Shown: positions 1-64,000 of the stretch, in pieces
Position numbering within the stretch: position 1 is the first letter of the stretch
How the letters are laid out: every line of letters starts with the position of its first letter
From: Cryobacterium sp. Y29
GTDB lineage: Bacteria > Actinomycetota > Actinomycetes > Actinomycetales > Microbacteriaceae
Assembly: GCF_002929825.1 (NCBI RefSeq)
Contig: NZ_PJJN01000036.1
Coordinates: 1-64,000 of the forward strand
DNA length: 64,000 nucleotides
Direction of reading: 5' to 3'
Position numbers and translations under genes: made by a program
Notes under the pieces: model-generated
The model's database searches: none
Told to the model about the DNA's origin: nothing
Seen by the model: only the letters and a program-made list of their open reading frames with translations

Positions 1-53
1 TTCACGGCCTCGTCTTTGTACTCAGGGGTGAAGTCCCGACGTGATCTTGCCAT
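1..53 (-). CDS. IS3-family transposase OrfA, N-terminal fragment at window edge
   Basis: Reading leftwards from an ATG at 53-51, the sequence encodes M-A-R-S-R-R-D-F-T-P-E-Y-K-D-E-A-V and then leaves the window. This is the typical opening of the helix-turn-helix OrfA subunit of actinobacterial IS3-family transposases, which binds the element ends and is followed by the DDE-containing OrfB. A purine-rich AGAGAG lies about 8 bases before the ATG. Only 17 residues are visible, so whether the rest is intact cannot be judged. Confidence 0.75.
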   Translation of the reverse strand, partial: MARSRRDFTPEYKDEAV

Positions 54-104
54 AGTGAACATTCTCTCTTGTGAGGTGTCCACACAACGGGGTCAAGGCC
101 ACAC
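1..104 (-). mobile_element. End of an IS3-family insertion sequence
   Basis: Upstream of the orfA start, the bases from about 77 to 104 (gaggtgtccacacaacgggg and following) resemble the terminal inverted repeat of IS3 elements, which commonly contain a GTGTGGACAC-like core. The exact outer end is a guess; neither the other end nor a target-site duplication is visible here. Confidence 0.5.
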
Positions 105-366
105 AGCAGACGGGACAGCAGGTTACTCGTGTCTCATAAGGGGTTCCTCTACGGGGCGTCGTTTAGCGTTTCTCTACGGGCGGTGTTCGAATCTCGCTTC
201 GTTTGGGCTGCAAGCGATTCGGCGAAGCATGGTCCGAGCTGTTCGACGCCGGAGCTCGGCATGAATCCGCCATCACGGGTGGCGCCGGGAATCGGCAGGG
301 CACCTGCACCATGTCGTTGCAGATAGAGGGCTCACCAGCCAGGTCCCGGCTTGGAAGCGTAGCCGC
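105..366. other. Intergenic stretch beside the IS end, no gene seen
   Basis: Short open frames on both strands lack a recognisable ribosome binding site and resemble no family I know. The stretch is probably flanking DNA or gene remnants next to the insertion sequence. Confidence 0.4.
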
Positions 367-780
367 TTAAGTCTCGCGTCGAAGGGCAATGATTCCCACA
401 TAGGCGAGCAGCGCCGTCCCGAACGTTCCGAGGAGACCAGCGAGGAAGGCCGCATCAACGCCGAACCCGGCGCTGAAGCTGATAACGACGTACCCGACAA
501 CCGCGAGCAGGACGAGAGCGACATAGGACAGTCGAACGAGCCAACCCACCGGTGAGCGAACGACGGACATGAGAATCACTGCCGCCAACGGTGCAAGCAT
601 CATCCCGCCGAAAAGCAGAGCCGGCGCCACCCGCACATCGCGGCCAGAGCAGGGACCCATGAGGCTACACGCCGTGGGGAATCCTTGCGCCATCCAGAAT
701 ACGAGCCAAGTAACGACCACAATGCCCACCGCGGGAAACACTAATCCGAGGCGACTTTTCAACCGAATATGGGAAGTCAT
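367..780 (-). CDS. Small four-helix membrane protein, unknown function
   Basis: A 137-residue protein with four hydrophobic segments at roughly residues 12-30, 54-73, 80-103 and 110-132, separated by short polar loops, and an Arg-rich C-terminus (ALRRET). The loop after helix 1 carries two Cys (residues 38 and 44). This is the layout of a polytopic inner-membrane protein. No family motif is recognised and no role is proposed. No convincing Shine-Dalgarno precedes the ATG, so the start is uncertain. It lies between the IS fragment and the sigma-factor operon and is transcribed in the same direction as the latter. Confidence 0.5.
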   Translation of the reverse strand: MTSHIRLKSRLGLVFPAVGIVVVTWLVFWMAQGFPTACSLMGPCSGRDVRVAPALLFGGMMLAPLAAVILMSVVRSPVGWLVRLSYVALVLLAVVGYVVISFSAGFGVDAAFLAGLLGTFGTALLAYVGIIALRRET

Positions 781-1092
781 GAAACGAGTGTGGCATTTCA
801 GCGCGCAGAATGAAGCACTACAGAGCCGTATGATGACAACTCGTTACCGCTCAGGCCGGGCGGCCAATTCCACGGTCCACGGCCGTTTCTAACCAAGCAG
901 GACGAGCGCCAAGCTCTGGGACCTCCAGCGCCACGAACGGAGCGGTCGTGGCGCGGCGGTTCAACATCGCTAGAAAACTCGGCGTCCCGTAGAGGGTTCC
1001 CCATACGGGCATCGTCGGTCGTCTGGCGGTGTCGGCGCTGCAGGGGCAGCGCACCACCGTGGATACGTAGATGCCCGACAGACATTCGCGAG
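781..1092. other. Gap with only weak reading frames
   Basis: A minus-strand frame at 851-1111 (86 codons) and an overlapping one at 798-1085 are open but have no clear start signal and match no family I know. The first, containing residues like LNRRATTAPFVALEVPELG, could be a gene remnant. I do not call a gene. Confidence 0.35.
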
Positions 1093-1638
1093 CTATCGAA
1101 CAGATAAACACGGAACGTGTGCGGGGTTCGCTGGCTCGGGCTGTGCCGTTGACAGTAGCGCTCGTAGCTGCACCTTGGCTTTTGTCATCCTGGACCTGAC
1201 GGTTGAGGGGTTGATGCCGAGGATCGCTGCTGCCTCGTGTGATTTGAAGCCGTCCCAGTAGATCAGTCGGACTAACTCAGCTTCACCAGCGGAAAGTGAT
1301 GCGATCGCATCTCGGAGCTCAACACCCTTGTCTTCGGGCTGGGGTGCCGGAGTGGTTCGCAGTTCGTCGGCGAATCTCTGCACCGCGGCCGAATGGCGTG
1401 CGGAGTTGCGCCGGGTGCTTCGCAACACATTGTGAGCGACACCGAATAGCCACATGCGTGCTTCTGTCGCGTCTGTCGGCATTTTGCGATGGAGTTTCCA
1501 TGCCGTGATGAGTAGTTCACCATATGCTTCGGCGGCGTCAGCCGGGTTCGAGATCCTGCGCAAGAAGTAGCGGAATAGGTCGCCTTCGCTGTCTTCTATA
1601 GCAATCTTAAAGCGAGCTTGACAGTCCGCAGTGCTCAC
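1093..1638 (-). CDS. ECF-type RNA polymerase sigma factor
   Basis: A 181-residue protein with the two-domain plan of extracytoplasmic-function sigma factors. Region 2 covers about residues 15-75 (GDLFRYFLRRI, then RMWLFGVAHNVL, the usual end of region 2). Region 4 covers about residues 110-165 (LSAGEAELVRLIYWDGFKSHEAAAILG followed by the helix-turn-helix STVRSRMTKAKVQL), which binds the -35 element. The GTG start at 1638 overlaps the TGA of the upstream gene as GTGA, so the two are translationally coupled. The open frame extends further upstream, but only inside that neighbour. The membrane-anchored neighbour is the likely partner. Confidence 0.85.
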   Translation of the reverse strand: MSTADCQARFKIAIEDSEGDLFRYFLRRISNPADAAEAYGELLITAWKLHRKMPTDATEARMWLFGVAHNVLRSTRRNSARHSAAVQRFADELRTTPAPQPEDKGVELRDAIASLSAGEAELVRLIYWDGFKSHEAAAILGINPSTVRSRMTKAKVQLRALLSTAQPEPANPAHVPCLSVR

Positions 1639-2219
1639 AAGCCGCACCCTTTCGCAGCCATGTTGAAGCCGACGAGATTGGGGTCGTAACCCTTTGCCTC
1701 CAGGTGCTCCCACGTCAAGTTCGAGGCCACCCGCCACACAGCCATCTGCTTGGCCTGCGCATCGCTCATGGTGATCGGATTTACATCGCCACTCTCATCG
1801 TGGGCGTTGAGATACGACTCGCGGTTTTCGGCTTCCATCTGCGCGGTGTCCAACGTTTCAAGATCGAGCGCGCCCACGAACGCTCGTGTTTCACGCGCGA
1901 TGCCTGAGTCCTCGTCTACGCCATCCAAGAAGCTGACGGTGAATCCTGCGAAGCAGATCTCGGCACCATTGGACACTGAGAAGACATTGTCCGCGACCCA
2001 ACCCCAGGGCGTTTCCATGCCGCCGGCAGCCATCGCTGCTGACCCTCCACCGAGAAGCAACGCCGAAGCTGCGACTCCGGCGGTCCACGCCCGCAAACGA
2101 CGTGCGCGGCGAGGCTTTGCTTCAGCGAGGATCCGCTCACGATGCCCGGCCAAGCCTGTGGGCAGCAGCGGCTGGGGTGCCGTCTCGCGGAGCAAGAGTT
2201 CGAGTTCAGTGTTGTCCAT
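1635..2219 (-). CDS. Membrane-anchored protein coupled to the ECF sigma factor, possible anti-sigma
   Basis: A 194-residue protein starting at ATG 2219 behind a strong GGAGGG. The N-terminal part (about residues 1-40) is cytoplasmic and basic near the membrane (KPRRARRLRAW). One hydrophobic segment follows at about residues 45-66, then an acidic extracytoplasmic domain of about 125 residues. Membrane-spanning proteins next to ECF sigma genes are commonly anti-sigma factors, but I see no zinc-binding HxxxCxxC motif, so that role is inferred from context. Unusually, it is the first gene of the pair, and its TGA overlaps the sigma-factor GTG. Confidence 0.6.
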   Translation of the reverse strand: MDNTELELLLRETAPQPLLPTGLAGHRERILAEAKPRRARRLRAWTAGVAASALLLGGGSAAMAAGGMETPWGWVADNVFSVSNGAEICFAGFTVSFLDGVDEDSGIARETRAFVGALDLETLDTAQMEAENRESYLNAHDESGDVNPITMSDAQAKQMAVWRVASNLTWEHLEAKGYDPNLVGFNMAAKGCGL

Positions 2220-2235
2220 GGTGCGCCCTCCGATA

Positions 2236-2255
2236 AGTACATTCACTCAGTACAT
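2236..2255 (-). promoter_or_regulatory. Direct repeat upstream of the sigma-factor operon
   Basis: The heptamer agtacat occurs twice (2236-2242 and 2249-2255) with a 13-bp period, a few bases upstream of the ribosome binding site of the operon. It could be a regulator site or part of a promoter; nothing identifies the binding protein. Confidence 0.25.
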
Positions 2256-2445
2256 GACCGCTGGCACCCGTTTTGTCCACGTGTCCTCAAGAATAGGTCA
2301 GGAGACAGTAACCCCAGTCATAGATACCGCGAGGTCCTCTCCAGGACTCGGAGCCGCTTTACGGGCTGAGGATCCGGGTCCTTCGGCTTTAGACTGCACC
2401 AGCCAAAAACGCTCGTATGGGGTTGGGTTTGCGGGCGGCTCGTGT

Positions 2446-2859
2446 TTAGTGGATCTCGTTGTCGGGGTGTTGGGCGTCGTAGCGGGCTCGGGAACGTCCG
2501 ATGGTTTCGCGGTGGTCGAGTGACCAGTCGGCGAGTTGTTTGACGAGGTGGGTCAGGCTGCTGCCCAGAGCTGTCAGTTCGTACGTGACTTGGGCGGGGA
2601 CTGTGGGGTACACGGTTCGGGTGACGAGGCCGTCGCGTTCCAGCCGGCGCACGGTCAGGGTCAGCATCCGCTGTGAGATTCCGTCGATACCTCGTTGTAA
2701 TTCGCGGAAGCGGCGTATGCCCGAGGCGAGTTCGACAATAACGAGGACGGACCATTTGTCGCCCACCCGGGTCAGTACGTCGCGGATACCGCAGTCCGGG
2801 TGCTCGTCCAGACCGCAGGGATCGAGGGATGCGGTTACTTGAATGTGACTGTCTGACAT
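2446..2859 (-). CDS. HxlR-family winged-helix transcriptional regulator
   Basis: A 137-residue protein with the full HxlR domain. An N-terminal Cys-containing segment (DPCGLDEHPDCGIRDVL) leads into GDKWSVLVIVELASG, then RRFRELQRGIDGISQRMLTLTVRRLERDGLV (winged helix, about residues 50-80) and the wing VPAQVTYELTALG. Such proteins act as dimers that bind promoter DNA, often sensing electrophiles or oxidants through the conserved Cys. It is divergent from an NAD(P)H-binding reductase gene with an 81-bp shared intergenic region carrying a palindrome, so it probably controls that gene and itself. Confidence 0.9.
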   Translation of the reverse strand: MSDSHIQVTASLDPCGLDEHPDCGIRDVLTRVGDKWSVLVIVELASGIRRFRELQRGIDGISQRMLTLTVRRLERDGLVTRTVYPTVPAQVTYELTALGSSLTHLVKQLADWSLDHRETIGRSRARYDAQHPDNEIH

Positions 2860-2882
2860 GAAAGTGCCTCCTTGTGGACTGC

Positions 2883-2895
2883 CGGTAAGTTACCG
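2883..2895. promoter_or_regulatory. Palindromic operator candidate in the HxlR/reductase intergenic region
   Basis: cggtaa-g-ttaccg is a perfect 6-bp inverted repeat with one central base. A related half-site (agttactg) lies at about 2908-2915. The position, midway between the divergent starts, suits a site for the adjacent HxlR regulator. Confidence 0.45.
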
Positions 2896-2940
2896 AAAAT
2901 GAGTCTAGTTACTGTTCAGAACCACCGAGGGGACTTGCAC

Positions 2941-3756
2941 ATGATTTTGGTTACCGGAGCATCCGGCCAGTTAGGCCGTGCCATCGTCGAACGACTGTCT
3001 GGCGGGGGCCAGCCTGTTGTCGCGGGCACACGACAACCAGTCGAGGGCAGCGAGCAACGACGCGTTGACTTCGACGAACCCGGTTCTTTGGACTTCACCG
3101 GTTTCGCCACGGTAGTCATGGTCTCCGCTGGATATGCCGAAGATGATGTGGTGATTGCTCGGCATGAAAGCGTCATCGCGGCTGCGGAACGCGACGGAGT
3201 GCAGCACCCGATTTACACCAGCGTCGCCACAGACGGAGACCACCTGGGCTTCGCCCTCGCGCATCGCTGGACCGAGCGGCGAATACAGAAAAGTACGTTG
3301 CGGTGGACTATTTTGCGCAATGGCCTCTATGCCGAGCTTTTTGGGTCGTTGCTCGCGCCGAGTGACGGCGTCATTACCGCGCCGTTTGGAACGGGCTCTG
3401 TGGCCGTGGTCACTCGCGCAGATTTGGCCGAGGCAGCGGCCGTCGTGGCAGCCGCACCCGACCGCCATATCAATCGTGTGTACGACCTGGTCGGGTCGAA
3501 TGCGGTAACTGCCGGCCAGATCGCCGAGGGGGCCGGTTTGCTCTACCGACCAGCTGCGCTCGGCAGTCACCGCGCTGCTCTCGAACAGAGCGGGCTGTTG
3601 CCCTTTCAGCCAGCGATGCTGCTTTCAATCTATTCGAGCGCGGCGCACGGATTTCTTTCGCGCACGACTACCGACCTCGGCGATCTCCTCGGTCGTGGGC
3701 CGACTGATCCCGAACCAACCGTCAGGCGCATCCTGGAGAAACAGGCGGCTGCCTGA
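2941..3756 (+). CDS. NAD(P)H-binding atypical short-chain reductase (NmrA/QorB-like)
   Basis: A 271-residue Rossmann-fold protein. The glycine motif VTGASGQLGRAIVERL is at residues 4-19, and the chain lacks the YxxxK catalytic pair of classical short-chain dehydrogenases, as in the atypical NmrA/QorB group (redox sensors and NAD(P)H:quinone reductases). The segment TILRNGLYAE is typical of the group. ATG 2941 follows GAGGGG at a good distance; an in-frame upstream ATG at 2872 lies inside the regulatory region and is less likely. Divergent HxlR/NmrA pairs are a common stress-responsive arrangement. The substrate is unknown. Confidence 0.85.
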   Translation: MILVTGASGQLGRAIVERLSGGGQPVVAGTRQPVEGSEQRRVDFDEPGSLDFTGFATVVMVSAGYAEDDVVIARHESVIAAAERDGVQHPIYTSVATDGDHLGFALAHRWTERRIQKSTLRWTILRNGLYAELFGSLLAPSDGVITAPFGTGSVAVVTRADLAEAAAVVAAAPDRHINRVYDLVGSNAVTAGQIAEGAGLLYRPAALGSHRAALEQSGLLPFQPAMLLSIYSSAAHGFLSRTTTDLGDLLGRGPTDPEPTVRRILEKQAAA

Positions 3757-4012
3757 TCCCACTGTGTCCCGCAAGACGTTCCCATTGCGGGCGGGTCGTC
3801 CCGGTAGCGTCGATGACACAATGGCCGCCGGTCGACTTCGCCTTCTTCGTTGCCGCCGTGCTGATGTGGACGCGGTCCTGGTCTATCGTGCTCGTTCTGA
3901 TGTCGCCCTACACCTACGCTCGGGCGTTTGGACACGCGAAAAAGTTGAGACGGAATTCGCGGCAGCTCACGGCCTGGCTCATAAGTCCTCTATCGTCAGT
4001 TGATCAGACAGA

Positions 4013-4870
4013 TTAGTCGGTTAAATGAGTGTTTGTAGGTCCGGGTTCGAGGTCATGCGTCTTGAGGATGTTGACGCCCAGGGCGCTCACGAATCCCAGG
4101 AGATCGCCCCTACCGCCCATGATTCGATTCAGAAGGAACTTGCCGGGTAGCGACTCGATGACCTTGTTCTCAAGCTCGTGAGGGTTTCGAACTTTGGCAG
4201 CAAATATTCTGGTGGTGTCCAAAGCGCGGAAGCTGTCCATCGCCAAGATCGACTGGGTTACGGTACCGAAAAGTAGACGGTCAAACTGCTTGCTCGATGA
4301 CCAGTGCTTACGGACCCGCGCCTTTACTCCACCAAAACTTTCCGTGACGCCTACATAGGCTTGGCAATAGTCGTCCAGAACCATCACATACAGACCGGTC
4401 TTGCCTTCCCACTCGTTTAGGTTCGTGACCTCGACCATCCCTTTTTTTGCTGCTACCGCGGCATCTATGGTTTGGTTGAACTCCGAGCGATCGAGCGCTG
4501 CAAAGTAGGCCATGTTCAGATCGTAGTTTTCCAGCGCTCTTGCCTGATGGGCGGTGCACCACTGATCCGTGTGGATTCTGTGGTCTACGTCTTCGTAGTA
4601 CTTGGCGCTCGCGTCCCAAAGCTTGGGTGCCAACTCTCGGGGGAAATGTATGGACGAGTGTTTGTTGATGCGAGCGTAGGTGCCTCGATCGATGTGAAGT
4701 CCGTACTTAGTTCCGCTCTGGACTGTCAGCCCGAAGTGTGTCGCGGTTTCTGCTGGTACATTTCCGGGCAGGCGCTTGTGACTCGTGCGCGGAGGTGCGG
4801 AATAGACCATCTTTAGAGCTGCCATTCGCTCAGCATAGGTACTGAGCTGATCGAACCTCTGGCAGTTCAC
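4013..4870 (-). CDS. GIY-YIG nuclease-fold protein with long N-terminal region
   Basis: A 285-residue protein. The C-terminal part has the GIY-YIG signature: GLY at 159-161, ten residues, then YVG at 172-174, followed by Arg185/187 (ARVRKHW), Glu232/234 in HELENKVIESL and Asn248 in KFLLN. All expected active-site positions appear to be present, so a metal-dependent DNA-cleaving activity is plausible. Residues 1-150 match nothing I recognise. A GTG start at 4870 behind GGGGGG is used; an ATG 45 bases further in is an alternative. Base composition is visibly lower in GC than the neighbours (33 of 60 in 4501-4560). It lies 363 bp from the integrase, which suggests island cargo. Confidence 0.65.
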   Translation of the reverse strand: MNCQRFDQLSTYAERMAALKMVYSAPPRTSHKRLPGNVPAETATHFGLTVQSGTKYGLHIDRGTYARINKHSSIHFPRELAPKLWDASAKYYEDVDHRIHTDQWCTAHQARALENYDLNMAYFAALDRSEFNQTIDAAVAAKKGMVEVTNLNEWEGKTGLYVMVLDDYCQAYVGVTESFGGVKARVRKHWSSSKQFDRLLFGTVTQSILAMDSFRALDTTRIFAAKVRNPHELENKVIESLPGKFLLNRIMGGRGDLLGFVSALGVNILKTHDLEPGPTNTHLTD

Positions 4871-4897
4871 CCCCCGCTGCGCCGCGTCGCTTCCTGA

Positions 4898-5005
4898 TCA
4901 CTTTTGAAGGTTGTGGAAGAAGCTGGCTTGGCCGCTCGGCACTAGAAGGAGAACGAGTCCGATGACGGCTGACACGGCACCGAGCACGACCTCGGATGCA
5001 CTCAC
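4898..5005 (-). CDS. Possible 35-residue membrane peptide
   Basis: A short frame from GTG 5005 encodes a peptide with one hydrophobic segment (VVLGAVSAVIGLVLLLVP) and a polar tail ending FFHNLQK. It ends 27 bases before the GIY-YIG gene in the same direction. The ribosome binding site is weak (GGGCTGG). It could be a small membrane protein or the remnant of a longer one, since the frame continues in-frame upstream with plausible residues (LEGFRLNPSGW) before a TAG. The rest of the gap, 5006-5233, shows no gene. Confidence 0.3.
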   Translation of the reverse strand: MSASEVVLGAVSAVIGLVLLLVPSGQASFFHNLQK

Positions 5006-5233
5006 CCAGCCCGAGGGGTTTAGTCTGAAACCTTCAAGGGCCCAGATTATATTTCGCCCATGTGGCTAGGTTTGGCGATCCACCAATTCCACGAGATGAA
5101 AGTCCTGCTGCGGGGTCCCTTGTGACCTTCCGGAATTCACGCCGATTTCGTGTGAACGCAGCCCGGCTACCACCACAGAAGAGTCGCTTCAATCTCCCGG
5201 AGGACAAAACGTTCGACGTTGGCGTTTAGAGAA

Positions 5234-6433
5234 TCAAGGGGTTCTTCGAGAAGGGGGAGCGAGCCGCTGCAGCACCGTCGCCGGCTCGGATTTTATGGCA
5301 CGGTCAGGCTCCGCGTAGTGCGCCTTTGTTGTCGACGTCGACGTGTGTCCGAGTACATCGGCCGCAGCCTGCAAACCCAGTTCGTTGGCGAGCAGCGTCG
5401 CCCCCGTTCGGCGGAAGGCGTGGGGGGTGATCCCCATGCCTTCGAGGCCAGCGTTCCGGAGAATCTCGCGGAATGTGCGCCGGACGTTGTGCGGCGCGAG
5501 TGGATTGCCGTTCCGCGTGAAGAACAGCAGATGTAGCCCGTTCTCCCCCTCGATCAGTGTCAGACGTCGTCGTATCACCTCTGCCGCGAATTGCGGCACG
5601 GCGACGATCCGGTTCGACTCATGCGTTTTGGGATGCGCCTGACGAAGCACGCCGACGCCACTTTGCATGACGAGCGTTCCGCGGATGTGCACCCAAGGCG
5701 GGTCGGCGGTCATATCTATGTCGCACTTTCGAAGCGCAAGCGTCTCGCCGATGCGCGTCGCCGTGCCGAGCATCACCTCGATCAGATCCCGCACCTGCCC
5801 GTCGGGTTTGGGCCCCATCCTGCCCTCCGCTGTGCGCCAGTCGCGGGCCGCGAGTCGGATTGCGGCTACCTGATCCGGCGTGAGCGCCTTCGGGGTGTGC
5901 CGGGGCTTCTTCATCCGCGAGGTTTCCTTCACCGGATTGCGCGCGATGATTCCCCGCCGCACCGCAAACCCCAGCACCATGCTGAGGATCGTGCGGGAGT
6001 GCTTGGCCCGCGTGTACGAGATCGCGCGCTGCACCTTCAGGAAAAGCTCAATGCGGCCGACGGTCACTTCTCGAACGGTGAAGTGCTCAAAAAAGGGAAG
6101 CACAAGCCCCCGAAGCTCGTACTCGTAGACGGTTTTTGTGCCGTTCGCGCGGTCGACGTCGAGCATCAGGTCCTCCAGCCAGGCCTCGGCCAGCATTCTG
6201 AACGGCGAGCCCGCGTTCACTGAATCGCCGACGTTACCGATGCGCATACGCGTGGCCAGCTCGACCTTGAGCGCGGTCTCCGCCGCGTTGCGACTCGAGC
6301 CGGTCGCGGTGACTTGCCTCGACTGACCGTCCCAGTCGCGAAAACGAGCCGACGCCCGGAAACGCCCTGCAGCGACCTCGGTCGTCTTTATCGCGCCGAA
6401 CGTGCTGATCGGCAGACGTGGTCGGCCAGCCAT
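5234..6433 (-). CDS. Phage/island-type tyrosine recombinase (integrase)
   Basis: A 399-residue site-specific recombinase. It has an N-terminal arm-binding region, a SAM-like core-binding domain (about 90-180) and a C-terminal catalytic domain (about 190-380) with Arg in GTATRIGETLAL, HxxR in TPHAFRRTG, His in VLGHTS and the tyrosine nucleophile in TKAHYAEPD. It integrates and, with an excisionase, excises mobile DNA at an att site. The ATG at 6433 shares one base with the TGA of the excisionase-like gene (TGATG); an open frame extends 20 codons further into that gene. It lies near the 3' end of tRNA-Arg, the classic target for such enzymes. Confidence 0.92.
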   Translation of the reverse strand: MAGRPRLPISTFGAIKTTEVAAGRFRASARFRDWDGQSRQVTATGSSRNAAETALKVELATRMRIGNVGDSVNAGSPFRMLAEAWLEDLMLDVDRANGTKTVYEYELRGLVLPFFEHFTVREVTVGRIELFLKVQRAISYTRAKHSRTILSMVLGFAVRRGIIARNPVKETSRMKKPRHTPKALTPDQVAAIRLAARDWRTAEGRMGPKPDGQVRDLIEVMLGTATRIGETLALRKCDIDMTADPPWVHIRGTLVMQSGVGVLRQAHPKTHESNRIVAVPQFAAEVIRRRLTLIEGENGLHLLFFTRNGNPLAPHNVRRTFREILRNAGLEGMGITPHAFRRTGATLLANELGLQAAADVLGHTSTSTTKAHYAEPDRAIKSEPATVLQRLAPPSRRTP

Positions 6434-6669
6434 CAGCGCTCGCCCCCACGGCCGCCCATGGACGGTACGGGCTCGTGAAGACCGTCCAGCCACCGAAGAA
6501 CATCGGAGACGCGGTAGCGGATCTCCCGTCCGACGCGAATGCCGGATGGGCCGCGGCCATCGGTACGCAGGTCGTAGATCGCCTGCACGTGCACACCGAG
6601 ATACTTGGCGAGCTCGCTCGTCGTGAGTACGGGCTCCAAACCGAGCCCCGAGAGATTTGTAGCATCCAT
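6433..6669 (-). CDS. Excisionase/AlpA-like helix-turn-helix protein
   Basis: A 78-residue protein with one MerR-like DNA-binding domain: LTTSELAKYLGVHVQAIYDLRTDG (helix-turn-helix), then the basic wing GPSGIRVGREIRYRVSDVLRWLDG. This is the standard form of excisionases and of small transcriptional activators encoded beside integrases. It is directly upstream of, and overlaps by one base, the integrase gene, so the two are co-translated. ATG 6669 is chosen because the domain starts soon after it; the longer frame back to 6813 is less likely. It probably bends att DNA during excision. Confidence 0.82.
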   Translation of the reverse strand: MDATNLSGLGLEPVLTTSELAKYLGVHVQAIYDLRTDGRGPSGIRVGREIRYRVSDVLRWLDGLHEPVPSMGGRGGER

Positions 6670-6840
6670 AACCCGTAGGTGCCCAAGGTCACACCAAGTT
6701 AATCGAACTGGGTCGCGTACCTTCCCTACGATCGCCCACACGGGGCGGGCGCCGCGGAATAAATGTTGAATAAACGTTGAGTGAATCAAGTCTTGCCCCT
6801 TCAGTAAGGACAAGAAACCCTGGTCAGACGATTTTTACGG

Positions 6841-6913
6841 TGCCCCCGGTAGGAATCGAACCTACGACAATCGGATTAGAAGGCCGGTGCTCTATCCACT
6901 GAGCTACGGGGGC
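6841..6913 (-). tRNA. tRNA-Arg(TCT)
   Basis: A 73-nt cloverleaf on the minus strand: acceptor GCCCCCG/CGGGGGC, D-arm with GCTCAGTGGATAGAGC, anticodon loop CTTCTAA (anticodon TCT), and T-arm with GGTTCGATTCC. CCA is not encoded. The anticodon stem has weak outer pairs (C27-A43 and C31-T39). Its 3' end faces the integrase gene, so it is the likely attachment site of the element to the left. Confidence 0.95.
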
Positions 6914-7074
6914 GGGACTATTCAAGGTTACAGGCCGCTGGCAGCGATCCGGTCACCACCGCTCACAGCTCGGGTGTCAGCGCGGAACGGCGCCGGCCTC
7001 CACGATCGAACATCCGGGACACGCCACGAGTTCGGTGGCCGGCAACGATTCGATGGGTGCGGTCTCGGTCATGG

Positions 7075-8430
7075 CTACTTTACTGGGGCAGGTGATGCGG
7101 CCGAAGATGACGCGATACTGCGGCGGACCAACGCGTCCATCGACGGCGTCGCGCTGACCAGTTGCTGCGTATACGGGTGCAGCGGGCTGTCGTAGACGTC
7201 GGCGGTCGGCCCGCATTCGACGATGCGTCCGTCGGAGATGACGGCCACGGTGTCGCAGAGGTGACGAATAACGCCGAGGTCGTGGGAGACGAACACGAGC
7301 GTGAGCTGGTACTCGTCGACCAGGTCGGCGAGCAGGTTCAAGACCTGGGCACGCACTGACACATCCAGTGCACTGACCGCCTCGTCTGCCACCAGAACCC
7401 GCGGCCTGGTGCTGAGCGCCCGTGCAATGGAAATGCGTTGCCGTTGACCACCGGAGAATTGGTGCGGATACCGGTGCATCACGTCGGCGTCGAGCCCGAC
7501 CGCCGCCAGTTGGGCTTCCACCCGGGCCAGCGCCTCGGTCCGACCGACGTGGCGCAAAGGTTCGGCGATGATGTCGCACACGCGCATGCGCGGATCCAGC
7601 GACCCCATCGGGTCTTGGAACACGATCTGCACCCGGCTGCGAAAATCGCGCAGTTGTCGTTCGGACGCTCCCCCGATCGGCTGGCCGAGCACGTCGACCG
7701 TGCCGGATGTCGGCTGCTCGAGGGCACAGAGAATGCGCATGAGGGTGGATTTACCGGAACCGGACTCCCCCACGATGCCAAACCGTTGCCCCTCGGCAAT
7801 ATCGAAGGACACGTCACGCAACCGTGCACGATCGGCGCCGGGGCGAACCAGCCGCCGCCACGACGATGACGATACTGCCGACTGAGGTCACGCACCGAAA
7901 TGGTGGGCGCCCCGGCCACCTCATTGAAGATGACCTTGGGACCGCCCAATTCAAGACGCTGGTGAGCGGCGCGGTGAGGCGGCAGGATCGGCACGGCTGT
8001 GGCATCCGTGTGAACGCGGCTGAGCCGGGAATCTGCCACACGCGGGGTGCCGATGACGGGCAGGGTGTGCAGCCGGCCCCGGTCGTGGACCGAGGAGAGA
8101 TCCGAGGCCGCGATCAGTTTTTGAGTATACGGATGCTGCGGCGCGGTCAGCACGCGCCCGACCGGCCCGTCCTCGACGATCTCGCCCTGGTACATCACAA
8201 GAACCCGCTGGCATACCTCGGCGACCACCGCGATGTCGTGGGTGATCAGCAGCAACGCGGTACCACGGTCGGCGACGAGGTTGCCGATGAGCTTCAGCAC
8301 CTCGGCTTGCGCGGTCACATCGAGCGCCGTGGTCGGTTCGTCGCAGAGCAGTAGCTCGGGGTCGTTGGCCATGGCCAGCATGACTCGCTGACGCTGTCCG
8401 CCGGAGAGTTGATGTGGAAGGGCGCGGTCA
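7075..8430 (-). pseudogene. Remnant of a fused dipeptide/oligopeptide ABC transporter ATPase (DppD-DppF type)
   Basis: Two ATP-binding domains in tandem. The first is cut off: it begins at the signature ([12 protein letters not shown]), keeps Walker B ([12 protein letters not shown]) and the H-loop (LLITHD), and has lost Walker A. The second has everything ([39 protein letters not shown]) and the oligopeptide-type C-terminal tail with HPYTQQL. Between them the frame breaks: one frame reads APAPIVHG, and one base must be restored near 7822-7826 to continue as LRDVSFD. The intact second half could still be translated from a TTG at 7821, but without permeases it has no obvious use. Confidence 0.88.
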
Positions 8431-8980
8431 GTCTCGGAAGGCATCGCTGGCATTGATCATCGACAGCGTGACCTCGCCGGTACTGGCGCCGTCAAGCACC
8501 TGGAAGTCGGAATTGGCCTTGAATTGATCGACGACCTGAAACTGCGAGATGCCTGAGATGAGGTTGATATCGCCGCTGAAGAACGCGTTGGTCTGCGCCG
8601 TGGCATCCGTGAAGAAACGCAGGGTGACGTCGCTCATGTAGGGCGCCTCGCCCCAATAGTCGGCGTTGGCGGCGAGCACGAGGCTGTCGCCGGTTTTAAA
8701 CGAGCTGACCGTGTACGGACCGGTACCAATCGGAGCGGTCGCCAGGTCAGCGATATCGGATTCGGTGAACATCGTGCCGACCGGACCGCTTATGTTGAAG
8801 AGCCAGCTGTTGCTCGACTTTGAAAGGGTGATGCGCGCCTCGGTATCGCTGACGGCTTCAATACTCGCGATCGGGTCAAGGTAGGTGGGCCCGTTGGCGG
8901 TAACAACCGACCAGGGCCATGGACGCGGCCATGACCGTCGCAATGCCGACGAACATGTTGCGCCGGGTGGGTGACCTCAT
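8431..8980 (-). pseudogene. Remnant of a dipeptide ABC transporter substrate-binding lipoprotein
   Basis: It starts with a lipoprotein signal peptide from ATG 8980 (MRSPTRRNMFVGIATVMAAS then MALVGC). Soon after, the frame ends at TGA, while another frame continues as VVTANGPTYLDPIASIEAVSD, which is mid-domain sequence of family-5 (SBP_bac_5) binding proteins. This implies an internal deletion of the N-terminal lobe near 8900-8920. The mid-part runs through GTGPYTVSSFKTGDSLVLAA to [11 protein letters not shown] and is then joined directly to the middle of the ATPase gene. The C-terminal lobe, both permeases and the ATPase N-terminus are therefore missing. Confidence 0.85.
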
Positions 8981-9047
8981 GTGTGTGCCCTCTGGTTCGG
9001 CTGGCCCGACGAAGACCGACCAGAAGTGCTGCAGAAAATACGGTACA

Positions 9048-9083
9048 GATCTGCGCGTACTGATCTGCGCGTACTGATCTGCG
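9048..9083. repeat. 14-bp tandem repeat
   Basis: gatctgcgcgtact occurs twice in tandem (9048-9061 and 9062-9075), followed by a partial third copy gatctgcg. It lies upstream of the decayed ABC transporter operon, where a promoter or operator would be expected. Confidence 0.8.
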
Positions 9084-9141
9084 GTGTGGCGCTCGCAGCG
9101 CGCTGATCGACATGAGACGAGAACCCGTGACAGACCCCCGG

Positions 9142-9402
9142 TCAGAGCGCCTTGGCCGCCGCTACGAGAACCTGCGACAGCGTCGGAACGCCGGCTGCAC
9201 GAAAAACCTCCGTGCCGGCTCCATTGGTGATGATGACCGTGGGAGTGTTGCGAATGAGGAGCGCCTCGGCCTGCTCCGGCTCACCGGCAACATCGATTTC
9301 GCGCACGGTCGCCCCGGGGACCAATCGCTTAGCCTCGGCGAGCACCGCTCGCGTTTGCACGCACGGCTCGCAGAATGCCGACGTATACAGTGTGAATTCC
9401 AT
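9142..9402 (-). CDS. Thioredoxin/glutaredoxin-like protein with CxxC
   Basis: An 86-residue single-domain protein opening with the first strand of a thioredoxin fold (MEFTLYTSAFCEPCVQTRAV). The active-site motif FCEPC is at residues 10-14, followed by REIDVAGEPEQAEALLIRNTPTV with the cis-Pro loop (TPTV). It is probably a small thiol-disulfide oxidoreductase in the cytoplasm. ATG 9402 follows GCGAGG at about 8 bases; the longer open frame upstream crosses the intergenic region shared with orn and is not coding. It is divergent from orn with 82 bp between the starts. The partner protein is unknown. Confidence 0.85.
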   Translation of the reverse strand: MEFTLYTSAFCEPCVQTRAVLAEAKRLVPGATVREIDVAGEPEQAEALLIRNTPTVIITNGAGTEVFRAAGVPTLSQVLVAAAKAL

Positions 9403-9484
9403 CAAGGCCTCGCAGGTCGCGCGTGAATGATCAGTAGGCCGTAAGTTTACAGGCCGTGTCTGAGCCCACCGGTAGACTGCAAGA

Positions 9485-10159
9485 ATGACGAATAGCACGA
9501 CGGAAACAGCACCGACGACCTCCCCCGCGCCTTCCCCGACGTCGAAGAGTCCCGACCGTCTGGTTTGGATCGACTGCGAAATGACCGGGCTCGACCTGGA
9601 CCGTGACGAACTCGTCGAGATCGCCGTCGTTATCACCGACTACGACCTCAATGTGCAGGGTCCGGGCCTGGACATCATCATCAAGCCCAACGACTCGGCC
9701 CTCGAGAACATGGGCGACTTCGTGCGCACCATGCACACCTCGTCGGGCCTCCTCACCGAGATTCCGAATGGTGTCAGCGCCGCCGAAGCCGAGTTTCAGG
9801 TTCTCGAATACGTGTTGAAGTTCGTCCCGGCCGATCAGAAGGCTCCGCTCGCCGGAAACTCCATCGGTACCGACCGCGCCTTCCTCACCCGCTACATGCC
9901 GCGCCTCGACAACCAGCTGCACTACCGCAATGTCGACGTGTCGTCGATCAAGGAACTGGCCCGACGTTGGTACCCGCGGGTATATTTCAACGCCCCCGCC
10001 AAGGACGGCGGTCACCGCGCCCTCGCCGACATTCTCGAATCGATTCGCGAGCTCGCGTACTACCGCCAGACAGTGTTCGTGGCCGACCCCGGTCCGACCA
10101 GCGACGAAGCCAAGTCGCACGCCGCCGAAGTTGTGCACTTATTCTCCTCCGAGGTGTAA
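9485..10159 (+). CDS. orn: Oligoribonuclease
   Basis: A 224-residue DEDDh 3'-5' exoribonuclease that degrades 2-5-nt RNAs and pGpG-type dinucleotides. Exo I is LVWIDCEMTGLDLDRDELVEIA (Asp and Glu metal ligands, about residues 26-47), Exo II is PLAGNSIGTDRAFL, and Exo III contains KDGGHRALADILESI with the catalytic His and last Asp. The Thr/Pro/Ser-rich first 22 residues are an extra low-complexity leader. The ATG at 9485 is the only good start. It is followed by tRNA-His, a common neighbour of orn in actinobacteria. Confidence 0.97.
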   Translation: MTNSTTETAPTTSPAPSPTSKSPDRLVWIDCEMTGLDLDRDELVEIAVVITDYDLNVQGPGLDIIIKPNDSALENMGDFVRTMHTSSGLLTEIPNGVSAAEAEFQVLEYVLKFVPADQKAPLAGNSIGTDRAFLTRYMPRLDNQLHYRNVDVSSIKELARRWYPRVYFNAPAKDGGHRALADILESIRELAYYRQTVFVADPGPTSDEAKSHAAEVVHLFSSEV

Positions 10160-10201
10160 TAGGATTACCGAGTTGCCCTGCGTTGTAGACGTGGGACGCA
10201 T

Positions 10202-10278
10202 GGTGGGTATAGCTCAGTTGGCAGAGCGCCTGGTTGTGGTCCAGGAGGTCGCGGGTTCAATCCCCGTTACTCACCCCA
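10202..10278 (+). tRNA. tRNA-His(GTG)
   Basis: A cloverleaf with an extra 5' G (-1), acceptor GTGGGTA/TACTCAC with one G-T pair, anticodon loop TTGTGGT (anticodon GTG), discriminator C73 as required for histidine tRNA, and an encoded CCA at 10276-10278. Confidence 0.97.
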
Positions 10279-10348
10279 ATGAAACACTGCAGGTCGGTCT
10301 CTGGCCATCGCGGTGTTTGTGGAAGCAGGCCGCGATGTTCGAAGCCGC

Positions 10349-10699
10349 ATGGTAGAACTCGACGCGGTCGCCTTTGAACGTCTTGTGGTTGACGAGCTTG
10401 ACCTGCTGCCAGACGACATGGTCGACGGACTGGACAACATAATCTTCGTGGTCGAAGATCGTCCCGAAGATGGCACCCTGGACATTCTGGGCCTGTATGA
10501 CGGGGTCGCGCTCACCGAGCGCGGTCAGTACGGCTTTGGCGAGATGCCAGATCGCATTGTGCTGTATCGGGAACCGTTACTGGCGATCTGCGACACCCTT
10601 GACGACCTACACGATGAAATTCACGTCACCCTGGTTCATGAAATCGCCCATTTCTATGGCATAGATGACGACAGGCTGCACGAGCTCGGCTGGGGCTAG
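10349..10699 (+). CDS. Zincin-like metallopeptidase (DUF1025 / possible zinc metallopeptidase family)
   Basis: A 116-residue protein with the HExxH zinc motif in HVTLVHEIAHFYGIDDDRLHELGW near the C-terminus, preceded by the conserved LDNIIFVVEDRP and the RIVLYREPL segment. These are marks of a small actinobacterial minimal zincin family whose substrate is unknown. The start at ATG 10349 gives the family's usual N-terminus (MVELDAVAFERLV); GTG codons at 10313 and 10319 are in frame, so the start is not certain. It is preceded by tRNA-His and followed at 24 bp by a DD-peptidase homologue. Confidence 0.82.
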   Translation: MVELDAVAFERLVVDELDLLPDDMVDGLDNIIFVVEDRPEDGTLDILGLYDGVALTERGQYGFGEMPDRIVLYREPLLAICDTLDDLHDEIHVTLVHEIAHFYGIDDDRLHELGWG

Positions 10700-10723
10700 C
10701 CTCCAGAGGTCTAACCTTGAGTC

Positions 10724-12034
10724 ATGAGTCCCTTCCGTCCCGGCCGTCTCGTCGGCATTTCGGTCGGAACGGTGGTCATCCTCAGCCTCGGCATTTACGG
10801 CCCCGCCACCTTGCTAGGCCCCCTTCCGCGCGTCACCGCCACCACCGTCATGCCTGCCTCGACAACCGCAGCGCCTACTCCCCCCGTTCTGTCCGCCAAC
10901 GGCGCAAGCGCCATCGCCGTACTCGCTGCGACGACCAGCGACGCATCCGGCACGGCCTCAACCAGCGCTACTACAACCAGCACGGCTACAACCAGCACGG
11001 CGGTTCCCGAGCCCCTCGCGGTGGCGGGAACCGCTCAGGCGCTCCCCATGGCATCCATTGCCAAAGTCGTGACCGCCCTGGTCGTTCTTGATGAAAAACC
11101 GATCGTGACGGGCGAGAGCGGCCCGGTTGTGACGCTCACAGCCGCCGACTTTCAGAGCTATCTCGACTATGACAAGGCCGGTGCGCGCTCAGTGACTGTG
11201 TTCGCTGACGAACAGTGGACCGAGCTCGAATTGTTGCAGGGCTTACTGCTCGGATCGAGCAACAACCACGCCGACAGTTTGGCCCGCTGGGCGTTCGGGT
11301 CGGTCGACGCCTACGTGGTCGCCGCCAACGCGTGGCTGGCGCACAACGGGCTAGCGGATACCGCCGTCGTCGATGCGACCGGGCTGCACGACGCCAGCGC
11401 CGGCACCGCCACCGATTTGGCTCGCCTGGCCGGCCTCGCCGCAATCGACCCGATCGTTTCGGCAATGCTGGAGAGTCCCGCATCCGCTTTGGCAAACCGC
11501 CGTGGTGTGCAGAACACGACGTCGTACCTGCCCGAGGAAGGCATCACAGGCATTTCACGCAGCTACACGGATGCAGCCGGCGTCTGTTTTCTGTTCACCG
11601 CCGAGATCAGTGACGGTGCCTCGAGCTTCACGTTCTCGGGTGCTTACATCGGCGAACCGTCCTATAAAACGCTCACTGCGGATCTGATCGCGCTCATGGC
11701 GAGCGCGCGAACTGGAGTTGGCTCGTTACCTGTTCTGGCCGCCGGTGACGCATACGCGACATTTGAATCTGCATGGGGTGATGACGCCTCGGCCGTCGTC
11801 GGCGTCTCGCGCACGCGCTATGCCTGGCAGCCCGCCAGCCCGGAGGCTGCAACGGTCACGCTCAAGGATTTCACCACGGCCCGCACCGGAGCGAACATCG
11901 GCCAGGTACAGCTCAGCGTCGCTGGGGAGAAAGTCTCGGCCGCCTTGAAACTCGATCAGGCCATCAATGATCCGGGAGTCGGCTGGCGGCTGCTCCATCC
12001 GGTCGTGATGATCTCGGCATTGCTCGACCAGTAA
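10724..12034 (+). CDS. DD-carboxypeptidase-like (S11/PBP) protein with degraded KTG motif
   Basis: A 436-residue exported protein: N-terminal membrane anchor (about residues 10-32), a Thr/Ala/Ser-rich linker to about residue 100, then a penicillin-binding-protein/beta-lactamase fold. The nucleophile motif SxxK is S111-I-A-K114 and SxN is S178-S-N180. The third motif, expected in GIKTG(x)TDxAG, reads G-I-S-R-S-Y-T-D-A-A-G, so the catalytic KTG is replaced by S278-R-S280. Intact members trim D-Ala from peptidoglycan stem peptides outside the membrane. With this change, activity may be altered or lost. A sequencing error could not easily produce it, as the flanking frame is preserved. Confidence 0.8.
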   Translation: MSPFRPGRLVGISVGTVVILSLGIYGPATLLGPLPRVTATTVMPASTTAAPTPPVLSANGASAIAVLAATTSDASGTASTSATTTSTATTSTAVPEPLAVAGTAQALPMASIAKVVTALVVLDEKPIVTGESGPVVTLTAADFQSYLDYDKAGARSVTVFADEQWTELELLQGLLLGSSNNHADSLARWAFGSVDAYVVAANAWLAHNGLADTAVVDATGLHDASAGTATDLARLAGLAAIDPIVSAMLESPASALANRRGVQNTTSYLPEEGITGISRSYTDAAGVCFLFTAEISDGASSFTFSGAYIGEPSYKTLTADLIALMASARTGVGSLPVLAAGDAYATFESAWGDDASAVVGVSRTRYAWQPASPEAATVTLKDFTTARTGANIGQVQLSVAGEKVSAALKLDQAINDPGVGWRLLHPVVMISALLDQ

Positions 12035-12298
12035 CTAGATCGGATCGACCTCGGCGTCAACCGGATCGCTTTCGCCCTCGTCGAAGGCGTAGCGCACGCG
12101 GAGTTGCCCGCTCACGTCTCGTTGGTCGACCTCGTCGTACCAGAACACCGATTCCAGTCCGGCGACCGCGGCCACCATGCTGATGCGTGCCTCGTGTTTG
12201 CCGCGCACGAGGGCCCGGGAATCGATCTGACCCTCGAGCGGGCCATCGATGAACTCGGCGACGTACAGGGTCGGGGTTGCGCTGTCAGTATTGCTCAT
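12035..12298 (-). CDS. Small acidic protein of unknown function
   Basis: An 87-residue, strongly acidic soluble protein (pieces such as YVAEFIDGPLEGQID and FDEGESDPVDAEVDPI). No family is recognised. Its ATG overlaps the TGA of the upstream P-loop kinase gene as ATGA, so it is translationally coupled to it. It is the last gene before convergence with the DD-peptidase homologue: the two stop codons abut at 12034/12035. No role is proposed. Confidence 0.6.
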   Translation of the reverse strand: MSNTDSATPTLYVAEFIDGPLEGQIDSRALVRGKHEARISMVAAVAGLESVFWYDEVDQRDVSGQLRVRYAFDEGESDPVDAEVDPI

Positions 12299-12867
12299 GG
12301 CAAACAATCTAGTCCTCTGCGGCCCGAGCTGCCCGCCCGTAATCGAACGGTCGCGCGAGGTTCAGGCCTCTCCTGTTTGAGATAGGTCGCCCACTCCTGC
12401 TGCCACTGGTCCCAGTGACTGCGAAATGCTTCTCCGTCGCGATCGAGCGCACGTTGCTTACGGAGAGCGTCGTCGGCTGCGAGCCAGACCCGCACGTGGC
12501 TGAGCGGCTCGTGCGCGGCCGCGAGAGTTCCGCAACCCTCCACAATTAGAGGGCGGGCCGCGTCGAGCGGATTCCACTCCGCCGCCTGACTCGCAGTCCA
12601 GTCGTAGCGCTGCCACGCCGCCGGCAGACCTCGGTGCCGTGGCTGGAGAACGTAGCGGTGCAGGTGGCAGACGGCCGCGTCGAGGCCGTCCCAGCCGGGA
12701 TAGATGTCGTCCATCCGCACCAGTTGAGGGCTGTGCGGGCCAGGCCAGTGCTTTCTCAGTGCGTCGGCGAGGGTGCTCTTGCCCGCACCGCTAGGACCGT
12801 CGATGAGCACCACGGGATTCGGGCCGGCAGCGTCCACGGCCTGCAGTAACGGCGCCAGCAAGACCAT
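12295..12867 (-). CDS. P-loop kinase-like protein (uridine kinase-like)
   Basis: A 190-residue nucleotide-binding protein. Walker A is VLIDGPSGAGKSTLADAL (about residues 19-36), followed by a substrate/Mg segment LVRMDDIYPGWDGLDAA and the Walker-B-like RPLIVEGCGTL, the layout of uridine kinase/phosphoribulokinase-like small-molecule kinases. The Arg-rich lid QRALDRDGEAFRSHW follows. It overlaps the next gene by 4 bp. It lies 31 bp downstream of ykoC, so it may belong to the thiamine-regulated operon, but neither its substrate nor a link to thiamine is shown. The start at ATG 12867 has AAGGAAGG 10-20 bases upstream. Confidence 0.75.
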   Translation of the reverse strand: MVLLAPLLQAVDAAGPNPVVLIDGPSGAGKSTLADALRKHWPGPHSPQLVRMDDIYPGWDGLDAAVCHLHRYVLQPRHRGLPAAWQRYDWTASQAAEWNPLDAARPLIVEGCGTLAAAHEPLSHVRVWLAADDALRKQRALDRDGEAFRSHWDQWQQEWATYLKQERPEPRATVRLRAGSSGRRGLDCLP

Positions 12868-12898
12868 ATCGTCTTGTGCGCCCTTCCTTCTACCGGTG

Positions 12899-13693
12899 TC
12901 AGGCAAGAATGAAACTCCAGGTTTCGGCCCACACCGCAACGCCAATGGCGATACCGGCAATGGCGAATCCGATACCCACCAGGACCGCGTCGGCCGCTCG
13001 GACCCGCGACGGTCGCGCCCAGGTGCGGGGCTCGTCACTGCCGAATCCGCGCGCCTCCATAGCTGTAGCGAGTTTACTGCCCCGACGCACCGAGATGACG
13101 AGTAGCGAAAAGGCTGGGCCGAAGAACCGGCGAGCGGCGCCGCGCAGTCCACCGCCATCGCCGACCCCGCGGGCCCGACGGGCAAGCGTGAGCGAGTGCC
13201 AGTCTTCGATGAACATACCCACGAGTCGCAGACCAGCCAGACCGCCGAGCACAAACCGCGCGGGCAGCCGCAGCACCTGGGCGAGGCCATCGGCGAGGTC
13301 TGTCGGATCCGTCGTGGCGAGCAGCACGATACCGGGCAGACCGATGGCGAGCACCCGCAGCCCGATGGCCAGGCCGAGCTGGGCTGAGCCTTCGGTCACC
13401 GAGATGAATCCGAACTGCCACAGCAGCGCGCCGGAGTCTTCGCCATAGAGCACCGTCGTGATCATAGCCATCGGGGCCGCGATCCAGACCGGTGCCGTTC
13501 GCAGCCAAAATTGTCGAGCGCTCAGGCCGCACCAGAGCAAAAGTCCGGCTTCGAGCAGCAGGGCGACTCCAGCCGAGACCCAGTCGATGGAGAGCAGCAG
13601 CGCACAGCTCACGATCAGGGCAACTGCGAGCTTGGCGACCGGGTTGAGTCGAGCGACGACGCTCGGGCGGATAGTCGGGGTCAGCAGGCTCAT
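12899..13693 (-). CDS. ykoC: ECF transporter transmembrane component (EcfT/YkoC-type)
   Basis: A 264-residue integral membrane protein with several hydrophobic segments and the cytoplasmic coupling helices of EcfT, marked by two Ala-Arg-Gly motifs (LARRARGVG and AMEARGFG) that contact the ATPase. It transmits ATP hydrolysis to the substrate-binding S component. The ATG overlaps the TGA of the double ATPase gene (ATGA). The order S component, fused ATPase, EcfT under a TPP riboswitch is that of the ykoEDC hydroxymethylpyrimidine/thiamine transporters, and the symbol rests on that context. Confidence 0.88.
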   Translation of the reverse strand: MSLLTPTIRPSVVARLNPVAKLAVALIVSCALLLSIDWVSAGVALLLEAGLLLWCGLSARQFWLRTAPVWIAAPMAMITTVLYGEDSGALLWQFGFISVTEGSAQLGLAIGLRVLAIGLPGIVLLATTDPTDLADGLAQVLRLPARFVLGGLAGLRLVGMFIEDWHSLTLARRARGVGDGGGLRGAARRFFGPAFSLLVISVRRGSKLATAMEARGFGSDEPRTWARPSRVRAADAVLVGIGFAIAGIAIGVAVWAETWSFILA

Positions 13694-15219
13694 GGCGCTC
13701 CCGTCCCGAGCCGAATCGGGTCAGGCATACCAAGCCGGTATTCCTCGTCAGCGAGAGCGTTGACGAACTGGGCGTCGTGGGTGACCGCGACGAGCGCGAT
13801 GCCCTCATCGAGCAGCTCGGCCAGAAGGGTCACGAGTTCCTGCCAGGTACGGGAATCCTGCCCGAAGGTCGGCTCATCGAGCACGAGCAGGCGGGGACGG
13901 GTCGCGAGAACAGTGGCGACAGACATCCGCCTCTTCTCGCCACCCGACAGGGTGAACGGGTTGGCGTCGGCGAGATGATCGAGTCGCAGCCGGTGCATCA
14001 GCTCGTCGACGCGGCTGTTCTGTTCGGCCTGGCTGAGCCCGAGGGCGCGCGGGCCGATCTGCAGGTCGGCCCGCACCGTCGCGGCCAGGAACTGGTGTTC
14101 CGGGTCTTGAAAGACGGTTCCAATGCGAGTCAGCAGCTGCTGGGAACGCCAGCGGTGCGGCTCGGAAACGATACCGGCCGCAAAGGTGTCACTCGCCTGC
14201 AGCGTTCCCCCGGCCGGCTTCAGCAGTCCGGCCAACGTGAGGGCGAGGGTAGATTTTCCGGCGCCGTTGGGGCCGGTCACAACGGTGGCGGTGCCGGCCC
14301 GCAGGTTGAGGGTGATGCCAGCGGCGACAACGGATGCCGCACGCCGGCCAAACGGAACACGACCCACCGCGAGCCCCTCGGCCCGCAGCAGGGTCTGCGC
14401 CGGGGTGATCGGAGAGCGCGTCGGAAACCGGGGGGGCAGGGCCGGCACCCAGACGCCGGCCTGCGCCAATCGCTCACCTTGCTTCGACAGGATTTCGCGG
14501 GTCGGGCCGTCGGCCAGCACGCCGCCGGCCGGGTCGAGCACGATGACGCGGTCGACGACGTCCTGCCAGACCTCGACCCGATGCTCGATGACCACAAAGG
14601 TGGCCCCGGAATGATCGAGGGAGCGCACAACGGCGTCGCGCACCTCGATGACACCGGTGGGGTCGAGGTTTGCGGTCGGTTCGTCGAGCAGCAACAGCCC
14701 CGGCCGCATAGCGAGCACGCCCGCCAGAGCCAGACGTTGCTTCTGCCCGCCGCTCAGGCTCGAGGTGGGGTGATCGAGGGGCAGGTCCAGGCCGACCTCG
14801 GCAAGAGCCTGCCGCACCCGCGGCCAGATCTCTGCGCGGGGAACGGCGAGGTTCTCGCAGCCGAATGCGACATCATCTCCGACCCTGGCCAGCACGACTT
14901 GAGAGTCCGGATCCTGCAGAACGAGTCCGACCCGTCCGCGCGCCTCGGCAGCGCGGCGGCCGTCGATGAGCAGGCTGCCGGTCTCGTCGCCGTCTTCGGC
15001 ATCGCCGAGCACGCCGGCCAGCGCGTGCATCAGGGTACTCTTGCCGGCACCGCTGGCACCGAGCAGCAAAACCCGCTCGCCGGGCGTGACCTGCAGGTCA
15101 AGCCCGGACACCGCCTGACTGTGGCGCCCGGCGTGACGCCAGCCCCAGTCGCGGGCTCGAATCTGCACGGCCCGGATCTGCGCACCGTGACCGGCCGGGA
15201 ACGGCGGGGTGTCCAGCAT
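13690..15219 (-). CDS. ykoD: Fused double ATPase of a thiamine/HMP ECF transporter
   Basis: A 509-residue protein with two complete ABC ATPase domains in one chain. Domain 1 has Walker A LLLGASGAGKSTL (about residue 55), signature SSLSGGQKQRLALA, Walker B LLLLDEPTANLD and H-loop VIEH. Domain 2 has VVTGPNGAGKSTL (about residue 325), FTLSGGEKRRMS, LLVLDEPTFGQD and VTHD. Such fusions power group I/II ECF importers of the YkoD type at the cytoplasmic membrane face. It starts 3 bp after the S component gene and overlaps ykoC by 4 bp, so the three genes form a tight operon. Confidence 0.92.
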   Translation of the reverse strand: MLDTPPFPAGHGAQIRAVQIRARDWGWRHAGRHSQAVSGLDLQVTPGERVLLLGASGAGKSTLMHALAGVLGDAEDGDETGSLLIDGRRAAEARGRVGLVLQDPDSQVVLARVGDDVAFGCENLAVPRAEIWPRVRQALAEVGLDLPLDHPTSSLSGGQKQRLALAGVLAMRPGLLLLDEPTANLDPTGVIEVRDAVVRSLDHSGATFVVIEHRVEVWQDVVDRVIVLDPAGGVLADGPTREILSKQGERLAQAGVWVPALPPRFPTRSPITPAQTLLRAEGLAVGRVPFGRRAASVVAAGITLNLRAGTATVVTGPNGAGKSTLALTLAGLLKPAGGTLQASDTFAAGIVSEPHRWRSQQLLTRIGTVFQDPEHQFLAATVRADLQIGPRALGLSQAEQNSRVDELMHRLRLDHLADANPFTLSGGEKRRMSVATVLATRPRLLVLDEPTFGQDSRTWQELVTLLAELLDEGIALVAVTHDAQFVNALADEEYRLGMPDPIRLGTGAP

Positions 15220-15222
15220 CCG

Positions 15223-15882
15223 CTAGCTGATCGCGGCGGAGGGTGCTCGCGACCCTTCCCGACCGGCAGCAAACCGGCTCAGCGCACCGGTGCGGGCCAG
15301 ACCGCGCACGGCCAGCCAGGACAGCAGGCCGGCCAGCACTGTGCCCGACACGACAGCGGATACGAAATAGACGACCTTGTAGCCAAAATCCAATGCCGCA
15401 TAGCTCGTGAAGGTCGTGTCGAGCAGACCTACTGCCACGCCGGCGCCCGCGCCAGCGAGCAAGGCGACGCCGAGTCGCCAGTTGCTATAAAGGAATAGCG
15501 CAAGAACGATTTCGGCGCCCAGGCCTTCGACAACGCCCCAGATGAGCGTGGAGAATCCCCACTGGGTGCCGATCAGCATCGATACGACGGCGGCGACGAC
15601 CTCGGTGTACACGGCTGCGCCGGGCTTTCGAATGATGAGACCGCCGAGCACTCCGGCGAACAGCCAGCCACCGGCGAGGAGACCTTCGAGGCCGGGCGTG
15701 AACGCGAGGATCGCGCTAAGCGGGGACCAGGCCAGGCCCCAGGCCCAGAAGATGACGCCGCTCGCAACGCCGATGACACTCGCGACGACGATGTCGACCA
15801 CGCGCCAGCGAAAGTTACGTGGCTTCTTCGCCGTCGAAGCCTGGCGAGTGGACCGATGGGATGAAGTCGTTGTAGCGTGCAC
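15223..15882 (-). CDS. ykoE: ECF transporter S component, YkoE-type (thiamine/HMP uptake)
   Basis: A 219-residue membrane protein with about six hydrophobic segments after a polar, basic N-terminus of about 27 residues. Family-typical pieces include FWAWGLAWSPL, GLLAGGWLFAGVLGGLIIRKPGAA and EVVAAVVSMLIGTQWGFSTL, seen in YkoE S components that bind hydroxymethylpyrimidine or thiamine. The GTG start at 15882 follows GAAAGG at about 11 bases. A TPP riboswitch occupies the leader, so expression should fall when thiamine diphosphate is plentiful, which strongly supports the substrate assignment. Confidence 0.92.
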   Translation of the reverse strand: MHATTTSSHRSTRQASTAKKPRNFRWRVVDIVVASVIGVASGVIFWAWGLAWSPLSAILAFTPGLEGLLAGGWLFAGVLGGLIIRKPGAAVYTEVVAAVVSMLIGTQWGFSTLIWGVVEGLGAEIVLALFLYSNWRLGVALLAGAGAGVAVGLLDTTFTSYAALDFGYKVVYFVSAVVSGTVLAGLLSWLAVRGLARTGALSRFAAGREGSRAPSAAIS

Positions 15883-15930
15883 TGTTCGTGCCCTTTCCGT
15901 AGGTGAATACAGGGCACGGGATCGAGAAGC

Positions 15931-16017
15931 CTCCCTGCGCTGGCATGATCCAGATCAGGTTCGACGGTCGAAGCTTGGTCAGCTTCCTCTCAGCCCGGTG
16001 TACCGGACTCCCGTGAT
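15931..16017 (-). promoter_or_regulatory. TPP (THI-box) riboswitch
   Basis: Read on the minus strand, it has the P1 strand CGGGAGTCCGG, the pyrimidine-sensing CTGAGAGG, the conserved GAACCTGATCTGGATCATGCC and the closing CAGCGCAGGGAG. These are the invariant segments of thiamine-pyrophosphate riboswitches. It lies just upstream of ykoE. Its exact ends are approximate. Confidence 0.95.
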
Positions 16018-16066
16018 ACCGCCAATTCTAGCGCCCCGCCTAGACTTGCGGCATGGGAATCACGAC

Positions 16067-16303
16067 ATGAGTATCAGCATCCTGCTCGTGTTGGCGGCGT
16101 TGTATCTCCTGCTGATGCGTCGGTTCCTGATGCGGCGTCGGCGTATCGCCCAGGGATTGCCGGTGAGCGGCCCGTGGCACTTTCCGTCCTGGCTGCGGCC
16201 CAGGGTGCCTCGGTGGGCGCGCCGTCGGTTCGCGCGCCGGCCGCGCCGGCCCCGCCGTATCCGTTCTGCTCGTCGCCCCCGCCGCTCGCCCGGGCCCACC
16301 TGA
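16067..16303 (+). CDS. Small single-pass membrane protein with Arg/Pro-rich tail
   Basis: A 78-residue protein with one N-terminal hydrophobic helix (ISILLVLAALYLLLM) and a very basic tail rich in Arg and Pro (RRFARRPRRPRR). ATG 16067 is preceded by a five-codon frame ATG-GGA-ATC-ACG-ACA-TGA whose stop overlaps this start, a possible coupling leader. It runs divergently from the riboswitch and convergently to the YtfJ-like gene. Function unknown; the compositional bias leaves some doubt that it is translated. Confidence 0.45.
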   Translation: MSISILLVLAALYLLLMRRFLMRRRRIAQGLPVSGPWHFPSWLRPRVPRWARRRFARRPRRPRRIRSARRPRRSPGPT

Positions 16304-16367
16304 GGAACCGGGCCCGTTTATAGACCGGGCCTGCGGTCTGCGCCCGGGCCCCGTCCGGAGAGCGGGC
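16304..16367. terminator. GC-rich hairpin element between convergent genes
   Basis: It contains agaccg-ggcctg-cggtct (a 6-bp stem) and the segment cccgggccccgtcc, which recurs at about 63184-63196. It sits between converging genes, so it probably acts as a bidirectional terminator, although there is no T-run. Confidence 0.45.
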
Positions 16368-16697
16368 CTACTTCTTGAGGGCTCGGATTATTCGGGCCAG
16401 GGCGCGCCCGGCGACCAGAAGGAACGGCACACCGACGGCGAGCAGGGCGATGACGTTCGGCTCAAACCGAGCGGTACCGCCCGACTTGACATAGGCACCG
16501 ATCGGCAGCGACACGCCACCGCCGCCCCCACCGGATCCGACAGCACCGCCTTCGCCAGCATCACCGCCACCGAAACCGTAATAGCTGAGCGCCACCGGTA
16601 TAAGGGTGACGCCGTCAATTTGCACGGGATCACCGTAGGCCGATCTCACACCGGCGGAACGGAAGGTTTCTGCGAGTTTTTCCGGGAGGCTGGTCAT
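16368..16697 (-). CDS. Spore_YtfJ/GerW-like domain protein
   Basis: A 109-residue protein with the YtfJ layout: an N-terminal segment LAETFRSAGVRSAYGDPVQIDGVTLIPVALSYYGFGGG, a glycine-rich middle (GSGGGGGGVSLPIGAYV), and a C-terminal hydrophobic helix (VIALLAVGVPFLLVAG) with a basic end (RIIRALKK). In Bacillus, related proteins act in spores. In actinobacteria they are widespread and of unknown function, so the name refers to fold only. The ATG 16697 start fits the family N-terminus. It is 25 bp downstream of dinB and may be co-transcribed with it. Confidence 0.8.
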   Translation of the reverse strand: MTSLPEKLAETFRSAGVRSAYGDPVQIDGVTLIPVALSYYGFGGGDAGEGGAVGSGGGGGGVSLPIGAYVKSGGTARFEPNVIALLAVGVPFLLVAGRALARIIRALKK

Positions 16698-16722
16698 TCC
16701 AACAGGGTAGTCGACTCGTGCC

Positions 16723-17937
16723 TTATGGGCGAGGTTTGAAGAAGGAGGCCGAACGCACTGTTCCCGCCCCGAATCGCTCAGTCACGGAATCGACCGCCAG
16801 CTCGGCGCCGCGCCAGTCCTCGTCGGGATCCCATAAACCCACCGATCCCGACGCTGTACCGAGCTGCTCGGCCCGTACCCCGATCAGTCGCACCCGAATA
16901 CCCGACGCGGCCAGCAGGTCGAAGGCAGCGACTGCTTCCTCATAAATTCGCCGGCCGACATTGCTCGGTTCAGCGAGGGTGCGCGACCGGGTAACGGTAC
17001 TGAAGTCTGTGTAGCGCAGTTTGAGTGCCACGCGCCGTGCCACGAGATCGCTGCGCCGCAGCCGTGCCGCCACAAGGTCGCACTGCCGCAGCAACTCACT
17101 GTGCAGTCGGTCGATGTCGGTCACGTCGTGTTCAAAGGTCACCTCGTGGCCGACGCTCTTCTCTTCCCGCTCAACCGTTACCGAGCGTGGGTCCCGCCCC
17201 CAAGACAACTCGAACAGCTTCACACCGGAGGCCTCCCCCAGTGTTTTTTTCAGCACGTCCAAGGGCGTGCGGGCAATATCGCCGATGACTTTCAGGCCGA
17301 GGCGCGTCAGCATCTGCTCGGTAGCGGACCCCACGCCCCAGAGTGCGGTCACGGGCAGCGGATGCAGAAACTCCACCGTCTTGTCGGCCGGCACGACGAG
17401 CAGACCGTTGGGTTTGGCCAGGCCGGAGGCAAGTTTCGCGACGAACTTGGTCGACGCCGCGCCGACGGAGCAGACGAGGCCGGTTTCGGCGAACACGCGG
17501 GCGCGAATGAGTTCGCCGATCACAGCCGGTGAACCGAACAAATTAGTCGCGCCGGCAACGTCAAGAAACGCTTCGTCGATGCCGAGCCGTTCCACCAGTG
17601 GCGTGACGTCGTCGAAGATACTCATCACTCGGGTGGAAAAGTCTCGATACTGTCCCATGTGCGGCTCGAGTACGATCGCGTTCGGGCACTGCCGCAACGC
17701 GAGCGACATCGGCATGGCCGAGTTCACACCGTATTTTCGGGCGATGTAGTTGGCCGCCGTGACGACCGAACGGCCGCCGCGGTGGCCGACGATCACCGGA
17801 AGGTGCGCGAATTCAGGGTGAGAGAGCAACTCGACCGAGACAAAGAACGCGTCCAGATCAACGTGCAGCACCGTCGCCGAGCGGTCGTCGACGTCGTCCG
17901 CCGAAATCTGCCGCCCGCTGCCATCCTGTCTGCCCAC
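16723..17937 (-). CDS. dinB: DNA polymerase IV (Y-family translesion polymerase)
   Basis: A 404-residue Y-family polymerase. Motifs: VLHVDLDAFFVSVELL (catalytic Asp, about residue 28), the steric-gate Phe region, SAMPMSLALRQCP, LVERLGIDEAFLDVAG (second Asp and Glu), the helix-hairpin-helix ALWGVGSATEQMLTRLGLKVIGDIA, and a C-terminal little-finger domain. It copies past damaged bases with low fidelity. The GTG start at 17937 lacks a strong ribosome binding site. The upstream region carries an inverted repeat (18001-18093). It may be SOS-regulated, but no LexA box was recognised. Confidence 0.93.
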   Translation of the reverse strand: MGRQDGSGRQISADDVDDRSATVLHVDLDAFFVSVELLSHPEFAHLPVIVGHRGGRSVVTAANYIARKYGVNSAMPMSLALRQCPNAIVLEPHMGQYRDFSTRVMSIFDDVTPLVERLGIDEAFLDVAGATNLFGSPAVIGELIRARVFAETGLVCSVGAASTKFVAKLASGLAKPNGLLVVPADKTVEFLHPLPVTALWGVGSATEQMLTRLGLKVIGDIARTPLDVLKKTLGEASGVKLFELSWGRDPRSVTVEREEKSVGHEVTFEHDVTDIDRLHSELLRQCDLVAARLRRSDLVARRVALKLRYTDFSTVTRSRTLAEPSNVGRRIYEEAVAAFDLLAASGIRVRLIGVRAEQLGTASGSVGLWDPDEDWRGAELAVDSVTERFGAGTVRSASFFKPRP

Positions 17938-18000
17938 CGAAAAACCCTAACCCGATCCGGCTCATATGCACTACCGGCAGAGGGAAAATACAATTCCACG

Positions 18001-18093
18001 GCATAACTCCTGCAATTCACTGCTGAAAAATGTCGCGACCGCGTCTTTTCGCGGAAGCCGAACATCACGTCACGCAATCTGCAGGAGTTATGC
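18001..18093. repeat. Pair of 14-bp perfect inverted repeats, 65 bp apart
   Basis: gcataactcctgca (18001-18014) and its exact reverse complement tgcaggagttatgc (18080-18093) flank 65 bp in the gap between the VIT-type transporter gene and dinB. No open frame lies between them. It could be a miniature mobile element, a repeated intergenic element or an operator pair. Confidence 0.85.
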
Positions 18094-18120
18094 GACGGGG
18101 CGACACGTTTTATCGGGCAG

Positions 18121-19230
18121 CTAGCCGAGCGTCGTGCCGAAAACGAGCCCGAGCAGGTAGGTGACCGCGGCCGCGCCCAGGCCAATCACGAGTTGGCGCA
18201 GCGCACGTTTCAGCGGCGGACCGCCAGAGAGCAGGCCGACGACTGCTCCGGTGGCCAACAGGGCGACGCCCACAAGAATGGTGGCGACAATGATGGCCGC
18301 GTAGCCGCTCATGCCGAACAGGTAGGGCAGCACTGGCAGCAGCGCGCCCGAGGCGAAGAAGCAGAAACTCGACAGGGCCGCTCCGGTTCCGGTGCCGATG
18401 GCCTCGTGTTCGTCATGCGTGGGGGCCTGCGGGCTGACCGCGGAGATCGGTCCGGTCGCCGCGTAAGCGGTAGCGAGTACACCGCGGGCGTACGCCTCCG
18501 CCTCGTCTTCGGACATGCCCCGGGCCCGGTAGACGAGGGTCAGCTCGTTGGCAGCGAGATCCAGGTGGGAAAGCACACTCTTGGCCGGCGCGGCGGGGGT
18601 GGAAGCTTCGAGCAGTTCCCGCTGGGAGCGCACCGAGACGTACTCGCCGGCACCCATCGAGAGCGCCCCAGCCAAGAGTCCGGCGATGCCGGTGAACAGA
18701 ATCGTCGCGGCCGGGACCCCGGTCGCCCCGATGCCGAGCACGAGGGCGAGGTTGCTCACCAGCCCGTCGTTGACACCGAACACGGCGGCCCGAAAGGTAC
18801 CCGACAAGCGTTTGCGGCCCCGGGCAGCGAGACCACGAACGACCTCTTCGTGCACGGTCTCGTCGGCGGCCATGGCGTTGGTCGCATCCGCATCCGCATC
18901 GTAGGGTGAGCGGCCTTCGGCCCGCTGAGCGAGGGCGAGCACGAACACCGACCCGAACCGTCGAGCGAGCAGGGCCAAAAAACGGGTGCGCAGCGCGCCG
19001 CGCCTCGGTGAGCCGATATTGCTGCCGAGCAGTTGCCGCCAGTGCTCTTCGTGCCGTCCTTCAGCGTCGGCGAGGGCAAGCAGAATCTGGCGCTCTTCAC
19101 CAGCCCGACGGTTCGCGAGGTCGCGATACACGGCGGCCTCGGCTTGTTCGTCAGCCAGGTACTGCCGCCACCGACGGATGTCGCGGGTCGACGGGGTACG
19201 CTCGCCCGGCTCGGGAGTGCGTGCGTTCAC
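18121..19230 (-). CDS. Ferritin-like/VIT1-CCC1 fusion, iron or manganese transporter
   Basis: A 369-residue protein. The N-terminal part (about residues 15-140) is a ferritin-like helical domain with metal-ligand candidates (LADEQAEAAVYRDLA, EGRHEEHW, ADETVHEEVV). The C-terminal part is the VIT1/CCC1 membrane domain, starting FGVNDGLVSNLALVLGIG and including GALSMGAGEYVSVRSQREL and three final transmembrane helices. Such fusions export or sequester Fe2+ or Mn2+, with the soluble domain acting as the metal sensor. Its ATG overlaps the TGA of the small upstream gene by 4 bp. Confidence 0.9.
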   Translation of the reverse strand: MNARTPEPGERTPSTRDIRRWRQYLADEQAEAAVYRDLANRRAGEERQILLALADAEGRHEEHWRQLLGSNIGSPRRGALRTRFLALLARRFGSVFVLALAQRAEGRSPYDADADATNAMAADETVHEEVVRGLAARGRKRLSGTFRAAVFGVNDGLVSNLALVLGIGATGVPAATILFTGIAGLLAGALSMGAGEYVSVRSQRELLEASTPAAPAKSVLSHLDLAANELTLVYRARGMSEDEAEAYARGVLATAYAATGPISAVSPQAPTHDEHEAIGTGTGAALSSFCFFASGALLPVLPYLFGMSGYAAIIVATILVGVALLATGAVVGLLSGGPPLKRALRQLVIGLGAAAVTYLLGLVFGTTLG

Positions 19231-19499
19231 GCCTCCGGCGCCGCTTCCAGAAAGCTCTGCGGGATGCGCGCGGACTCGTGCGGGCCGGAACCGTCGAGAC
19301 CGAAGAATGGTTCCTCGAATCGAACGACCCAGAATTTCTCCCGCACGACCGTGGGTGCGTAGAGCCCGGAGCCCTCCGACTCCCCCGCCGCCACGATCAC
19401 GCCGATCGGGTCGTCACTGAGAGACTCGGGAAACCGGGTGCGATCGAGCCGCACGATGACCTGCACGCCCACTCCGAAAACGGCGCTCTGCCCACTCAT
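19227..19499 (-). CDS. Small protein of unknown function between gatB and the metal transporter
   Basis: A 90-residue soluble protein (pieces such as FGVGVQVIVRLDRTRFP and KFWVVRFEEPFFGLDG). No family is recognised. It begins 3 bp after the gatB stop and overlaps the VIT-type transporter gene by 4 bp, so it sits in one transcription unit with both. Translational coupling makes it likely to be expressed; its role is unknown. Confidence 0.7.
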   Translation of the reverse strand: MSGQSAVFGVGVQVIVRLDRTRFPESLSDDPIGVIVAAGESEGSGLYAPTVVREKFWVVRFEEPFFGLDGSGPHESARIPQSFLEAAPEA

Positions 19500-19502
19500 G
19501 CG

Positions 19503-21026
19503 TTACTCGATCGCCTGGGCGCGTTCGAGTACCAGTTCGCGCACGCGCGCGGCATCCGCTTGCCCACGCATGGCCTTCATGACCGCGCCGATCACGGCTC
19601 CGGCGGCCTGCACCTTGCCATCCCGAATCTTGGCGAGCACGTCGGGCTGGCCGAGCAGCGCGGCGTCGATGGCCCCGATGAGCGCACCGTCGTCGGAGAC
19701 GACGGCGAGGCCGCGGCTGTCGACGACCTCGGCCGGGGTGCCCTCCCCGGCAATGACGCCCTCGAGTACCTGGCGGGCCAGACGGTCGGTGAGGGTTCCA
19801 GCCTCGACGAGTTCGATCAGCGCAGCAAGCTGCGCCGGTGTCACGAGCGAGTCGGCGGCGACCCCGGCCGCGTTGGCGAGCCGGGCGATTTCGCCGGTCC
19901 ACCACTTGCGTGCAGCTTGAGCGGATGCCCCGGCAGCGACGGTCGCTTCGACCGCGTCGAGCAGATCGGAGTTGACGACGTCCTGAAACTCGAGGTTCGC
20001 AAAACCCCACGCTGCCTGCAGGCGCTTGCGGCGGGCCGCAGGCGGCTCGGGCAGGGTCAGGCGCAGTTCTTCGACCCATTCGCGCGACGGCGCCATCGGC
20101 AGCAGGTCGGGCTCGGGAAAGTAACGATAGTCATCGGCGTCGCTCTTGGGCCGACCAGCACTCGTGATTCCGGTGTCTTCGTGCCAGTGCCGGGTCTCCT
20201 GCGTGATGGTGCCACCGCCGGCCAGCACGGTGGCTTGGCGCTGGATTTCGTAGCGCACGGCGCGTTCGACCGAGCGCAGCGAGTTGACGTTCTTCGTTTC
20301 GGTGCGGGTGCCGAGCACGTTCGACCCGCGCGGACGCAGAGAGACGTTGGCGTCGCAGCGCACATTGCCCTCTTCCATGCGGGCGTTGGAGACGCCGAGC
20401 GCCTTGGCGATCTCGCGAATCGCAGCGACATAGGTCTTGCCGATCTCGGGGGCGTCATGTTCGGCGCCCTCGATCATCTGGGTGACGATCTCCACCAACG
20501 GCACTCCGCCGCGGTTGTAATCGACAAGAGAGTAGTCGGCGCCCTGGATGCGTCCGGTGGCACCACCCATGTGGGTGAGCTTGCCCGCGTCGTCCTCCAT
20601 ATGGGCGCGTTCGATCTCGACGGTGACCAGACGGCCGCTTTCGAGTTCGATCGTGATCGAACCGTCGTGGCAGATCGGGTCGTCGTACTGGCTGGTCTGA
20701 AAGTTCTTCGCCGTGTCGGGGTAGAAGTAGTTCTTGCGGGCAAACCGTGAGTGTTCCGCGATCTCACACCCTAAAGCCAGCCCCAAGCGGATGCTGGATT
20801 CGATCGCTTTCTTGTTCACCTGCGGCAGCCCGCCGGGCAAGCCAAGGCAGGTGGGACAGGTGTTCGTGTTAGCGCCGGAACCGAACTCGTTGGCGCAACC
20901 GCAGAACATTTTGGTTTTCGTGTTGAGTTCGACGTGCACCTCGAAGCCGAGCACCGGCTCGAACAGTTCGAGTGCTGTGTCGAAGTCCATCAATTCGGCC
21001 CGGTTCTTCATTTCTGCGTTGGGCAT
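19503..21026 (-). CDS. gatB: Aspartyl/glutamyl-tRNA(Asn/Gln) amidotransferase subunit B
   Basis: A 507-residue GatB. The catalytic cradle has [23 protein letters not shown], a zinc site (CGCANEF and CPTCLGLPG), [22 protein letters not shown], then the helical and tail (YqeY-like) domains ending [13 protein letters not shown]. GatB binds misacylated Glu-tRNA(Gln) or Asp-tRNA(Asn) and activates it for amidation with ammonia from GatA. The ATG shares one base with the gatA TGA. A second in-frame ATG five codons later is possible. It belongs to the gatCAB operon. Confidence 0.98.
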
Positions 21027-22573
21027 CAGACGGCTCCCTCTTTACTGGCGAACATTTCGGTCGGCGTCAGGGCTGGTGCCTGGCTGAGCATGGTGTGCCC
21101 CCAGCGCGCTTCGAGCAGCTGCTCGATGGCGGCACCGACGGTGTAGAGGCGGGCATCCGCTTTGGCGGGGGCCATGATCTGCAGGCCGACCGGCAGGCCG
21201 TCTTCGGGCGCCAGACCGATCGGGATGCTCATGCCGGGCACGCCGGCAAGGTTGGCCGGAATGGTAGTCACGTCGTTGATATACATGGCCATCGGGTCGG
21301 CGAGCTTCTCACCGAACTTGAATGCGGTGGTCGGAGCACTCGGCGAGACGAGCACGTCGACCTGGCTGAACGCGGCGGCGAAGTCACGCTGAATGAGCGT
21401 GCGCACCTTCTGCGCGCTGCCGTAGTACGCGTCGTAGTAGCCAGCGCTCAGGGCGTACGTGCCGAGGATGATGCGGCGCTTGACCTCGTCGCCGAAACCC
21501 GCCTCACGGGTGGCGCTCATGACGTGCTCGCTGGTGAGCGAGCCGCTGGCCGGGTTGACCCGGATTCCAAAGCGCACCGAGTCGAAACGGGCCAGGTTGC
21601 TCGAGGCCTCAGCCGGCAGAATCAAATAGTAGGCCGCGACGGCATACTCGAAGTTTGGGGCGGAGACCTCGGTGATCTCGGCGCCCGCGGCGACGAGCAG
21701 GGCAAGGGTCTCCGTGAAGCGCTGTGTGACACCGGCCTGGAATCCATCGCCGGCGAGTTCCTTGATGACGCCCACGCGCACGCCCTTGAGGGCGCCGTCC
21801 GTGAGACCGGCTTGGGCCGCGGCGGCCATCGAGGGCCAGCTGTCGGTCAGCGATGTGGAATCCAGCGGGTCGTGCCCACCGATGACATCGTGCAGCAGGG
21901 CGGCGTCGTAGACCGTGCGGGAGACCGGGCCGACCTGGTCGAGGCTCGACGCGAGGGCGATAGCCCCATAGCGGGAGACTCCGCCATAGGTCGGCTTGAC
22001 GCCGACCGAGCCGGTCACGGCGGCCGGCTGGCGAATCGATCCGCCGGTGTCGCTGCCGAGGGCGAGCGGCGCCTGAAAGGAGGCGACGGCCGCGGCCGAA
22101 CCGCCGCCGGAGCCGCCGGGGATGCGGTCGCGGTCCCAGGGGTTGCGGGTGACGCCATAGGCGGAGTGCTCGGTAGAGGACCCCATGGCGAATTCGTCCA
22201 TGTTGGTCTTGCCGAGCAGAATCAACCCGGCCGCACGCAAGTGCGCGACGACGGTCGCATCGTACGGCGGCACCCAGCCCTCGAGAATTTTCGACCCGGC
22301 GGTGGTGGGCATGTCCTGGGTGGCGAGCACGTCTTTGATCGCGATCGGAACACCGGCGAGCGAGTTCAACACTTCACCCGCAGCGCGGCGGGCATCGATC
22401 TTCGCTGCGGCGTCAAGGGCGGCGTCGCCGGCGACGTGCAGAAAAGCATGCAGGTCGGTGTCGACTGCCGTGATGTGGTCGAGGTGGGCGCGGGTCGCTT
22501 CGACGGCGCTGACCTGCTTACTGACCAATAGTTCACTGAGAGCAGCGGCGGAGAGCTTGGTGAGATAGGTCAT
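21026..22573 (-). CDS. gatA: Aspartyl/glutamyl-tRNA amidotransferase subunit A
   Basis: A 515-residue amidase-signature enzyme supplying ammonia from glutamine to the GatB site. The catalytic triad Lys is in [14 protein letters not shown] (about residue 80), and the Ser-cisSer/Ser nucleophile pair is in [14 protein letters not shown] and [13 protein letters not shown] (about residues 150-185). Gln channel residues follow. It starts 2 bp after the gatC stop and overlaps gatB by one base, so the three subunits are made from one message in equal amounts. Confidence 0.98.
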
Positions 22574-22575
22574 AC

Positions 22576-22872
22576 TTACTCCTCGTCCAGGATGGCGGGC
22601 ACGCGGAATTTGTCCCCGGCGCGGTCTGGCGCACCGGACAGGGCCTGCTCCACCGTCAGCGAGGGCACGACGACGTCGTCGCGGAACACGTTGGTCAACG
22701 GCATCGGGTGGCTCGTGGCCGGTGTATCGGCTGTGGCAACCTCAGACACTTTGGCGATCGAGTCGACGATCTGGCCGAGGTCACGGGTGAGACTGGTGAT
22801 CTCGAGGGGGCTGAGGTCGATCCGAGCAAGGTATGCCAAATGGGCAACCTGCTCGGCCGTGATTTCAGACAT
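22576..22872 (-). CDS. gatC: Aspartyl/glutamyl-tRNA amidotransferase subunit C
   Basis: A 98-residue GatC, which wraps around GatA and stabilises the heterotrimer. It has the usual N-terminus ([21 protein letters not shown]), the middle [15 protein letters not shown] and the C-terminal [33 protein letters not shown]. It is the first gene of the operon; the promoter must lie in the 259-bp gap to the divergent quinone-reductase-like gene, where no further gene was seen. Confidence 0.97.
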
Positions 22873-23131
22873 GGTGCTCCGATACGCATTGGGGTGGAAA
22901 CTCCAATCCTATTCGCCAGCCGCCGCGAGCCCGATCCGCCAACCGATCAGATCCGCACCCCCGCCCCGGTTGCAGTCCGTGTCCGGTGCAGGCAGCGGAA
23001 CTGACACCGGCACCGGGTGGCTATTTTGGGCGTTGATCGAGTGAAGTCTCGTATCGCCGACGACGAGAACAGACCCGGCATGAAGCCAGAATTTCAGCGG
23101 GAAGTAACCGTTAAGGAGCACACTGGTCGAT

Positions 23132-24118
23132 ATGAGAGCAATTGTTGTCGAGCAGAAGCCGGGCGGATCCGTGTTGTCGATGCGGGATCTCCCGAGCCCT
23201 GAACCGGGCCCGCGTCAGGTGAAGATCCGTGTGCGGACTGCGTCGGTGAACCGTGCCGACCTGGGCCAGCGTGCGGGAACCCACCAGCCGGTCAGCCCAG
23301 GCAGCGCTCCGGTCGTCGTGGGGCTCGATGCCGCGGGCGACGTTGTCACGGTGGGAAGCGAGGTGACAGGCGTTCACGTCGGGGACCGTGTCATGACCAT
23401 CGTCAGTGGAGGTTTGAGCGAGGAAGTCGTTGTCGACGCTGCGCTGGTTATACCGATTCCGCCGGCGTGGACCTACGCGGAGGGTGCTGCTGCCATCCTC
23501 GGATTGATGACTGAGCACAACGCGCTCCGCACTGCGGGTGAGCTTGAGCCGGGCGAAACGGTACTCGTTCATGCGGCTGCCTCAACGGTGGGGCTTCAGT
23601 GCGTACAGCTGGCAAAATACCTGGGCGCTGGACTGATCATTGCCACCGTTCGCACGGGCCGGGCAACGGACCTGCTCCGTTCTTCGGGTGCCGATCACGT
23701 AATCGAGGTTGGCGAGGCCGGTTTTGCGGATCGGGTTTTGGAACTGACGGATGGCCGCGGGGTCGACGTCATCGTCGACCACGTTGGTGGCCCCTATCTT
23801 GCGGATAATATTCGCTGCGCCGCACTCCGGGGACGCGTAGTCGGTGTCGGGCGCCTCGGCGGTGCCCACGGTGATCTTGATCTGGAAGCACTGGCCTTTA
23901 AACGAATAAGCATCATCGGGGTCACCTTTCGCACCCGTGACGCTGCGGAAAAAGCCGCCATCGTCGCCGCGCTGCTGTCCGACGTCGATCCGGCTTTCGA
24001 CGCACTGCGCCCATCGATTGATCGGATCCTGCCCTGGACCGAAGTTCAACAAGCGCAGGATCTCATGGCCGCCAACTCGCACCTGGGCAAGATCGTTCTC
24101 AGCCTTCTGAATACGTGA
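23132..24118 (+). CDS. Zinc-independent quinone oxidoreductase (MDR superfamily)
   Basis: A 328-residue medium-chain reductase of the quinone-oxidoreductase type: GroES-like N-terminal domain without the zinc-ligand Cys cluster (SVNRADLGQRAG), then a Rossmann domain with the nucleotide motif VHAAASTVGLQCVQLAKYLGA and GRGVDVIVDHVGG. It probably reduces quinones or enones with NADPH. ATG 23132 follows AAGGAG 14 bases upstream. An aldo/keto reductase gene follows at 39 bp in the same direction, suggesting a small detoxification operon; the substrate is unknown. Confidence 0.88.
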   Translation: MRAIVVEQKPGGSVLSMRDLPSPEPGPRQVKIRVRTASVNRADLGQRAGTHQPVSPGSAPVVVGLDAAGDVVTVGSEVTGVHVGDRVMTIVSGGLSEEVVVDAALVIPIPPAWTYAEGAAAILGLMTEHNALRTAGELEPGETVLVHAAASTVGLQCVQLAKYLGAGLIIATVRTGRATDLLRSSGADHVIEVGEAGFADRVLELTDGRGVDVIVDHVGGPYLADNIRCAALRGRVVGVGRLGGAHGDLDLEALAFKRISIIGVTFRTRDAAEKAAIVAALLSDVDPAFDALRPSIDRILPWTEVQQAQDLMAANSHLGKIVLSLLNT

Positions 24119-24157
24119 GCCAGACCGTCTGAAAATGCACACGAGGTAAGGAACCAC

Positions 24158-24979
24158 ATGCGCGAAACCGACTTCTTCAACGGCATCCAGGTGCCCGTCA
24201 TCGGCCAGGGAACCTGGCATCTCGGTGAGGACGCCATGAAGCGAGAAACCGAGGTGTCGGCCCTCTGCGCGGGGATCGATGCCGGCCTGACCGTGATCGA
24301 CACCGCTGAAATGTACGGCGATGGCGCCTCGGAAGAACTGGTCGGCGAGGCCATCCGCGGCCGACGCGATGACGTCGTGCTGGTCAGCAAGGTCTACCCA
24401 CACAACGCGAGCCGGAGCGGCGTCGTGGCTGCGTGCGAGCGCAGCCTGCGCCGGCTCGGCACCGATCGGCTCGATGTCTACCTACTGCATTGGTCCGGCA
24501 GTTTTCCACTGTCCGAGACCGTTGACGGGTTCGAACACCTCCGTGCAGCGGGCAAGATTCGAAGCTGGGGGTTATCGAATTTCGACCGGGATGATCTGAA
24601 GCAAGCGCCCGCCGGATGCGTCACCAATCAGGTGCTCTACAACCTCGGCAGTCGGGGCATCGAATTTGATCTCCTTCCCTGGCAACAACGCGCGGGCATG
24701 CCGCTCATGGCCTATTCGCCACTCGGTCAGGGACCGACCCTGCTCGAGCATCCACTGCTGGCCGAAATCGGAGAGCGGCACGGAGTGACCGGTGCCCAGA
24801 TCGCGCTGGCCTGGGTCATCCGTCAACCGGGCGTCATCGCGATCCCCAAAGCTTCGTCGCTCGAGCACGTGCAGCAGAATGTCGGCGCGGGCGCGGTGGT
24901 TCTCGACGCCGAGGATTATCTGTCACTGGATAGCGCATTTCCGGTGCCCCACAGCAAACAACCGCTCGACATTCTGTGA
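24158..24979 (+). CDS. Aldo/keto reductase
   Basis: A 273-residue TIM-barrel NADPH-dependent reductase. The catalytic tetrad is visible: Asp and Tyr in VIDTAEMYGDG, Lys in VVLVSKVYPHNAS and His in VYLLHWSGS. The cofactor-binding end has AIPKASSLEHVQQN. Such enzymes reduce carbonyls in sugars, steroids or toxic aldehydes. AAGGAA precedes the ATG. It follows the quinone reductase by 39 bp and is likely co-transcribed; no specific substrate can be read from the sequence. Confidence 0.93.
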   Translation: MRETDFFNGIQVPVIGQGTWHLGEDAMKRETEVSALCAGIDAGLTVIDTAEMYGDGASEELVGEAIRGRRDDVVLVSKVYPHNASRSGVVAACERSLRRLGTDRLDVYLLHWSGSFPLSETVDGFEHLRAAGKIRSWGLSNFDRDDLKQAPAGCVTNQVLYNLGSRGIEFDLLPWQQRAGMPLMAYSPLGQGPTLLEHPLLAEIGERHGVTGAQIALAWVIRQPGVIAIPKASSLEHVQQNVGAGAVVLDAEDYLSLDSAFPVPHSKQPLDIL

Positions 24980-25169
24980 CGCCGTCCACTTTTTTTCCGA
25001 AGCGCGTTCCGGCCAGGCGGAGTGCGTTGAATGTGGTCACCGCCCTACGATCCACCCCTGCCGGGGCACAGTGGCAGGTCACGTCTGATCGTGATACTAC
25101 TGAGATGTGCTCAGTTTCTGCACAGCCTGAGGCTGTCGGGCATTCATCCATTCAATACCTCCGAACGTG

Positions 25170-25188
25170 AAGACGGACCCTCCGTCTT
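25170..25188. promoter_or_regulatory. Perfect 8-bp hairpin upstream of the formaldehyde dehydrogenase-like gene
   Basis: aagacgga-ccc-tccgtctt lies about 30 bp before the start codon and has no T-run. It may be an operator or a 5'-leader hairpin rather than a terminator. The remainder of 24980-25218 shows no gene. Confidence 0.35.
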
Positions 25189-25218
25189 ACACGGTCACAA
25201 GTTCAGGGAGTGAAAAAA

Positions 25219-26361
25219 ATGAAAGCAGTCGTTTATAAGGGCCCCAACGAGGTCAACGTCGAAGAAGTTCCGGATGCCAAGATCGAACGTCCCACTGATG
25301 TTCTCGTGCGCATCACGGCGACAAATATTTGCGGTTCAGACTTGCACATGTATGAGGGACGCACCAATTTCGAGACTGGACGCACGTTTGGCCACGAGAA
25401 CATGGGCGAGGTCATCGAGGTCGGTAACGGCGTCGATGCGGTCAAGGTCGGCGAGCACGTCGTGTTGCCGTTCAATATTTCTTGCGGGTTTTGCAAGAAT
25501 TGTGAACGCGGTTTCACCAACTATTGCATGACCACTCAACCAGACCCGGTCGGCGCGGGCGCCGCCTACGGCTTCGCTGGCATGGGTCCGTACCCCGGTG
25601 GGCAGGCACAAATGCTGCGTGTGCCCTACGGCGACAACAACTGTCTGCGCTTGGGTGAAGACGCCGTAGAAAAACAAAACGATTACGTGATGCTCTCGGA
25701 CATCTTCCCAACCGGCTACCACGCTACCGAGATGGCCGGCGTTATCCCCGGTGACACGGTCGTGGTCTACGGTGCTGGTCCGGTCGGGCTCATGGCTGCC
25801 CTGTCTGCCCTGATCAAGGGCGCCAGTAAAGTCTGGGTTGTGGACCGACGTCCCGACCGGCTGGCCCTCGCCGAGCAGATCGGCGCGATCGCCGTTGATG
25901 ACTCAAAGACGGACCCGGTTCAATTCGTATTGGACCAGACGAAGGGTATCGGCGCGGACCGAGGATGTGAATGCGTGGGCTATCAAGCCCACGACCCCCA
26001 GGGCACCGAGGATCCCGCCATGACTCTGAACCGGCTGATCCAGTCCGTGCGCATCACCGGGGGCATCGGCGTTGTCGGTGTCTTTCTGCCGGCAGATCCT
26101 GGCGGCTTCGACGAGAACGCCAAACAGGGCAAGCTTGCTATTGACTACGGCCTGCAGTGGCTTAAAGGCCAGAGTATGGGCAGCGGCCAATGCCCGGTGA
26201 AGAAATACAATCGACAACTGCGCGACCTGATCGCCGTCGGTAAGGCCAAGCCGTCGTGGATCGTTTCGCACGAGGTCCCGCTCAGCAAAGCAGCGGATGC
26301 CTACAAGAATTTCGGCGACCGCAACAACGGGTGGACCAAAGTCATCCTCAAGCCCGAATAG
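25219..26361 (+). CDS. Glutathione-independent formaldehyde dehydrogenase-like zinc alcohol dehydrogenase
   Basis: A 380-residue zinc-containing MDR enzyme resembling glutathione-independent formaldehyde dehydrogenases (FdhA type). The catalytic zinc site is NICGSDLHMYEGR and TFGHENMGEV, and the structural zinc cluster is CGFCKNCERGFTNYC. The NAD motif is VVYGAGPVGLMAA. The family insertion YGFAGMGPYPGGQAQ and C-terminal GQCPVKKYNRQL are typical. It would oxidise formaldehyde or another aldehyde to the acid with NAD. ATG 25219 follows GGGAG at about 5-8 bases, so it is preferred to the upstream GTG at 25210. Confidence 0.9.
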   Translation: MKAVVYKGPNEVNVEEVPDAKIERPTDVLVRITATNICGSDLHMYEGRTNFETGRTFGHENMGEVIEVGNGVDAVKVGEHVVLPFNISCGFCKNCERGFTNYCMTTQPDPVGAGAAYGFAGMGPYPGGQAQMLRVPYGDNNCLRLGEDAVEKQNDYVMLSDIFPTGYHATEMAGVIPGDTVVVYGAGPVGLMAALSALIKGASKVWVVDRRPDRLALAEQIGAIAVDDSKTDPVQFVLDQTKGIGADRGCECVGYQAHDPQGTEDPAMTLNRLIQSVRITGGIGVVGVFLPADPGGFDENAKQGKLAIDYGLQWLKGQSMGSGQCPVKKYNRQLRDLIAVGKAKPSWIVSHEVPLSKAADAYKNFGDRNNGWTKVILKPE

Positions 26362-26493
26362 GGCAAGGTCGAACGTACTCGCCGCAGCGCGATCACCCCT
26401 CGGACTCGACCAATGAGGGTGTGAACTCGAGTTCGTTGAGCAGTCCAACCGACAGCGCAGCCAGCACAAGCTCCAACCTGGGCGCGGTGTTCG

Positions 26494-26523
26494 GCGGGGC
26501 GGCACTTCGGGGTGCCGCCCCGC
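26494..26523. terminator. Strong hairpin, probable terminator of the formaldehyde dehydrogenase-like gene
   Basis: cggggcggcac and gtgccgccccg form a perfect 11-bp stem, extended by one G-C pair, with the loop ttcggg. It lies between the convergent dehydrogenase and ligA genes. There is no T-run, as is common in high-GC actinobacteria. The surrounding 26362-26658 shows no gene. Confidence 0.7.
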
Positions 26524-26658
26524 GTTCAGCGCGGCGCCCCGACCAGTGGAACGACCCGTGCCGCCGCAAGGCCCACAGGGTAGCGACGACAACAACTACT
26601 CAAGCGACGTGCGGGGCAGGAGAAATCCTCCGGGAACGCACTGGGCCGGCGCAGCCGC

Positions 26659-30133
<3,475 letters not shown>

Positions 30134-30178
30134 TCAACGAGTGTACGCGGAGTGCCCGTTTGAGCAAACGTCAGCCCG

Positions 30179-31390
30179 TCAGTGCCCGGGCACCCGATCG
30201 GCCAGACCGGCAACGAGCGCCTGGGCGTGGGCTGCGGGCAGAGCCGCGAGCAGCGCGTCGACGTCGGCGTCGGTCGACGTATGGCCGAGGGTGATGCGCA
30301 GGGCCCCGCGGGACTCGACCTCGCTGCGTCCCATCGCCCGCAGCACGTGCGAGGGTTCCGGTACCCCGGCCTGACAGGCTGATCCGGTCGACACCGACAC
30401 CCCGGCCGCGTCGAGCAGGAACAACAGCGAGTCGCCCTCGCAACCGGGAAAGCTGAAGTGGGCGTTGCCCGGCAGCCGGGTGGTCGGGTCGCCGTTGAGG
30501 ACGGCACCGGGAGCGACCAGCGCCACACCGGCAATCACCCGGTCGCGCAGCGCGGCCAGGCGAACGGTTTCAGTGCCTCCCGCCCCTTCTGGCTGCTGGG
30601 CCGCCCGCTGCTCAACGGTGATGGCGGATGCCGCCACCGCGAACGAGACCGCCGCCGCGACATCCTGGGTGCCGCTGCGCACCTTGCGCTGCTGGCCGCC
30701 GCCGTGAATGAGCGGCTCGACGGTCGTCGCCCGGCCGAGCACGAGCGCGCCGATGCCGACCGGGCCGCCGACTTTGTGCGCCGATACGCTCAGCGCCGAC
30801 ACACCGGCGGCGGCGAGCGTGCGAAAGTCGACCGGAACGTAACCGTAGGCGGCGACAGCGTCGACGTGCACCGGAATGCCGTTGGCGGCGGCGAGCGCCG
30901 CCACCTCGCCGACGGGTTCGAGGGTACCGACCTCATTATTGGCCATGATCACACTCACCAGCGCAACGTCCCGGGGGTCACGCGCAATGGCATCCGCCAG
31001 CGCGCCAAGGTCGATGCGTCCCTCATGATCGAGCGGAATCCACTCGACGATGGCCCCGTCGTGCTGCGCGAGCCACTCCACCGTATCGAGGGTCGCGTGG
31101 TGTTCGCCGCCTGGTACCAGGATGCGCCGGCGCGGGGCGCGGGCCCAAAACAAGCCCTTGATGCCGAGGTTGATCGCCTCGGTGCCACTTCCGGTAAAGA
31201 CGACTTCGATCGGATCGCAGGCGAGACTCGTGGCCACGATCTCGCGCGATTCTTCGAGCATCCGTTTCGCATTCTGGCCCTGGCTGTGCACCGAGGCGGG
31301 GTTACCGACGACGCTCATCGCTTCGGCGTAGGCGGCAATAGCGGCGGGAAGCATGGGCGTGGTCGCCGCGTGATCCAGATAGACAACCAT
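30179..31390 (-). CDS. Cysteine desulfurase (NifS/IscS family)
   Basis: A 403-residue PLP enzyme that removes sulfur from cysteine. It opens VYLDHAATTPM, has the PLP-stacking GGEHHATLDTVEW, VIMANNEVGTLEP and the PLP-lysine motif ALSVSAHKVGGPVG. The mobile catalytic Cys is in VSTGSACQAGVPEPSHVL. It likely supplies sulfur to MnmA, encoded 45 bp downstream. ATG 31390 gives the family's usual N-terminus; an in-frame ATG at 31399 is equally possible, and neither has a clear ribosome binding site. It is divergent from glgX. Confidence 0.95.
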   Translation of the reverse strand: MVVYLDHAATTPMLPAAIAAYAEAMSVVGNPASVHSQGQNAKRMLEESREIVATSLACDPIEVVFTGSGTEAINLGIKGLFWARAPRRRILVPGGEHHATLDTVEWLAQHDGAIVEWIPLDHEGRIDLGALADAIARDPRDVALVSVIMANNEVGTLEPVGEVAALAAANGIPVHVDAVAAYGYVPVDFRTLAAAGVSALSVSAHKVGGPVGIGALVLGRATTVEPLIHGGGQQRKVRSGTQDVAAAVSFAVAASAITVEQRAAQQPEGAGGTETVRLAALRDRVIAGVALVAPGAVLNGDPTTRLPGNAHFSFPGCEGDSLLFLLDAAGVSVSTGSACQAGVPEPSHVLRAMGRSEVESRGALRITLGHTSTDADVDALLAALPAAHAQALVAGLADRVPGH

Positions 31391-31460
31391 GCCTGCCATT
31401 TTACAGTCGAGCGGATGCCGGTGGTCGTCACCCTCGCCCACACTGATTACTCTTGAATCC

Positions 31461-33539
31461 ATGAGTTCCACCGACCCCCTGCGCAACCTCGGTGTGCGAC
31501 TAACCAGCGCCGGCGGCGAACTCCGCGTCTGGGCCGAACATGCCGACGCCATGGACCTGTGTCTGTTCGACGAGGTCGACCCGAACTGGATCATCAAAAG
31601 CGTACCGATGACGCAGGATGCGCACGGCGTGTGGTCCGGCAAATCGCGCACGCTGTCACCGGGGCGCCGATACGGCATCCGTGTGTCGGGCCCGGCCAGC
31701 CCACAGAATTCTTTTCACCCGGAGAAGACCCTGATCGAACCGTATTCACGTGGTCTGGTTCGGGTCGGCGCCGGATTGTGGCAGTCCTCGGTGGTCGACG
31801 ACTATTTCGATTGGAACGGCGCCGAGAAACCGGGCACGGCCCTCGATCACACTGTGGTCTACGAGGCGCACGTTCGCGGCCTCAGCCGGCTGAACCCGTT
31901 GGTTCCGGCCGCGCTGCGAGGCACCTACGCCGGTCTCGCCCACGAATCCACCATCGCCTACCTGAAGGACCTCGGCGTGACCGCGGTTGAACTCTTGCCG
32001 GTGCAAGCGTTCGTGTCGGAGCAGCGCCTGATCAAACAGGGCCTGATCAACTATTGGGGCTACAACACCCTCAATTTCTTTTCCCCACACGCCGACTACG
32101 CCACTCAGGCTGCCCAGTCTGCCGGGCCGGCAGCGGTGCTGCGCGAGTTCAAGGGCATGGTCAAACTGCTACACGAGGCGGGGCTCGAGGTTATCCTCGA
32201 CGTCGTCTACAACCACACCGCCGAGGAGGGTCGCAACGGCCCGGTCACGAGTCTGCGCGGCATCGACAATGCGGGGTACTACCGGCAAGACGAGTCCGGT
32301 GCCTACATCGACGTAACCGGCTGTGGCAATACGGTCAACTTCAGCCACGACGTGCCGAAACGGCTCGTGCTCGATTCGCTGCGCTACTGGGCCAACGACC
32401 TGCAGATCGACGGGTTCCGCTTCGACCTGGCGGCGACGCTCGGCCGCGACGGCGGCGTCGTCTACGATCCGGAGCATCCGCTGCTCACCGAGATTCGCGA
32501 CGACCCGGAGCTGGCCGGAGTGAAGCTCATCGCGGAGCCGTGGGATGTCGGCCAGGGCGGCTGGCAGACCGGCAATTTTCCGCCCGGCTGGACCGAGTGG
32601 AACGACCGCTACCGCGACCGTATGCGCGACTTCTGGCTTTCGGATATGAAGAGCCTGCGCCTGAGTGGCTCAGCCGGCAGCGGGATCGGACGGTTCGCGA
32701 CCCGGGTCGCCGGTTCCTCGAACACTTTCTCCGAGAAGCGCGGCCCACTCGCCTCGCTCAACTTCATCACCGCGCACGACGGGTTCACCCTCGCCGACCT
32801 GACCGCGTACGACGTGAAACACAACCTCGGCAACGGCGAGTCGAACCGTGACGGCACCGACAACAACAGCTCATACAACCACGGGGTGGAAGGGCCGACT
32901 CGCGACGTGGCCATTCTGGCCACCCGTCGCAAAGCCATGCGCAACCTGCTCGGCACTCTGCTCCTGTCGGCCGGCATCCCCATGCTCACCGCCGGCGACG
33001 AGTTCGGGCGCAGCCAGCGGGGCAACAACAACGCCTACTGCCAGGACAGCGAGCTGACCTGGCTGAACTGGGATTTCGACGACTGGCAGCAGGACCTGCA
33101 CCGAGTCACTCGCCGCCTGCTGCAGCTGCGCCGAGAGAACCCGGCGTTGCGTCCGGTGCACTTCGGGCGGTTCGGCGAGACCACGCCGAGTGCCAGCCAG
33201 CTTGACTGGTACAACATCGCCGGCGAGGCGCTCACCGGTGATGCCTGGAACTCGCCGACCGAGCGCACCCTGCAGTACATGGCAGCCTCGACCCCCGAGC
33301 ATGAAGCGTTCAACCGCATCCTGCTCGTGGTCAACGCGCGGGAGCAGGACGAGACGGTCACACTGCCCCGGCATGAGGGAGTGGATGCATATACGTTGCT
33401 CTGGGATTCCAGTCACGACGACCTGCGTGACTCGATCATCGAGCACGCACCGGGCACTTTCCTGTTCGTTCCGGGTGCCTCGATGCAGCTTATGCGCGCT
33501 CACGGCGCGCTCGTGCCGCGCCGCACGCCGCTTGCCTGA
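31461..33539 (+). CDS. glgX: Glycogen debranching enzyme (isoamylase type)
   Basis: A 692-residue GH13 enzyme that hydrolyses alpha-1,6 branches of phosphorylase-limit glucan. An N-terminal CBM48-like domain (GVRLTSAGGELRVWAEHADAMDLCLFD) precedes a catalytic barrel with VILDVVYNHTAE, the nucleophile region DGFRFDLAATLG, the acid/base region VKLIAEPWDVG, and FITAHDGFTLADL. YNHGVEG and the GRSQRGNNNAYCQD insertion are isoamylase-type features. It ends 5 bp from the convergent glgP gene. ATG 31461 is chosen because upstream codons overlap the start region of the divergent desulfurase gene. Confidence 0.96.
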   Translation: MSSTDPLRNLGVRLTSAGGELRVWAEHADAMDLCLFDEVDPNWIIKSVPMTQDAHGVWSGKSRTLSPGRRYGIRVSGPASPQNSFHPEKTLIEPYSRGLVRVGAGLWQSSVVDDYFDWNGAEKPGTALDHTVVYEAHVRGLSRLNPLVPAALRGTYAGLAHESTIAYLKDLGVTAVELLPVQAFVSEQRLIKQGLINYWGYNTLNFFSPHADYATQAAQSAGPAAVLREFKGMVKLLHEAGLEVILDVVYNHTAEEGRNGPVTSLRGIDNAGYYRQDESGAYIDVTGCGNTVNFSHDVPKRLVLDSLRYWANDLQIDGFRFDLAATLGRDGGVVYDPEHPLLTEIRDDPELAGVKLIAEPWDVGQGGWQTGNFPPGWTEWNDRYRDRMRDFWLSDMKSLRLSGSAGSGIGRFATRVAGSSNTFSEKRGPLASLNFITAHDGFTLADLTAYDVKHNLGNGESNRDGTDNNSSYNHGVEGPTRDVAILATRRKAMRNLLGTLLLSAGIPMLTAGDEFGRSQRGNNNAYCQDSELTWLNWDFDDWQQDLHRVTRRLLQLRRENPALRPVHFGRFGETTPSASQLDWYNIAGEALTGDAWNSPTERTLQYMAASTPEHEAFNRILLVVNAREQDETVTLPRHEGVDAYTLLWDSSHDDLRDSIIEHAPGTFLFVPGASMQLMRAHGALVPRRTPLA

Positions 33540-33544
33540 CCCAG

Positions 33545-36112
33545 CTAACTCGCGACGGCGACCAGCCCCATTTCGGCTGGGCTGATGAGCAGGTCATTCT
33601 TCGGAACGACGCGCACGGTATAACCAAACGTTCCGGCCCGGTCGAGTTCGACCGTTCCCGTGAACAGGGTGGCACCGCCGGCGGGTGCTTCTTTCACCAG
33701 TGTCGGTTCGAGCGCCTGAGTCACCACATCGCGCAGTTCGTCGGTGCCGACGCTCTTACCGTAGACAACCTCGACGGTCACGTCTTCAGCGACGAGTCCG
33801 CCGAGCTGCACGTGCGCGCGCAGGTGCAGGTCATCACCCACTTCTGGCACCGATGAAACGCCGCCCGATTCGACGTGGGTCACCGCAACCTGTGGCCAGG
33901 CCGAGACGATCCGCCCTTTCCAGGCCGCCAGTTCGCGGGCCGCGCGGTAGTTGTTCGCCGACATGAGCGCTTCGTAGTGCCCGGCCGGGCGATACAGACG
34001 TTGCACATACTCACTGACCATGCGGTCAGCGGACAGTGCGGGCGACAAGGTACTCAGGGTGTGCCGGATATTTGACACCCATCGTTCGGGTACGTCGTCA
34101 CCGTTGCGTTCATAGAACGTCGGGGCGACCTGGTGTTCGATCAGGTCGTACAGCGCCTCGGCTTCGAGCCGATCCCGTTCGGCGGAGTCGCCGGCCGAAT
34201 CGGCCGACGGAATTGCCCATCCGTTCTTGCCGTCATAGTATTCCGGCCACCAGCCGTCGAGAATCGACAGGTTGAGGGCGCCGTTCAAGGCCGCCTTCAT
34301 GCCGCTCGTGCCGCAGGCTTCGAGCGGGCGGAGTGGATTGTTGAGCCAGACATCCGTTCCCGGATACATGAGCTGGGCCATCGCAATGTTGTAGTCGGGG
34401 AGAAAAGCGATGCGCGTGCGCAGGGCCGGATCCGCCGCGAACTGCACGATCTTCTGGATCAGTCGTTTGCCCTCTTCATCGGCGGGGTGTGACTTGCCGG
34501 CGATGACGATCTGAATCGGATGCTCCGGGTGCAGCAGCAGGGCGCGCAGGCGTTCAGGGTCGTGCAGCATCAGGGTCAGGCGCTTGTAAGTAGGAACGCG
34601 TCGGGCGAATCCGATGGTCAGCACGTTCGGGTCGAACACCCGGCCCATCCAGGCTGGGGGGATCCCACCCGGGTTCTGGTCGCGCCAGGCATTATGCAGA
34701 CGGCGGCGGGCGTCCTCGACGAACTGCAGGCGCATCTGCCCCCGCACCGACCACAGGTCCTGGTCGGACACATCAGGGGAGGCCCAGTTTGCCGTCGAGG
34801 TGTCGCTCGTGCCGAGCTTGGCGTTGGCGAGGCTCTTCAGCGCCGGGTCGGTCCAGCTCTGCGCGTGGACACCGTTCGTGATCGACGTAATCGGCACGTC
34901 CGCTGAATCGAAACCAGGCCAGAGCCCGTTGAACATTCTGCGACTGACCTCGCCGTGCAGGGTCGAAACGCCGTTGGCGTGCTGGCCGAGGCGTAATCCC
35001 ATGACGGCCATGTTGAACACCTCGGAGGAGCCCCCGGAGTAGCTCTCCGCTCCGAGCGCGAGCAGGTCTTCCACGTCGACGCCGGGCAGCAGATCGGTGC
35101 CGAAATAGCGCCGCACGAGGGAACGCTCGAAGCGGTCAATGCCGGCGGCGACCGGAGTGTGGGTGGTGAACACGGTTCCGGCACGGGCCACCTGCAGGGC
35201 TTCCTGAAAGTTCAGGCCCTCGCCGATCAGGCTGGAGATGCGCTCAAGACCGAGGAACCCGGCGTGGCCCTCATTGGTGTGGAACACGTCGGGCTCTGGC
35301 AGTCCGTGCAGCGAGCTCCACAGCTTCACGGCGCGGGCACCGCCGATGCCCAGCAGGAGTTCCTGAAGCAACCGATGTTCGCCGCCGCCGCCGTAGAGGC
35401 GGTCGGTGACCAGGCGCAGGTCGTCAGCATTCTCGGGAATGTCGGCGTCGAGCAGCAGCAGACGAACCCGACCCACCTTGGCCTGCCAGACGCGGGCATG
35501 CAGGGTACGGTCATCGGGCAGGGCGAGGGACACCTGCACGGCCGAACCGTCGGCCCGGCGCAGCACGGCGAGCGGCAGCCCGTCGGGGTCGAGCAGCGGG
35601 TAGCTCTCCATCTGCCAGCCGTCAGGCGAGATGGCCTGGCTGAAGTATCCGGCACGATAGAACAACCCCACGCCCACCAGCGGCAGGCCGAGGTCGGACG
35701 CGCTCTTGAGGTGGTCACCGGCCAGAATGCCCAGGCCCCCTGAATACTGCGGCAGGGCAGCAGCGATGCCGAACTCCGGTGAGAAATACGCGATCGCAGC
35801 CGGTTTTTCGCCCTCGAGTCCCTGGTACCAGCGTGGTTGATCGAGATAATCGCGCAAACCGTCTCTGGTGGAATCAACCTGCGCCACGTAGTCGTGGTCC
35901 TGCGCCAGCTCGTCAAGGCGACGCGGGTCGACGGCGCCGAGCAGGGCGACCGGATCGGCACCGATCTCGCGCCACAGCTCAGGGGCGATGCGCTCGAACA
36001 GCTGCCGGGTGGGTTCATGCCACGACCAGCGGAGATTGCCGGCAAGCTCCTCGAGAGCCGCGAGCGGCGCGGGGAGAACGGCACGGACAGTAAATTTGCG
36101 GATGGCCTTCAC
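33545..36112 (-). CDS. glgP: Alpha-glucan phosphorylase (GT35)
   Basis: An 855-residue phosphorylase of the MalP2/GlgP group that releases glucose-1-phosphate from alpha-1,4-glucan ends. It starts with a DUF3417-like N-terminal domain (LEELAGNLRWSWHEPTRQLF), then YFSPEFGIAAALPQYSGGLGILAGDHLKSASDLG. VFHTNEGHAGFL and TTHTPVAAG follow, and the PLP-Lys region is RPLEACGTSGMKAALNGALNLSILDGWW. The C-terminal immunoglobulin-like extension ends FGYTVRVVPKNDLLISPAEMGL. It is convergent with glgX and divergent from glgE, so breakdown and synthesis genes share this locus. Confidence 0.96.
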   Translation of the reverse strand: MKAIRKFTVRAVLPAPLAALEELAGNLRWSWHEPTRQLFERIAPELWREIGADPVALLGAVDPRRLDELAQDHDYVAQVDSTRDGLRDYLDQPRWYQGLEGEKPAAIAYFSPEFGIAAALPQYSGGLGILAGDHLKSASDLGLPLVGVGLFYRAGYFSQAISPDGWQMESYPLLDPDGLPLAVLRRADGSAVQVSLALPDDRTLHARVWQAKVGRVRLLLLDADIPENADDLRLVTDRLYGGGGEHRLLQELLLGIGGARAVKLWSSLHGLPEPDVFHTNEGHAGFLGLERISSLIGEGLNFQEALQVARAGTVFTTHTPVAAGIDRFERSLVRRYFGTDLLPGVDVEDLLALGAESYSGGSSEVFNMAVMGLRLGQHANGVSTLHGEVSRRMFNGLWPGFDSADVPITSITNGVHAQSWTDPALKSLANAKLGTSDTSTANWASPDVSDQDLWSVRGQMRLQFVEDARRRLHNAWRDQNPGGIPPAWMGRVFDPNVLTIGFARRVPTYKRLTLMLHDPERLRALLLHPEHPIQIVIAGKSHPADEEGKRLIQKIVQFAADPALRTRIAFLPDYNIAMAQLMYPGTDVWLNNPLRPLEACGTSGMKAALNGALNLSILDGWWPEYYDGKNGWAIPSADSAGDSAERDRLEAEALYDLIEHQVAPTFYERNGDDVPERWVSNIRHTLSTLSPALSADRMVSEYVQRLYRPAGHYEALMSANNYRAARELAAWKGRIVSAWPQVAVTHVESGGVSSVPEVGDDLHLRAHVQLGGLVAEDVTVEVVYGKSVGTDELRDVVTQALEPTLVKEAPAGGATLFTGTVELDRAGTFGYTVRVVPKNDLLISPAEMGLVAVAS

Positions 36113-36157
36113 GAGGTCAACCTTAGGGGTGCTGGGTGACTAATCTGTGACACCCCG

Positions 36158-36213
36158 ATCGACGCGCGGGGGTACGCCCGACAGAATCGACGCGCGCAGG
36201 CACGCCCGGCGGA
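36158..36213. repeat. Two 28-bp imperfect tandem repeats between glgP and glgE
   Basis: The copies 36158-36185 and 36186-36213 match at 23 of 28 positions; both begin atcgacgcgcg and share acgcccg. They fill much of the 141-bp divergent intergenic region, where regulator sites would be expected. Confidence 0.8.
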
Positions 36214-36253
36214 AGGGGAGCGCCACGACCGCTGTTCACGCTACGGTCATGGT

Positions 36254-38359
36254 GTGGCCAAGACAGCAGCGAAAAAGACGATCCAGCCGGCAGTATCGAG
36301 CAATGCTCGCACGACCGTGTCCGCGGATGCCGCGTCGGGGAGCCGTTTCACCGCTTCCATCGGCCGCATCCCGGTTCTTGATCTGTCTCCCCAGCTGGAC
36401 GATAATCGCTGGCCGGTCCGCGCCTTCGTCGGCGAAGTCGTACCGTTTGGCGCGACCGCTTTTCGCGAGGGGCACGACCTCATCGGTGTCGACCTGCAAC
36501 TCACGGCGCCGGACGGCAGCACGACGCGGCATCCAATGGTGCTGCAGGCCGACGGCACCGACCGCTACGGCATCGAGGCGCAGCTCGGCGCCCCGGGTCA
36601 CTGGCAATATCGGGTGCGCGCGTACGCCGACGACTTCGCGACCTGGGAACACAACGCGGCGATCAAGATACCAGCGGGCATCGACGTCGAGCTCATGTTC
36701 ACTATCGGCGGGGTTCTCCTGGCACAGGCCGGCCTCGACACGGGCCGCCCAATCGCCGCCCGTCGTTTGTTCCAGGCCGCTGCTACATCGCTCGCCGACA
36801 CCGGCAAATCGGCTACTGAGCGTTTTCTCGCGGTAGCGGATGCCGCGCTGCGGCAGGCCATCGCTGCTCGCCCCCTCGCTGGCCTGGCCTCCTTCTCGGC
36901 CGAACGCACGATCATCGTCGAACGCGACAGGGCCGGTGTCGGTTCCTGGTACGAATTCTTCCCGCGCTCTGAGGGCGCCGTTCGCCGCGCCGACGGTAGC
37001 TGGAAGAGCGGAACCTTTCGCACCGCAGCCAAACGCCTGCCCGCCGTGGCCGCCATGGGCTTCGACGTGCTCTACCTGCCTCCGATCCACCCCATCGGGC
37101 AGGCCTTCCGCAAGGGCCCGAACAATTCGCTCACCGTTTCCCCCGGCGACCCGGGGTCGCCCTGGGCCATCGGCTCGTCTGACGGCGGCCACGACGCCAT
37201 TCACCCCGACCTCGGCACCGTCGCCGACTTCAGCTTTTTTCTGAAGAAGGCCGCCTCCCTCGGCATCGAACTCGCTCTCGACTTCGCCTTGCAGGCCTCC
37301 CCCGATCATCCCTGGGTGACGGAGCACCCGGAGTGGTTCACGACCCTGCCCGACGACACCATTGCCTTCGCGGAGAACCCGCCGAAAAAATACCAGGACA
37401 TCTACCCGATCAATTTCGACAACGATCCCGCCGGCATCCGCGCTGAGGCGCTGCGACTACTGCGCCACTGGATCAGCCTCGGCGTGCGCATCTTTCGCGT
37501 GGACAACCCGCACACCAAGCCGCTCGACTTCTGGGAGTGGCTAATCGCCGAGGTCAATGCTACTGACCCCGACGTGGTGTTTCTGGCCGAGGCCTTCACC
37601 CGTCCGGCCCTCATGCAGGCCCTCGGCAAGGTCGGCTTTCAGCAGTCGTACACCTATTTCACCTGGCGCAACACCAAGAGCGAGCTCGAGGAGTTCTTCG
37701 ACGGCCTCGCCACCGACACCCCCGACTTTCTGCGCCCGAACCTGTTCGTGAACACCCCCGATATCCTCACCGAGTACCTGCAATTCGGCGGCCCGGCGGC
37801 GTTCAAGATTCGGGCGGCGCTCGCCGCCACGGCCGCGCCGAGCTGGGGAGTCTATGCCGGTTTCGACCTGTTCGAAAACGTCGCTCGGCCGGGCGCGGAA
37901 GAGAGCATCGACAACGAGAAGTACGAGTACCGGCCGCGGGACTGGAACACGGCCGAGCAGCTCGGAAAATCCCTCGCGCCCTACATCACGCTGCTCAACC
38001 GCATCCGCTCCGAGCATCCCGCACTGGGCCAGCTGCGCAACCTCGACATCCACTCGAGCGACGATGACTCGATTCTCGTCTACAGCAAATTCCTGGGCGC
38101 TGCCTTCACCGGAACGGGTCAAGCGGATGCCCTCATCATCGTCGCCAACGTCGACCCGCACTCGGTGCGCCAAACGGTGGTGCACCTCGACGTGACCCGG
38201 TTCGGCATTGCCCGTGGCGACACCTTCGACGTGCACGACCTCGTCTCCGGTGTCACCTGGACCTGGTCGGCCGATAACTTCGTGCGTTTGGACGCTTTCA
38301 CCGAACCGGTGCATATTCTGCATGTCACGCCACACGATCCGGCCCGGGCACGCGCATGA
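36254..38359 (+). CDS. glgE: Alpha-1,4-glucan:maltose-1-phosphate maltosyltransferase
   Basis: A 701-residue GH13_3 enzyme that transfers maltosyl units from maltose-1-phosphate to the ends of alpha-1,4-glucan. It has an Ala/Ser-rich start, domain N (residues about 40-180) and a catalytic barrel with VLYLPPIHPIG, the nucleophile Asp in IFRVDNPHTKPLDFW and the acid/base Glu in VVFLAEAFTRPALM. TYFTWRNTKSELEEFF is a GlgE hallmark. The start is GTG 36254 with a poor ribosome binding site. It overlaps glgB by 4 bp, so glucan elongation and branching are translationally coupled. Confidence 0.97.
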   Translation: MAKTAAKKTIQPAVSSNARTTVSADAASGSRFTASIGRIPVLDLSPQLDDNRWPVRAFVGEVVPFGATAFREGHDLIGVDLQLTAPDGSTTRHPMVLQADGTDRYGIEAQLGAPGHWQYRVRAYADDFATWEHNAAIKIPAGIDVELMFTIGGVLLAQAGLDTGRPIAARRLFQAAATSLADTGKSATERFLAVADAALRQAIAARPLAGLASFSAERTIIVERDRAGVGSWYEFFPRSEGAVRRADGSWKSGTFRTAAKRLPAVAAMGFDVLYLPPIHPIGQAFRKGPNNSLTVSPGDPGSPWAIGSSDGGHDAIHPDLGTVADFSFFLKKAASLGIELALDFALQASPDHPWVTEHPEWFTTLPDDTIAFAENPPKKYQDIYPINFDNDPAGIRAEALRLLRHWISLGVRIFRVDNPHTKPLDFWEWLIAEVNATDPDVVFLAEAFTRPALMQALGKVGFQQSYTYFTWRNTKSELEEFFDGLATDTPDFLRPNLFVNTPDILTEYLQFGGPAAFKIRAALAATAAPSWGVYAGFDLFENVARPGAEESIDNEKYEYRPRDWNTAEQLGKSLAPYITLLNRIRSEHPALGQLRNLDIHSSDDDSILVYSKFLGAAFTGTGQADALIIVANVDPHSVRQTVVHLDVTRFGIARGDTFDVHDLVSGVTWTWSADNFVRLDAFTEPVHILHVTPHDPARARA

Positions 38360-40680
38360 GCGGCGGCAAAGACAAAAACATAAAGCATCAGAAACACGAC
38401 ACAACGAGCACGAAGGGTCAGGGAAAGAACATCGACGGCAAGAAGGCACAGTCCCCTAAATCCGGGCCCAAGAAGATCCAGCAGCACGCGGCCCCGATCG
38501 AACCGGTGCCCGACCACGTGCTCGAGGCCGTCGCTGCCGGCCGCTATCACAACCCGCACGAAGTTCTGGGCCAACACCTCGCCGTCCAAGACGGTGTGTC
38601 AGACCCGGTCGTCATCATGCGGGCACTACGTCCCCTCGCCACCGAGGTGTTCGCCATTCTCGCCAACGGATCGCACGTCGAGCTGACCCACCTCGCGCAC
38701 GGCATCTGGCAGGGCGAGGGCATCGTCGGACTCAGCGACTACAAGGTTGAGGCCCGCTACGAGAACGCCCCGCCCTGGATCTGTGATGACCCGTACCGGT
38801 TCATCCCGACGCTCGGCGAACTCGACCTGCACCTGATCGGTGAGGGTCGCCACGAACGGCTCTGGGACGTACTCGGGGCCCACCACCGCCAGCACCAGGG
38901 TGTCACGGCGTCCTCCACCGGCACTTCCTTCGCGGTGTGGGCCCCGCACGCCCGCGCTGCCCGGGTGATCGGCGACTTCAACGGCTGGAACGGCGTCACC
39001 CACGCCATGCGCAATATGGGCAGCACCGGCGTCTGGGAGCTGTTCATTCCGGGCCTCGCGCTCGGCGCCAACTACAAGTTCCAGCTGCTCGCGCAGTCCG
39101 GCGACTGGGTCGAGAAGGCCGACCCGATGGCCCGGCTCGCCGAGGTACCGCCGCAGACCGCGTCGATCGTCACCGAATCGCACTATGAGTGGTCTGATGC
39201 CGCCTGGCTCGCTAATCGCACGGCCAACGATCCCCACGACCAGGCTATGAGTGTCTACGAGATGCACGTCGGTTCCTGGCGCCCGGGCCTCGGGTACCGC
39301 GAGTTGGCCGATGAGCTGGTCGGGTACCTGCTGGAGCTGAGTTTCACGCACGTGGAATTCATGCCGCTGGCTGAGCATCCATTTGGTGGCTCCTGGGGCT
39401 ATCAGGTGAGCGGATACTATGCACCGACCAGCCGGTTCGGCTCCCCCGACGACCTGCGCTACCTGATCGACCGGCTACACCAGGCCGGCATCGGCGTGAT
39501 CATGGACTGGGTTCCCGGCCATTTTCCCAAGGACGATTTCGCCCTGGCCCGCTTCGACGGCCAGGCCCTCTACGAACACCCGGACCCGCGCCGCGGGGAA
39601 CAACTGGACTGGGGCACCTACATCTTCGATTTCGGCCAGATGCAGGTACGCAACTTTCTCGTCGCCAATGCGCTGTACTGGCTCGAGGAATTTCACATCG
39701 ATGCGCTGCGTGTCGATGCGGTCGCCTCCATGCTCTACCTCGACTATTCGCGCGAGGCCGGGCAGTGGGAGCCGAATAAATACGGCGGCAACGAGAACCT
39801 CGAGGCGATCAGCCTGCTGCAGGAGATCACCGCCACGGCGTACAAGCGCAACCCGGGCACGATCATGATCGCCGAAGAATCCACGAACTGGGGCGGGGTG
39901 ACGGCGCAGACCAGCGGCGGCGGGCTCGGCTTCGGCTTCAAGTGGAACATGGGCTGGATGCACGACTCGCTCGAGTACATGCAGGTCGACCCGATGTACC
40001 GCTCGTACCACCACAATGACATCACGTTCTCGTTCATCTACGCCTTCAGCGAGAATTTTCTGCTGCCGATCAGTCACGACGAAGTCGTGCACGGCAAGGG
40101 AGCCCTGGTTTCGAAGATGCCCGGTGATTCCTGGCAGCAGCTCGCCAACGTGCGCGCCTACCTCGCTTTCATGTGGGCGCACCCGGGCAAGCAACTGTTA
40201 TTCATGGGAAGCGAGTTCGGTCAGCGCTCGGAGTGGAGCGAGGAGCGCGGACTGGACTGGTGGATGCTCGACCAGCCGGCGCACCGCGGCCTGTTCAACC
40301 TCGTTGCCCAGCTCAACCGGGTCTACCGCGATAATGCGAGCCTGTGGAGCCGAGACAACGACCCGGGCGGCTTCGAGCTACTCGACGGCGGGGCCGCAGG
40401 CCAGAACGTCGTGTCGTTTCTGCGCTGGGACAACCACGGCGTTCCGGTCGCCTGCTTCTTCAACTTTGCCGGGCATCCGCACAGCGACTACCGAGTCGGC
40501 CTGCCGTTCGCCGGGCAATGGGAAGAGATTCTCAACACGGATGCCGGCGACTTCGGTGGGTCCGGCGTGGGAAACCAGGGCGCCGTGGAGGCCTACAACG
40601 AGCCGTGGGCCGGTCGCCCGGCATCGGCAACCCTGACCCTGCCTCCCCTCGCTGGCTTATGGTTGCGCCTCCGCCGCTAG
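38356..40680 (+). CDS. glgB: 1,4-alpha-glucan branching enzyme
   Basis: A 774-residue GH13 branching enzyme that makes alpha-1,6 branches. An unusual Lys/Gln-rich leader of about 45 residues precedes two CBM48-like modules, the second at GTSFAVWAPHARAARVIGDFNGWNG. The catalytic barrel has ELSFTHVEFMPLAEHPF, MDWVPGHFPKDDF, the nucleophile in ALRVDAVASMLYLDY, the acid/base in IMIAEESTNWGGVT and LPISHDEVVHGKG. The ATG overlaps the glgE TGA by 4 bp. It converges with a thioredoxin/TPR gene across a hairpin. Confidence 0.97.
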   Translation: MSGGKDKNIKHQKHDTTSTKGQGKNIDGKKAQSPKSGPKKIQQHAAPIEPVPDHVLEAVAAGRYHNPHEVLGQHLAVQDGVSDPVVIMRALRPLATEVFAILANGSHVELTHLAHGIWQGEGIVGLSDYKVEARYENAPPWICDDPYRFIPTLGELDLHLIGEGRHERLWDVLGAHHRQHQGVTASSTGTSFAVWAPHARAARVIGDFNGWNGVTHAMRNMGSTGVWELFIPGLALGANYKFQLLAQSGDWVEKADPMARLAEVPPQTASIVTESHYEWSDAAWLANRTANDPHDQAMSVYEMHVGSWRPGLGYRELADELVGYLLELSFTHVEFMPLAEHPFGGSWGYQVSGYYAPTSRFGSPDDLRYLIDRLHQAGIGVIMDWVPGHFPKDDFALARFDGQALYEHPDPRRGEQLDWGTYIFDFGQMQVRNFLVANALYWLEEFHIDALRVDAVASMLYLDYSREAGQWEPNKYGGNENLEAISLLQEITATAYKRNPGTIMIAEESTNWGGVTAQTSGGGLGFGFKWNMGWMHDSLEYMQVDPMYRSYHHNDITFSFIYAFSENFLLPISHDEVVHGKGALVSKMPGDSWQQLANVRAYLAFMWAHPGKQLLFMGSEFGQRSEWSEERGLDWWMLDQPAHRGLFNLVAQLNRVYRDNASLWSRDNDPGGFELLDGGAAGQNVVSFLRWDNHGVPVACFFNFAGHPHSDYRVGLPFAGQWEEILNTDAGDFGGSGVGNQGAVEAYNEPWAGRPASATLTLPPLAGLWLRLRR

Positions 40681-40688
40681 GCGCATTC

Positions 40689-40746
40689 CGCTCGAGCGCG
40701 CCCGGCCTGTACGACTAGGTCAGTCGCCACTGGGCGCACTCGAGCG
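40689..40746. terminator. Hairpin between convergent glgB and the thioredoxin/TPR gene
   Basis: cgctcgagcgcgccc (40689-40703) and gggcgcactcgagcg (40732-40746) pair at 14 of 15 positions around a 28-nt loop. The position suits a bidirectional terminator; there is no T-run. Confidence 0.6.
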
Positions 40747-40757
40747 CACCGAGGAAA

Positions 40758-41732
40758 TCAGTACAGCAGGGCGGTCAGACGTGAACGGGTGGGAGGAACC
40801 CGTGGGTCGTCCTGACCGACGACCTCGAACAGCTCGAGAAGGCGCTCGCGGATCGTGTTGCGGCCGGCTGCGGGCTGTGCGGGAAAGAGTCCCAGCAGGC
40901 GATCGAAGGCGTCCTCGATGTGACCTCCGGATAAGTCGAGGTCGGCCACCAGCAATTGCGCGTCGAGATCGTCGGGAGCGGAGGCCGCACCATTGCGAAT
41001 CTGATCGATGGTCTTGCCCTGCAGCCGGGCGAGCAGACTCACCTGCGCCAGACCGGCAACGGCCATCGTGTCGTTCGGGTTCTGCGCCAGTGCGGTGCGG
41101 TACTCACTCTGGGCCGTGGCATAGTCGCCGGCCTCGATGGCCGTGTACGCTTCGAGGTGGTGCGGCGGCAGGGGCTCCGGGGTCGCGGCAACCGGTTCGG
41201 CGTCCGCTTCTGTGGCCTGGGCCGTGCCTGTCACACCCTGCTGCGCTGCGAGCTCCAGAACGCGACCGAGCACCTCGGTGATCTGATCCTCACCGAGTGC
41301 ACCGTTGAAAAGCTGTACCGGCTGACCGGTGATGACGGCGGCGACCGTAGGCACGGACTGGGCCTGGAATGCCTGTGCGAGCTGCGGATTCGAGTCGATA
41401 TCGACGCGGGCCAGTACAAACTTGCCAGCGAAGCCCAGAACGACCTTCTCCAACACGACCATGAGCTGTGTCGAGGGTTCGCTCCGGGATGCCCACAGCC
41501 CGACGACCACGGGAACGCGGGAAGACAAGTCGAGCAATTCGCCAAAATTGGCGTCGGTACCCTCGAGAACAAGGCTCGGAAGGGTGACGGTACCGGAGGG
41601 TGCCGCAGCGCCGCCGGCGATGGATGCGCCAGTGTCGGCCGCCGGGGTCGTTCCCGCCGGGGCACGGTTCACGAGCGAGGACAGGTCGACCGCTCCGCGC
41701 AGGTTCGATCCGAAAGGGGGCATATTCGTCAT
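40758..41732 (-). CDS. Thioredoxin-fold/TPR protein without active-site cysteines (YbbN/CnoX-like)
   Basis: A 324-residue protein. Residues about 50-165 form a thioredoxin fold (VVVGLWASRSEPSTQLMVVLEKV, then LARVDIDSNPQLAQAFQAQSVPTVAAV), but both active-site cysteines are serine: S84-E-P-S87 stands where CxPC is expected. Residues about 190-324 are TPR-like helices (EAYTAIEAGDYATAQSEYRTALAQNPND). YbbN-type proteins act as holdases or co-chaperones rather than reductases, and the missing Cys fits that. The GTG/ATG start overlaps the end of the upstream membrane-protein gene by 4 bp. Confidence 0.85.
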   Translation of the reverse strand: MTNMPPFGSNLRGAVDLSSLVNRAPAGTTPAADTGASIAGGAAAPSGTVTLPSLVLEGTDANFGELLDLSSRVPVVVGLWASRSEPSTQLMVVLEKVVLGFAGKFVLARVDIDSNPQLAQAFQAQSVPTVAAVITGQPVQLFNGALGEDQITEVLGRVLELAAQQGVTGTAQATEADAEPVAATPEPLPPHHLEAYTAIEAGDYATAQSEYRTALAQNPNDTMAVAGLAQVSLLARLQGKTIDQIRNGAASAPDDLDAQLLVADLDLSGGHIEDAFDRLLGLFPAQPAAGRNTIRERLLELFEVVGQDDPRVPPTRSRLTALLY

Positions 41733-43558
41733 GGAAGCTCCGCCGATGTGATGAGGCCCTGGGCAAAGCCCAGGAGCACGATTTTGTCGCTAGAACCAGC
41801 CGTGGGTACGTAGAACAGCAGTTGGTCGCGGTAGGTGTTTTGAAAGCCCTTGGCCGTAGTGGTGATGCCCGATAGCGCCTTCGTGGCGAGGGCATCGGCG
41901 GCCGGCCCCACCGTGGCCCCGGCATCGACCGGTTTGACCGTTTCAGTCTCCGTCATGCTGACCGCCACGATACTGCCAGAGTCGTTAGTCGCGAGGGCTA
42001 CGGCCTCGTCGGTGCCCGCAGAAGCCGCGAAGTCGATCGAAGCGGTCGACGGCAGGGCGGCGACCTTGGCCGCGTTCAGGTCAGCGACCTGAACGCGAAA
42101 ATTATCCCCCTCGCTCTCGAACAGGCCGAATGAGGGGCTCGCCTCGCCCTGCAGCAGGATGTCGGCATAGGCGGCGGCCAATTCGTTCGGCGGCAGCACC
42201 AACAACTTGTTGTCGGGGGCGATCGCGGGAGCACCGACGATGGCGGGCGCCACCTTCGGAACGTGCGCCGACTGCTCCAGCGCGAACAGATACTGCACGT
42301 GATAATTCGCGCGAGGCGATTCCTGCTTGAGGATGACCGCCATGGTCGGGATGCTGGGATTGTTTTCATCCTGGATTACGGTCATGACAACACGAGGCCA
42401 GGAGTTCGTCTGCTGCGGCAGCGTGAACGTGAGCGGTGCCCCCGCCAGGGCCACCAGCGGGGCTACTGCCGGATCGACGGCACGGATCTTGTAGTTGGCC
42501 AATCGTTGTTCCAGGGCCGGGCCGGTGAATCGCGTCGCAATAGTCTCTGTATTCAGGTTCGTATCGGCGTCCGCGCTGAGCAGCGAAATCTCGCTCATGA
42601 TCGTTTCCAGCTGGGAGACAGTGACGGCGGGCGGCGGCAGCTCGGCGGCGGCTTCGACAGAATCGGTGGGCTGAGGCGTCGGCGTTGGCGTCGCAGTGGC
42701 CGTGCTGGCCGCGCTGAAATCAGGCCACAGATCGGCCGAACAGCCACTCAGCGCCAGGCCGGAGACCACGATCATGGGCAGGATGGCCACCCGGCGGGCG
42801 ATTCCCCGCCGCGAAGTCGTGATCTGACTGGCTTTGATCGCCTTCGGACGCGGTGCGCGCGGCAAACGCGGCATTCGGGGACCGCGGGGCACATTGCGAC
42901 GCGGCCTGCGAGAGCGACGCAGATGCAGCAGGGCCAGTACGTACAACACCAGTCCGGCCAGTAGAAGCACGGCACCACCAGCGAGCAGCGGGCCGGCCCA
43001 CGGGGTGGAATTATCGGACGCCCACGACACACGGATGCTGGACGGTGCCGGTGCAATCCCGTCCGACGCGACGAGCACCGAGATACCCTCCGGCAGGGTC
43101 AGCGTGGTTGTCACGGACTTCGTGCCGGTGTACTCCTCGAGCCACAAGTCCGACCCGGCTGGATTCACGATCGCGGAGGCGACATCCGCTGTGGCGGCGT
43201 CACCCGACGTGCCCTCGGCATTATCGGCGGTGACGGCGTCGGTGACGGTGGAGGTGAGTTCGCCTGTTTTCTCGCTGAGGCCGACAGTGGCGTATGCGTC
43301 GTCCGCAATCCACGCGGCGACGTCTTCCGAACGGCCGTAGGCGAGGAAGATAGCGCCATCTCCGCGCACGTTGATGGTCTGGCTGCCCGTAGACGCTGCC
43401 AGCGCGCTCGGATCTATCACGGTGTACTTCGTGTTACCCGTGACGGAAGAGGCGAGGGACGTGAAAGCGGGCTCAAGAAAAATTGTTCGCTGTGCGATGC
43501 CGAGAACGATCATCACGGCAGCAAGCACGAAGGCCACGATGGCAAGAACAAAACGCAC
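41729..43558 (-). CDS. Large membrane protein with internal lipobox, unknown function
   Basis: A 609-residue protein in two halves. The N-terminal half has a transmembrane helix at about 3-22, an extracytoplasmic domain to about 185, a second helix at about 190-212 and a basic stretch (RRSRRPRRN and onward to about 255). A third hydrophobic segment at 257-272 then ends in LALSGC273, a perfect lipobox, followed by a Thr/Pro linker and an extracytoplasmic domain of about 300 residues. This looks like a membrane protein fused to a lipoprotein. No family is recognised. It overlaps the thioredoxin/TPR gene by 4 bp. Confidence 0.75.
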   Translation of the reverse strand: MRFVLAIVAFVLAAVMIVLGIAQRTIFLEPAFTSLASSVTGNTKYTVIDPSALAASTGSQTINVRGDGAIFLAYGRSEDVAAWIADDAYATVGLSEKTGELTSTVTDAVTADNAEGTSGDAATADVASAIVNPAGSDLWLEEYTGTKSVTTTLTLPEGISVLVASDGIAPAPSSIRVSWASDNSTPWAGPLLAGGAVLLLAGLVLYVLALLHLRRSRRPRRNVPRGPRMPRLPRAPRPKAIKASQITTSRRGIARRVAILPMIVVSGLALSGCSADLWPDFSAASTATATPTPTPQPTDSVEAAAELPPPAVTVSQLETIMSEISLLSADADTNLNTETIATRFTGPALEQRLANYKIRAVDPAVAPLVALAGAPLTFTLPQQTNSWPRVVMTVIQDENNPSIPTMAVILKQESPRANYHVQYLFALEQSAHVPKVAPAIVGAPAIAPDNKLLVLPPNELAAAYADILLQGEASPSFGLFESEGDNFRVQVADLNAAKVAALPSTASIDFAASAGTDEAVALATNDSGSIVAVSMTETETVKPVDAGATVGPAADALATKALSGITTTAKGFQNTYRDQLLFYVPTAGSSDKIVLLGFAQGLITSAELP

Positions 43559-43802
43559 GGATCACCCTTCAGCTTGTGTGCTGGTTGGTATTATTCAGTC
43601 ACTATGGCTGACTCCTGCGCCTGAAGGTGCTCAGACACAGACCTTCTACGATACTGCCTTCTCCTGAAAGGTGCCTAATAGCGCCGGCGCCCCACCGTCG
43701 AATGGGCGGAAACTCGCGGCGGCGCCAGCACACTAAAATTGGGGGTGTTCCCCGTCATGCATGATCCATCTAGGGCCGGGGCCCCATGTGCAAGGAGTAA
43801 AC

Positions 43803-45410
43803 GTGTCTGACGACGAAGCTGATTTCACCCAGGTATTTCGCGGCTACGACAAGGATGAGGTCGCCAAGGCCATCCAGTCTCTACGTCGCGAACTGATTCA
43901 GGCCAACACTCAAAACGCCGAGGCCGGCCGCGAAGTCAAACGGTTGGCGGCGCGCATTGACGATCTCAACGCTGAAATCGAAGAGGTGGGCAGCCCCACC
44001 TTTTCCGGCCTCGGAACCAAGCTGGAGAATACCCTTCGCGTCGCCGAAGAGCAGTCCACCCGAGTCATCGCCCAGGCCGATATCGACGCCGAAAAGCTGC
44101 GCGCCGCGACGAACGACGAGGTGCAGCTGCTCCGCCACAATGCCCTCGAGCAAGCCGAACGCACCCTGTCCGATGCTGCAGTGAAGGCACGTCGGGTTCT
44201 CGATGACGTGCGGGTTGAAGCTGATGACGTGCGCGCCCGCGCCCAGGATGACCAGGCACAGGTTGTCCAGGATGCGGTTCGCGATGCTTCCCTGATTCGG
44301 GGCGCTGTCGCCACCGAGGCCGCCGAAGCGCGGGCAACGGTCAAGCGTGAGGTGTCGGCCATCCGCTCTGAAGCCGATCGGGAAGCAGCAGAAGTGCGCG
44401 TTGTGGCCCAGCGGGAAGCTACCGAGGCTCGTGAGATCGCGGCCGGCCTTACCCACGAAACCGAACTCACCCGCGCCGAAGTGGCCTTGGAACTCGACCA
44501 GCAGCGCGCTGACCTGCAACGCGAAACCGAACAGGCCCGCGTCGACCTGACCGCCGAGACGGAGCAGGCCCGGGTCGATCTGGCCAAAGATTCCGAGCAG
44601 GCGCGGCTGGACGGTGCACACGAGGCAGATCAGGCCCGCACCCTGCTCGCCGCCGAGGTCGAGCAAGGGCGAATTGATTTGGCCCGCGAGATCGAACAGG
44701 CACACGCAGTGACGGAAATCGAACGCGAGCAGGCCCAAACCGATCTCGCTCGAGAGCTCGATCGCAAACGCGCCGGTTTGGCCCGTGAGATCGAGCAAGG
44801 CCGCGCAGCCCTCGTCGCCGAGGTTGAGCAGGCCGCCGCCGACCTCGCCCGGGAGAACCAGCAAGCCGGAATCGACGCCGAAGCCGAAGCCGAGCAGGCC
44901 CGCATCGATTTGGAGAACCAGCTCACCGCCACGCGCAAGAAGGGCGAGCACGAGGCGAGCCGCCTGGCCCGGGAGATCGACCAGGCACGAGCCGACTTCG
45001 ATGTCGAGCTGAAAGCCCGCCGTGACGAGGCCGAGCAGGAGCACCTCGCCCGGCATCAAGAGGCCGTGGCGCAGACTCAGAAGTTTCAGGCGGATGCCGC
45101 CAGGCAGCTGACCGAGACGAGCGAGCGCACGGCCGAGCTGCGCACTCTCAACGAGCAACTCGATGCTGGCGCCCGCGAGGAAGCCAAGGAGAACAAGGAA
45201 CTCGCCGAAGAGAACGCCGCGGGCATTCTCAGGGACGCGCACGCTGCTGCAACCACTCTCGTGACCGACGCCACAACACGCTCACGCACCCTCGTGGCGG
45301 ATGCCGAAGACCGGCTATCCCAGATTAGAATTGAGCGCGACGCCGTGGCCGGGTACTTTGAAAGTCTGCGCAGCGTTTTGACGCAGGCAGAGCGGGTCGC
45401 AGCCGAGTAA
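43803..45410 (+). CDS. Long coiled-coil protein with DivIVA-like N-terminus
   Basis: A 535-residue cytoplasmic protein. The first about 45 residues (DEADFTQVFRGYDKDEVAKAIQSLRREL) resemble the DivIVA membrane-targeting and first coil region. After a short linker, almost all of residues 80-535 is uninterrupted helix rich in Glu, Ala, Arg and Gln, with repeated units of the type EQARVDL and REIEQ and no prolines, i.e. a long coiled coil. Relatives in actinobacteria (DivIVA, FilP, Scy-like proteins) form polar scaffolds or filaments; that role is inferred here. The GTG 43803 follows AAGGAG by 6 bases. A permease gene follows by 23 bp. Confidence 0.8.
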   Translation: MSDDEADFTQVFRGYDKDEVAKAIQSLRRELIQANTQNAEAGREVKRLAARIDDLNAEIEEVGSPTFSGLGTKLENTLRVAEEQSTRVIAQADIDAEKLRAATNDEVQLLRHNALEQAERTLSDAAVKARRVLDDVRVEADDVRARAQDDQAQVVQDAVRDASLIRGAVATEAAEARATVKREVSAIRSEADREAAEVRVVAQREATEAREIAAGLTHETELTRAEVALELDQQRADLQRETEQARVDLTAETEQARVDLAKDSEQARLDGAHEADQARTLLAAEVEQGRIDLAREIEQAHAVTEIEREQAQTDLARELDRKRAGLAREIEQGRAALVAEVEQAAADLARENQQAGIDAEAEAEQARIDLENQLTATRKKGEHEASRLAREIDQARADFDVELKARRDEAEQEHLARHQEAVAQTQKFQADAARQLTETSERTAELRTLNEQLDAGAREEAKENKELAEENAAGILRDAHAAATTLVTDATTRSRTLVADAEDRLSQIRIERDAVAGYFESLRSVLTQAERVAAE

Positions 45411-45433
45411 TTCCCCATCCCTGGAGTCGACAC

Positions 45434-46483
45434 GTGAAAATACAAAATGCCTTCCGGTTTGGACTCGTCGGAACGTTGGGTGTAGGGCTGGGCTTACTGA
45501 TCATCACCTCGGTGATCACCCTGCAGACGATCATCATCTACGTTGGAGCGGCGCTGTTCATCGCGCTCGGCCTCGACCCGGCCGTCTCCTGGCTGGAGAA
45601 GAAGAAGTTCCCGCGCTGGGCTGCGATCCTGACCGTGGTCGCAGCGGTGCTCGGTGTTCTGACCGGCGTCGTATTCGCAATCGTGCCGATCATCGTCGAC
45701 CAGGTGTCCAAACTGTCCAGAATCTTTCCCGAATTGGTGCGAGGAGTGAACTCGTCGACCTTCCTGGCCGATCTCCAACGACAGTTCCCCGGGCTGGACG
45801 TGTCGAGAATCACCAAGACGATCACTGATTTCCTGGGCGGTAATCTGTCGAATATCACCACGACGATAGTCCAGTCCGGTCTGGCGTTTGTGAGCGGATT
45901 GTTTGGTGCGCTGATCATCCTGATCCTCACGCTGTATTTCACGGCCTCACTGAACGCCATGAAGCGAGCCACCTACCAGCTGGTTCCCGCGTCCAAGCGA
46001 GCACGCTTCACCGACCTGAGCGAGCAGATCACTACGGCCGTCGGTCGGTACATCGTGGGCCAGGCCGCGTTAGCCTCCGTGAATGGTGTGCTGAGTTTCA
46101 TCTTTTTGTCGATCATTGGAGCGCCATTTCCGGCGCTCCTGGCCTTCATCGCTTTCCTGCTGTCCTTGATCCCGCTGGTCGGTACTATCTCCGGCTCGAT
46201 CATCATCGTGCTGACCTGCCTGATTCCTGGAATCGGCAGTTCACCCCAGACGGCTCTGGCCGCGGCAATTTATTACCTCATCTATATGCAGGTCGAGGCA
46301 TACGTTCTCAGCCCGAACATCATGAGTCGGGCCGTCTCCGTGCCGGGTGCGGTCGTCGTGATCGCTGCCCTCGCTGGAGGCAGTCTGCTCGGTATTCTCG
46401 GTGCCCTGATCGCCATTCCGGTCGCCGCGTCCGTCATCATGATCGTCAAACAGGTCGTCATCCCCCGCCAGAACGAACTCTGA
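45434..46483 (+). CDS. AI-2E family transporter (PerM-like permease)
   Basis: A 349-residue membrane protein of the AI-2E/TqsA family with about eight hydrophobic segments. An N-terminal pair of helices is followed by LGLDPAVSWLEKKKFPRWAAI, a soluble loop (about residues 90-145) and a C-terminal core with LLAFIAFLLSLIPLVGTISGSII and QVEAYVLSPNIMSRAVSVPG, the family signature region. Members export autoinducer-2, act as Na+/H+ antiporters or are of unknown substrate. The GTG start at 45434 is 23 bp after the coiled-coil gene, so co-transcription is likely. Confidence 0.88.
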   Translation: MKIQNAFRFGLVGTLGVGLGLLIITSVITLQTIIIYVGAALFIALGLDPAVSWLEKKKFPRWAAILTVVAAVLGVLTGVVFAIVPIIVDQVSKLSRIFPELVRGVNSSTFLADLQRQFPGLDVSRITKTITDFLGGNLSNITTTIVQSGLAFVSGLFGALIILILTLYFTASLNAMKRATYQLVPASKRARFTDLSEQITTAVGRYIVGQAALASVNGVLSFIFLSIIGAPFPALLAFIAFLLSLIPLVGTISGSIIIVLTCLIPGIGSSPQTALAAAIYYLIYMQVEAYVLSPNIMSRAVSVPGAVVVIAALAGGSLLGILGALIAIPVAASVIMIVKQVVIPRQNEL

Positions 46484-46503
46484 GGCTTTTGTCGACAGCG
46501 CGC

Positions 46504-47277
46504 TTACGACGCGTCGGGTACCCCGGTGGTCCACTCCGTCGGCAGGGGCAGGGCGCCCGGGTTGACTGTGGCGACGATCTCGCTGAGAACACGGCGGGTG
46601 AGGGTCTCGCCAACCCACAAGTGTTTGCCGCCCGCAACGGCGACCAAACGCAGGCCGGGTACAGTGGCAAACCGCGAGCGAGCGGCATCCGGCCTGAGAT
46701 AGTCGTCGAATTCGGGGATCACCGCTACCAATTCACGTTCGTTCCCGGCCCACGCCGCCAACTCTTCGCTGGTTGTGCGGTGCAGCGGGGGTGACAGCAG
46801 GATAGCGCCACGAATGGGGTGCTCCAGGCCGTACTTCAGGGCGAGTTCAGTGCCGAATGACCAGCCGACCAGCCACGGATTGGGCAGGCGGCGTTTAGCG
46901 ACGAAGGCCATTGCCGCGGCGACATCGTTTCGTTCGGTCAGTCCATGACCGAAATTTCCGTCACTTGTACCCCGCGGCGATGACGTACCGCGGGTGTTGA
47001 ACCGCAGCACGGCCAGATCGGCCAGGGCGGGCAGCCGGTTCGCCGCCTTGCGGAGAATATGCGAGTCCATGAAACCGCCAGCGGTGGGCAGCGGATGCAG
47101 CGTGACGAGTGTGGCCACCGGTGCCCTGCCGACCGGGGAGGCCAGTTCGCCCACCAGGGTCAAACCGTCGCTCGTGTGCAGCTCGACGCGTTCGATGGTA
47201 GCCGGCAGTTCAATGCCGCCACGAATGTCAACCGAGACCGTCACTGCTGCTCCTGGGATCTCGGGGTCGTTGGTCAC
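46504..47277 (-). CDS. Alpha/beta hydrolase
   Basis: A 257-residue alpha/beta-hydrolase-fold protein. The strand LVTLHPLPTAGGFMDS carries the oxyanion region, the nucleophile elbow is VGWSFGTELAL (Gly-Trp-Ser-Phe-Gly), the acid is probably in VIPEFDDYLRPD, and the His is in VAGGKHLWVGE. LRFNTRGTSSPRGTSDGNFG is typical of the serine-esterase/dienelactone-like group. The substrate is unknown. The start GTG 47277 overlaps the TGA of the upstream gene (GTGA) and is preferred over a TTG at 47292. Confidence 0.85.
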   Translation of the reverse strand: MTNDPEIPGAAVTVSVDIRGGIELPATIERVELHTSDGLTLVGELASPVGRAPVATLVTLHPLPTAGGFMDSHILRKAANRLPALADLAVLRFNTRGTSSPRGTSDGNFGHGLTERNDVAAAMAFVAKRRLPNPWLVGWSFGTELALKYGLEHPIRGAILLSPPLHRTTSEELAAWAGNERELVAVIPEFDDYLRPDAARSRFATVPGLRLVAVAGGKHLWVGETLTRRVLSEIVATVNPGALPLPTEWTTGVPDAS

Positions 47278-47579
47278 TTGATCTTCCAACAATGGGTGTG
47301 CCAGTGCCGCCGGTTGGCGAGGTCGGCAACGTCACCGAGCACCCCGTCGCCGCGCCACGTGACGATGTGAGCGATACCGGGGGCGATGCTCTGGGTGCAT
47401 CCGGGACACAGGTAGGCCTTGACCGCCTGTTTGGCGGGAACCGGCTGAACGTGCCACAGGCCGTCACGCCGGACTTCGCTGCGACGCCATCCCGCGAGCA
47501 GATGAGTCAGGCCAACGTCTGCGTCGTCGTCGCCCGACTGTTGGGCCTTGCGGCCTCGGGGTCGATTGCTGCGCGCCAT
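47274..47579 (-). CDS. Small zinc-binding-like protein, unknown function
   Basis: A 101-residue basic protein with CPGC at residues 58-61 and an H-W-H-T-H-C cluster near the C-terminus (RRHWHTHCWKIK), together able to bind one zinc ion, possibly an HNH-like or treble-clef fold. It is preceded by a disordered charged N-terminus (MARSNRPRGRKAQQSGDDD). Homologues seem widespread in actinobacteria and are often labelled ATP/GTP-binding, for which I see no motif. The stop overlaps the hydrolase GTG. Confidence 0.7.
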   Translation of the reverse strand: MARSNRPRGRKAQQSGDDDADVGLTHLLAGWRRSEVRRDGLWHVQPVPAKQAVKAYLCPGCTQSIAPGIAHIVTWRGDGVLGDVADLANRRHWHTHCWKIK

Positions 47580-47642
47580 GATCCCAGTCTAAAGTGCGGG
47601 CTTGGTGCCGAACGCCAGCGAGCTCGGCGCACCAGTTTGCGC

Positions 47643-48305
47643 CTAGTACCAGCCTGAAGCCTGGGACTTACCCCAGGCGCCACACGGAGTGCCGTAGCGG
47701 CCCGTGATATACCCGAGACCCCACTCAATTTGGGTCCCAGCGTTCGTGGCCCAGTCGCCGCCAGCCGACGCCATCTTGGAGCCGGGGAGTGATTGTGGGA
47801 TTCCGTAGGCGCCGCTCGACCCGTTCTGGGCGTTGACGCGCCAGCCCGACTCTTTCTGCCAGAGCGAGACCAGACAGTTGTATTGGTCTTCGCCCCAGCC
47901 GCGACCGGCAACGGCGTCGTAGGCATACGCCTTCGCCGAGCCCGGATCGGGTACGGCAGCCGGCGGAGCGGTGAAGCTCCGGGTCTTCTTTTCAACCGCC
48001 ACCACGATGGGCACCGGTTTGGGCTTTTCGGTGACGGCATAGCCGTCACGCGTGATGGTATTGGTGTAGCTGCCGGCAACGAGAACAGCTTGGGCAGGCC
48101 CGTTATCGGTCGCACTGCCAGCTATCTGAAAGTATGGTGAGGCCGTAGCGCCCGAGTAGGGATCAACCACGGTGACGAGCACGAACGCGCAGGCTGCTGT
48201 GAACCCGAACAGAAAGTGCGCCGGCTTCACCCGGGGCCGCGTTCGACGAACGATCGGCCTGGCCGCGGCCGGAACAGTGTCGATTACTTTCAGATGCCTA
48301 CCCAT
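47643..48305 (-). CDS. Secreted lytic-transglycosylase-like protein
   Basis: A 220-residue exported protein with a basic N-terminus, one hydrophobic segment (about residues 31-47, HFLFGFTAACAFVLVTVV), a linker, and a C-terminal domain of about 85 residues with YNCLVSLWQKESGWRVNAQNGSSGAYGIPQSLPGSKM. The Glu of WQKESGW is the catalytic candidate of the goose-lysozyme/SLT-like fold found in resuscitation and aggregation-promoting proteins. It probably cleaves or remodels peptidoglycan outside the membrane. It has its own promoter region. Confidence 0.88.
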   Translation of the reverse strand: MGRHLKVIDTVPAAARPIVRRTRPRVKPAHFLFGFTAACAFVLVTVVDPYSGATASPYFQIAGSATDNGPAQAVLVAGSYTNTITRDGYAVTEKPKPVPIVVAVEKKTRSFTAPPAAVPDPGSAKAYAYDAVAGRGWGEDQYNCLVSLWQKESGWRVNAQNGSSGAYGIPQSLPGSKMASAGGDWATNAGTQIEWGLGYITGRYGTPCGAWGKSQASGWY

Positions 48306-48359
48306 TACTACTCGACCCTAGCGGACAAATTTGATGACAGCCAAGTAACGGTGACCAAA

Positions 48360-49103
48360 TCAGCGCACCGCGAGCATGACGTCCACCACGCTGTCCAACA
48401 CCAGATCCACCTGCGCTTCCCGGTATCCTCCCCGTTCGGGGCGAAAAACGGCCGTTCGCACCTCCGCGACCGTGAGCTCACGACCGTCGCGAAAATACTT
48501 CACCAATTTATTGGCGAGACGGTCGACGTCCACTCGCTTGTAGCCGACCGCCAAAACGCTCGTGCGCGCGAAACGGGCACCGGGGGGGCGGCTGAGCCGG
48601 CCGACGATCACCTCGACGGCGCCCTCGGCTTCAGCCATCCACGCCTGCTCTCCCCCGGCCCGGGTCGCCTGATCGCGTTCTCGAGCGGCGAAAGCGTCTT
48701 CAAGTCGTTCCAGTGCCGCATCGACCTGGTCGGGTGAGTATCCGCCTTTGTGCATTGCGAAAGCCGTGTGGCGGATTCTCTCGGCCGTCAACGTCATACC
48801 GGTGCCGGTCTCGTCTGCCTCGGACTGTTTCACGACAAGCGTGTACATGGCCCCGGCTCCGTTGGCGGCGCCCGGCTCGTCGCCCATGTTCGCCGGCAGC
48901 GTGGTCGCCTGCAGCGTGGTCTCGCTTTCGGTACCGGCGGCGATCTCGTCAACGGATTCCAGAGCACCGGAATCAGCATCGAGTTCATCGTTGTGGAGGT
49001 CAGGCTGGTCGTATGCGCGCCGGGCCGCAGCCAGAAACACATCGACCTGAGTGACGTTGTAGCCGAGAGACTTCTTGTCCACTCGCGAAAATATGGTGCT
49101 CAT
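48360..49103 (-). CDS. DivIVA-domain repeat protein
   Basis: A 247-residue acidic protein containing the DivIVA-type motif GYxxxxVDxxL several times: SLGYNVTQVDVFL near the N-terminus, KGGYSPDQVDAAL, AVGYKRVDVDRLANKL and RGGYREAQVDLVLD. These short modules are annotated as DivIVA-domain repeats in actinobacteria and may act in polar growth or septation. ATG 49103 (MSTIFSRVDKKSLGY) is preferred because GGGAG lies about 10 bases upstream; a longer frame to 49154 overlaps cdsA. It is the last gene of the rpsB-tsf-pyrH-frr-cdsA block. Confidence 0.8.
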   Translation of the reverse strand: MSTIFSRVDKKSLGYNVTQVDVFLAAARRAYDQPDLHNDELDADSGALESVDEIAAGTESETTLQATTLPANMGDEPGAANGAGAMYTLVVKQSEADETGTGMTLTAERIRHTAFAMHKGGYSPDQVDAALERLEDAFAARERDQATRAGGEQAWMAEAEGAVEVIVGRLSRPPGARFARTSVLAVGYKRVDVDRLANKLVKYFRDGRELTVAEVRTAVFRPERGGYREAQVDLVLDSVVDVMLAVR

Positions 49104-49150
49104 ACCCTCATTGTCTCCCACCCGGTTCGCGGGGTAAAAATCGGTCGCGC

Positions 49151-50164
49151 TCACGCAAAGACCAGATAGAGGCCGTAAGCGGCAGCGGCCGATGGCAGAA
49201 TCGAGTCAAGCCGGTCCAGAAAGCCACCGTGACCTGGCAGCCACGAACTCATGTCCTTGATACCGAGGTCGCGTTTGATCAGCGATTCGGCCAGGTCACC
49301 AAAGGTCGCGGTCAGCAGGATGACCACTCCGAAGACCAATCCGAACCACCACGGCTGGTCGAGCATGAAGATCGAGAGCAACACACCAGCGATCATGCAG
49401 ATCAATCCGGCGCCAACAAAGCCCTCCCACGTTTTCTTCGGGCTGATCGAGGGCGCCATCGGATGCTTGCCGAAGTTCAGCCCGCTGACGTACGCACCGG
49501 TGTCGGCAGAAATGACCAAAATCAAGAAGGCGAGCGTCCACCACTGTCCGTGGTCCTGGGCGACAAGCAGCACTGCAAAGCTCGCAAGAAAGACGACGTA
49601 GACCTGAATCAGGATGCCACCGCCCACGTCGCCGAGGATGGAACGGGCAGTGGCGCGGTGCGACACCATCACGAGTAGGGCCAGGCGCCACAACCCGATG
49701 AGGACGATGCCGCCGAGCATGACGAACCATTGCCCGGTTGCCCCACCGTAGAACGCAGCCGGAACGATGGCGACCGCAGAGATGATCACGGGGATGCGCG
49801 GTACGTTGCGCCCGGCACGCCGCAGGGCCTGTGCCAGTTCGAACGCACAGAATCCGACAATGACGACTGCGAAGATCATGAAGAGCTGTTTGATGATGAT
49901 GAGACTGACCAACATTGAGCCGCCGAGCACGAGTCCAATCAGGATGGCCAGAATGAGGTTGCGCCCGGTGCGCGCCGCGATACGTTCGTTGGTCGCATCG
50001 AGTTGAGCCCGCGTGGCCTGCACCTGACGTTCAAAATCGGCCTTGGTCGTCTGCACCTGACGTTCGAAATCAGCTCGCGTCGTTTTCACCTGCGCCCGAA
50101 ACTCGGCGCGACTGACACCGCTACCGCGTCTGTGCGGCTGGCCGTTCTCCGGTTTCTCGGTCAT
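49151..50164 (-). CDS. cdsA: Phosphatidate cytidylyltransferase with N-terminal coiled-coil repeats
   Basis: A 337-residue integral membrane enzyme making CDP-diacylglycerol from phosphatidic acid and CTP. Signature elements are SPKKTWEGFVGAG and ESLIKRDLGIKDMSSWLPGHGGFLDRLDSI, with several transmembrane helices from residue about 70 on. The first about 60 residues are soluble and contain three 11-residue repeats (AEFRAQVKTTR, ADFERQVQTTK, ADFERQVQATR), probably a membrane-surface helix. AGGAAG precedes ATG 50164, 11 bp after the frr stop, within the conserved operon. Confidence 0.96.
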   Translation of the reverse strand: MTEKPENGQPHRRGSGVSRAEFRAQVKTTRADFERQVQTTKADFERQVQATRAQLDATNERIAARTGRNLILAILIGLVLGGSMLVSLIIIKQLFMIFAVVIVGFCAFELAQALRRAGRNVPRIPVIISAVAIVPAAFYGGATGQWFVMLGGIVLIGLWRLALLVMVSHRATARSILGDVGGGILIQVYVVFLASFAVLLVAQDHGQWWTLAFLILVISADTGAYVSGLNFGKHPMAPSISPKKTWEGFVGAGLICMIAGVLLSIFMLDQPWWFGLVFGVVILLTATFGDLAESLIKRDLGIKDMSSWLPGHGGFLDRLDSILPSAAAAYGLYLVFA

Positions 50165-50175
50165 CTGAACGCTTC

Positions 50176-50730
50176 CTAGATCTCGAGAAGTTCGGCTTCC
50201 TTGCGCTTGAAGGCGTCGTCAATGCCGTCCACGTGGCTCTTGGTCATCAGCTCGAGCTCTTTCTCGGCGCGAGCGACCTCGTCGTCGCCGACCTCGCTCT
50301 TGAGCGCATCGAGCTCGTCTTTGGCCTTGCGGCGAATGTTGCGCACTGAAATGCGGGCATCCTCTGCCTTGGCCTTGACGATCTTCACGAATTCCTTGCG
50401 GCGTTCCGTGGTGAGTTCGGGCAGCGTGGCCCGAATGGTGGTTCCGTCGTTGCCGACGTTGGCGCCCAGATTCGGAGTGTCGCGGATGGCGATCTCAATG
50501 TCGCGCAGCGCCGCTTTGTCGTAGGGACCGATCAGCATCGTGCGAGCTTCCTGGTTTTGCAGCGACGCGAGTTGTTCCAGCGGTGTCAGTGTGCCGTAGT
50601 AACTCACCAGAATTTTCGCGAACATTTGCGGGTTGGCGCGCCCGGTACGCACGGTGCCAAAGTCGTCTTTGGCGGCCTCGAGGGCCCGGTTCATGCGCGC
50701 AGTGGCATCGGAAAGAACATCCGCGATCAC
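50176..50730 (-). CDS. frr: Ribosome recycling factor
   Basis: A 184-residue RRF that, with EF-G, splits post-termination ribosomes. It has family sequence throughout: [82 protein letters not shown] and the C-terminal helix to [19 protein letters not shown]. The length is normal. It lies between pyrH (30 bp upstream) and cdsA (11 bp downstream), the usual bacterial order. Confidence 0.98.
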
Positions 50731-50760
50731 GGTGACTCCTTTATTGGTGGTGGAATAATT

Positions 50761-51525
50761 CTAGTTGGAGACGCGAGTGCCCAGATCGGCGCCCAGAATG
50801 GCCGCGGTGACGTTGCCTTCTGGTGCCATGCCGAAGACCTGCATGGGCATGTGGTTGTCCATGCACAGGCTGAACGCGGTGGAGTCGACCACTTTGAGGC
50901 CGCGCTGGAGGGCTTCTTGATAGGTGATGTGGTGGATCTTCTGGGCGTCGGGATTCGTACGGGGGTCGTCGGAATAGACGCCGTCCACGCCGTTCTTGGC
51001 CACGAGCACAACGTCGGCGTCAATTTCGAGGGCGCGCTGCGCGGCCACGGTATCGGTCGAGAAGTACGGCAGTCCGGCGCCGGCACCGAAGATAACGACG
51101 CGGCCCTTTTCCAGGTGCCGTTCGGCGCGCCGCGGAATGTACTGCTCGGCGACCTGAGTCATCGAGATGGCGGACTGCACGCGGGTTTCCGCCCCGGCCT
51201 GCTCGAGAAAGTCCTGGAGGGCGAGGGCGTTCATGACGGTACCAAGCATTCCCATGTAGTCGGCGCGTCCGCGGTCCATGCCGCGCTGGGAGAGCTCGGC
51301 GCCCCGAAAGAAGTTTCCGCCGCCGACGACGATGGCCACTTCGACCTGCTGGGCGGCCTCAGCAATCTCTCTGGCCAGCGAGCTGACCACATCGGGGTTC
51401 ACCCCCACGGCGCCGCCGCCAAAGGCCTCACCGGACAGTTTGAGGAGCACCCGTCGCTTCTTCACGACCGCGGTGGGATGCAGTGGGCTGGTCTGGGTCA
51501 TGGGCGTACTGGCCGTGTCAGTCAT
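50761..51525 (-). CDS. pyrH: UMP kinase
   Basis: A 254-residue amino-acid-kinase-fold enzyme converting UMP to UDP. Motifs are [15 protein letters not shown] (P-loop-like), [34 protein letters not shown] and [27 protein letters not shown]. The start at ATG 51525 adds about 20 residues of Thr/Ser-rich leader; the open frame extends further, but no better signal is seen. A terminator-like hairpin separates it from tsf, so pyrH may be expressed partly from its own promoter. Confidence 0.97.
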
Positions 51526-51602
51526 GTCGTGCGGGGCCTTTCCAAGAGGGGGTGCAATCAAACTACCAAGTGCGAGCGTGTACCCCACACGGGGCACACA
51601 AA

Positions 51603-51638
51603 ACGGAGGCCGGATCGCTTTCGCAATCCGACCTCCGT
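51603..51638 (-). terminator. Hairpin between tsf and pyrH
   Basis: On the minus strand, acggaggtcggattgc and gcgatccggcctccgt form a 16-bp stem with mismatches around a GAAA-type loop, followed by TTTTG. It would terminate or attenuate rpsB-tsf transcription. The plus strand also has a T-run after the stem, so it may work both ways. Confidence 0.8.
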
Positions 51639-51647
51639 CATTTTTTG

Positions 51648-52475
51648 TTAGGCGCCGACCTTGAACCGGGCGAAGCCCGACACGGTCAGTTTTGCATCGT
51701 CAAGAACCTTGGCGACGGACAACTTGTTGTCCTTGGCATAGTCCTGTTCGAGCAGTGCGACCTGCTTGAGATACGCCTTGACGCGTCCCTCAACGATCTT
51801 GGGCAGCGCCGCTTCCGGCTTGCCTTCGTTCTTCGAGATCTCGGTGACGATCTTGCGCTCGGTCTCCACCAGGTCAGCAGGAACATCGCTCGCCGCGAGG
51901 TACTCGGGGTTGGCGAACGAAATGTGCTGGGCGACGCTGCGAGCGGTCTCCACGTCGACACCGGAGAAGCCGAGAACAACGCCGACCTGCGGGGGCAGGT
52001 CCTTGCTGGTCTTGTGCAGGTAGATCGAGAACGACTCGCCGGTGACGGCGGCGACACGGCGAAGTTCGAACTTCTCGCCGATGATTGCCGCTTCGCCGTC
52101 GATGAGCTCGGCAACGGTCTGCGTGCCGGCCGTAGCGGCCAGTCCGGCCTCAACCGTGGTCGCGCCAGCGGCGGCGATCGCGTCGAGAACCTTATCGGCC
52201 AGAACGACGAACTTGTCGCCCTTGGCGACGAAGTCGGTCTCGCAGGCCAGTTCGATCATGTACGCGGTCGTGCCGCTTTCCTTGGCAGCAACGAGTCCCT
52301 CAGAGGTGGAACGGTCAGCGCGCTTGGCGTTGCCCTTAGCACCCTTGAGACGCAGAATCTCGATGGCTTTATCCATGTCGCCGTCGGCTTCAACGAGGGC
52401 GTTCTTGGTGTCGACCATTCCGGTGCCGAGGTTCTCGCGAAGAGCCTTGACGTTTTCTAGTGTGAAGTTTGCCAT
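51648..52475 (-). CDS. tsf: Elongation factor Ts
   Basis: A 275-residue EF-Ts, the nucleotide exchange factor of EF-Tu. It begins [44 protein letters not shown] (UBA-like domain and linker). [18 protein letters not shown] contains the TDFV contact with EF-Tu, and the C-terminal coiled region ends [11 protein letters not shown]. The start at ATG 52475 is fixed by the family N-terminus; the open frame upstream runs into the gap after rpsB and is not coding. It lies 10 bp after rpsB. Confidence 0.98.
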
Positions 52476-52485
52476 ACCGGGTTCT

Positions 52486-53403
52486 CTACTTGGTTTCGTC
52501 GGCGACGGCAGCCAGTACGGCTGCAACGTCGCTGTCGGCGACAGCGTCAGCAATGGTGGGCTCTGCAACGACGGCTTCGTCGGCGACGACGGTTGCGTCG
52601 GCGACCTTCTCGGTCTCGGCAGAGGACTGCGCGGGGGTGGTCTCGGCGTCGGACGCCTGGAGCAATTCAGCTTCCCACGCGGCGAGGGGCTCAACTTCGG
52701 CCTCCGGCTTGGCGTGACGCTGGATGAGGCCCTCGGCTGCAGCGTCCGCGATGATGCGGGTCAGCAGGCCAACGGAGCGAATGGCGTCGTCGTTGCCCGG
52801 GATCGGGTACTGCACGTCATCGGGGTCACAGTTGGTGTCGAGGATGGCGATGACAGGGATGCCGAGCTTGCGCGCCTCATCAATGGCGAGGTGTTCCTTG
52901 TTGGTGTCAACAACCCACAGCGCAGACGGGGTCTTCGTGAGGTTGCGGATTCCGCCGAGGCTCTTGTGCAGCTTGACGAGCTCGCGCTTCTTGATGAGCA
53001 TTTCCTTCTTCGTGAAACCGCTCTTGGCGGTGTCTTCGAAGTCGAGCTCTTCGAGTTCTTTCATGCGAGCCAGGCGCTTGGAAACGGTCTGGAAGTTGGT
53101 GAGGAGGCCACCGAGCCAGCGCTGGTTGACATAGGGCTGGCCTACGCGCTGCGCCTGCTCTGAGATGGATTCCTGAGCCTGCTTCTTGGTGCCGACGAAG
53201 AGGATGGTGCCGCCGTGGGCGACCGTCTCCTTGACGAAGTCATAGGCCTTATCAACGAACCCGAGCGACTGCTGCAGGTCGATGATGTAGATGCCGGAAC
53301 GCTCGGTGAAGATGAAGCGCTTCATCTTCGGGTTCCAACGGCGGGTCTGGTGCCCGAAGTGCACGCCGCTGTCAAGCAGCTGGCGGATGGTTACGACGGC
53401 CAT
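52486..53403 (-). CDS. rpsB: 30S ribosomal protein S2
   Basis: A 305-residue S2. The core has [55 protein letters not shown] and the C-terminal [28 protein letters not shown]. After about residue 230 there is an acidic Ala/Val/Glu-rich tail of about 70 residues, common in actinobacterial S2. The ATG 53403 follows AGGAG at about 9 bases. Its leader contains two strong inverted repeats (53420-53477), which may serve in autoregulation. Confidence 0.98.
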
Positions 53404-53419
53404 GTGCCGACTCCTGTTC

Positions 53420-53477
53420 TGGTGCGGGTTCAACAAGCCGCACCAATCGGTTTGTGCGATGATCGGACGATCATCGC
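53420..53477 (-). promoter_or_regulatory. Structured 5' leader of rpsB
   Basis: Two hairpins lie just upstream of the rpsB start: tggtgcgg/ccgcacca (53420-53445, 8-bp stem, 10-nt loop) and gcgatgatcg/cgatcatcgc (53456-53477, 10-bp perfect arms, 2-bp spacer). The second could instead be a DNA operator. The remaining gap 53478-53713 shows no gene. Confidence 0.5.
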
Positions 53478-53713
53478 TCCTGGTGCCCGGCACACGTCCG
53501 CCCTGCTCGCGAATGTTTTCGTGAGACGGGACCGATTGGACATGGCGGCCAAATGGGCACGCGTAGTCAGCGCACAAAGCACTGCTCGACACAGCGTATC
53601 ACCGCTGGGCGTACTACTGCGACCGCCTCCTGCACAGGAATGACAACGGTGCATACCGACACGGATGTGCCCGATGCCGAGGCGGAGTCGACGCCGAGCC
53701 GCAGGATAGGGGC

Positions 53714-54238
53714 ATGCAGAACCTACGCGCACTGGCTGCATCCGCTCTTATCTTCGTGCTCGTGCTCGTGGGCGCTGGGTCGGGGGCCGCGATGGAGCGG
53801 ACAGTGATTTCAGCCCCGACGGAGGCAGTTGCCTGGGTGTGGCCGGTCGCGGCGCCGCACCGAGTGACCCGGGCGTTCGAAGCGCCGGAGTCTTTATATA
53901 CGAGCGGTCATCGCGGCATCGACCTGGCTGCGAAGACGAATGACGCGGTGTTTGCGCCGCACGACGGCGTGGTGTCGTTTGCGGGTCGTGTCGTTGACCG
54001 GCCTGTGCTGTCGATCACGCAGCCGGGTGATCTGATCTCGACGATCGAGCCCGTAATCGCCACTGTCGCGGCGGGAGACCGGGTGCGCGCCGGACAGGTG
54101 ATCGGCGCAGTGGCGACCGGCGGTCATTGTCCTGTCGGCTGCGTGCATTTGGGTGTGCGACTGCACGGACTCTACGTATCGCCCCTACTCTTTCTCGGGA
54201 CCGTGCCGCGCGCGATTTTGTTACCGGCATTCCCGTGA
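53714..54238 (+). CDS. Secreted M23-family (LytM) peptidase-like protein
   Basis: A 174-residue protein with a signal peptide (hydrophobic residues about 7-26) and an M23 domain: RAFEAPESLYTSGHRGIDLAA gives the HxxxD zinc motif (H66, D70), then APHDGVVSFAGRV and GDRVRAGQVIGAVATGGHC. The second motif, usually HxH, reads C143-V-H145, so the first His is Cys, a substitution I believe is frequent in this actinobacterial subgroup. It probably acts on peptidoglycan. It lies divergent from rpsB, a conserved neighbourhood. Confidence 0.85.
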   Translation: MQNLRALAASALIFVLVLVGAGSGAAMERTVISAPTEAVAWVWPVAAPHRVTRAFEAPESLYTSGHRGIDLAAKTNDAVFAPHDGVVSFAGRVVDRPVLSITQPGDLISTIEPVIATVAAGDRVRAGQVIGAVATGGHCPVGCVHLGVRLHGLYVSPLLFLGTVPRAILLPAFP

Positions 54239-54267
54239 TGAGGCCGTGATGAGGCCGTGATGAGGCC
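54235..54267. repeat. 11-bp tandem repeat, three copies, at the M23 stop codon
   Basis: gtgatgaggcc occurs at 54235-54245, 54246-54256 and 54257-54267. The first copy contains the TGA stop of the peptidase gene. The unit is not a multiple of three. Confidence 0.95.
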
Positions 54268-54304
54268 GTGAACCCTTTACGAGACGCGATCTTTCTCGAC
54301 CGGG

Positions 54305-55336
54305 TCACGCGCGGGGGTGGGCGAGCCCGTAGCTGGTTTTCAGACGTTCCGCCGACACATGGGTATAGATCTGGGTGGTACCGAGACTGACATGCCCGAG
54401 AAGTTCCTGCACGGCGCGCAGGTCGGCTCCACCGTCGAGCAAATGGGTGGCCGCGGTGTGGCGCAGGGCGTGCGGTCCGGCTGGACCGGTGCCGGGGACC
54501 GCGGCGAGCAGTGCGGCTACGAGGCGGTAGACGCCGCGCACGCCAAGGCGCTGGCCCCGGCGGCCGAGGAACAGCGCCGTGGTGTTGTTCGACGCATCGG
54601 TGCTGTTCGACGCATCGGTGTCGTTCGACGCGTTGGCGACTGGCGCTGCGACGTCGGGCGCTGCGAGGTGTGATCGAGCTGCCGGCGCTGACGCGGTTTT
54701 CACGGTGCCTGCCGAGACTGCAGCGCCTAGGTCCCGCCCCTGACGCAAGTAGTCGACGAGGGCGCGCTTCGCCGGAACACCGAACGGAACCACGCGTTCC
54801 TTCGCCCCCTTACCGGTGACCCGCACGGTCAACCGTTCCAGGTCCATATCGGCGAGATCAAGGCCGACGAGCTCGGAGACTCGCAGCGCCGAGGCGTAGA
54901 GCAGCTCGACGATGGCGAGATCACGCAGCGCGAGTGCCTCTCCCCCGGCGGCTCGGGCCGCCAGGAGTTCGAGCAGTTCGCTCATCTGGGTCTGGGCGAT
55001 CACGCGCGGCAACGTTCGCCCCGGTTTCGGCGAGCGCAGGCGGGCCGCCGGGTCCGTGACGAAATCGTCACTGCGCGCGAGCCAGGCAGTGAAGCTGCGC
55101 GCCGACGCCGACCGGCGGGCCAACGTGGCCCGGGCCAGGCCGGCCTGGGTTGCGACCCAGAGCCATTCCCGCAGGAGTTCGAGACTCAACTCAGCGGATG
55201 TCGTCACCCCCCGGCCGCCAGCGAAGCCGGCCAATTGGTTCAGGTCGGTGCGATAGGCACGCACCGTGTGTGCGGAATAGCCACGCTCGGCGCTGAGATA
55301 ACGCAGAAACTCGTCGATGTCGTCGCTCACATGCAT
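54305..55336 (-). CDS. xerC: Tyrosine recombinase XerC with low-complexity insert
   Basis: A 343-residue chromosome-dimer-resolving recombinase. The N-terminal domain [25 protein letters not shown] is followed by a catalytic domain with Arg in [15 protein letters not shown], Lys in [12 protein letters not shown], HxxR in [32 protein letters not shown] and the Tyr nucleophile. Between strand 3 and the next helix lies an insert of about 45 residues rich in Ala, Ser, Asn, Asp and Thr, partly encoded by an 18-bp tandem repeat (54582-54635), making the protein longer than the usual about 300 residues. Its start is at ATG 55336. Confidence 0.95.
54582..54635. repeat. 18-bp tandem repeat, three copies, inside xerC
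   Basis: gtgttgttcgacgcatcg and two variants at 54582-54599, 54600-54617 and 54618-54635. In the minus-strand frame they encode Asn/Asp-Thr-Asp-Ala-Ser-Asn repeats in the XerC insert. Confidence 0.93.
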
Positions 55337-55396
55337 GGGCTCAGTTGTTCTTGCTCATGGTGTCGCACTCTTGCTCATGGTTTCGCGCCGCCGCCG

Positions 55397-56314
55397 TCAT
55401 GATTGCCGCGAAAAGGCGTGCCGGCGGTCTTCAGGTGAGAGGGCAGCCAGTTCACCGACATAGTCGGCGGAAAACTGCGTGACAGCGGCGTAATCGCCGA
55501 TCGGCAGCTGAGAATGCGTAATCTGGTCGGCGTAGACGTGCACAAGGTTCAGTGTCTGACCGCCGTTCACCCCGGTCATTTCGCGATCGGGGGCACTCAA
55601 ATCCATCGTGTAACAGGTAGCCGCCGCCACCGACACGGGGATGCCGGCGAACACGCCCTGGGTGGAATAGTGCAGGTGCCCGGCGAGAATTGCCCGCACA
55701 TCGCTGCCGGCCAGAACGGCAGCCAGTCGCGGCTGGTCCTGCAGCTCGAGCACGCTCATCAGCGGCAGCGGTGTGGGAATCGGTGGGTGGTGCAGTGCCA
55801 GGATCGACCCGCGCCGCGCTGGCGTGCTCAGAACCTTGCGCAGCCACTCCAGCTGGGCATCGGCCACCTCACCGTGGTGATAGCCAGGAACACTCGTGTC
55901 GAGCGCAATGATTCGCAGGCCGTCGAGGTCGTGCAGCTGGTCGACGGGGTTCTGGGCGACGCTGTGTTGATCGTCGAGTGCCTCGCCGAGGAGTTCGGAA
56001 CGAAACGATTTGCGCTGGTCATGGTTGCCCATCACCCAGATTATGGCGGCATCCCACTGGGCGGCGGCGGCCTCCACGATGCCGCGAATGCGGCGGTAGG
56101 CATCCGCTTCCCCCCGATCGGCCACATCGCCGGTGAGAATGAGGGCATTGGGCCGGATCCCTGAGCGATGCAGCTGCTCGAGGGCGCGGTGCACGGTGTG
56201 GTCGGTATCGACCACACCGTAGAGCGCCGCGCCATTCGCTAGAAAATGGGTGTCACTCAAGTGCACCAAAATCTGCTCGGCGGGCGCGTACTGGCCCAGC
56301 TGCACGACTGCCAT
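55397..56314 (-). CDS. Metallophosphoesterase, cyclic-nucleotide-phosphodiesterase-like (CpdA family)
   Basis: A 305-residue calcineurin-like phosphoesterase with every metal-binding motif: VHLSDTHF (DxH), LILTGDVADRG (GDxxxxG), VMGNHDQRK (GNHD), ALHHPPIP and LAGHLHYSTQG (GHxH). It resembles CpdA-type 3',5'-cyclic-AMP phosphodiesterases, though the substrate cannot be told from sequence. It sits between xerC and dprA, where most actinobacteria have no such gene. The nearby 55349-55381 region repeats tcttgctcatggt twice. Confidence 0.9.
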   Translation of the reverse strand: MAVVQLGQYAPAEQILVHLSDTHFLANGAALYGVVDTDHTVHRALEQLHRSGIRPNALILTGDVADRGEADAYRRIRGIVEAAAAQWDAAIIWVMGNHDQRKSFRSELLGEALDDQHSVAQNPVDQLHDLDGLRIIALDTSVPGYHHGEVADAQLEWLRKVLSTPARRGSILALHHPPIPTPLPLMSVLELQDQPRLAAVLAGSDVRAILAGHLHYSTQGVFAGIPVSVAAATCYTMDLSAPDREMTGVNGGQTLNLVHVYADQITHSQLPIGDYAAVTQFSADYVGELAALSPEDRRHAFSRQS

Positions 56315-56402
56315 GGATCACCTCTCGTCGAGTCTTCAGACTACGGGCACCCACCGACACTGTGCCGTCGTTGGAATTAGTGATACCCCCTTTCACTGCA
56401 GG

Positions 56403-56546
56403 CTAACTCACGTTCGCAGCGCTCAGAGCCCTCATCGCGGCAGCCGCGAGCGCCGCCGGAGCTCCAGTCAGTACAACCGCACCGACGATGAGAACGGTGA
56501 GTGCGAAGCCGAGGCTTCTCTGTTGGCCGGATACTGGTGCGCTCAT
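56403..56546 (-). CDS. Small single-pass membrane protein (47 residues)
   Basis: From ATG 56546 to TAG 56403 on the minus strand: a polar start (MSAPVSGQQRSLGFAL), a hydrophobic segment (TVLIVGAVVLTGAPAALA) and a short tail. AGAGAAG lies about 11 bases before the ATG. It sits in the 352-bp gap between the phosphoesterase and the decarboxylase-like gene. The regular composition and plausible start suggest a real small protein; its function is unknown. The rest of the gap shows no other gene. Confidence 0.5.
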   Translation of the reverse strand: MSAPVSGQQRSLGFALTVLIVGAVVLTGAPAALAAAAMRALSAANVS

Positions 56547-56666
56547 GACATCTACTTCTCTGGATATTCAGACAATCGAAGGGGAGGGCAATTGTCGATA
56601 CTGCGGGTCACAGTAGCGTTGCCGCTCACCAGCGACAAGGGCAGACCGGCGGGCTATCATGGCGCC

Positions 56667-58145
56667 ATGTCTGCCCAGCCGGACGCCTACACCGAGGCTC
56701 TTCACCGCGCACTGCTGCACGCCCATGCCTGGCTTGCGTCACTACCCTCTCGCCCAATCGGCCCCCGTGTCGACGCCGATACCCTCGCCGCCCTCTCGGC
56801 CGGCCCGTTACCCTTGTCGTCGTGCGCTGCGGCCGACGTGATCGATGAACTCGCCGCCTTCGCCGAACCGGGACTCATGGCGATGCCATCCGGCCGGTTC
56901 TTCGGGTGGGTCATTGGGGGAACTTTGCCCGCCGCCCTCGCCGCCGACTGGCTGGTGACCGCGTGGGACCAGAACGCCGGAATGCGCTTCGCCACTCCCG
57001 CGGCCGCCGTGCTCGAGGAGATTGCCGCCGGCTGGCTTCTCGATCTGCTGGGGCTGCCGCCGGGAGCGGATGTCGGATTCACCACGGGCGCGACGATGGC
57101 CAATTTTGTCGGCCTCGCCGCGGCACGGCAGTGGGTTCTGGAGCGGGCCGGATGGGACCTGGACCGGGACGGCCTGGCCGGGTCGCCGCGCGTGCGGGTT
57201 TTCGTGGGGGCGGAGCGTCACGACGTCATCGATCTCGTATTGCGCTACCTCGGCCTCGGCGCACCCATCGTCGTCGACGTCGACCAGCAAGGACGATTGC
57301 GGCCAGACTCTCTGGCCGGGTTACTGTACGCCGGTTCCGGCCCGGCCATCGTCTGCCTGCAGGCTGGCAATCTGCATTCCGGAGCATCGGACCCGATGGG
57401 TATGGCGATCGACGTGGCGCACCGGCACGGAGCCTGGGTGCATGTCGATGGAGCGTTCGGCCTCTGGGCGGCAGCCAGCCCGCGCTTCCGTGACCAGGTG
57501 ACCGGCCTGGACAACGCTGATTCCTGGGCGACGGACGCCCATAAGACACTCAATGTGCCCTACGACTGCGGTGTGTCGATCGTGTCCCGGCCCGAAGTCG
57601 TGCGCAGAGTATTCGGCGTGCACACCAGCTATCTGATGGCGGCCGACGGTATTCCCGGCGATCTAGGTCCCGGTGACCCGTTCGAGAAGGTGCCCGAGCT
57701 GTCCCGACGGGCCAGGGGGGTTCCGGTCTGGGCGGCGCTCCGCTCGCTCGGCCGTATCGGCACGATCGCGCTGGTGGACGGTCTCGCAGCGAATGCGCGG
57801 AACCTCGCCGACGGCCTGCGTTTATTGCCGGGGGTTGAAGTGCTCAACGAGGTGGTGTTCACCCAGGTGTGCGTGAGTTTCGGCAGCGATGAACGCACCC
57901 GGCGGGTGACACAGCAGCTCATTACCGACAGTTCAGCCTGGATGTCGGGGTCGCGCTGGCACGACCGGGATATTCTGCGCATCTCGGTGAGCAACTGGTC
58001 GACGGATGCCGCCGATGTCGCGCTCTCCCTAGCTGCGGTGGCGCGGGCCTGCGCTGTCGTTGACACTGCCAATCTCGAAGTCGAAGATGTACGCCGTGCG
58101 GCCACATCCCGGCACCCTGACCGCGTGACCCACGATCGAGACTGA
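56667..58145 (+). CDS. PLP-dependent group II decarboxylase / aminotransferase-like protein
   Basis: A 492-residue fold-type-I PLP enzyme of the aromatic-amino-acid/glutamate decarboxylase group. VGFTTGATMANFVGLAAARQWVL binds the phosphate, PAIVCLQAGNLHSGASDPM and WVHVDGAFGLWAAAS contain the cofactor Asp, and the PLP-Lys is in SWATDAHKTLNVPYDCG. The C-terminal domain follows to VALSLAAVARAC. It probably decarboxylates an amino acid, but the substrate is unknown. ATG 56667 is chosen because the domain begins there; the frame is open far upstream without coding character. Confidence 0.87.
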   Translation: MSAQPDAYTEALHRALLHAHAWLASLPSRPIGPRVDADTLAALSAGPLPLSSCAAADVIDELAAFAEPGLMAMPSGRFFGWVIGGTLPAALAADWLVTAWDQNAGMRFATPAAAVLEEIAAGWLLDLLGLPPGADVGFTTGATMANFVGLAAARQWVLERAGWDLDRDGLAGSPRVRVFVGAERHDVIDLVLRYLGLGAPIVVDVDQQGRLRPDSLAGLLYAGSGPAIVCLQAGNLHSGASDPMGMAIDVAHRHGAWVHVDGAFGLWAAASPRFRDQVTGLDNADSWATDAHKTLNVPYDCGVSIVSRPEVVRRVFGVHTSYLMAADGIPGDLGPGDPFEKVPELSRRARGVPVWAALRSLGRIGTIALVDGLAANARNLADGLRLLPGVEVLNEVVFTQVCVSFGSDERTRRVTQQLITDSSAWMSGSRWHDRDILRISVSNWSTDAADVALSLAAVARACAVVDTANLEVEDVRRAATSRHPDRVTHDRD

Positions 58146-58159
58146 CCCCACCCCGTGAT

Positions 58160-59479
58160 TTACAGCCGGCGCACCCAGCCGGCCTCCCGCTCCTGGGCGG
58201 CCCCGTCGAGATCGAGGCCGCCGAGGGCGCCGCGCACGGCCGACGTCGAGAGCCCGGCACGGCGTGACAAATCGGCAACCGTGCGCGGCGAGCGACCGCT
58301 CAGGGCGTCGAACACGCGCACCTGATCGCTCGTGCGGGGTATCGGGCCCGGGCCGGCATCAGTGTTGGAAAAGTCCAGGGGCACCTGGATCGACCGCTCA
58401 CCAACCAGCTCGGCCATCTCGGTCGGGTTGGTCACGCACACCGCGGCGAATTCGCGAATGAGGCGATGGCAGCCAGCCGAGGTGGGGCTCGTGATCGGCC
58501 CGGGCACGGCGCCGAGCGGCCGACCCAGCGCCGACGCGTGCCCGGCGGTGTTGAGCGAGCCCGACCGCCAGCCCGCTTCCAACACGATCGTTGCTGCACT
58601 CGCTGCGGCGATCAATCTGTTTCTTTGCAGAAAGCGCCATTTCGTGGGGGCCGCTCCGCAGGGCAGCTCGGAGAGAACGGCCCCAGCGGCCACGATGCGG
58701 GTGAGCAGGGAGTCGTGGCCACTCGGGTAGAACCGGTCGACTCCCCCGGCAAGAAAAGCCACGGTAATGCCGTCACTGGCCAGTGCCGCGCGGTGGGCCA
58801 TTCCATCGATCCCGTAGGCGGCCCCGGACACCACGGCAAAACCACGGTCGACGAGCCCGGCCGAGGCCTCCATGGCGATGTGCTCGCCATAGCCGGTGGC
58901 CGCCCGGGCCCCGACCAGAGCGATCGAGTTGGGCAGCGCGGCCAGCGCGCCGGGTACCCCGCGCCACCACAGTGCCAATGGCGCATGCTGCTCCAGGTCA
59001 TCGATCGCCGCGGGCCAGAGGGTGTCCGTGGCCAGCAGGAGCCGGGCGTCGATACGGGCCGCCTGCTGCAGCGAGCGGATGACATCCCCCGAGTTGAGCC
59101 GCGGCCGCCAGCGTTGGAGACCGGCGTCGAGGGCCTGTTCCAGCTCGGCGCTCGTGTCGGCATCCACTTCGGAGGTATCGGAGCTGGGACTCGTGGCGAA
59201 GACGACATCAGGCGCGCCCGGCTCATTGGCCAACACGTCGCGTACGAGCGCACCGATGCGCACGGGGCTCCATGCCTCGAGGATGGCTGTCAGGGCCACA
59301 CTCGCGCCGAGGCTGGCCACGAGCAGGCCGGCCGTGCCGTCACCGGGTTCGGCGATGCCCGACCAGGCAGCGCGGGCGAATACCTCGCCGGCCATTGCTT
59401 CGGTGTCGACCGAAATGCCACCGCGCACGCCTGCGGTGAGCTCGCTTACCCGGATCTCGTCGAGGCCGAACAGCGTCAT
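58160..59479 (-). CDS. dprA: DNA-processing protein A
   Basis: A 439-residue DprA, which loads RecA on incoming single-stranded DNA during transformation. The Rossmann-like core has IALVGARAATGYGEHIAMEA, VVSGAAYGIDGMAHRAALASDG, VAFLAGGVDRFYPSGHDSL, RFLQRNRLIAAAS and VVLEAGWRSGSLNTA-like sequence. A C-terminal winged-helix domain is present (SGRSPRTVADLSRRAGLSTSAVRGAL). The N-terminal about 100 residues are divergent. ATG 59479 overlaps the comM stop as ATGA, giving translational coupling. Confidence 0.95.
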   Translation of the reverse strand: MTLFGLDEIRVSELTAGVRGGISVDTEAMAGEVFARAAWSGIAEPGDGTAGLLVASLGASVALTAILEAWSPVRIGALVRDVLANEPGAPDVVFATSPSSDTSEVDADTSAELEQALDAGLQRWRPRLNSGDVIRSLQQAARIDARLLLATDTLWPAAIDDLEQHAPLALWWRGVPGALAALPNSIALVGARAATGYGEHIAMEASAGLVDRGFAVVSGAAYGIDGMAHRAALASDGITVAFLAGGVDRFYPSGHDSLLTRIVAAGAVLSELPCGAAPTKWRFLQRNRLIAAASAATIVLEAGWRSGSLNTAGHASALGRPLGAVPGPITSPTSAGCHRLIREFAAVCVTNPTEMAELVGERSIQVPLDFSNTDAGPGPIPRTSDQVRVFDALSGRSPRTVADLSRRAGLSTSAVRGALGGLDLDGAAQEREAGWVRRL

Positions 59480-61011
59480 GATGTCATTCCTTTGCGTAGG
59501 TAGAGGGCGTGACCAATTTGGTCGGGGCCGGGAATGGTGAGGCCGTCGTAGTCGGCCAGGGTCCAGGCGATGCGTAGAACCCGGTCGTAGCCGCGCATCG
59601 TGATTCCGCCGCGTTCGAGCGCCCGGTCGAGTCCTGCGGTGGTGCTCGTAGCCAGTCGAGTCGATGCGCCGCGGAGCCACGAACCCGGAACCTGGGAGTT
59701 CAGGGTCCAGGGGGTGCTGCCGAGCCGCTCGGCCGCCGCCGCACGGGCGGCGACCACACGCTTTCGGGCGGTGACGCTCGTCATCCGCTGCGTGCCGGTG
59801 GCGACGCGCAGCTGTGCGGCGGTGATGCGCTTGACGTTGAGCTGAATATCGATGCGGTCCAGCAGCGGCCCGGAGATGCGAGCAAGGTAACGGCGGCGTG
59901 TGTTGGGAGGGCACGAGCAACCGAGGTCTCCCGCACCGTACTGCCCGCAGGGGCAGGGGTTTGCTGCCATCACCAGCTGAAACCGGGCCGGAAAATGGGC
60001 GACGGCGTTGGCGCGGTGAATGCTGATCCAGCCGGATTCCAGGGGCTGGCGCAGGGCGTCGAGCACCGGGGACGCGAATTCGGGGGCCTCATCGAGAAAG
60101 AGAACGCCGTGCGAGGCCTGCGACGCGGCCCCCGGCCGAATCTGTCCCTTGCCACCGCCGACCATGGCCGCAGCGGTCGCCGTGTGATGTGGCGCCTCCC
60201 ACGGCGGTCGGGTGATCAGGGCTCCGCCTAATCCGAGGCCGCTGAGCGAGCGGAGGGAGCTGACCTCCAGGGAGCTCGCTGGGTCGAGGTCGGGTAGCAG
60301 TCCGGGCAGCCGGGCCGCGAGCATGGTCTTTCCGGCTCCGGGCGGGCCGAGCAGAAACACGTGGTGCCCGCCCGCGGCGGCTATCTGTAGGGCCAGAATG
60401 GCGTCGTCGTTGCCGATCACGTCTGCCAGATCGGGTTCGGCGGCCAGGCTGGCTGGCACGGTCGCTGCCAGAATGGGCTCAACCGGTATCGGCGGCAGTG
60501 TGGCGCCGTGGAAGATCGCCGCGTCACGCAATGATGCGACACCGATGACGTGAATATTGGGCACGAGTCGTGCTTCAGCCTCGTTGCCGATCGGCACCAT
60601 CACCGTTGTGTGCCCGAGGCGAGCCGCGGTCATCACACCCGGAAGAATGCCCAGCGTCGGCCGGAGCCTACCGTCGAGGGCGAGCTCGCCGAAATGCACG
60701 ACCTGACCGACCGATTTACTGGAAACGGTGCTATCGGCGGCGAGGCAAGCCAGGGCAATCGCGAGGTCGAAGCTGGCGCCGTGCTTGGGCAACGCGGCAG
60801 GCGACAGATTGATGGTGAGGCGGTGGACGGTGAGCGGGCATCCACTGTTGGTGGCCGCAGCACGCACCCGCTGGGTAGCCTGTGCGAGTGCCGCATCGGG
60901 CAGCCCGATCAAGATCATGCCGGGCAGTTGCGCCGAGATGTCGGCCTCGACCTCGACGAGTGCCCCGGTCAGTCCAAGCAGCGCTACGGCGTGGGTGCGG
61001 GCGATGCCCAT
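59476..61011 (-). CDS. comM: ComM/YifB-family Mg-chelatase-like AAA ATPase
   Basis: A 511-residue ComM homologue, a helicase promoting branch migration during natural transformation. It has an N-terminal Lon-like domain (DISAQLPGMILIGLPDAALAQ, then LTINLSPAALPKHGASFDLAIAL), Walker A FLLGPPGAGKTMLAARLPGLLPD, Walker B GVLFLDEAPEF, a sensor/zinc-like region VMAANPCPCGQYGAGDLGCSCPP and the C-terminal Mg-chelatase-like domain. The start ATG 61011 shares one base with the yraN stop. It is the middle gene of yraN-comM-dprA. Confidence 0.95.
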   Translation of the reverse strand: MGIARTHAVALLGLTGALVEVEADISAQLPGMILIGLPDAALAQATQRVRAAATNSGCPLTVHRLTINLSPAALPKHGASFDLAIALACLAADSTVSSKSVGQVVHFGELALDGRLRPTLGILPGVMTAARLGHTTVMVPIGNEAEARLVPNIHVIGVASLRDAAIFHGATLPPIPVEPILAATVPASLAAEPDLADVIGNDDAILALQIAAAGGHHVFLLGPPGAGKTMLAARLPGLLPDLDPASSLEVSSLRSLSGLGLGGALITRPPWEAPHHTATAAAMVGGGKGQIRPGAASQASHGVLFLDEAPEFASPVLDALRQPLESGWISIHRANAVAHFPARFQLVMAANPCPCGQYGAGDLGCSCPPNTRRRYLARISGPLLDRIDIQLNVKRITAAQLRVATGTQRMTSVTARKRVVAARAAAAERLGSTPWTLNSQVPGSWLRGASTRLATSTTAGLDRALERGGITMRGYDRVLRIAWTLADYDGLTIPGPDQIGHALYLRKGMTS

Positions 61012-61367
61012 CAGAACACGCCCTCGAGGTGTTCGATGACCGGTTCGCGGCCGACCGGGGCGATCACCGCGATGACGTCGAGCCGGATCTGGCGCGGCCA
61101 ACGCTCGGCCTGTACGCACCAGGCGGCGGCAAGGCGGCGCATCCGGGCCAGCTTTTTCACGGTGATGGCCTCAAACGGATGTCCGAAGCTCACGCTGCTG
61201 CGCGTCTTCACCTCGACGAACACAACAGCAGCGCCCTGTTGCACGACGAGGTCGATCTCCCCCTCTGAGCAGCGCCAATTGCGGGTCAGGATCGTGTAGC
61301 CCGCGCCCTGAAGAAAGCGTGCGGCCTGATCTTCGCCGAGTTTGCCGAGTTCGTCTTTGCGCGCCAC
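61011..61367 (-). CDS. yraN: YraN-family endonuclease-like protein
   Basis: A 118-residue protein of the UPF0102 (YraN) family with the PD-(D/E)xK nuclease fold: GKLGEDQAARFLQGAGYTIL, then NWRCSEGEIDLVVQQGAAVVFVEVKTR (Glu/Asp and ExK) and a C-terminal LDVIAV strand. Its exact substrate is unknown; the conserved location next to comM and dprA suggests DNA metabolism. The GTG at 61367 is chosen because GGAGG precedes it by 5 bases and the family normally starts MARKDELGK; the open frame continues 14 codons upstream. Confidence 0.93.
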   Translation of the reverse strand: MARKDELGKLGEDQAARFLQGAGYTILTRNWRCSEGEIDLVVQQGAAVVFVEVKTRSSVSFGHPFEAITVKKLARMRRLAAAWCVQAERWPRQIRLDVIAVIAPVGREPVIEHLEGVF

Positions 61368-61471
61368 GAGTGCCTCCGAGAACCAGAGTGACCGGTCGGG
61401 CACGGCCACGGCCGGACCGTCGCCGCATTGGTGGACAACGGCGCGCCCCCGGCGGCTGTGGAGGACGCTAT

Positions 61472-61495
61472 GGGGAACTCTGCGGGGAACTCTGC
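61472..61495. repeat. 12-bp tandem repeat between the alcohol dehydrogenase gene and yraN
   Basis: ggggaactctgc occurs at 61472-61483 and 61484-61495, flanked on both sides by ggaggacgcta. It lies in the gap 61410-61503 where no gene is seen. Confidence 0.9.
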
Positions 61496-61503
61496 GGAGG
61501 ACG

Positions 61504-62643
61504 CTACTCGGCGTGCATGACGAACAGGCGGCGCACGACTTCGCCGGCCACTAGGGCGTCGAGGCTCTCATTGAGGTCGCTGAGCGGTCGGGTGTCGGTG
61601 TGCAGCAGCTCGACGGGCAGCCGGCCGTCGCGCCACAGCTGCAGGTACGCCGGAATATCGCGGCTTGGAACCGAGTCGCCCATGTAGGAGCCGAGCAGCC
61701 GCCGCCCCATCCCAGCGAACTGCAGCGCCGGCGTGGTGATGGCCTGTTCGGGGTGTGGCAAACCGACCGAGACGAGGGCGCCGCCCCGGGTGAGGAGGGT
61801 GAGGCTTGCCTCCATCACCCGGGCGCTGCCGACCGCCTCGATGGCGAGGTCGACGCCGTCGCCCGCGTGTTGGCGCACGAGCTCGGCCGCCTGGTCGGGC
61901 GACCCGGCGTGGTGGGCACCGCAGCGGAGGGCCAGCGCCCGTTTATCGGGCAGCGGGTCGATCGCGATGACGGTGGTACCAGCCACCTGGGCGGCGGCCA
62001 TGACGGCCATCAGGCCGACCGCGCCGAGTCCGAACACGATCACCGACTGGCCGGGAGCGAGGGCGCCGGTGTTGAGCACGGCGCCGATGCCGGTGAGAGC
62101 CGCACAGCCGAACAGGGCGGCGATATCGAAGGGGACATCCGAGTCGACAGCGACGACGGATTCGCGGGCCACGACGGCGTACTGGGAGAAAGCGGAGACG
62201 CCGAGGTGGTGGTTGATCCGCTCCCCGTCGGCGCTCGCCAGCACGGCCGGGCCGTGCAGCAGGTCGCCGCTTCCGTTGGCCTCGGCGCCGCGGTGACAGA
62301 GTGCGGGACGTCCGGCCACACAGGCTCGGCAGTTGCCGCAGCTCGGCACGAAGACGAGCACGACCCGGTCGCCGACGGCCAGATCGTCCACGCCGTCACC
62401 GAGGGCGCTCACTGTGCCGGCAGCCTCGTGTCCGAGCGCCATCGGCAGGGGCCGAATGCGTGAGCCGTCAATGACCGAGAGGTCGGAGTGACACAGACTC
62501 GCGCGCTCGATGCGCACGAGCACCTCGCCGGCGCGGGGCGCAGGCACCGGAACCTGCTCGAGCGTGAGCGGGCGGCTATCGGCGTAGGGGCGCGTAGAAC
62601 CGGATTCGCGAAGGATCGCGGTGAGCATCGTTGCTGGAATCAT
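61504..62643 (-). CDS. Zinc-dependent alcohol dehydrogenase (MDR superfamily)
   Basis: A 379-residue class-III-like alcohol dehydrogenase. The catalytic zinc ligands are in IERASLCHSDLSVIDG and MALGHEAAGTV, the structural zinc cysteines are in VPSCGNCRACVAGRPALC, and the NAD motif is VIVFGLGAVGLMAVMAA. It oxidises an alcohol or reduces an aldehyde; the substrate is unknown. ATG 62643 is used, with ATG 62628 (MLTAILRESGS) also possible. It is divergent from the deazaflavin-dependent-nitroreductase-like gene across 39 bp. Confidence 0.93.
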   Translation of the reverse strand: MIPATMLTAILRESGSTRPYADSRPLTLEQVPVPAPRAGEVLVRIERASLCHSDLSVIDGSRIRPLPMALGHEAAGTVSALGDGVDDLAVGDRVVLVFVPSCGNCRACVAGRPALCHRGAEANGSGDLLHGPAVLASADGERINHHLGVSAFSQYAVVARESVVAVDSDVPFDIAALFGCAALTGIGAVLNTGALAPGQSVIVFGLGAVGLMAVMAAAQVAGTTVIAIDPLPDKRALALRCGAHHAGSPDQAAELVRQHAGDGVDLAIEAVGSARVMEASLTLLTRGGALVSVGLPHPEQAITTPALQFAGMGRRLLGSYMGDSVPSRDIPAYLQLWRDGRLPVELLHTDTRPLSDLNESLDALVAGEVVRRLFVMHAE

Positions 62644-62682
62644 TCTTCCAACCTAACGCCCGCCAAGGCGTACGCTGGGCGT

Positions 62683-63126
62683 ATGAAAATGCGCGACCGG
62701 GTGACCGACTTCGGCATGCGAACGATGAACGGTGTGCACCGCATGGTGCTGAGACTGTCGGGCGGACGCCTCGGCTGGACCATCGGCGCCATGCAGACGG
62801 TCGAACTGCACACGACCGGCCGAAGTAGCGGGCAGCGTCGGTCGACGCTGCTGACGGCGCCCGTGCACGAGGACGGAAAGTACGTGCTCGTCGCGTCGAA
62901 GGGCGGTGACCACCGGCATCCGTTCTGGTACCTCAACCTCGTCGCCGAGCCCGCCGTGGACCTGACCATTCGGGGCGTGACGCGCCCGTTTCGGGCTCGC
63001 ACCGCGTCATCCGCTGAGAAAGCCGAGCTGTGGCCGCGCATTGTAACGGCCTACGCCGGTTACGGTGCCTACCAAGGCAAAACCGACCGCGATATCCCCG
63101 TGGTCATCTGCGAACCGCGCGTCTAA
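62683..63126 (+). CDS. Deazaflavin-dependent nitroreductase (Ddn)-family protein
   Basis: A 147-residue split-barrel protein with the DDN pattern: TVELHTTGRSSGQRRSTLL, then GKYVLVASKGGDHRHPFWYLNLVAEPAVDLTI and the C-terminal LWPRIVTAYAGYGAYQGKTDRDIPVVICEP. Members use the deazaflavin F420 or FMN to reduce quinones and xenobiotics; cofactor F420 is widespread in actinobacteria. ATG 62683 has no strong ribosome binding site, and the frame upstream overlaps the divergent dehydrogenase start. It converges with the GAPDH gene across a long palindromic element. Confidence 0.9.
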   Translation: MKMRDRVTDFGMRTMNGVHRMVLRLSGGRLGWTIGAMQTVELHTTGRSSGQRRSTLLTAPVHEDGKYVLVASKGGDHRHPFWYLNLVAEPAVDLTIRGVTRPFRARTASSAEKAELWPRIVTAYAGYGAYQGKTDRDIPVVICEPRV

Positions 63127-63128
63127 TC

Positions 63129-63197
63129 GTGGACGGGGCCCGGAACACGGGCCCAGTTTATAAACTGGGCCCGTGGACGGGGCCCGGGCCCCGTCCA
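63129..63197. terminator. Nested palindromic element between convergent genes
   Basis: 63146-63175 is a perfect 30-bp palindrome centred on tttataaa, and 63174-63197 is a perfect 24-bp palindrome centred on cccggg. The sequence gtggacggggcccgg is directly repeated at 63129-63143 and 63173-63187. It probably terminates transcription from both sides. Confidence 0.75.
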
Positions 63198-63199
63198 GA

Positions 63200-64000
63200 T
63201 CACACCGGTTCGGCGACCGGCTCGGGGTTTTCGGCGGCGAGGATGGCCGGGAAGGCGGGCGCGTGCACGCCGGACATCGCTTCGAGCACTCGGATGACCT
63301 GGCAGCTGTAGCCGTATTCGTTGTCATACCACACGTACAGCACGGCCTTCTGGTCGGTGACGATGGTGGCCAGCCCGTCGACGATCCCGGCACGACGGGA
63401 GCCGAGGAAGTCGGTCGAGACCACCTCGGGCGAGTCGATGTAATCGATCTGGCGGTGCAGCGAGGAGTGCAGCGACATGGTGCGGAGGTACGAGTTGAGC
63501 TCGTCCTTATCGGTCGCGAGGGTGAGGTTGAGGTTGAGGATGGCCATCGACACGTCGGGGGTGGGTACGCGGATCGCGTTGCCGGTGAGTTTGCCGGCGA
63601 GTTCGGGCAGGGCCTTGGCAACGGCCTTGGCCGCGCCGGTCTCGGTGATGACCATGTTGAGCGCAGCCGAACGGCCTCGGCGATCGCCAGAGTGGAAATT
63701 ATCGATGAGGTTCTGATCGTTGGTGAACGAGTGCACCGTTTCGACGTGACCGTCGATGATGCCATAGCGGTCGTTGATGGCTTTGAGCACCGGAGTGATC
63801 GCGTTCGTGGTGCAGGACGCCGCGGTGATAATCCGGTCGCTCGGCAGAATGTCCGTGTGGTTGATGCCGTGCACGATGTTCTTCAGCGCGCCCTTGCCCG
63901 GCGCGGTCAAGAGAACCCGGGCAATGCCGGGGCACGTGAGGTGCTGCGACAGGCCTTCTTCGTCGCGCCACTTGCCCGTGTTGTCGACAACGATGGCGTC
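63200..64000 (-). CDS. Glyceraldehyde-3-phosphate dehydrogenase, long GapB-type, partial (N-terminus outside)
   Basis: The C-terminal 266 residues of a GAPDH, running off the window at 64000. Visible are DAIVVDNTGKWRDEEGLSQHL, the catalytic AASCTTNAITPVLKAINDRYG with its nucleophilic Cys, and the substrate-site GDRRGRSAALNMVITETGAAKAVAKALPEL, followed by VRVPTPDVSMA-like and WYDNEYGYS sequence. The insertion with TNDQNLID and an acidic tail match the long (about 480-residue) GapB type of Corynebacterium and relatives rather than the classic 335-residue GapA. GapB is often NADP-preferring and gluconeogenic; that is inferred here. Confidence 0.85.
   Translation of the reverse strand, partial: DAIVVDNTGKWRDEEGLSQHLTCPGIARVLLTAPGKGALKNIVHGINHTDILPSDRIITAASCTTNAITPVLKAINDRYGIIDGHVETVHSFTNDQNLIDNFHSGDRRGRSAALNMVITETGAAKAVAKALPELAGKLTGNAIRVPTPDVSMAILNLNLTLATDKDELNSYLRTMSLHSSLHRQIDYIDSPEVVSTDFLGSRRAGIVDGLATIVTDQKAVLYVWYDNEYGYSCQVIRVLEAMSGVHAPAFPAILAAENPEPVAEPV

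Follow-up and report, generated by a model that had tools for sequence, protein, structure and literature searches.

An UzuA-type GIY-YIG protein in the cargo position behind an integrase module at tRNA-Arg in Cryobacterium sp. Y29

Directly behind an integrase of Cryobacterium sp. Y29 lies a gene of conspicuously low GC content, and the question it raises is what its product does there: whether it defends the cell, spreads by homing or maintains the element that carries it. These three candidate roles were named in a preliminary description of the locus, which saw an apparently complete GIY-YIG active site and an N-terminal half without a recognized match. The window analyzed here is a stretch of 64,000 nucleotides (NZ_PJJN01000036.1, positions 1 to 64,000) that starts at a contig end (C35:1) of a genome assembled in 37 contigs. 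The features of the locus are as follows.

4013..4870 (stop included), minus strand: uzuA-like gene encoding a 285-aa GIY-YIG protein (open reading frame and PADLOC UzuA profile PDLC03975)
4106..4405, minus strand: GIY-YIG domain, residues ~156-255 (GLY159-161, YVG172-174, R185, H189, E234, N248; fold match to I-TevI, 1mk0)
4406..4750, minus strand: family-specific N-terminal region, residues ~41-155 (HFG strand pair, variable loop, NYDLNM helical hairpin)
4919..5102, no strand: probable remnant fragment, 87% identical to L138:11362-11546 in the same genome
5234..6493, minus strand: tyrosine integrase, 419 aa, intact frame (Pfam Phage_integrase, E=1.6e-20; PHROG integrase, E=2e-50)
6433..6813, minus strand: excisionase-like helix-turn-helix protein (HTH_17, E=5.9e-13; NCBIfam 'excise', 30.3 bits against a cut-off of 28.8)
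6839..6913, minus strand: tRNA-Arg(tct), inferred integration site (the related integrases in L127, L128 and L129 stand behind the same tRNA)
6839..6877, minus strand: inferred attachment core in the 3' part of the tRNA, repeated 8.2 kb away in the relative L129 (genome G408)

Read along the tRNA, tRNA-Arg(tct) is followed by the excisionase-like gene, the integrase and the uzuA-like gene, all on one strand and with a gap of ~365 bp between the last two. Both the proximity to integrase and excisionase genes and the lower GC content described at the outset were borne out: the uzuA-like gene stands at 54.2%, whereas the window as a whole reaches 64.5%, the integrase 64.9% and the excisionase-like gene 60.6%, and the two genes that follow on its other side lie at 61-62%. 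The frame at 4013..4870 opens with GTG and continues for 285 aa with zero internal stops. The start codon is nevertheless uncertain because residues 1-40 are modelled at low confidence, only a run of G precedes the GTG and homologues such as L014 start near residue 44. Promoter and terminator scans returned sites no commoner than in shuffled sequence (within about one standard deviation). The fragment between the uzuA-like gene and the integrase (184 bp) is probably the remnant of an older insertion; over its first part it shares 88% identity with L130:14630-14775, a stretch that overlaps a 131-aa ORF there. This suggests turnover at the spot. Downstream of the uzuA-like gene, positions 2446-3756 hold a divergent HxlR-type regulator and an NmrA-like NAD(P)-binding protein, possibly more cargo. 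On the far side, beside the tRNA, ABC-transporter ATPase and substrate-binding-like ORFs at 7075-8943 look fragmented at the level of ORFs, which would fit the decay of a peptide transporter operon.

Judged by its sequence, the product of 4013..4870 is an intact member of the catalogued Uzume family, the PADLOC UzuA profile PDLC03975 covering residues 29-275 with E=1.2e-85 (profile positions 38-267 of 277). General family resources did not recognize the protein: Pfam gave non-significant matches only (E 0.05 and 0.11) and none to the GIY-YIG family PF01541 at E<=1, NCBIfam and PHROGs gave zero matches, and a PDB sequence search returned no credible hit (best E 0.4 and 0.32). One homologue is already called "GIY-YIG nuclease family protein" in public annotation. 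Relatives were found with an alignment, which located 58 in genome contigs where a single-sequence scan of the same contigs located none, and a further 13 in IMG/VR viral loci. The family alignment used below consists of the window protein and 52 of these 71 loci, several of them with an N-terminal extension removed by coordinates. Left out were partial, short or divergent ORFs (L028, L032, L034, L044, L062, L064, L065, L066), members with long extra sequence (L036, L037, L039, L045, L049, L054), near-duplicates (L047, L052, L068, L072, L077) and, from outside the 71, the relatives L003-L008 and L132 that other searches had found. All 53 aligned members match PDLC03975, and 27 of the 53 match PF01541 at E<=0.01.

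Twelve positions do not vary across the 53 sequences (F131, Y161, D166, Q170, Y172, G174, R185, H189, W190, D218, E234 and N248), and at least 90% conservation is seen at H45-F46-G47, Y65, N115, D117, L151, G159 and others. The elements of the GIY-YIG motif are thus all present (G159/Y161, Y172/G174, R185, E234 and N248), each invariant except G159 (at least 90%), and the motif of the window protein reads GLYVM...YVG. The alignment shows a complete and conserved predicted active site in the C-terminal domain, in line with the pattern of GLY, YVG, Arg, Glu and Asn that had first been seen; Tyr161, Tyr172, Arg185, Glu234 and Asn248 are among the invariant residues. The Enterococcus gilvus relative L008 (L008:7902-8813), outside the alignment, has YFS in place of the YIG element and is possibly inactive. 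A dN/dS of ~0.3, estimated for the pairs window-L012 and L012-L013, is as expected under constraint on the protein, other pairs being near or beyond synonymous saturation.

The AlphaFold model of the UzuA-like protein has a mean pLDDT of 87.5, with means over 10-residue blocks above 90 across residues 41 to 250. Foldseek placed UvrC, Eco29kI and I-TevI within the first nine PDB rows, though with weak E-values (best 0.3). Structural comparison aligned the model with I-TevI (1mk0; Z 7.4, 86 residues, rmsd 2.8 A, model range 156..255), UvrC (1yd6; Z 7.1, 90 residues, rmsd 2.9 A), Eco29kI (Z 4.5, 91 residues, rmsd 3.3 A) and PD-T4-3/CMoRE (9u7z; Z 4.0, 83 residues, rmsd 3.6 A). The N-terminal domain of a plant glutaredoxin (2lwf; Z 7.4, rmsd 5.8), which has a GIY-YIG fold, was also matched; with it included, all of the nine top-ranking structural matches are to GIY-YIG domains. 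A Z below 8, and the best here is 7.4, can reflect a common arrangement, but these modest values were accepted since they agree with the conserved motif. A GIY-YIG fold of the modelled C-terminal domain is well supported. The assignment as a whole rests on the PF01541 matches of 27 of the 53 members, the invariant residues and the fold comparison.

The N-terminal part (residues ~41-155) is conserved within the family, its helical hairpin carrying NYDLNM in the window protein and NFDLNM in the family, while the length of the loop differs among members, some having 100 or more extra residues there. L036, L049 and L054 have a long insert inside the region at the variable loop, and L046 has extra sequence before the HFG motif and after the nuclease domain. 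Structure prediction of the region, proposed in the preliminary description as a check, is confident when the region is folded alone (pLDDT 91.7, pTM 0.67). Searched against the PDB by Foldseek, it gave 11 rows with a best E of 1.5 and none at E<=0.001, and structural comparison returned a single row with Z>=2 (9e2g, Z 2.1, 46 residues). This lack of a PDB match does not prove that the modelled region is a new fold. The view that the N-terminal half matches nothing therefore stands as regards Pfam and PDB but not PADLOC, since PDLC03975 covers it. A known housekeeping domain here would have spoken against the horizontally acquired cargo gene first proposed, and none was found. Pfam, PHROGs, NCBIfam and PADLOC likewise recognized no separate DNA-binding module in the protein.

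We consider it reasonably probable (roughly 0.6) that the gene encodes a single-gene anti-phage nuclease of the UzuA (PDLC03975) type and that it is exchangeable cargo located behind a Cryobacterium excisionase-integrase module that targets tRNA-Arg. Among the roles first listed, defence is thus the best supported, whereas little speaks for homing or element maintenance. The C-terminal domain would cut DNA with a metal ion as GIY-YIG enzymes do, and the N-terminal part, with its HFG motif, variable loop and NFDLNM helical hairpin, may select the DNA to be cut, conceivably by a phage-specific modification, structure or sequence. That recognition role is our inference only. No neighbor family recurs in at least three of 55 homologue loci (among 307 crude gene calls covering three genes per side, in distant genomes), and because no partner gene is conserved beside uzuA, it would be the recognition rule that protects self DNA, as happens in modification-dependent (type IV) restriction. 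A bolder and doubtful version is that the N-terminal region is an undescribed recognition fold which senses a feature of invading DNA, for example a modified base, and licenses the GIY-YIG domain, so that UzuA would restrict DNA by its modification or structure with one protein, its domains in the opposite order to those of CMoRE, and that Cryobacterium excisionase-integrase modules swap unrelated GIY-YIG defence nucleases in one slot.

Several defence nucleases harm the infected host (abortive infection), and the absence of a conserved self-protection partner among these loci would also suit an abortive-infection or tRNA/RNA-targeting nuclease that damages the host instead of cutting phage DNA. 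We regard this as improbable, though it fares best among the alternatives, since the characterized GIY-YIG defence proteins CMoRE/PD-T4-3 (PMC12923530) and SNIPE (PMC13190303) cut phage DNA according to the available parts of these reports.

Five plasmid records carry a homologue, while INPHARED phage records gave no match to the UzuA-like protein by tblastn at E<=1e-5. The PDLC03975 type occurs in 2 of 396 Actinomycetota genomes and the gene in 3 of 57 Cryobacterium genomes, its own included in both counts, the three Cryobacterium genomes falling in two parts of the tree. G424 is one of the other two; among the relatives found by alignment, L028 lies on contig NZ_SOFG01000011.1 of Cryobacterium algoricola. 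The family tree groups the window copy with Microbacterium memoriense (100/94) and places the two other Cryobacterium copies inside a mostly Arthrobacter group (99/96). Between the window protein and its Microbacterium homologue the identity is 65%. Owing to this patchy distribution and to the fit of the tree, the gene was most likely acquired horizontally, as had been suggested from its composition and surroundings.

Integrases 92-94% identical to that of the window, partly matching, stand behind the same tRNA-Arg in L127, L128 and L129, whose genomes (G407, G412, G408) have no UzuA gene. L129 carries the 3' end of the tRNA twice, the copies 8.2 kb apart and with exact repeats of 53 and 17 bp. 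In the genome under study, the 3' end of tRNA-Arg was not found again within window positions 1-6838, nor in L138, the stretch between a nadE-like flank and the point where contig C28 ends, and no left attachment site was located there. In L131, L134, L135 and L136, a conserved flank with this nadE-like ORF, presumably nadE as named from its sequence, follows ~0.1 to 1.3 kb after the tRNA. The corresponding flank of the genome under study is 16 kb short of the end of contig C28, and the distance from tRNA to flank would be ~23 kb or more if C28 and C35 adjoin. Between the nadE-like ORF and the contig end, L138:6292-8154 holds a transposase-like ORF (IS30-like by eye).

Cargo was compared across 20 loci with related integrases, namely the window and 19 others of the same genus with identities of 40-94%; these are 20 of 21 places with at least 198 bits, the one from another genus being left out. 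A tRNA lies 232-889 bp upstream of the matched part of the integrase in 17 of the 20 (Arg 4, Met 5, Ala 2, Pro 6), and what follows the integrase differs from locus to locus. The genome under study contributes a second locus, in which a 71% identical integrase stands at tRNA-Met and an UzuA of another type follows 371 bp behind.

C34:68409-69122 (L152:8409-9233 and L152:6923-7987), no strand given: second integrase-linked cargo of the same genome, other-type UzuA and PD-(D/E)XK protein

The other-type UzuA at C34:68409-69122 matches PDLC03973 (E=1.7e-47) and has no Pfam match, and the PD-(D/E)XK protein after it matches PDC-S26. Both cargo regions of the genome share a stretch of 104 bp at 79% identity (window 3766-3869, L152:4867-4970). 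Ten hand-picked cargo proteins from 7 of the 19 relative loci were scanned. PADLOC found UzuA and PDC-S26 in L152, HEC-07 in L155 (E=1.1e-10), LmuA and LmuB (Lamassu) in L157 and PDC-S28 in L167, and L162 carries an LmuB-like protein with a SIR2 protein (Pfam SIR2_2). Scanned cargo gave no defence match in L158 and only a generic HTH match in L159. The defence-like genes begin less than 4 kb behind the integrase. As a control, 86 chromosomal genes of the genus matched 9 PADLOC families at E<=1e-10 (mad3 and mad8 with 4 members each, AriA with 3, two others with 2 and four with 1; two ShosA and one PsyrA are noted among the latter). Because this background is not zero, the defence-like cargo is described as a pattern and not as an enrichment.

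These loci also bear on the idea that the UzuA-like protein is an accessory of the integrated element, acting in its excision, stability or competition with sister elements and not against phage. Its position ~365 bp behind the integrase fits, as does the occurrence of another GIY-YIG-motif protein in the same slot behind the 71% identical integrase of the same genome. However, the genomes of L127, L128 and L129, whose integrases are the closer relatives at this tRNA, lack the gene, other slots carry unrelated genes, several of them defence-like, and at most 1 of 107 genes adjacent to the homologues is a Phage_integrase. An accessory function, and with it the element maintenance first considered, thus seems improbable as well, slightly more so than harm to the infected host.

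PADLOC's UzuA comprises two distinct architectures, PDLC03975 on the one hand and PDLC03973/PDLC03974 on the other. The latter is a different protein that, by eye, also ends in a C-terminal GIY-YIG motif and is found in the same genome behind a related integrase; its N-terminal part differs from that of the window protein. Comparison of the two profiles aligned only 35 columns in the nuclease core (probability 9.8), and the family profile fails to detect the one other-type UzuA among neighbor genes. With the genome under study counted, PDLC03973 matches 8 of 396 Actinomycetota genomes, but the E-value in three of these is only 1e-5 to 1e-4, and the other type reaches E<=0.001 in 7 of 49 genomes carrying the PDLC03975 type, some with fragments only. 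In Cohnella ginsengisoli (L062), an other-type UzuA lies directly upstream of the PDLC03975 type and is apparently broken (5315-5815, 5875-6456). The presence of two GIY-YIG-motif architectures under one system name is relevant to any count or test of Uzume; the assignment here refers to PDLC03975, and the experimentally tested Uzume may be either architecture.

Across the family, the 107 genes adjacent to 55 homologues belong mainly to ordinary cellular Pfam families (among the first 25 of 123 listed), and each PADLOC model matches at most one of these genes. An integrase of the window type lies near homologues only in L009 (28%) and L071 (22%) of 85 loci (one-sequence tblastn, E<=1e-6). The link to mobile elements is supported for the window copy and for the plasmid and viral-contig copies, but a family-wide link is not, because the adjacent genes are mainly ordinary cellular ones. 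Neighborhood statistics, a check proposed in the preliminary description, revealed no recurrent defence or integrase neighbors at the 55 loci. Its other concern, that homologues might be core chromosomal genes, is answered in part: they are sporadic (2/396 and 3/57), but their adjacent genes are mainly ordinary. A free-standing GIY-YIG homing endonuclease that spreads by cutting a single target site and was captured close to the integrase is, by a small margin, the least probable alternative, since homing enzymes return to a fixed site and no recurrent neighborhood was seen (in the crude gene calls from distant genomes), all 53 aligned members fit the UzuA model and the window protein has no recognized separate DNA-binding module, even though a fold search against predicted viral proteins named many GIY-YIG, intron-associated or homing endonucleases (none at E<=0.001), 2 of the 53 members also match a PADLOC HEase model and some homologues stand alone among core genes, for example L003 between ffh-like and ftsY-like ORFs.

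Under the anti-phage reading, the invariant catalytic residues, the confident model and an N-terminal part that is conserved but matches no known fold open the mechanism of Uzume to testing by point mutation and DNA-cutting assays. Uzume reportedly was introduced by Millman et al. 2022, and it works as a single gene. The window protein agrees with it (PDLC03975) in the profile match over residues 29-275 and in having no conserved partner gene, and no difference was found. In the available parts of three papers, Uzume is grouped with systems whose mechanism is unknown or poorly understood (PMC10482375, PMC12926258, PMC10740426). In the Bacillus cereus group it is described as mostly plasmid-borne (PMC11811056), and it is named as one of the systems that actinobacterial prophages encode (PMC10023795). 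Our literature search found no paper combining Uzume and GIY-YIG. CMoRE/PD-T4-3, which cuts hydroxymethylated phage DNA, is similar in that a single protein joins a GIY-YIG nuclease used in defence to one additional domain whose ancestry is unknown (Z 4.0); as far as the available text describes it, its nuclease domain comes first and its sensor last, and a third tyrosine gives the motif GIYxY-YIG (PMC12923530). In contrast, the nuclease domain of the UzuA-like protein comes last, and neither G159 nor M163 is a tyrosine, so by these published marks it is not a CMoRE. SNIPE likewise uses a C-terminal GIY-YIG nuclease against phage, cutting the DNA during injection, and is described in the available text as having a transmembrane segment and DUF4041 (PMC13190303); this domain, the mark of SNIPE / PD-lambda-1, was not found in the UzuA-like protein by Pfam at E<=1. 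Structural likeness extends to I-TevI, the N-terminal domain of UvrC and R.Eco29kI (Z 7.4, 7.1 and 4.5). The R-x3-H spacing of R185 and H189 is that of I-TevI and Eco29kI. These enzymes share the nuclease fold with the UzuA-like protein and differ from it in their accompanying domains and roles.
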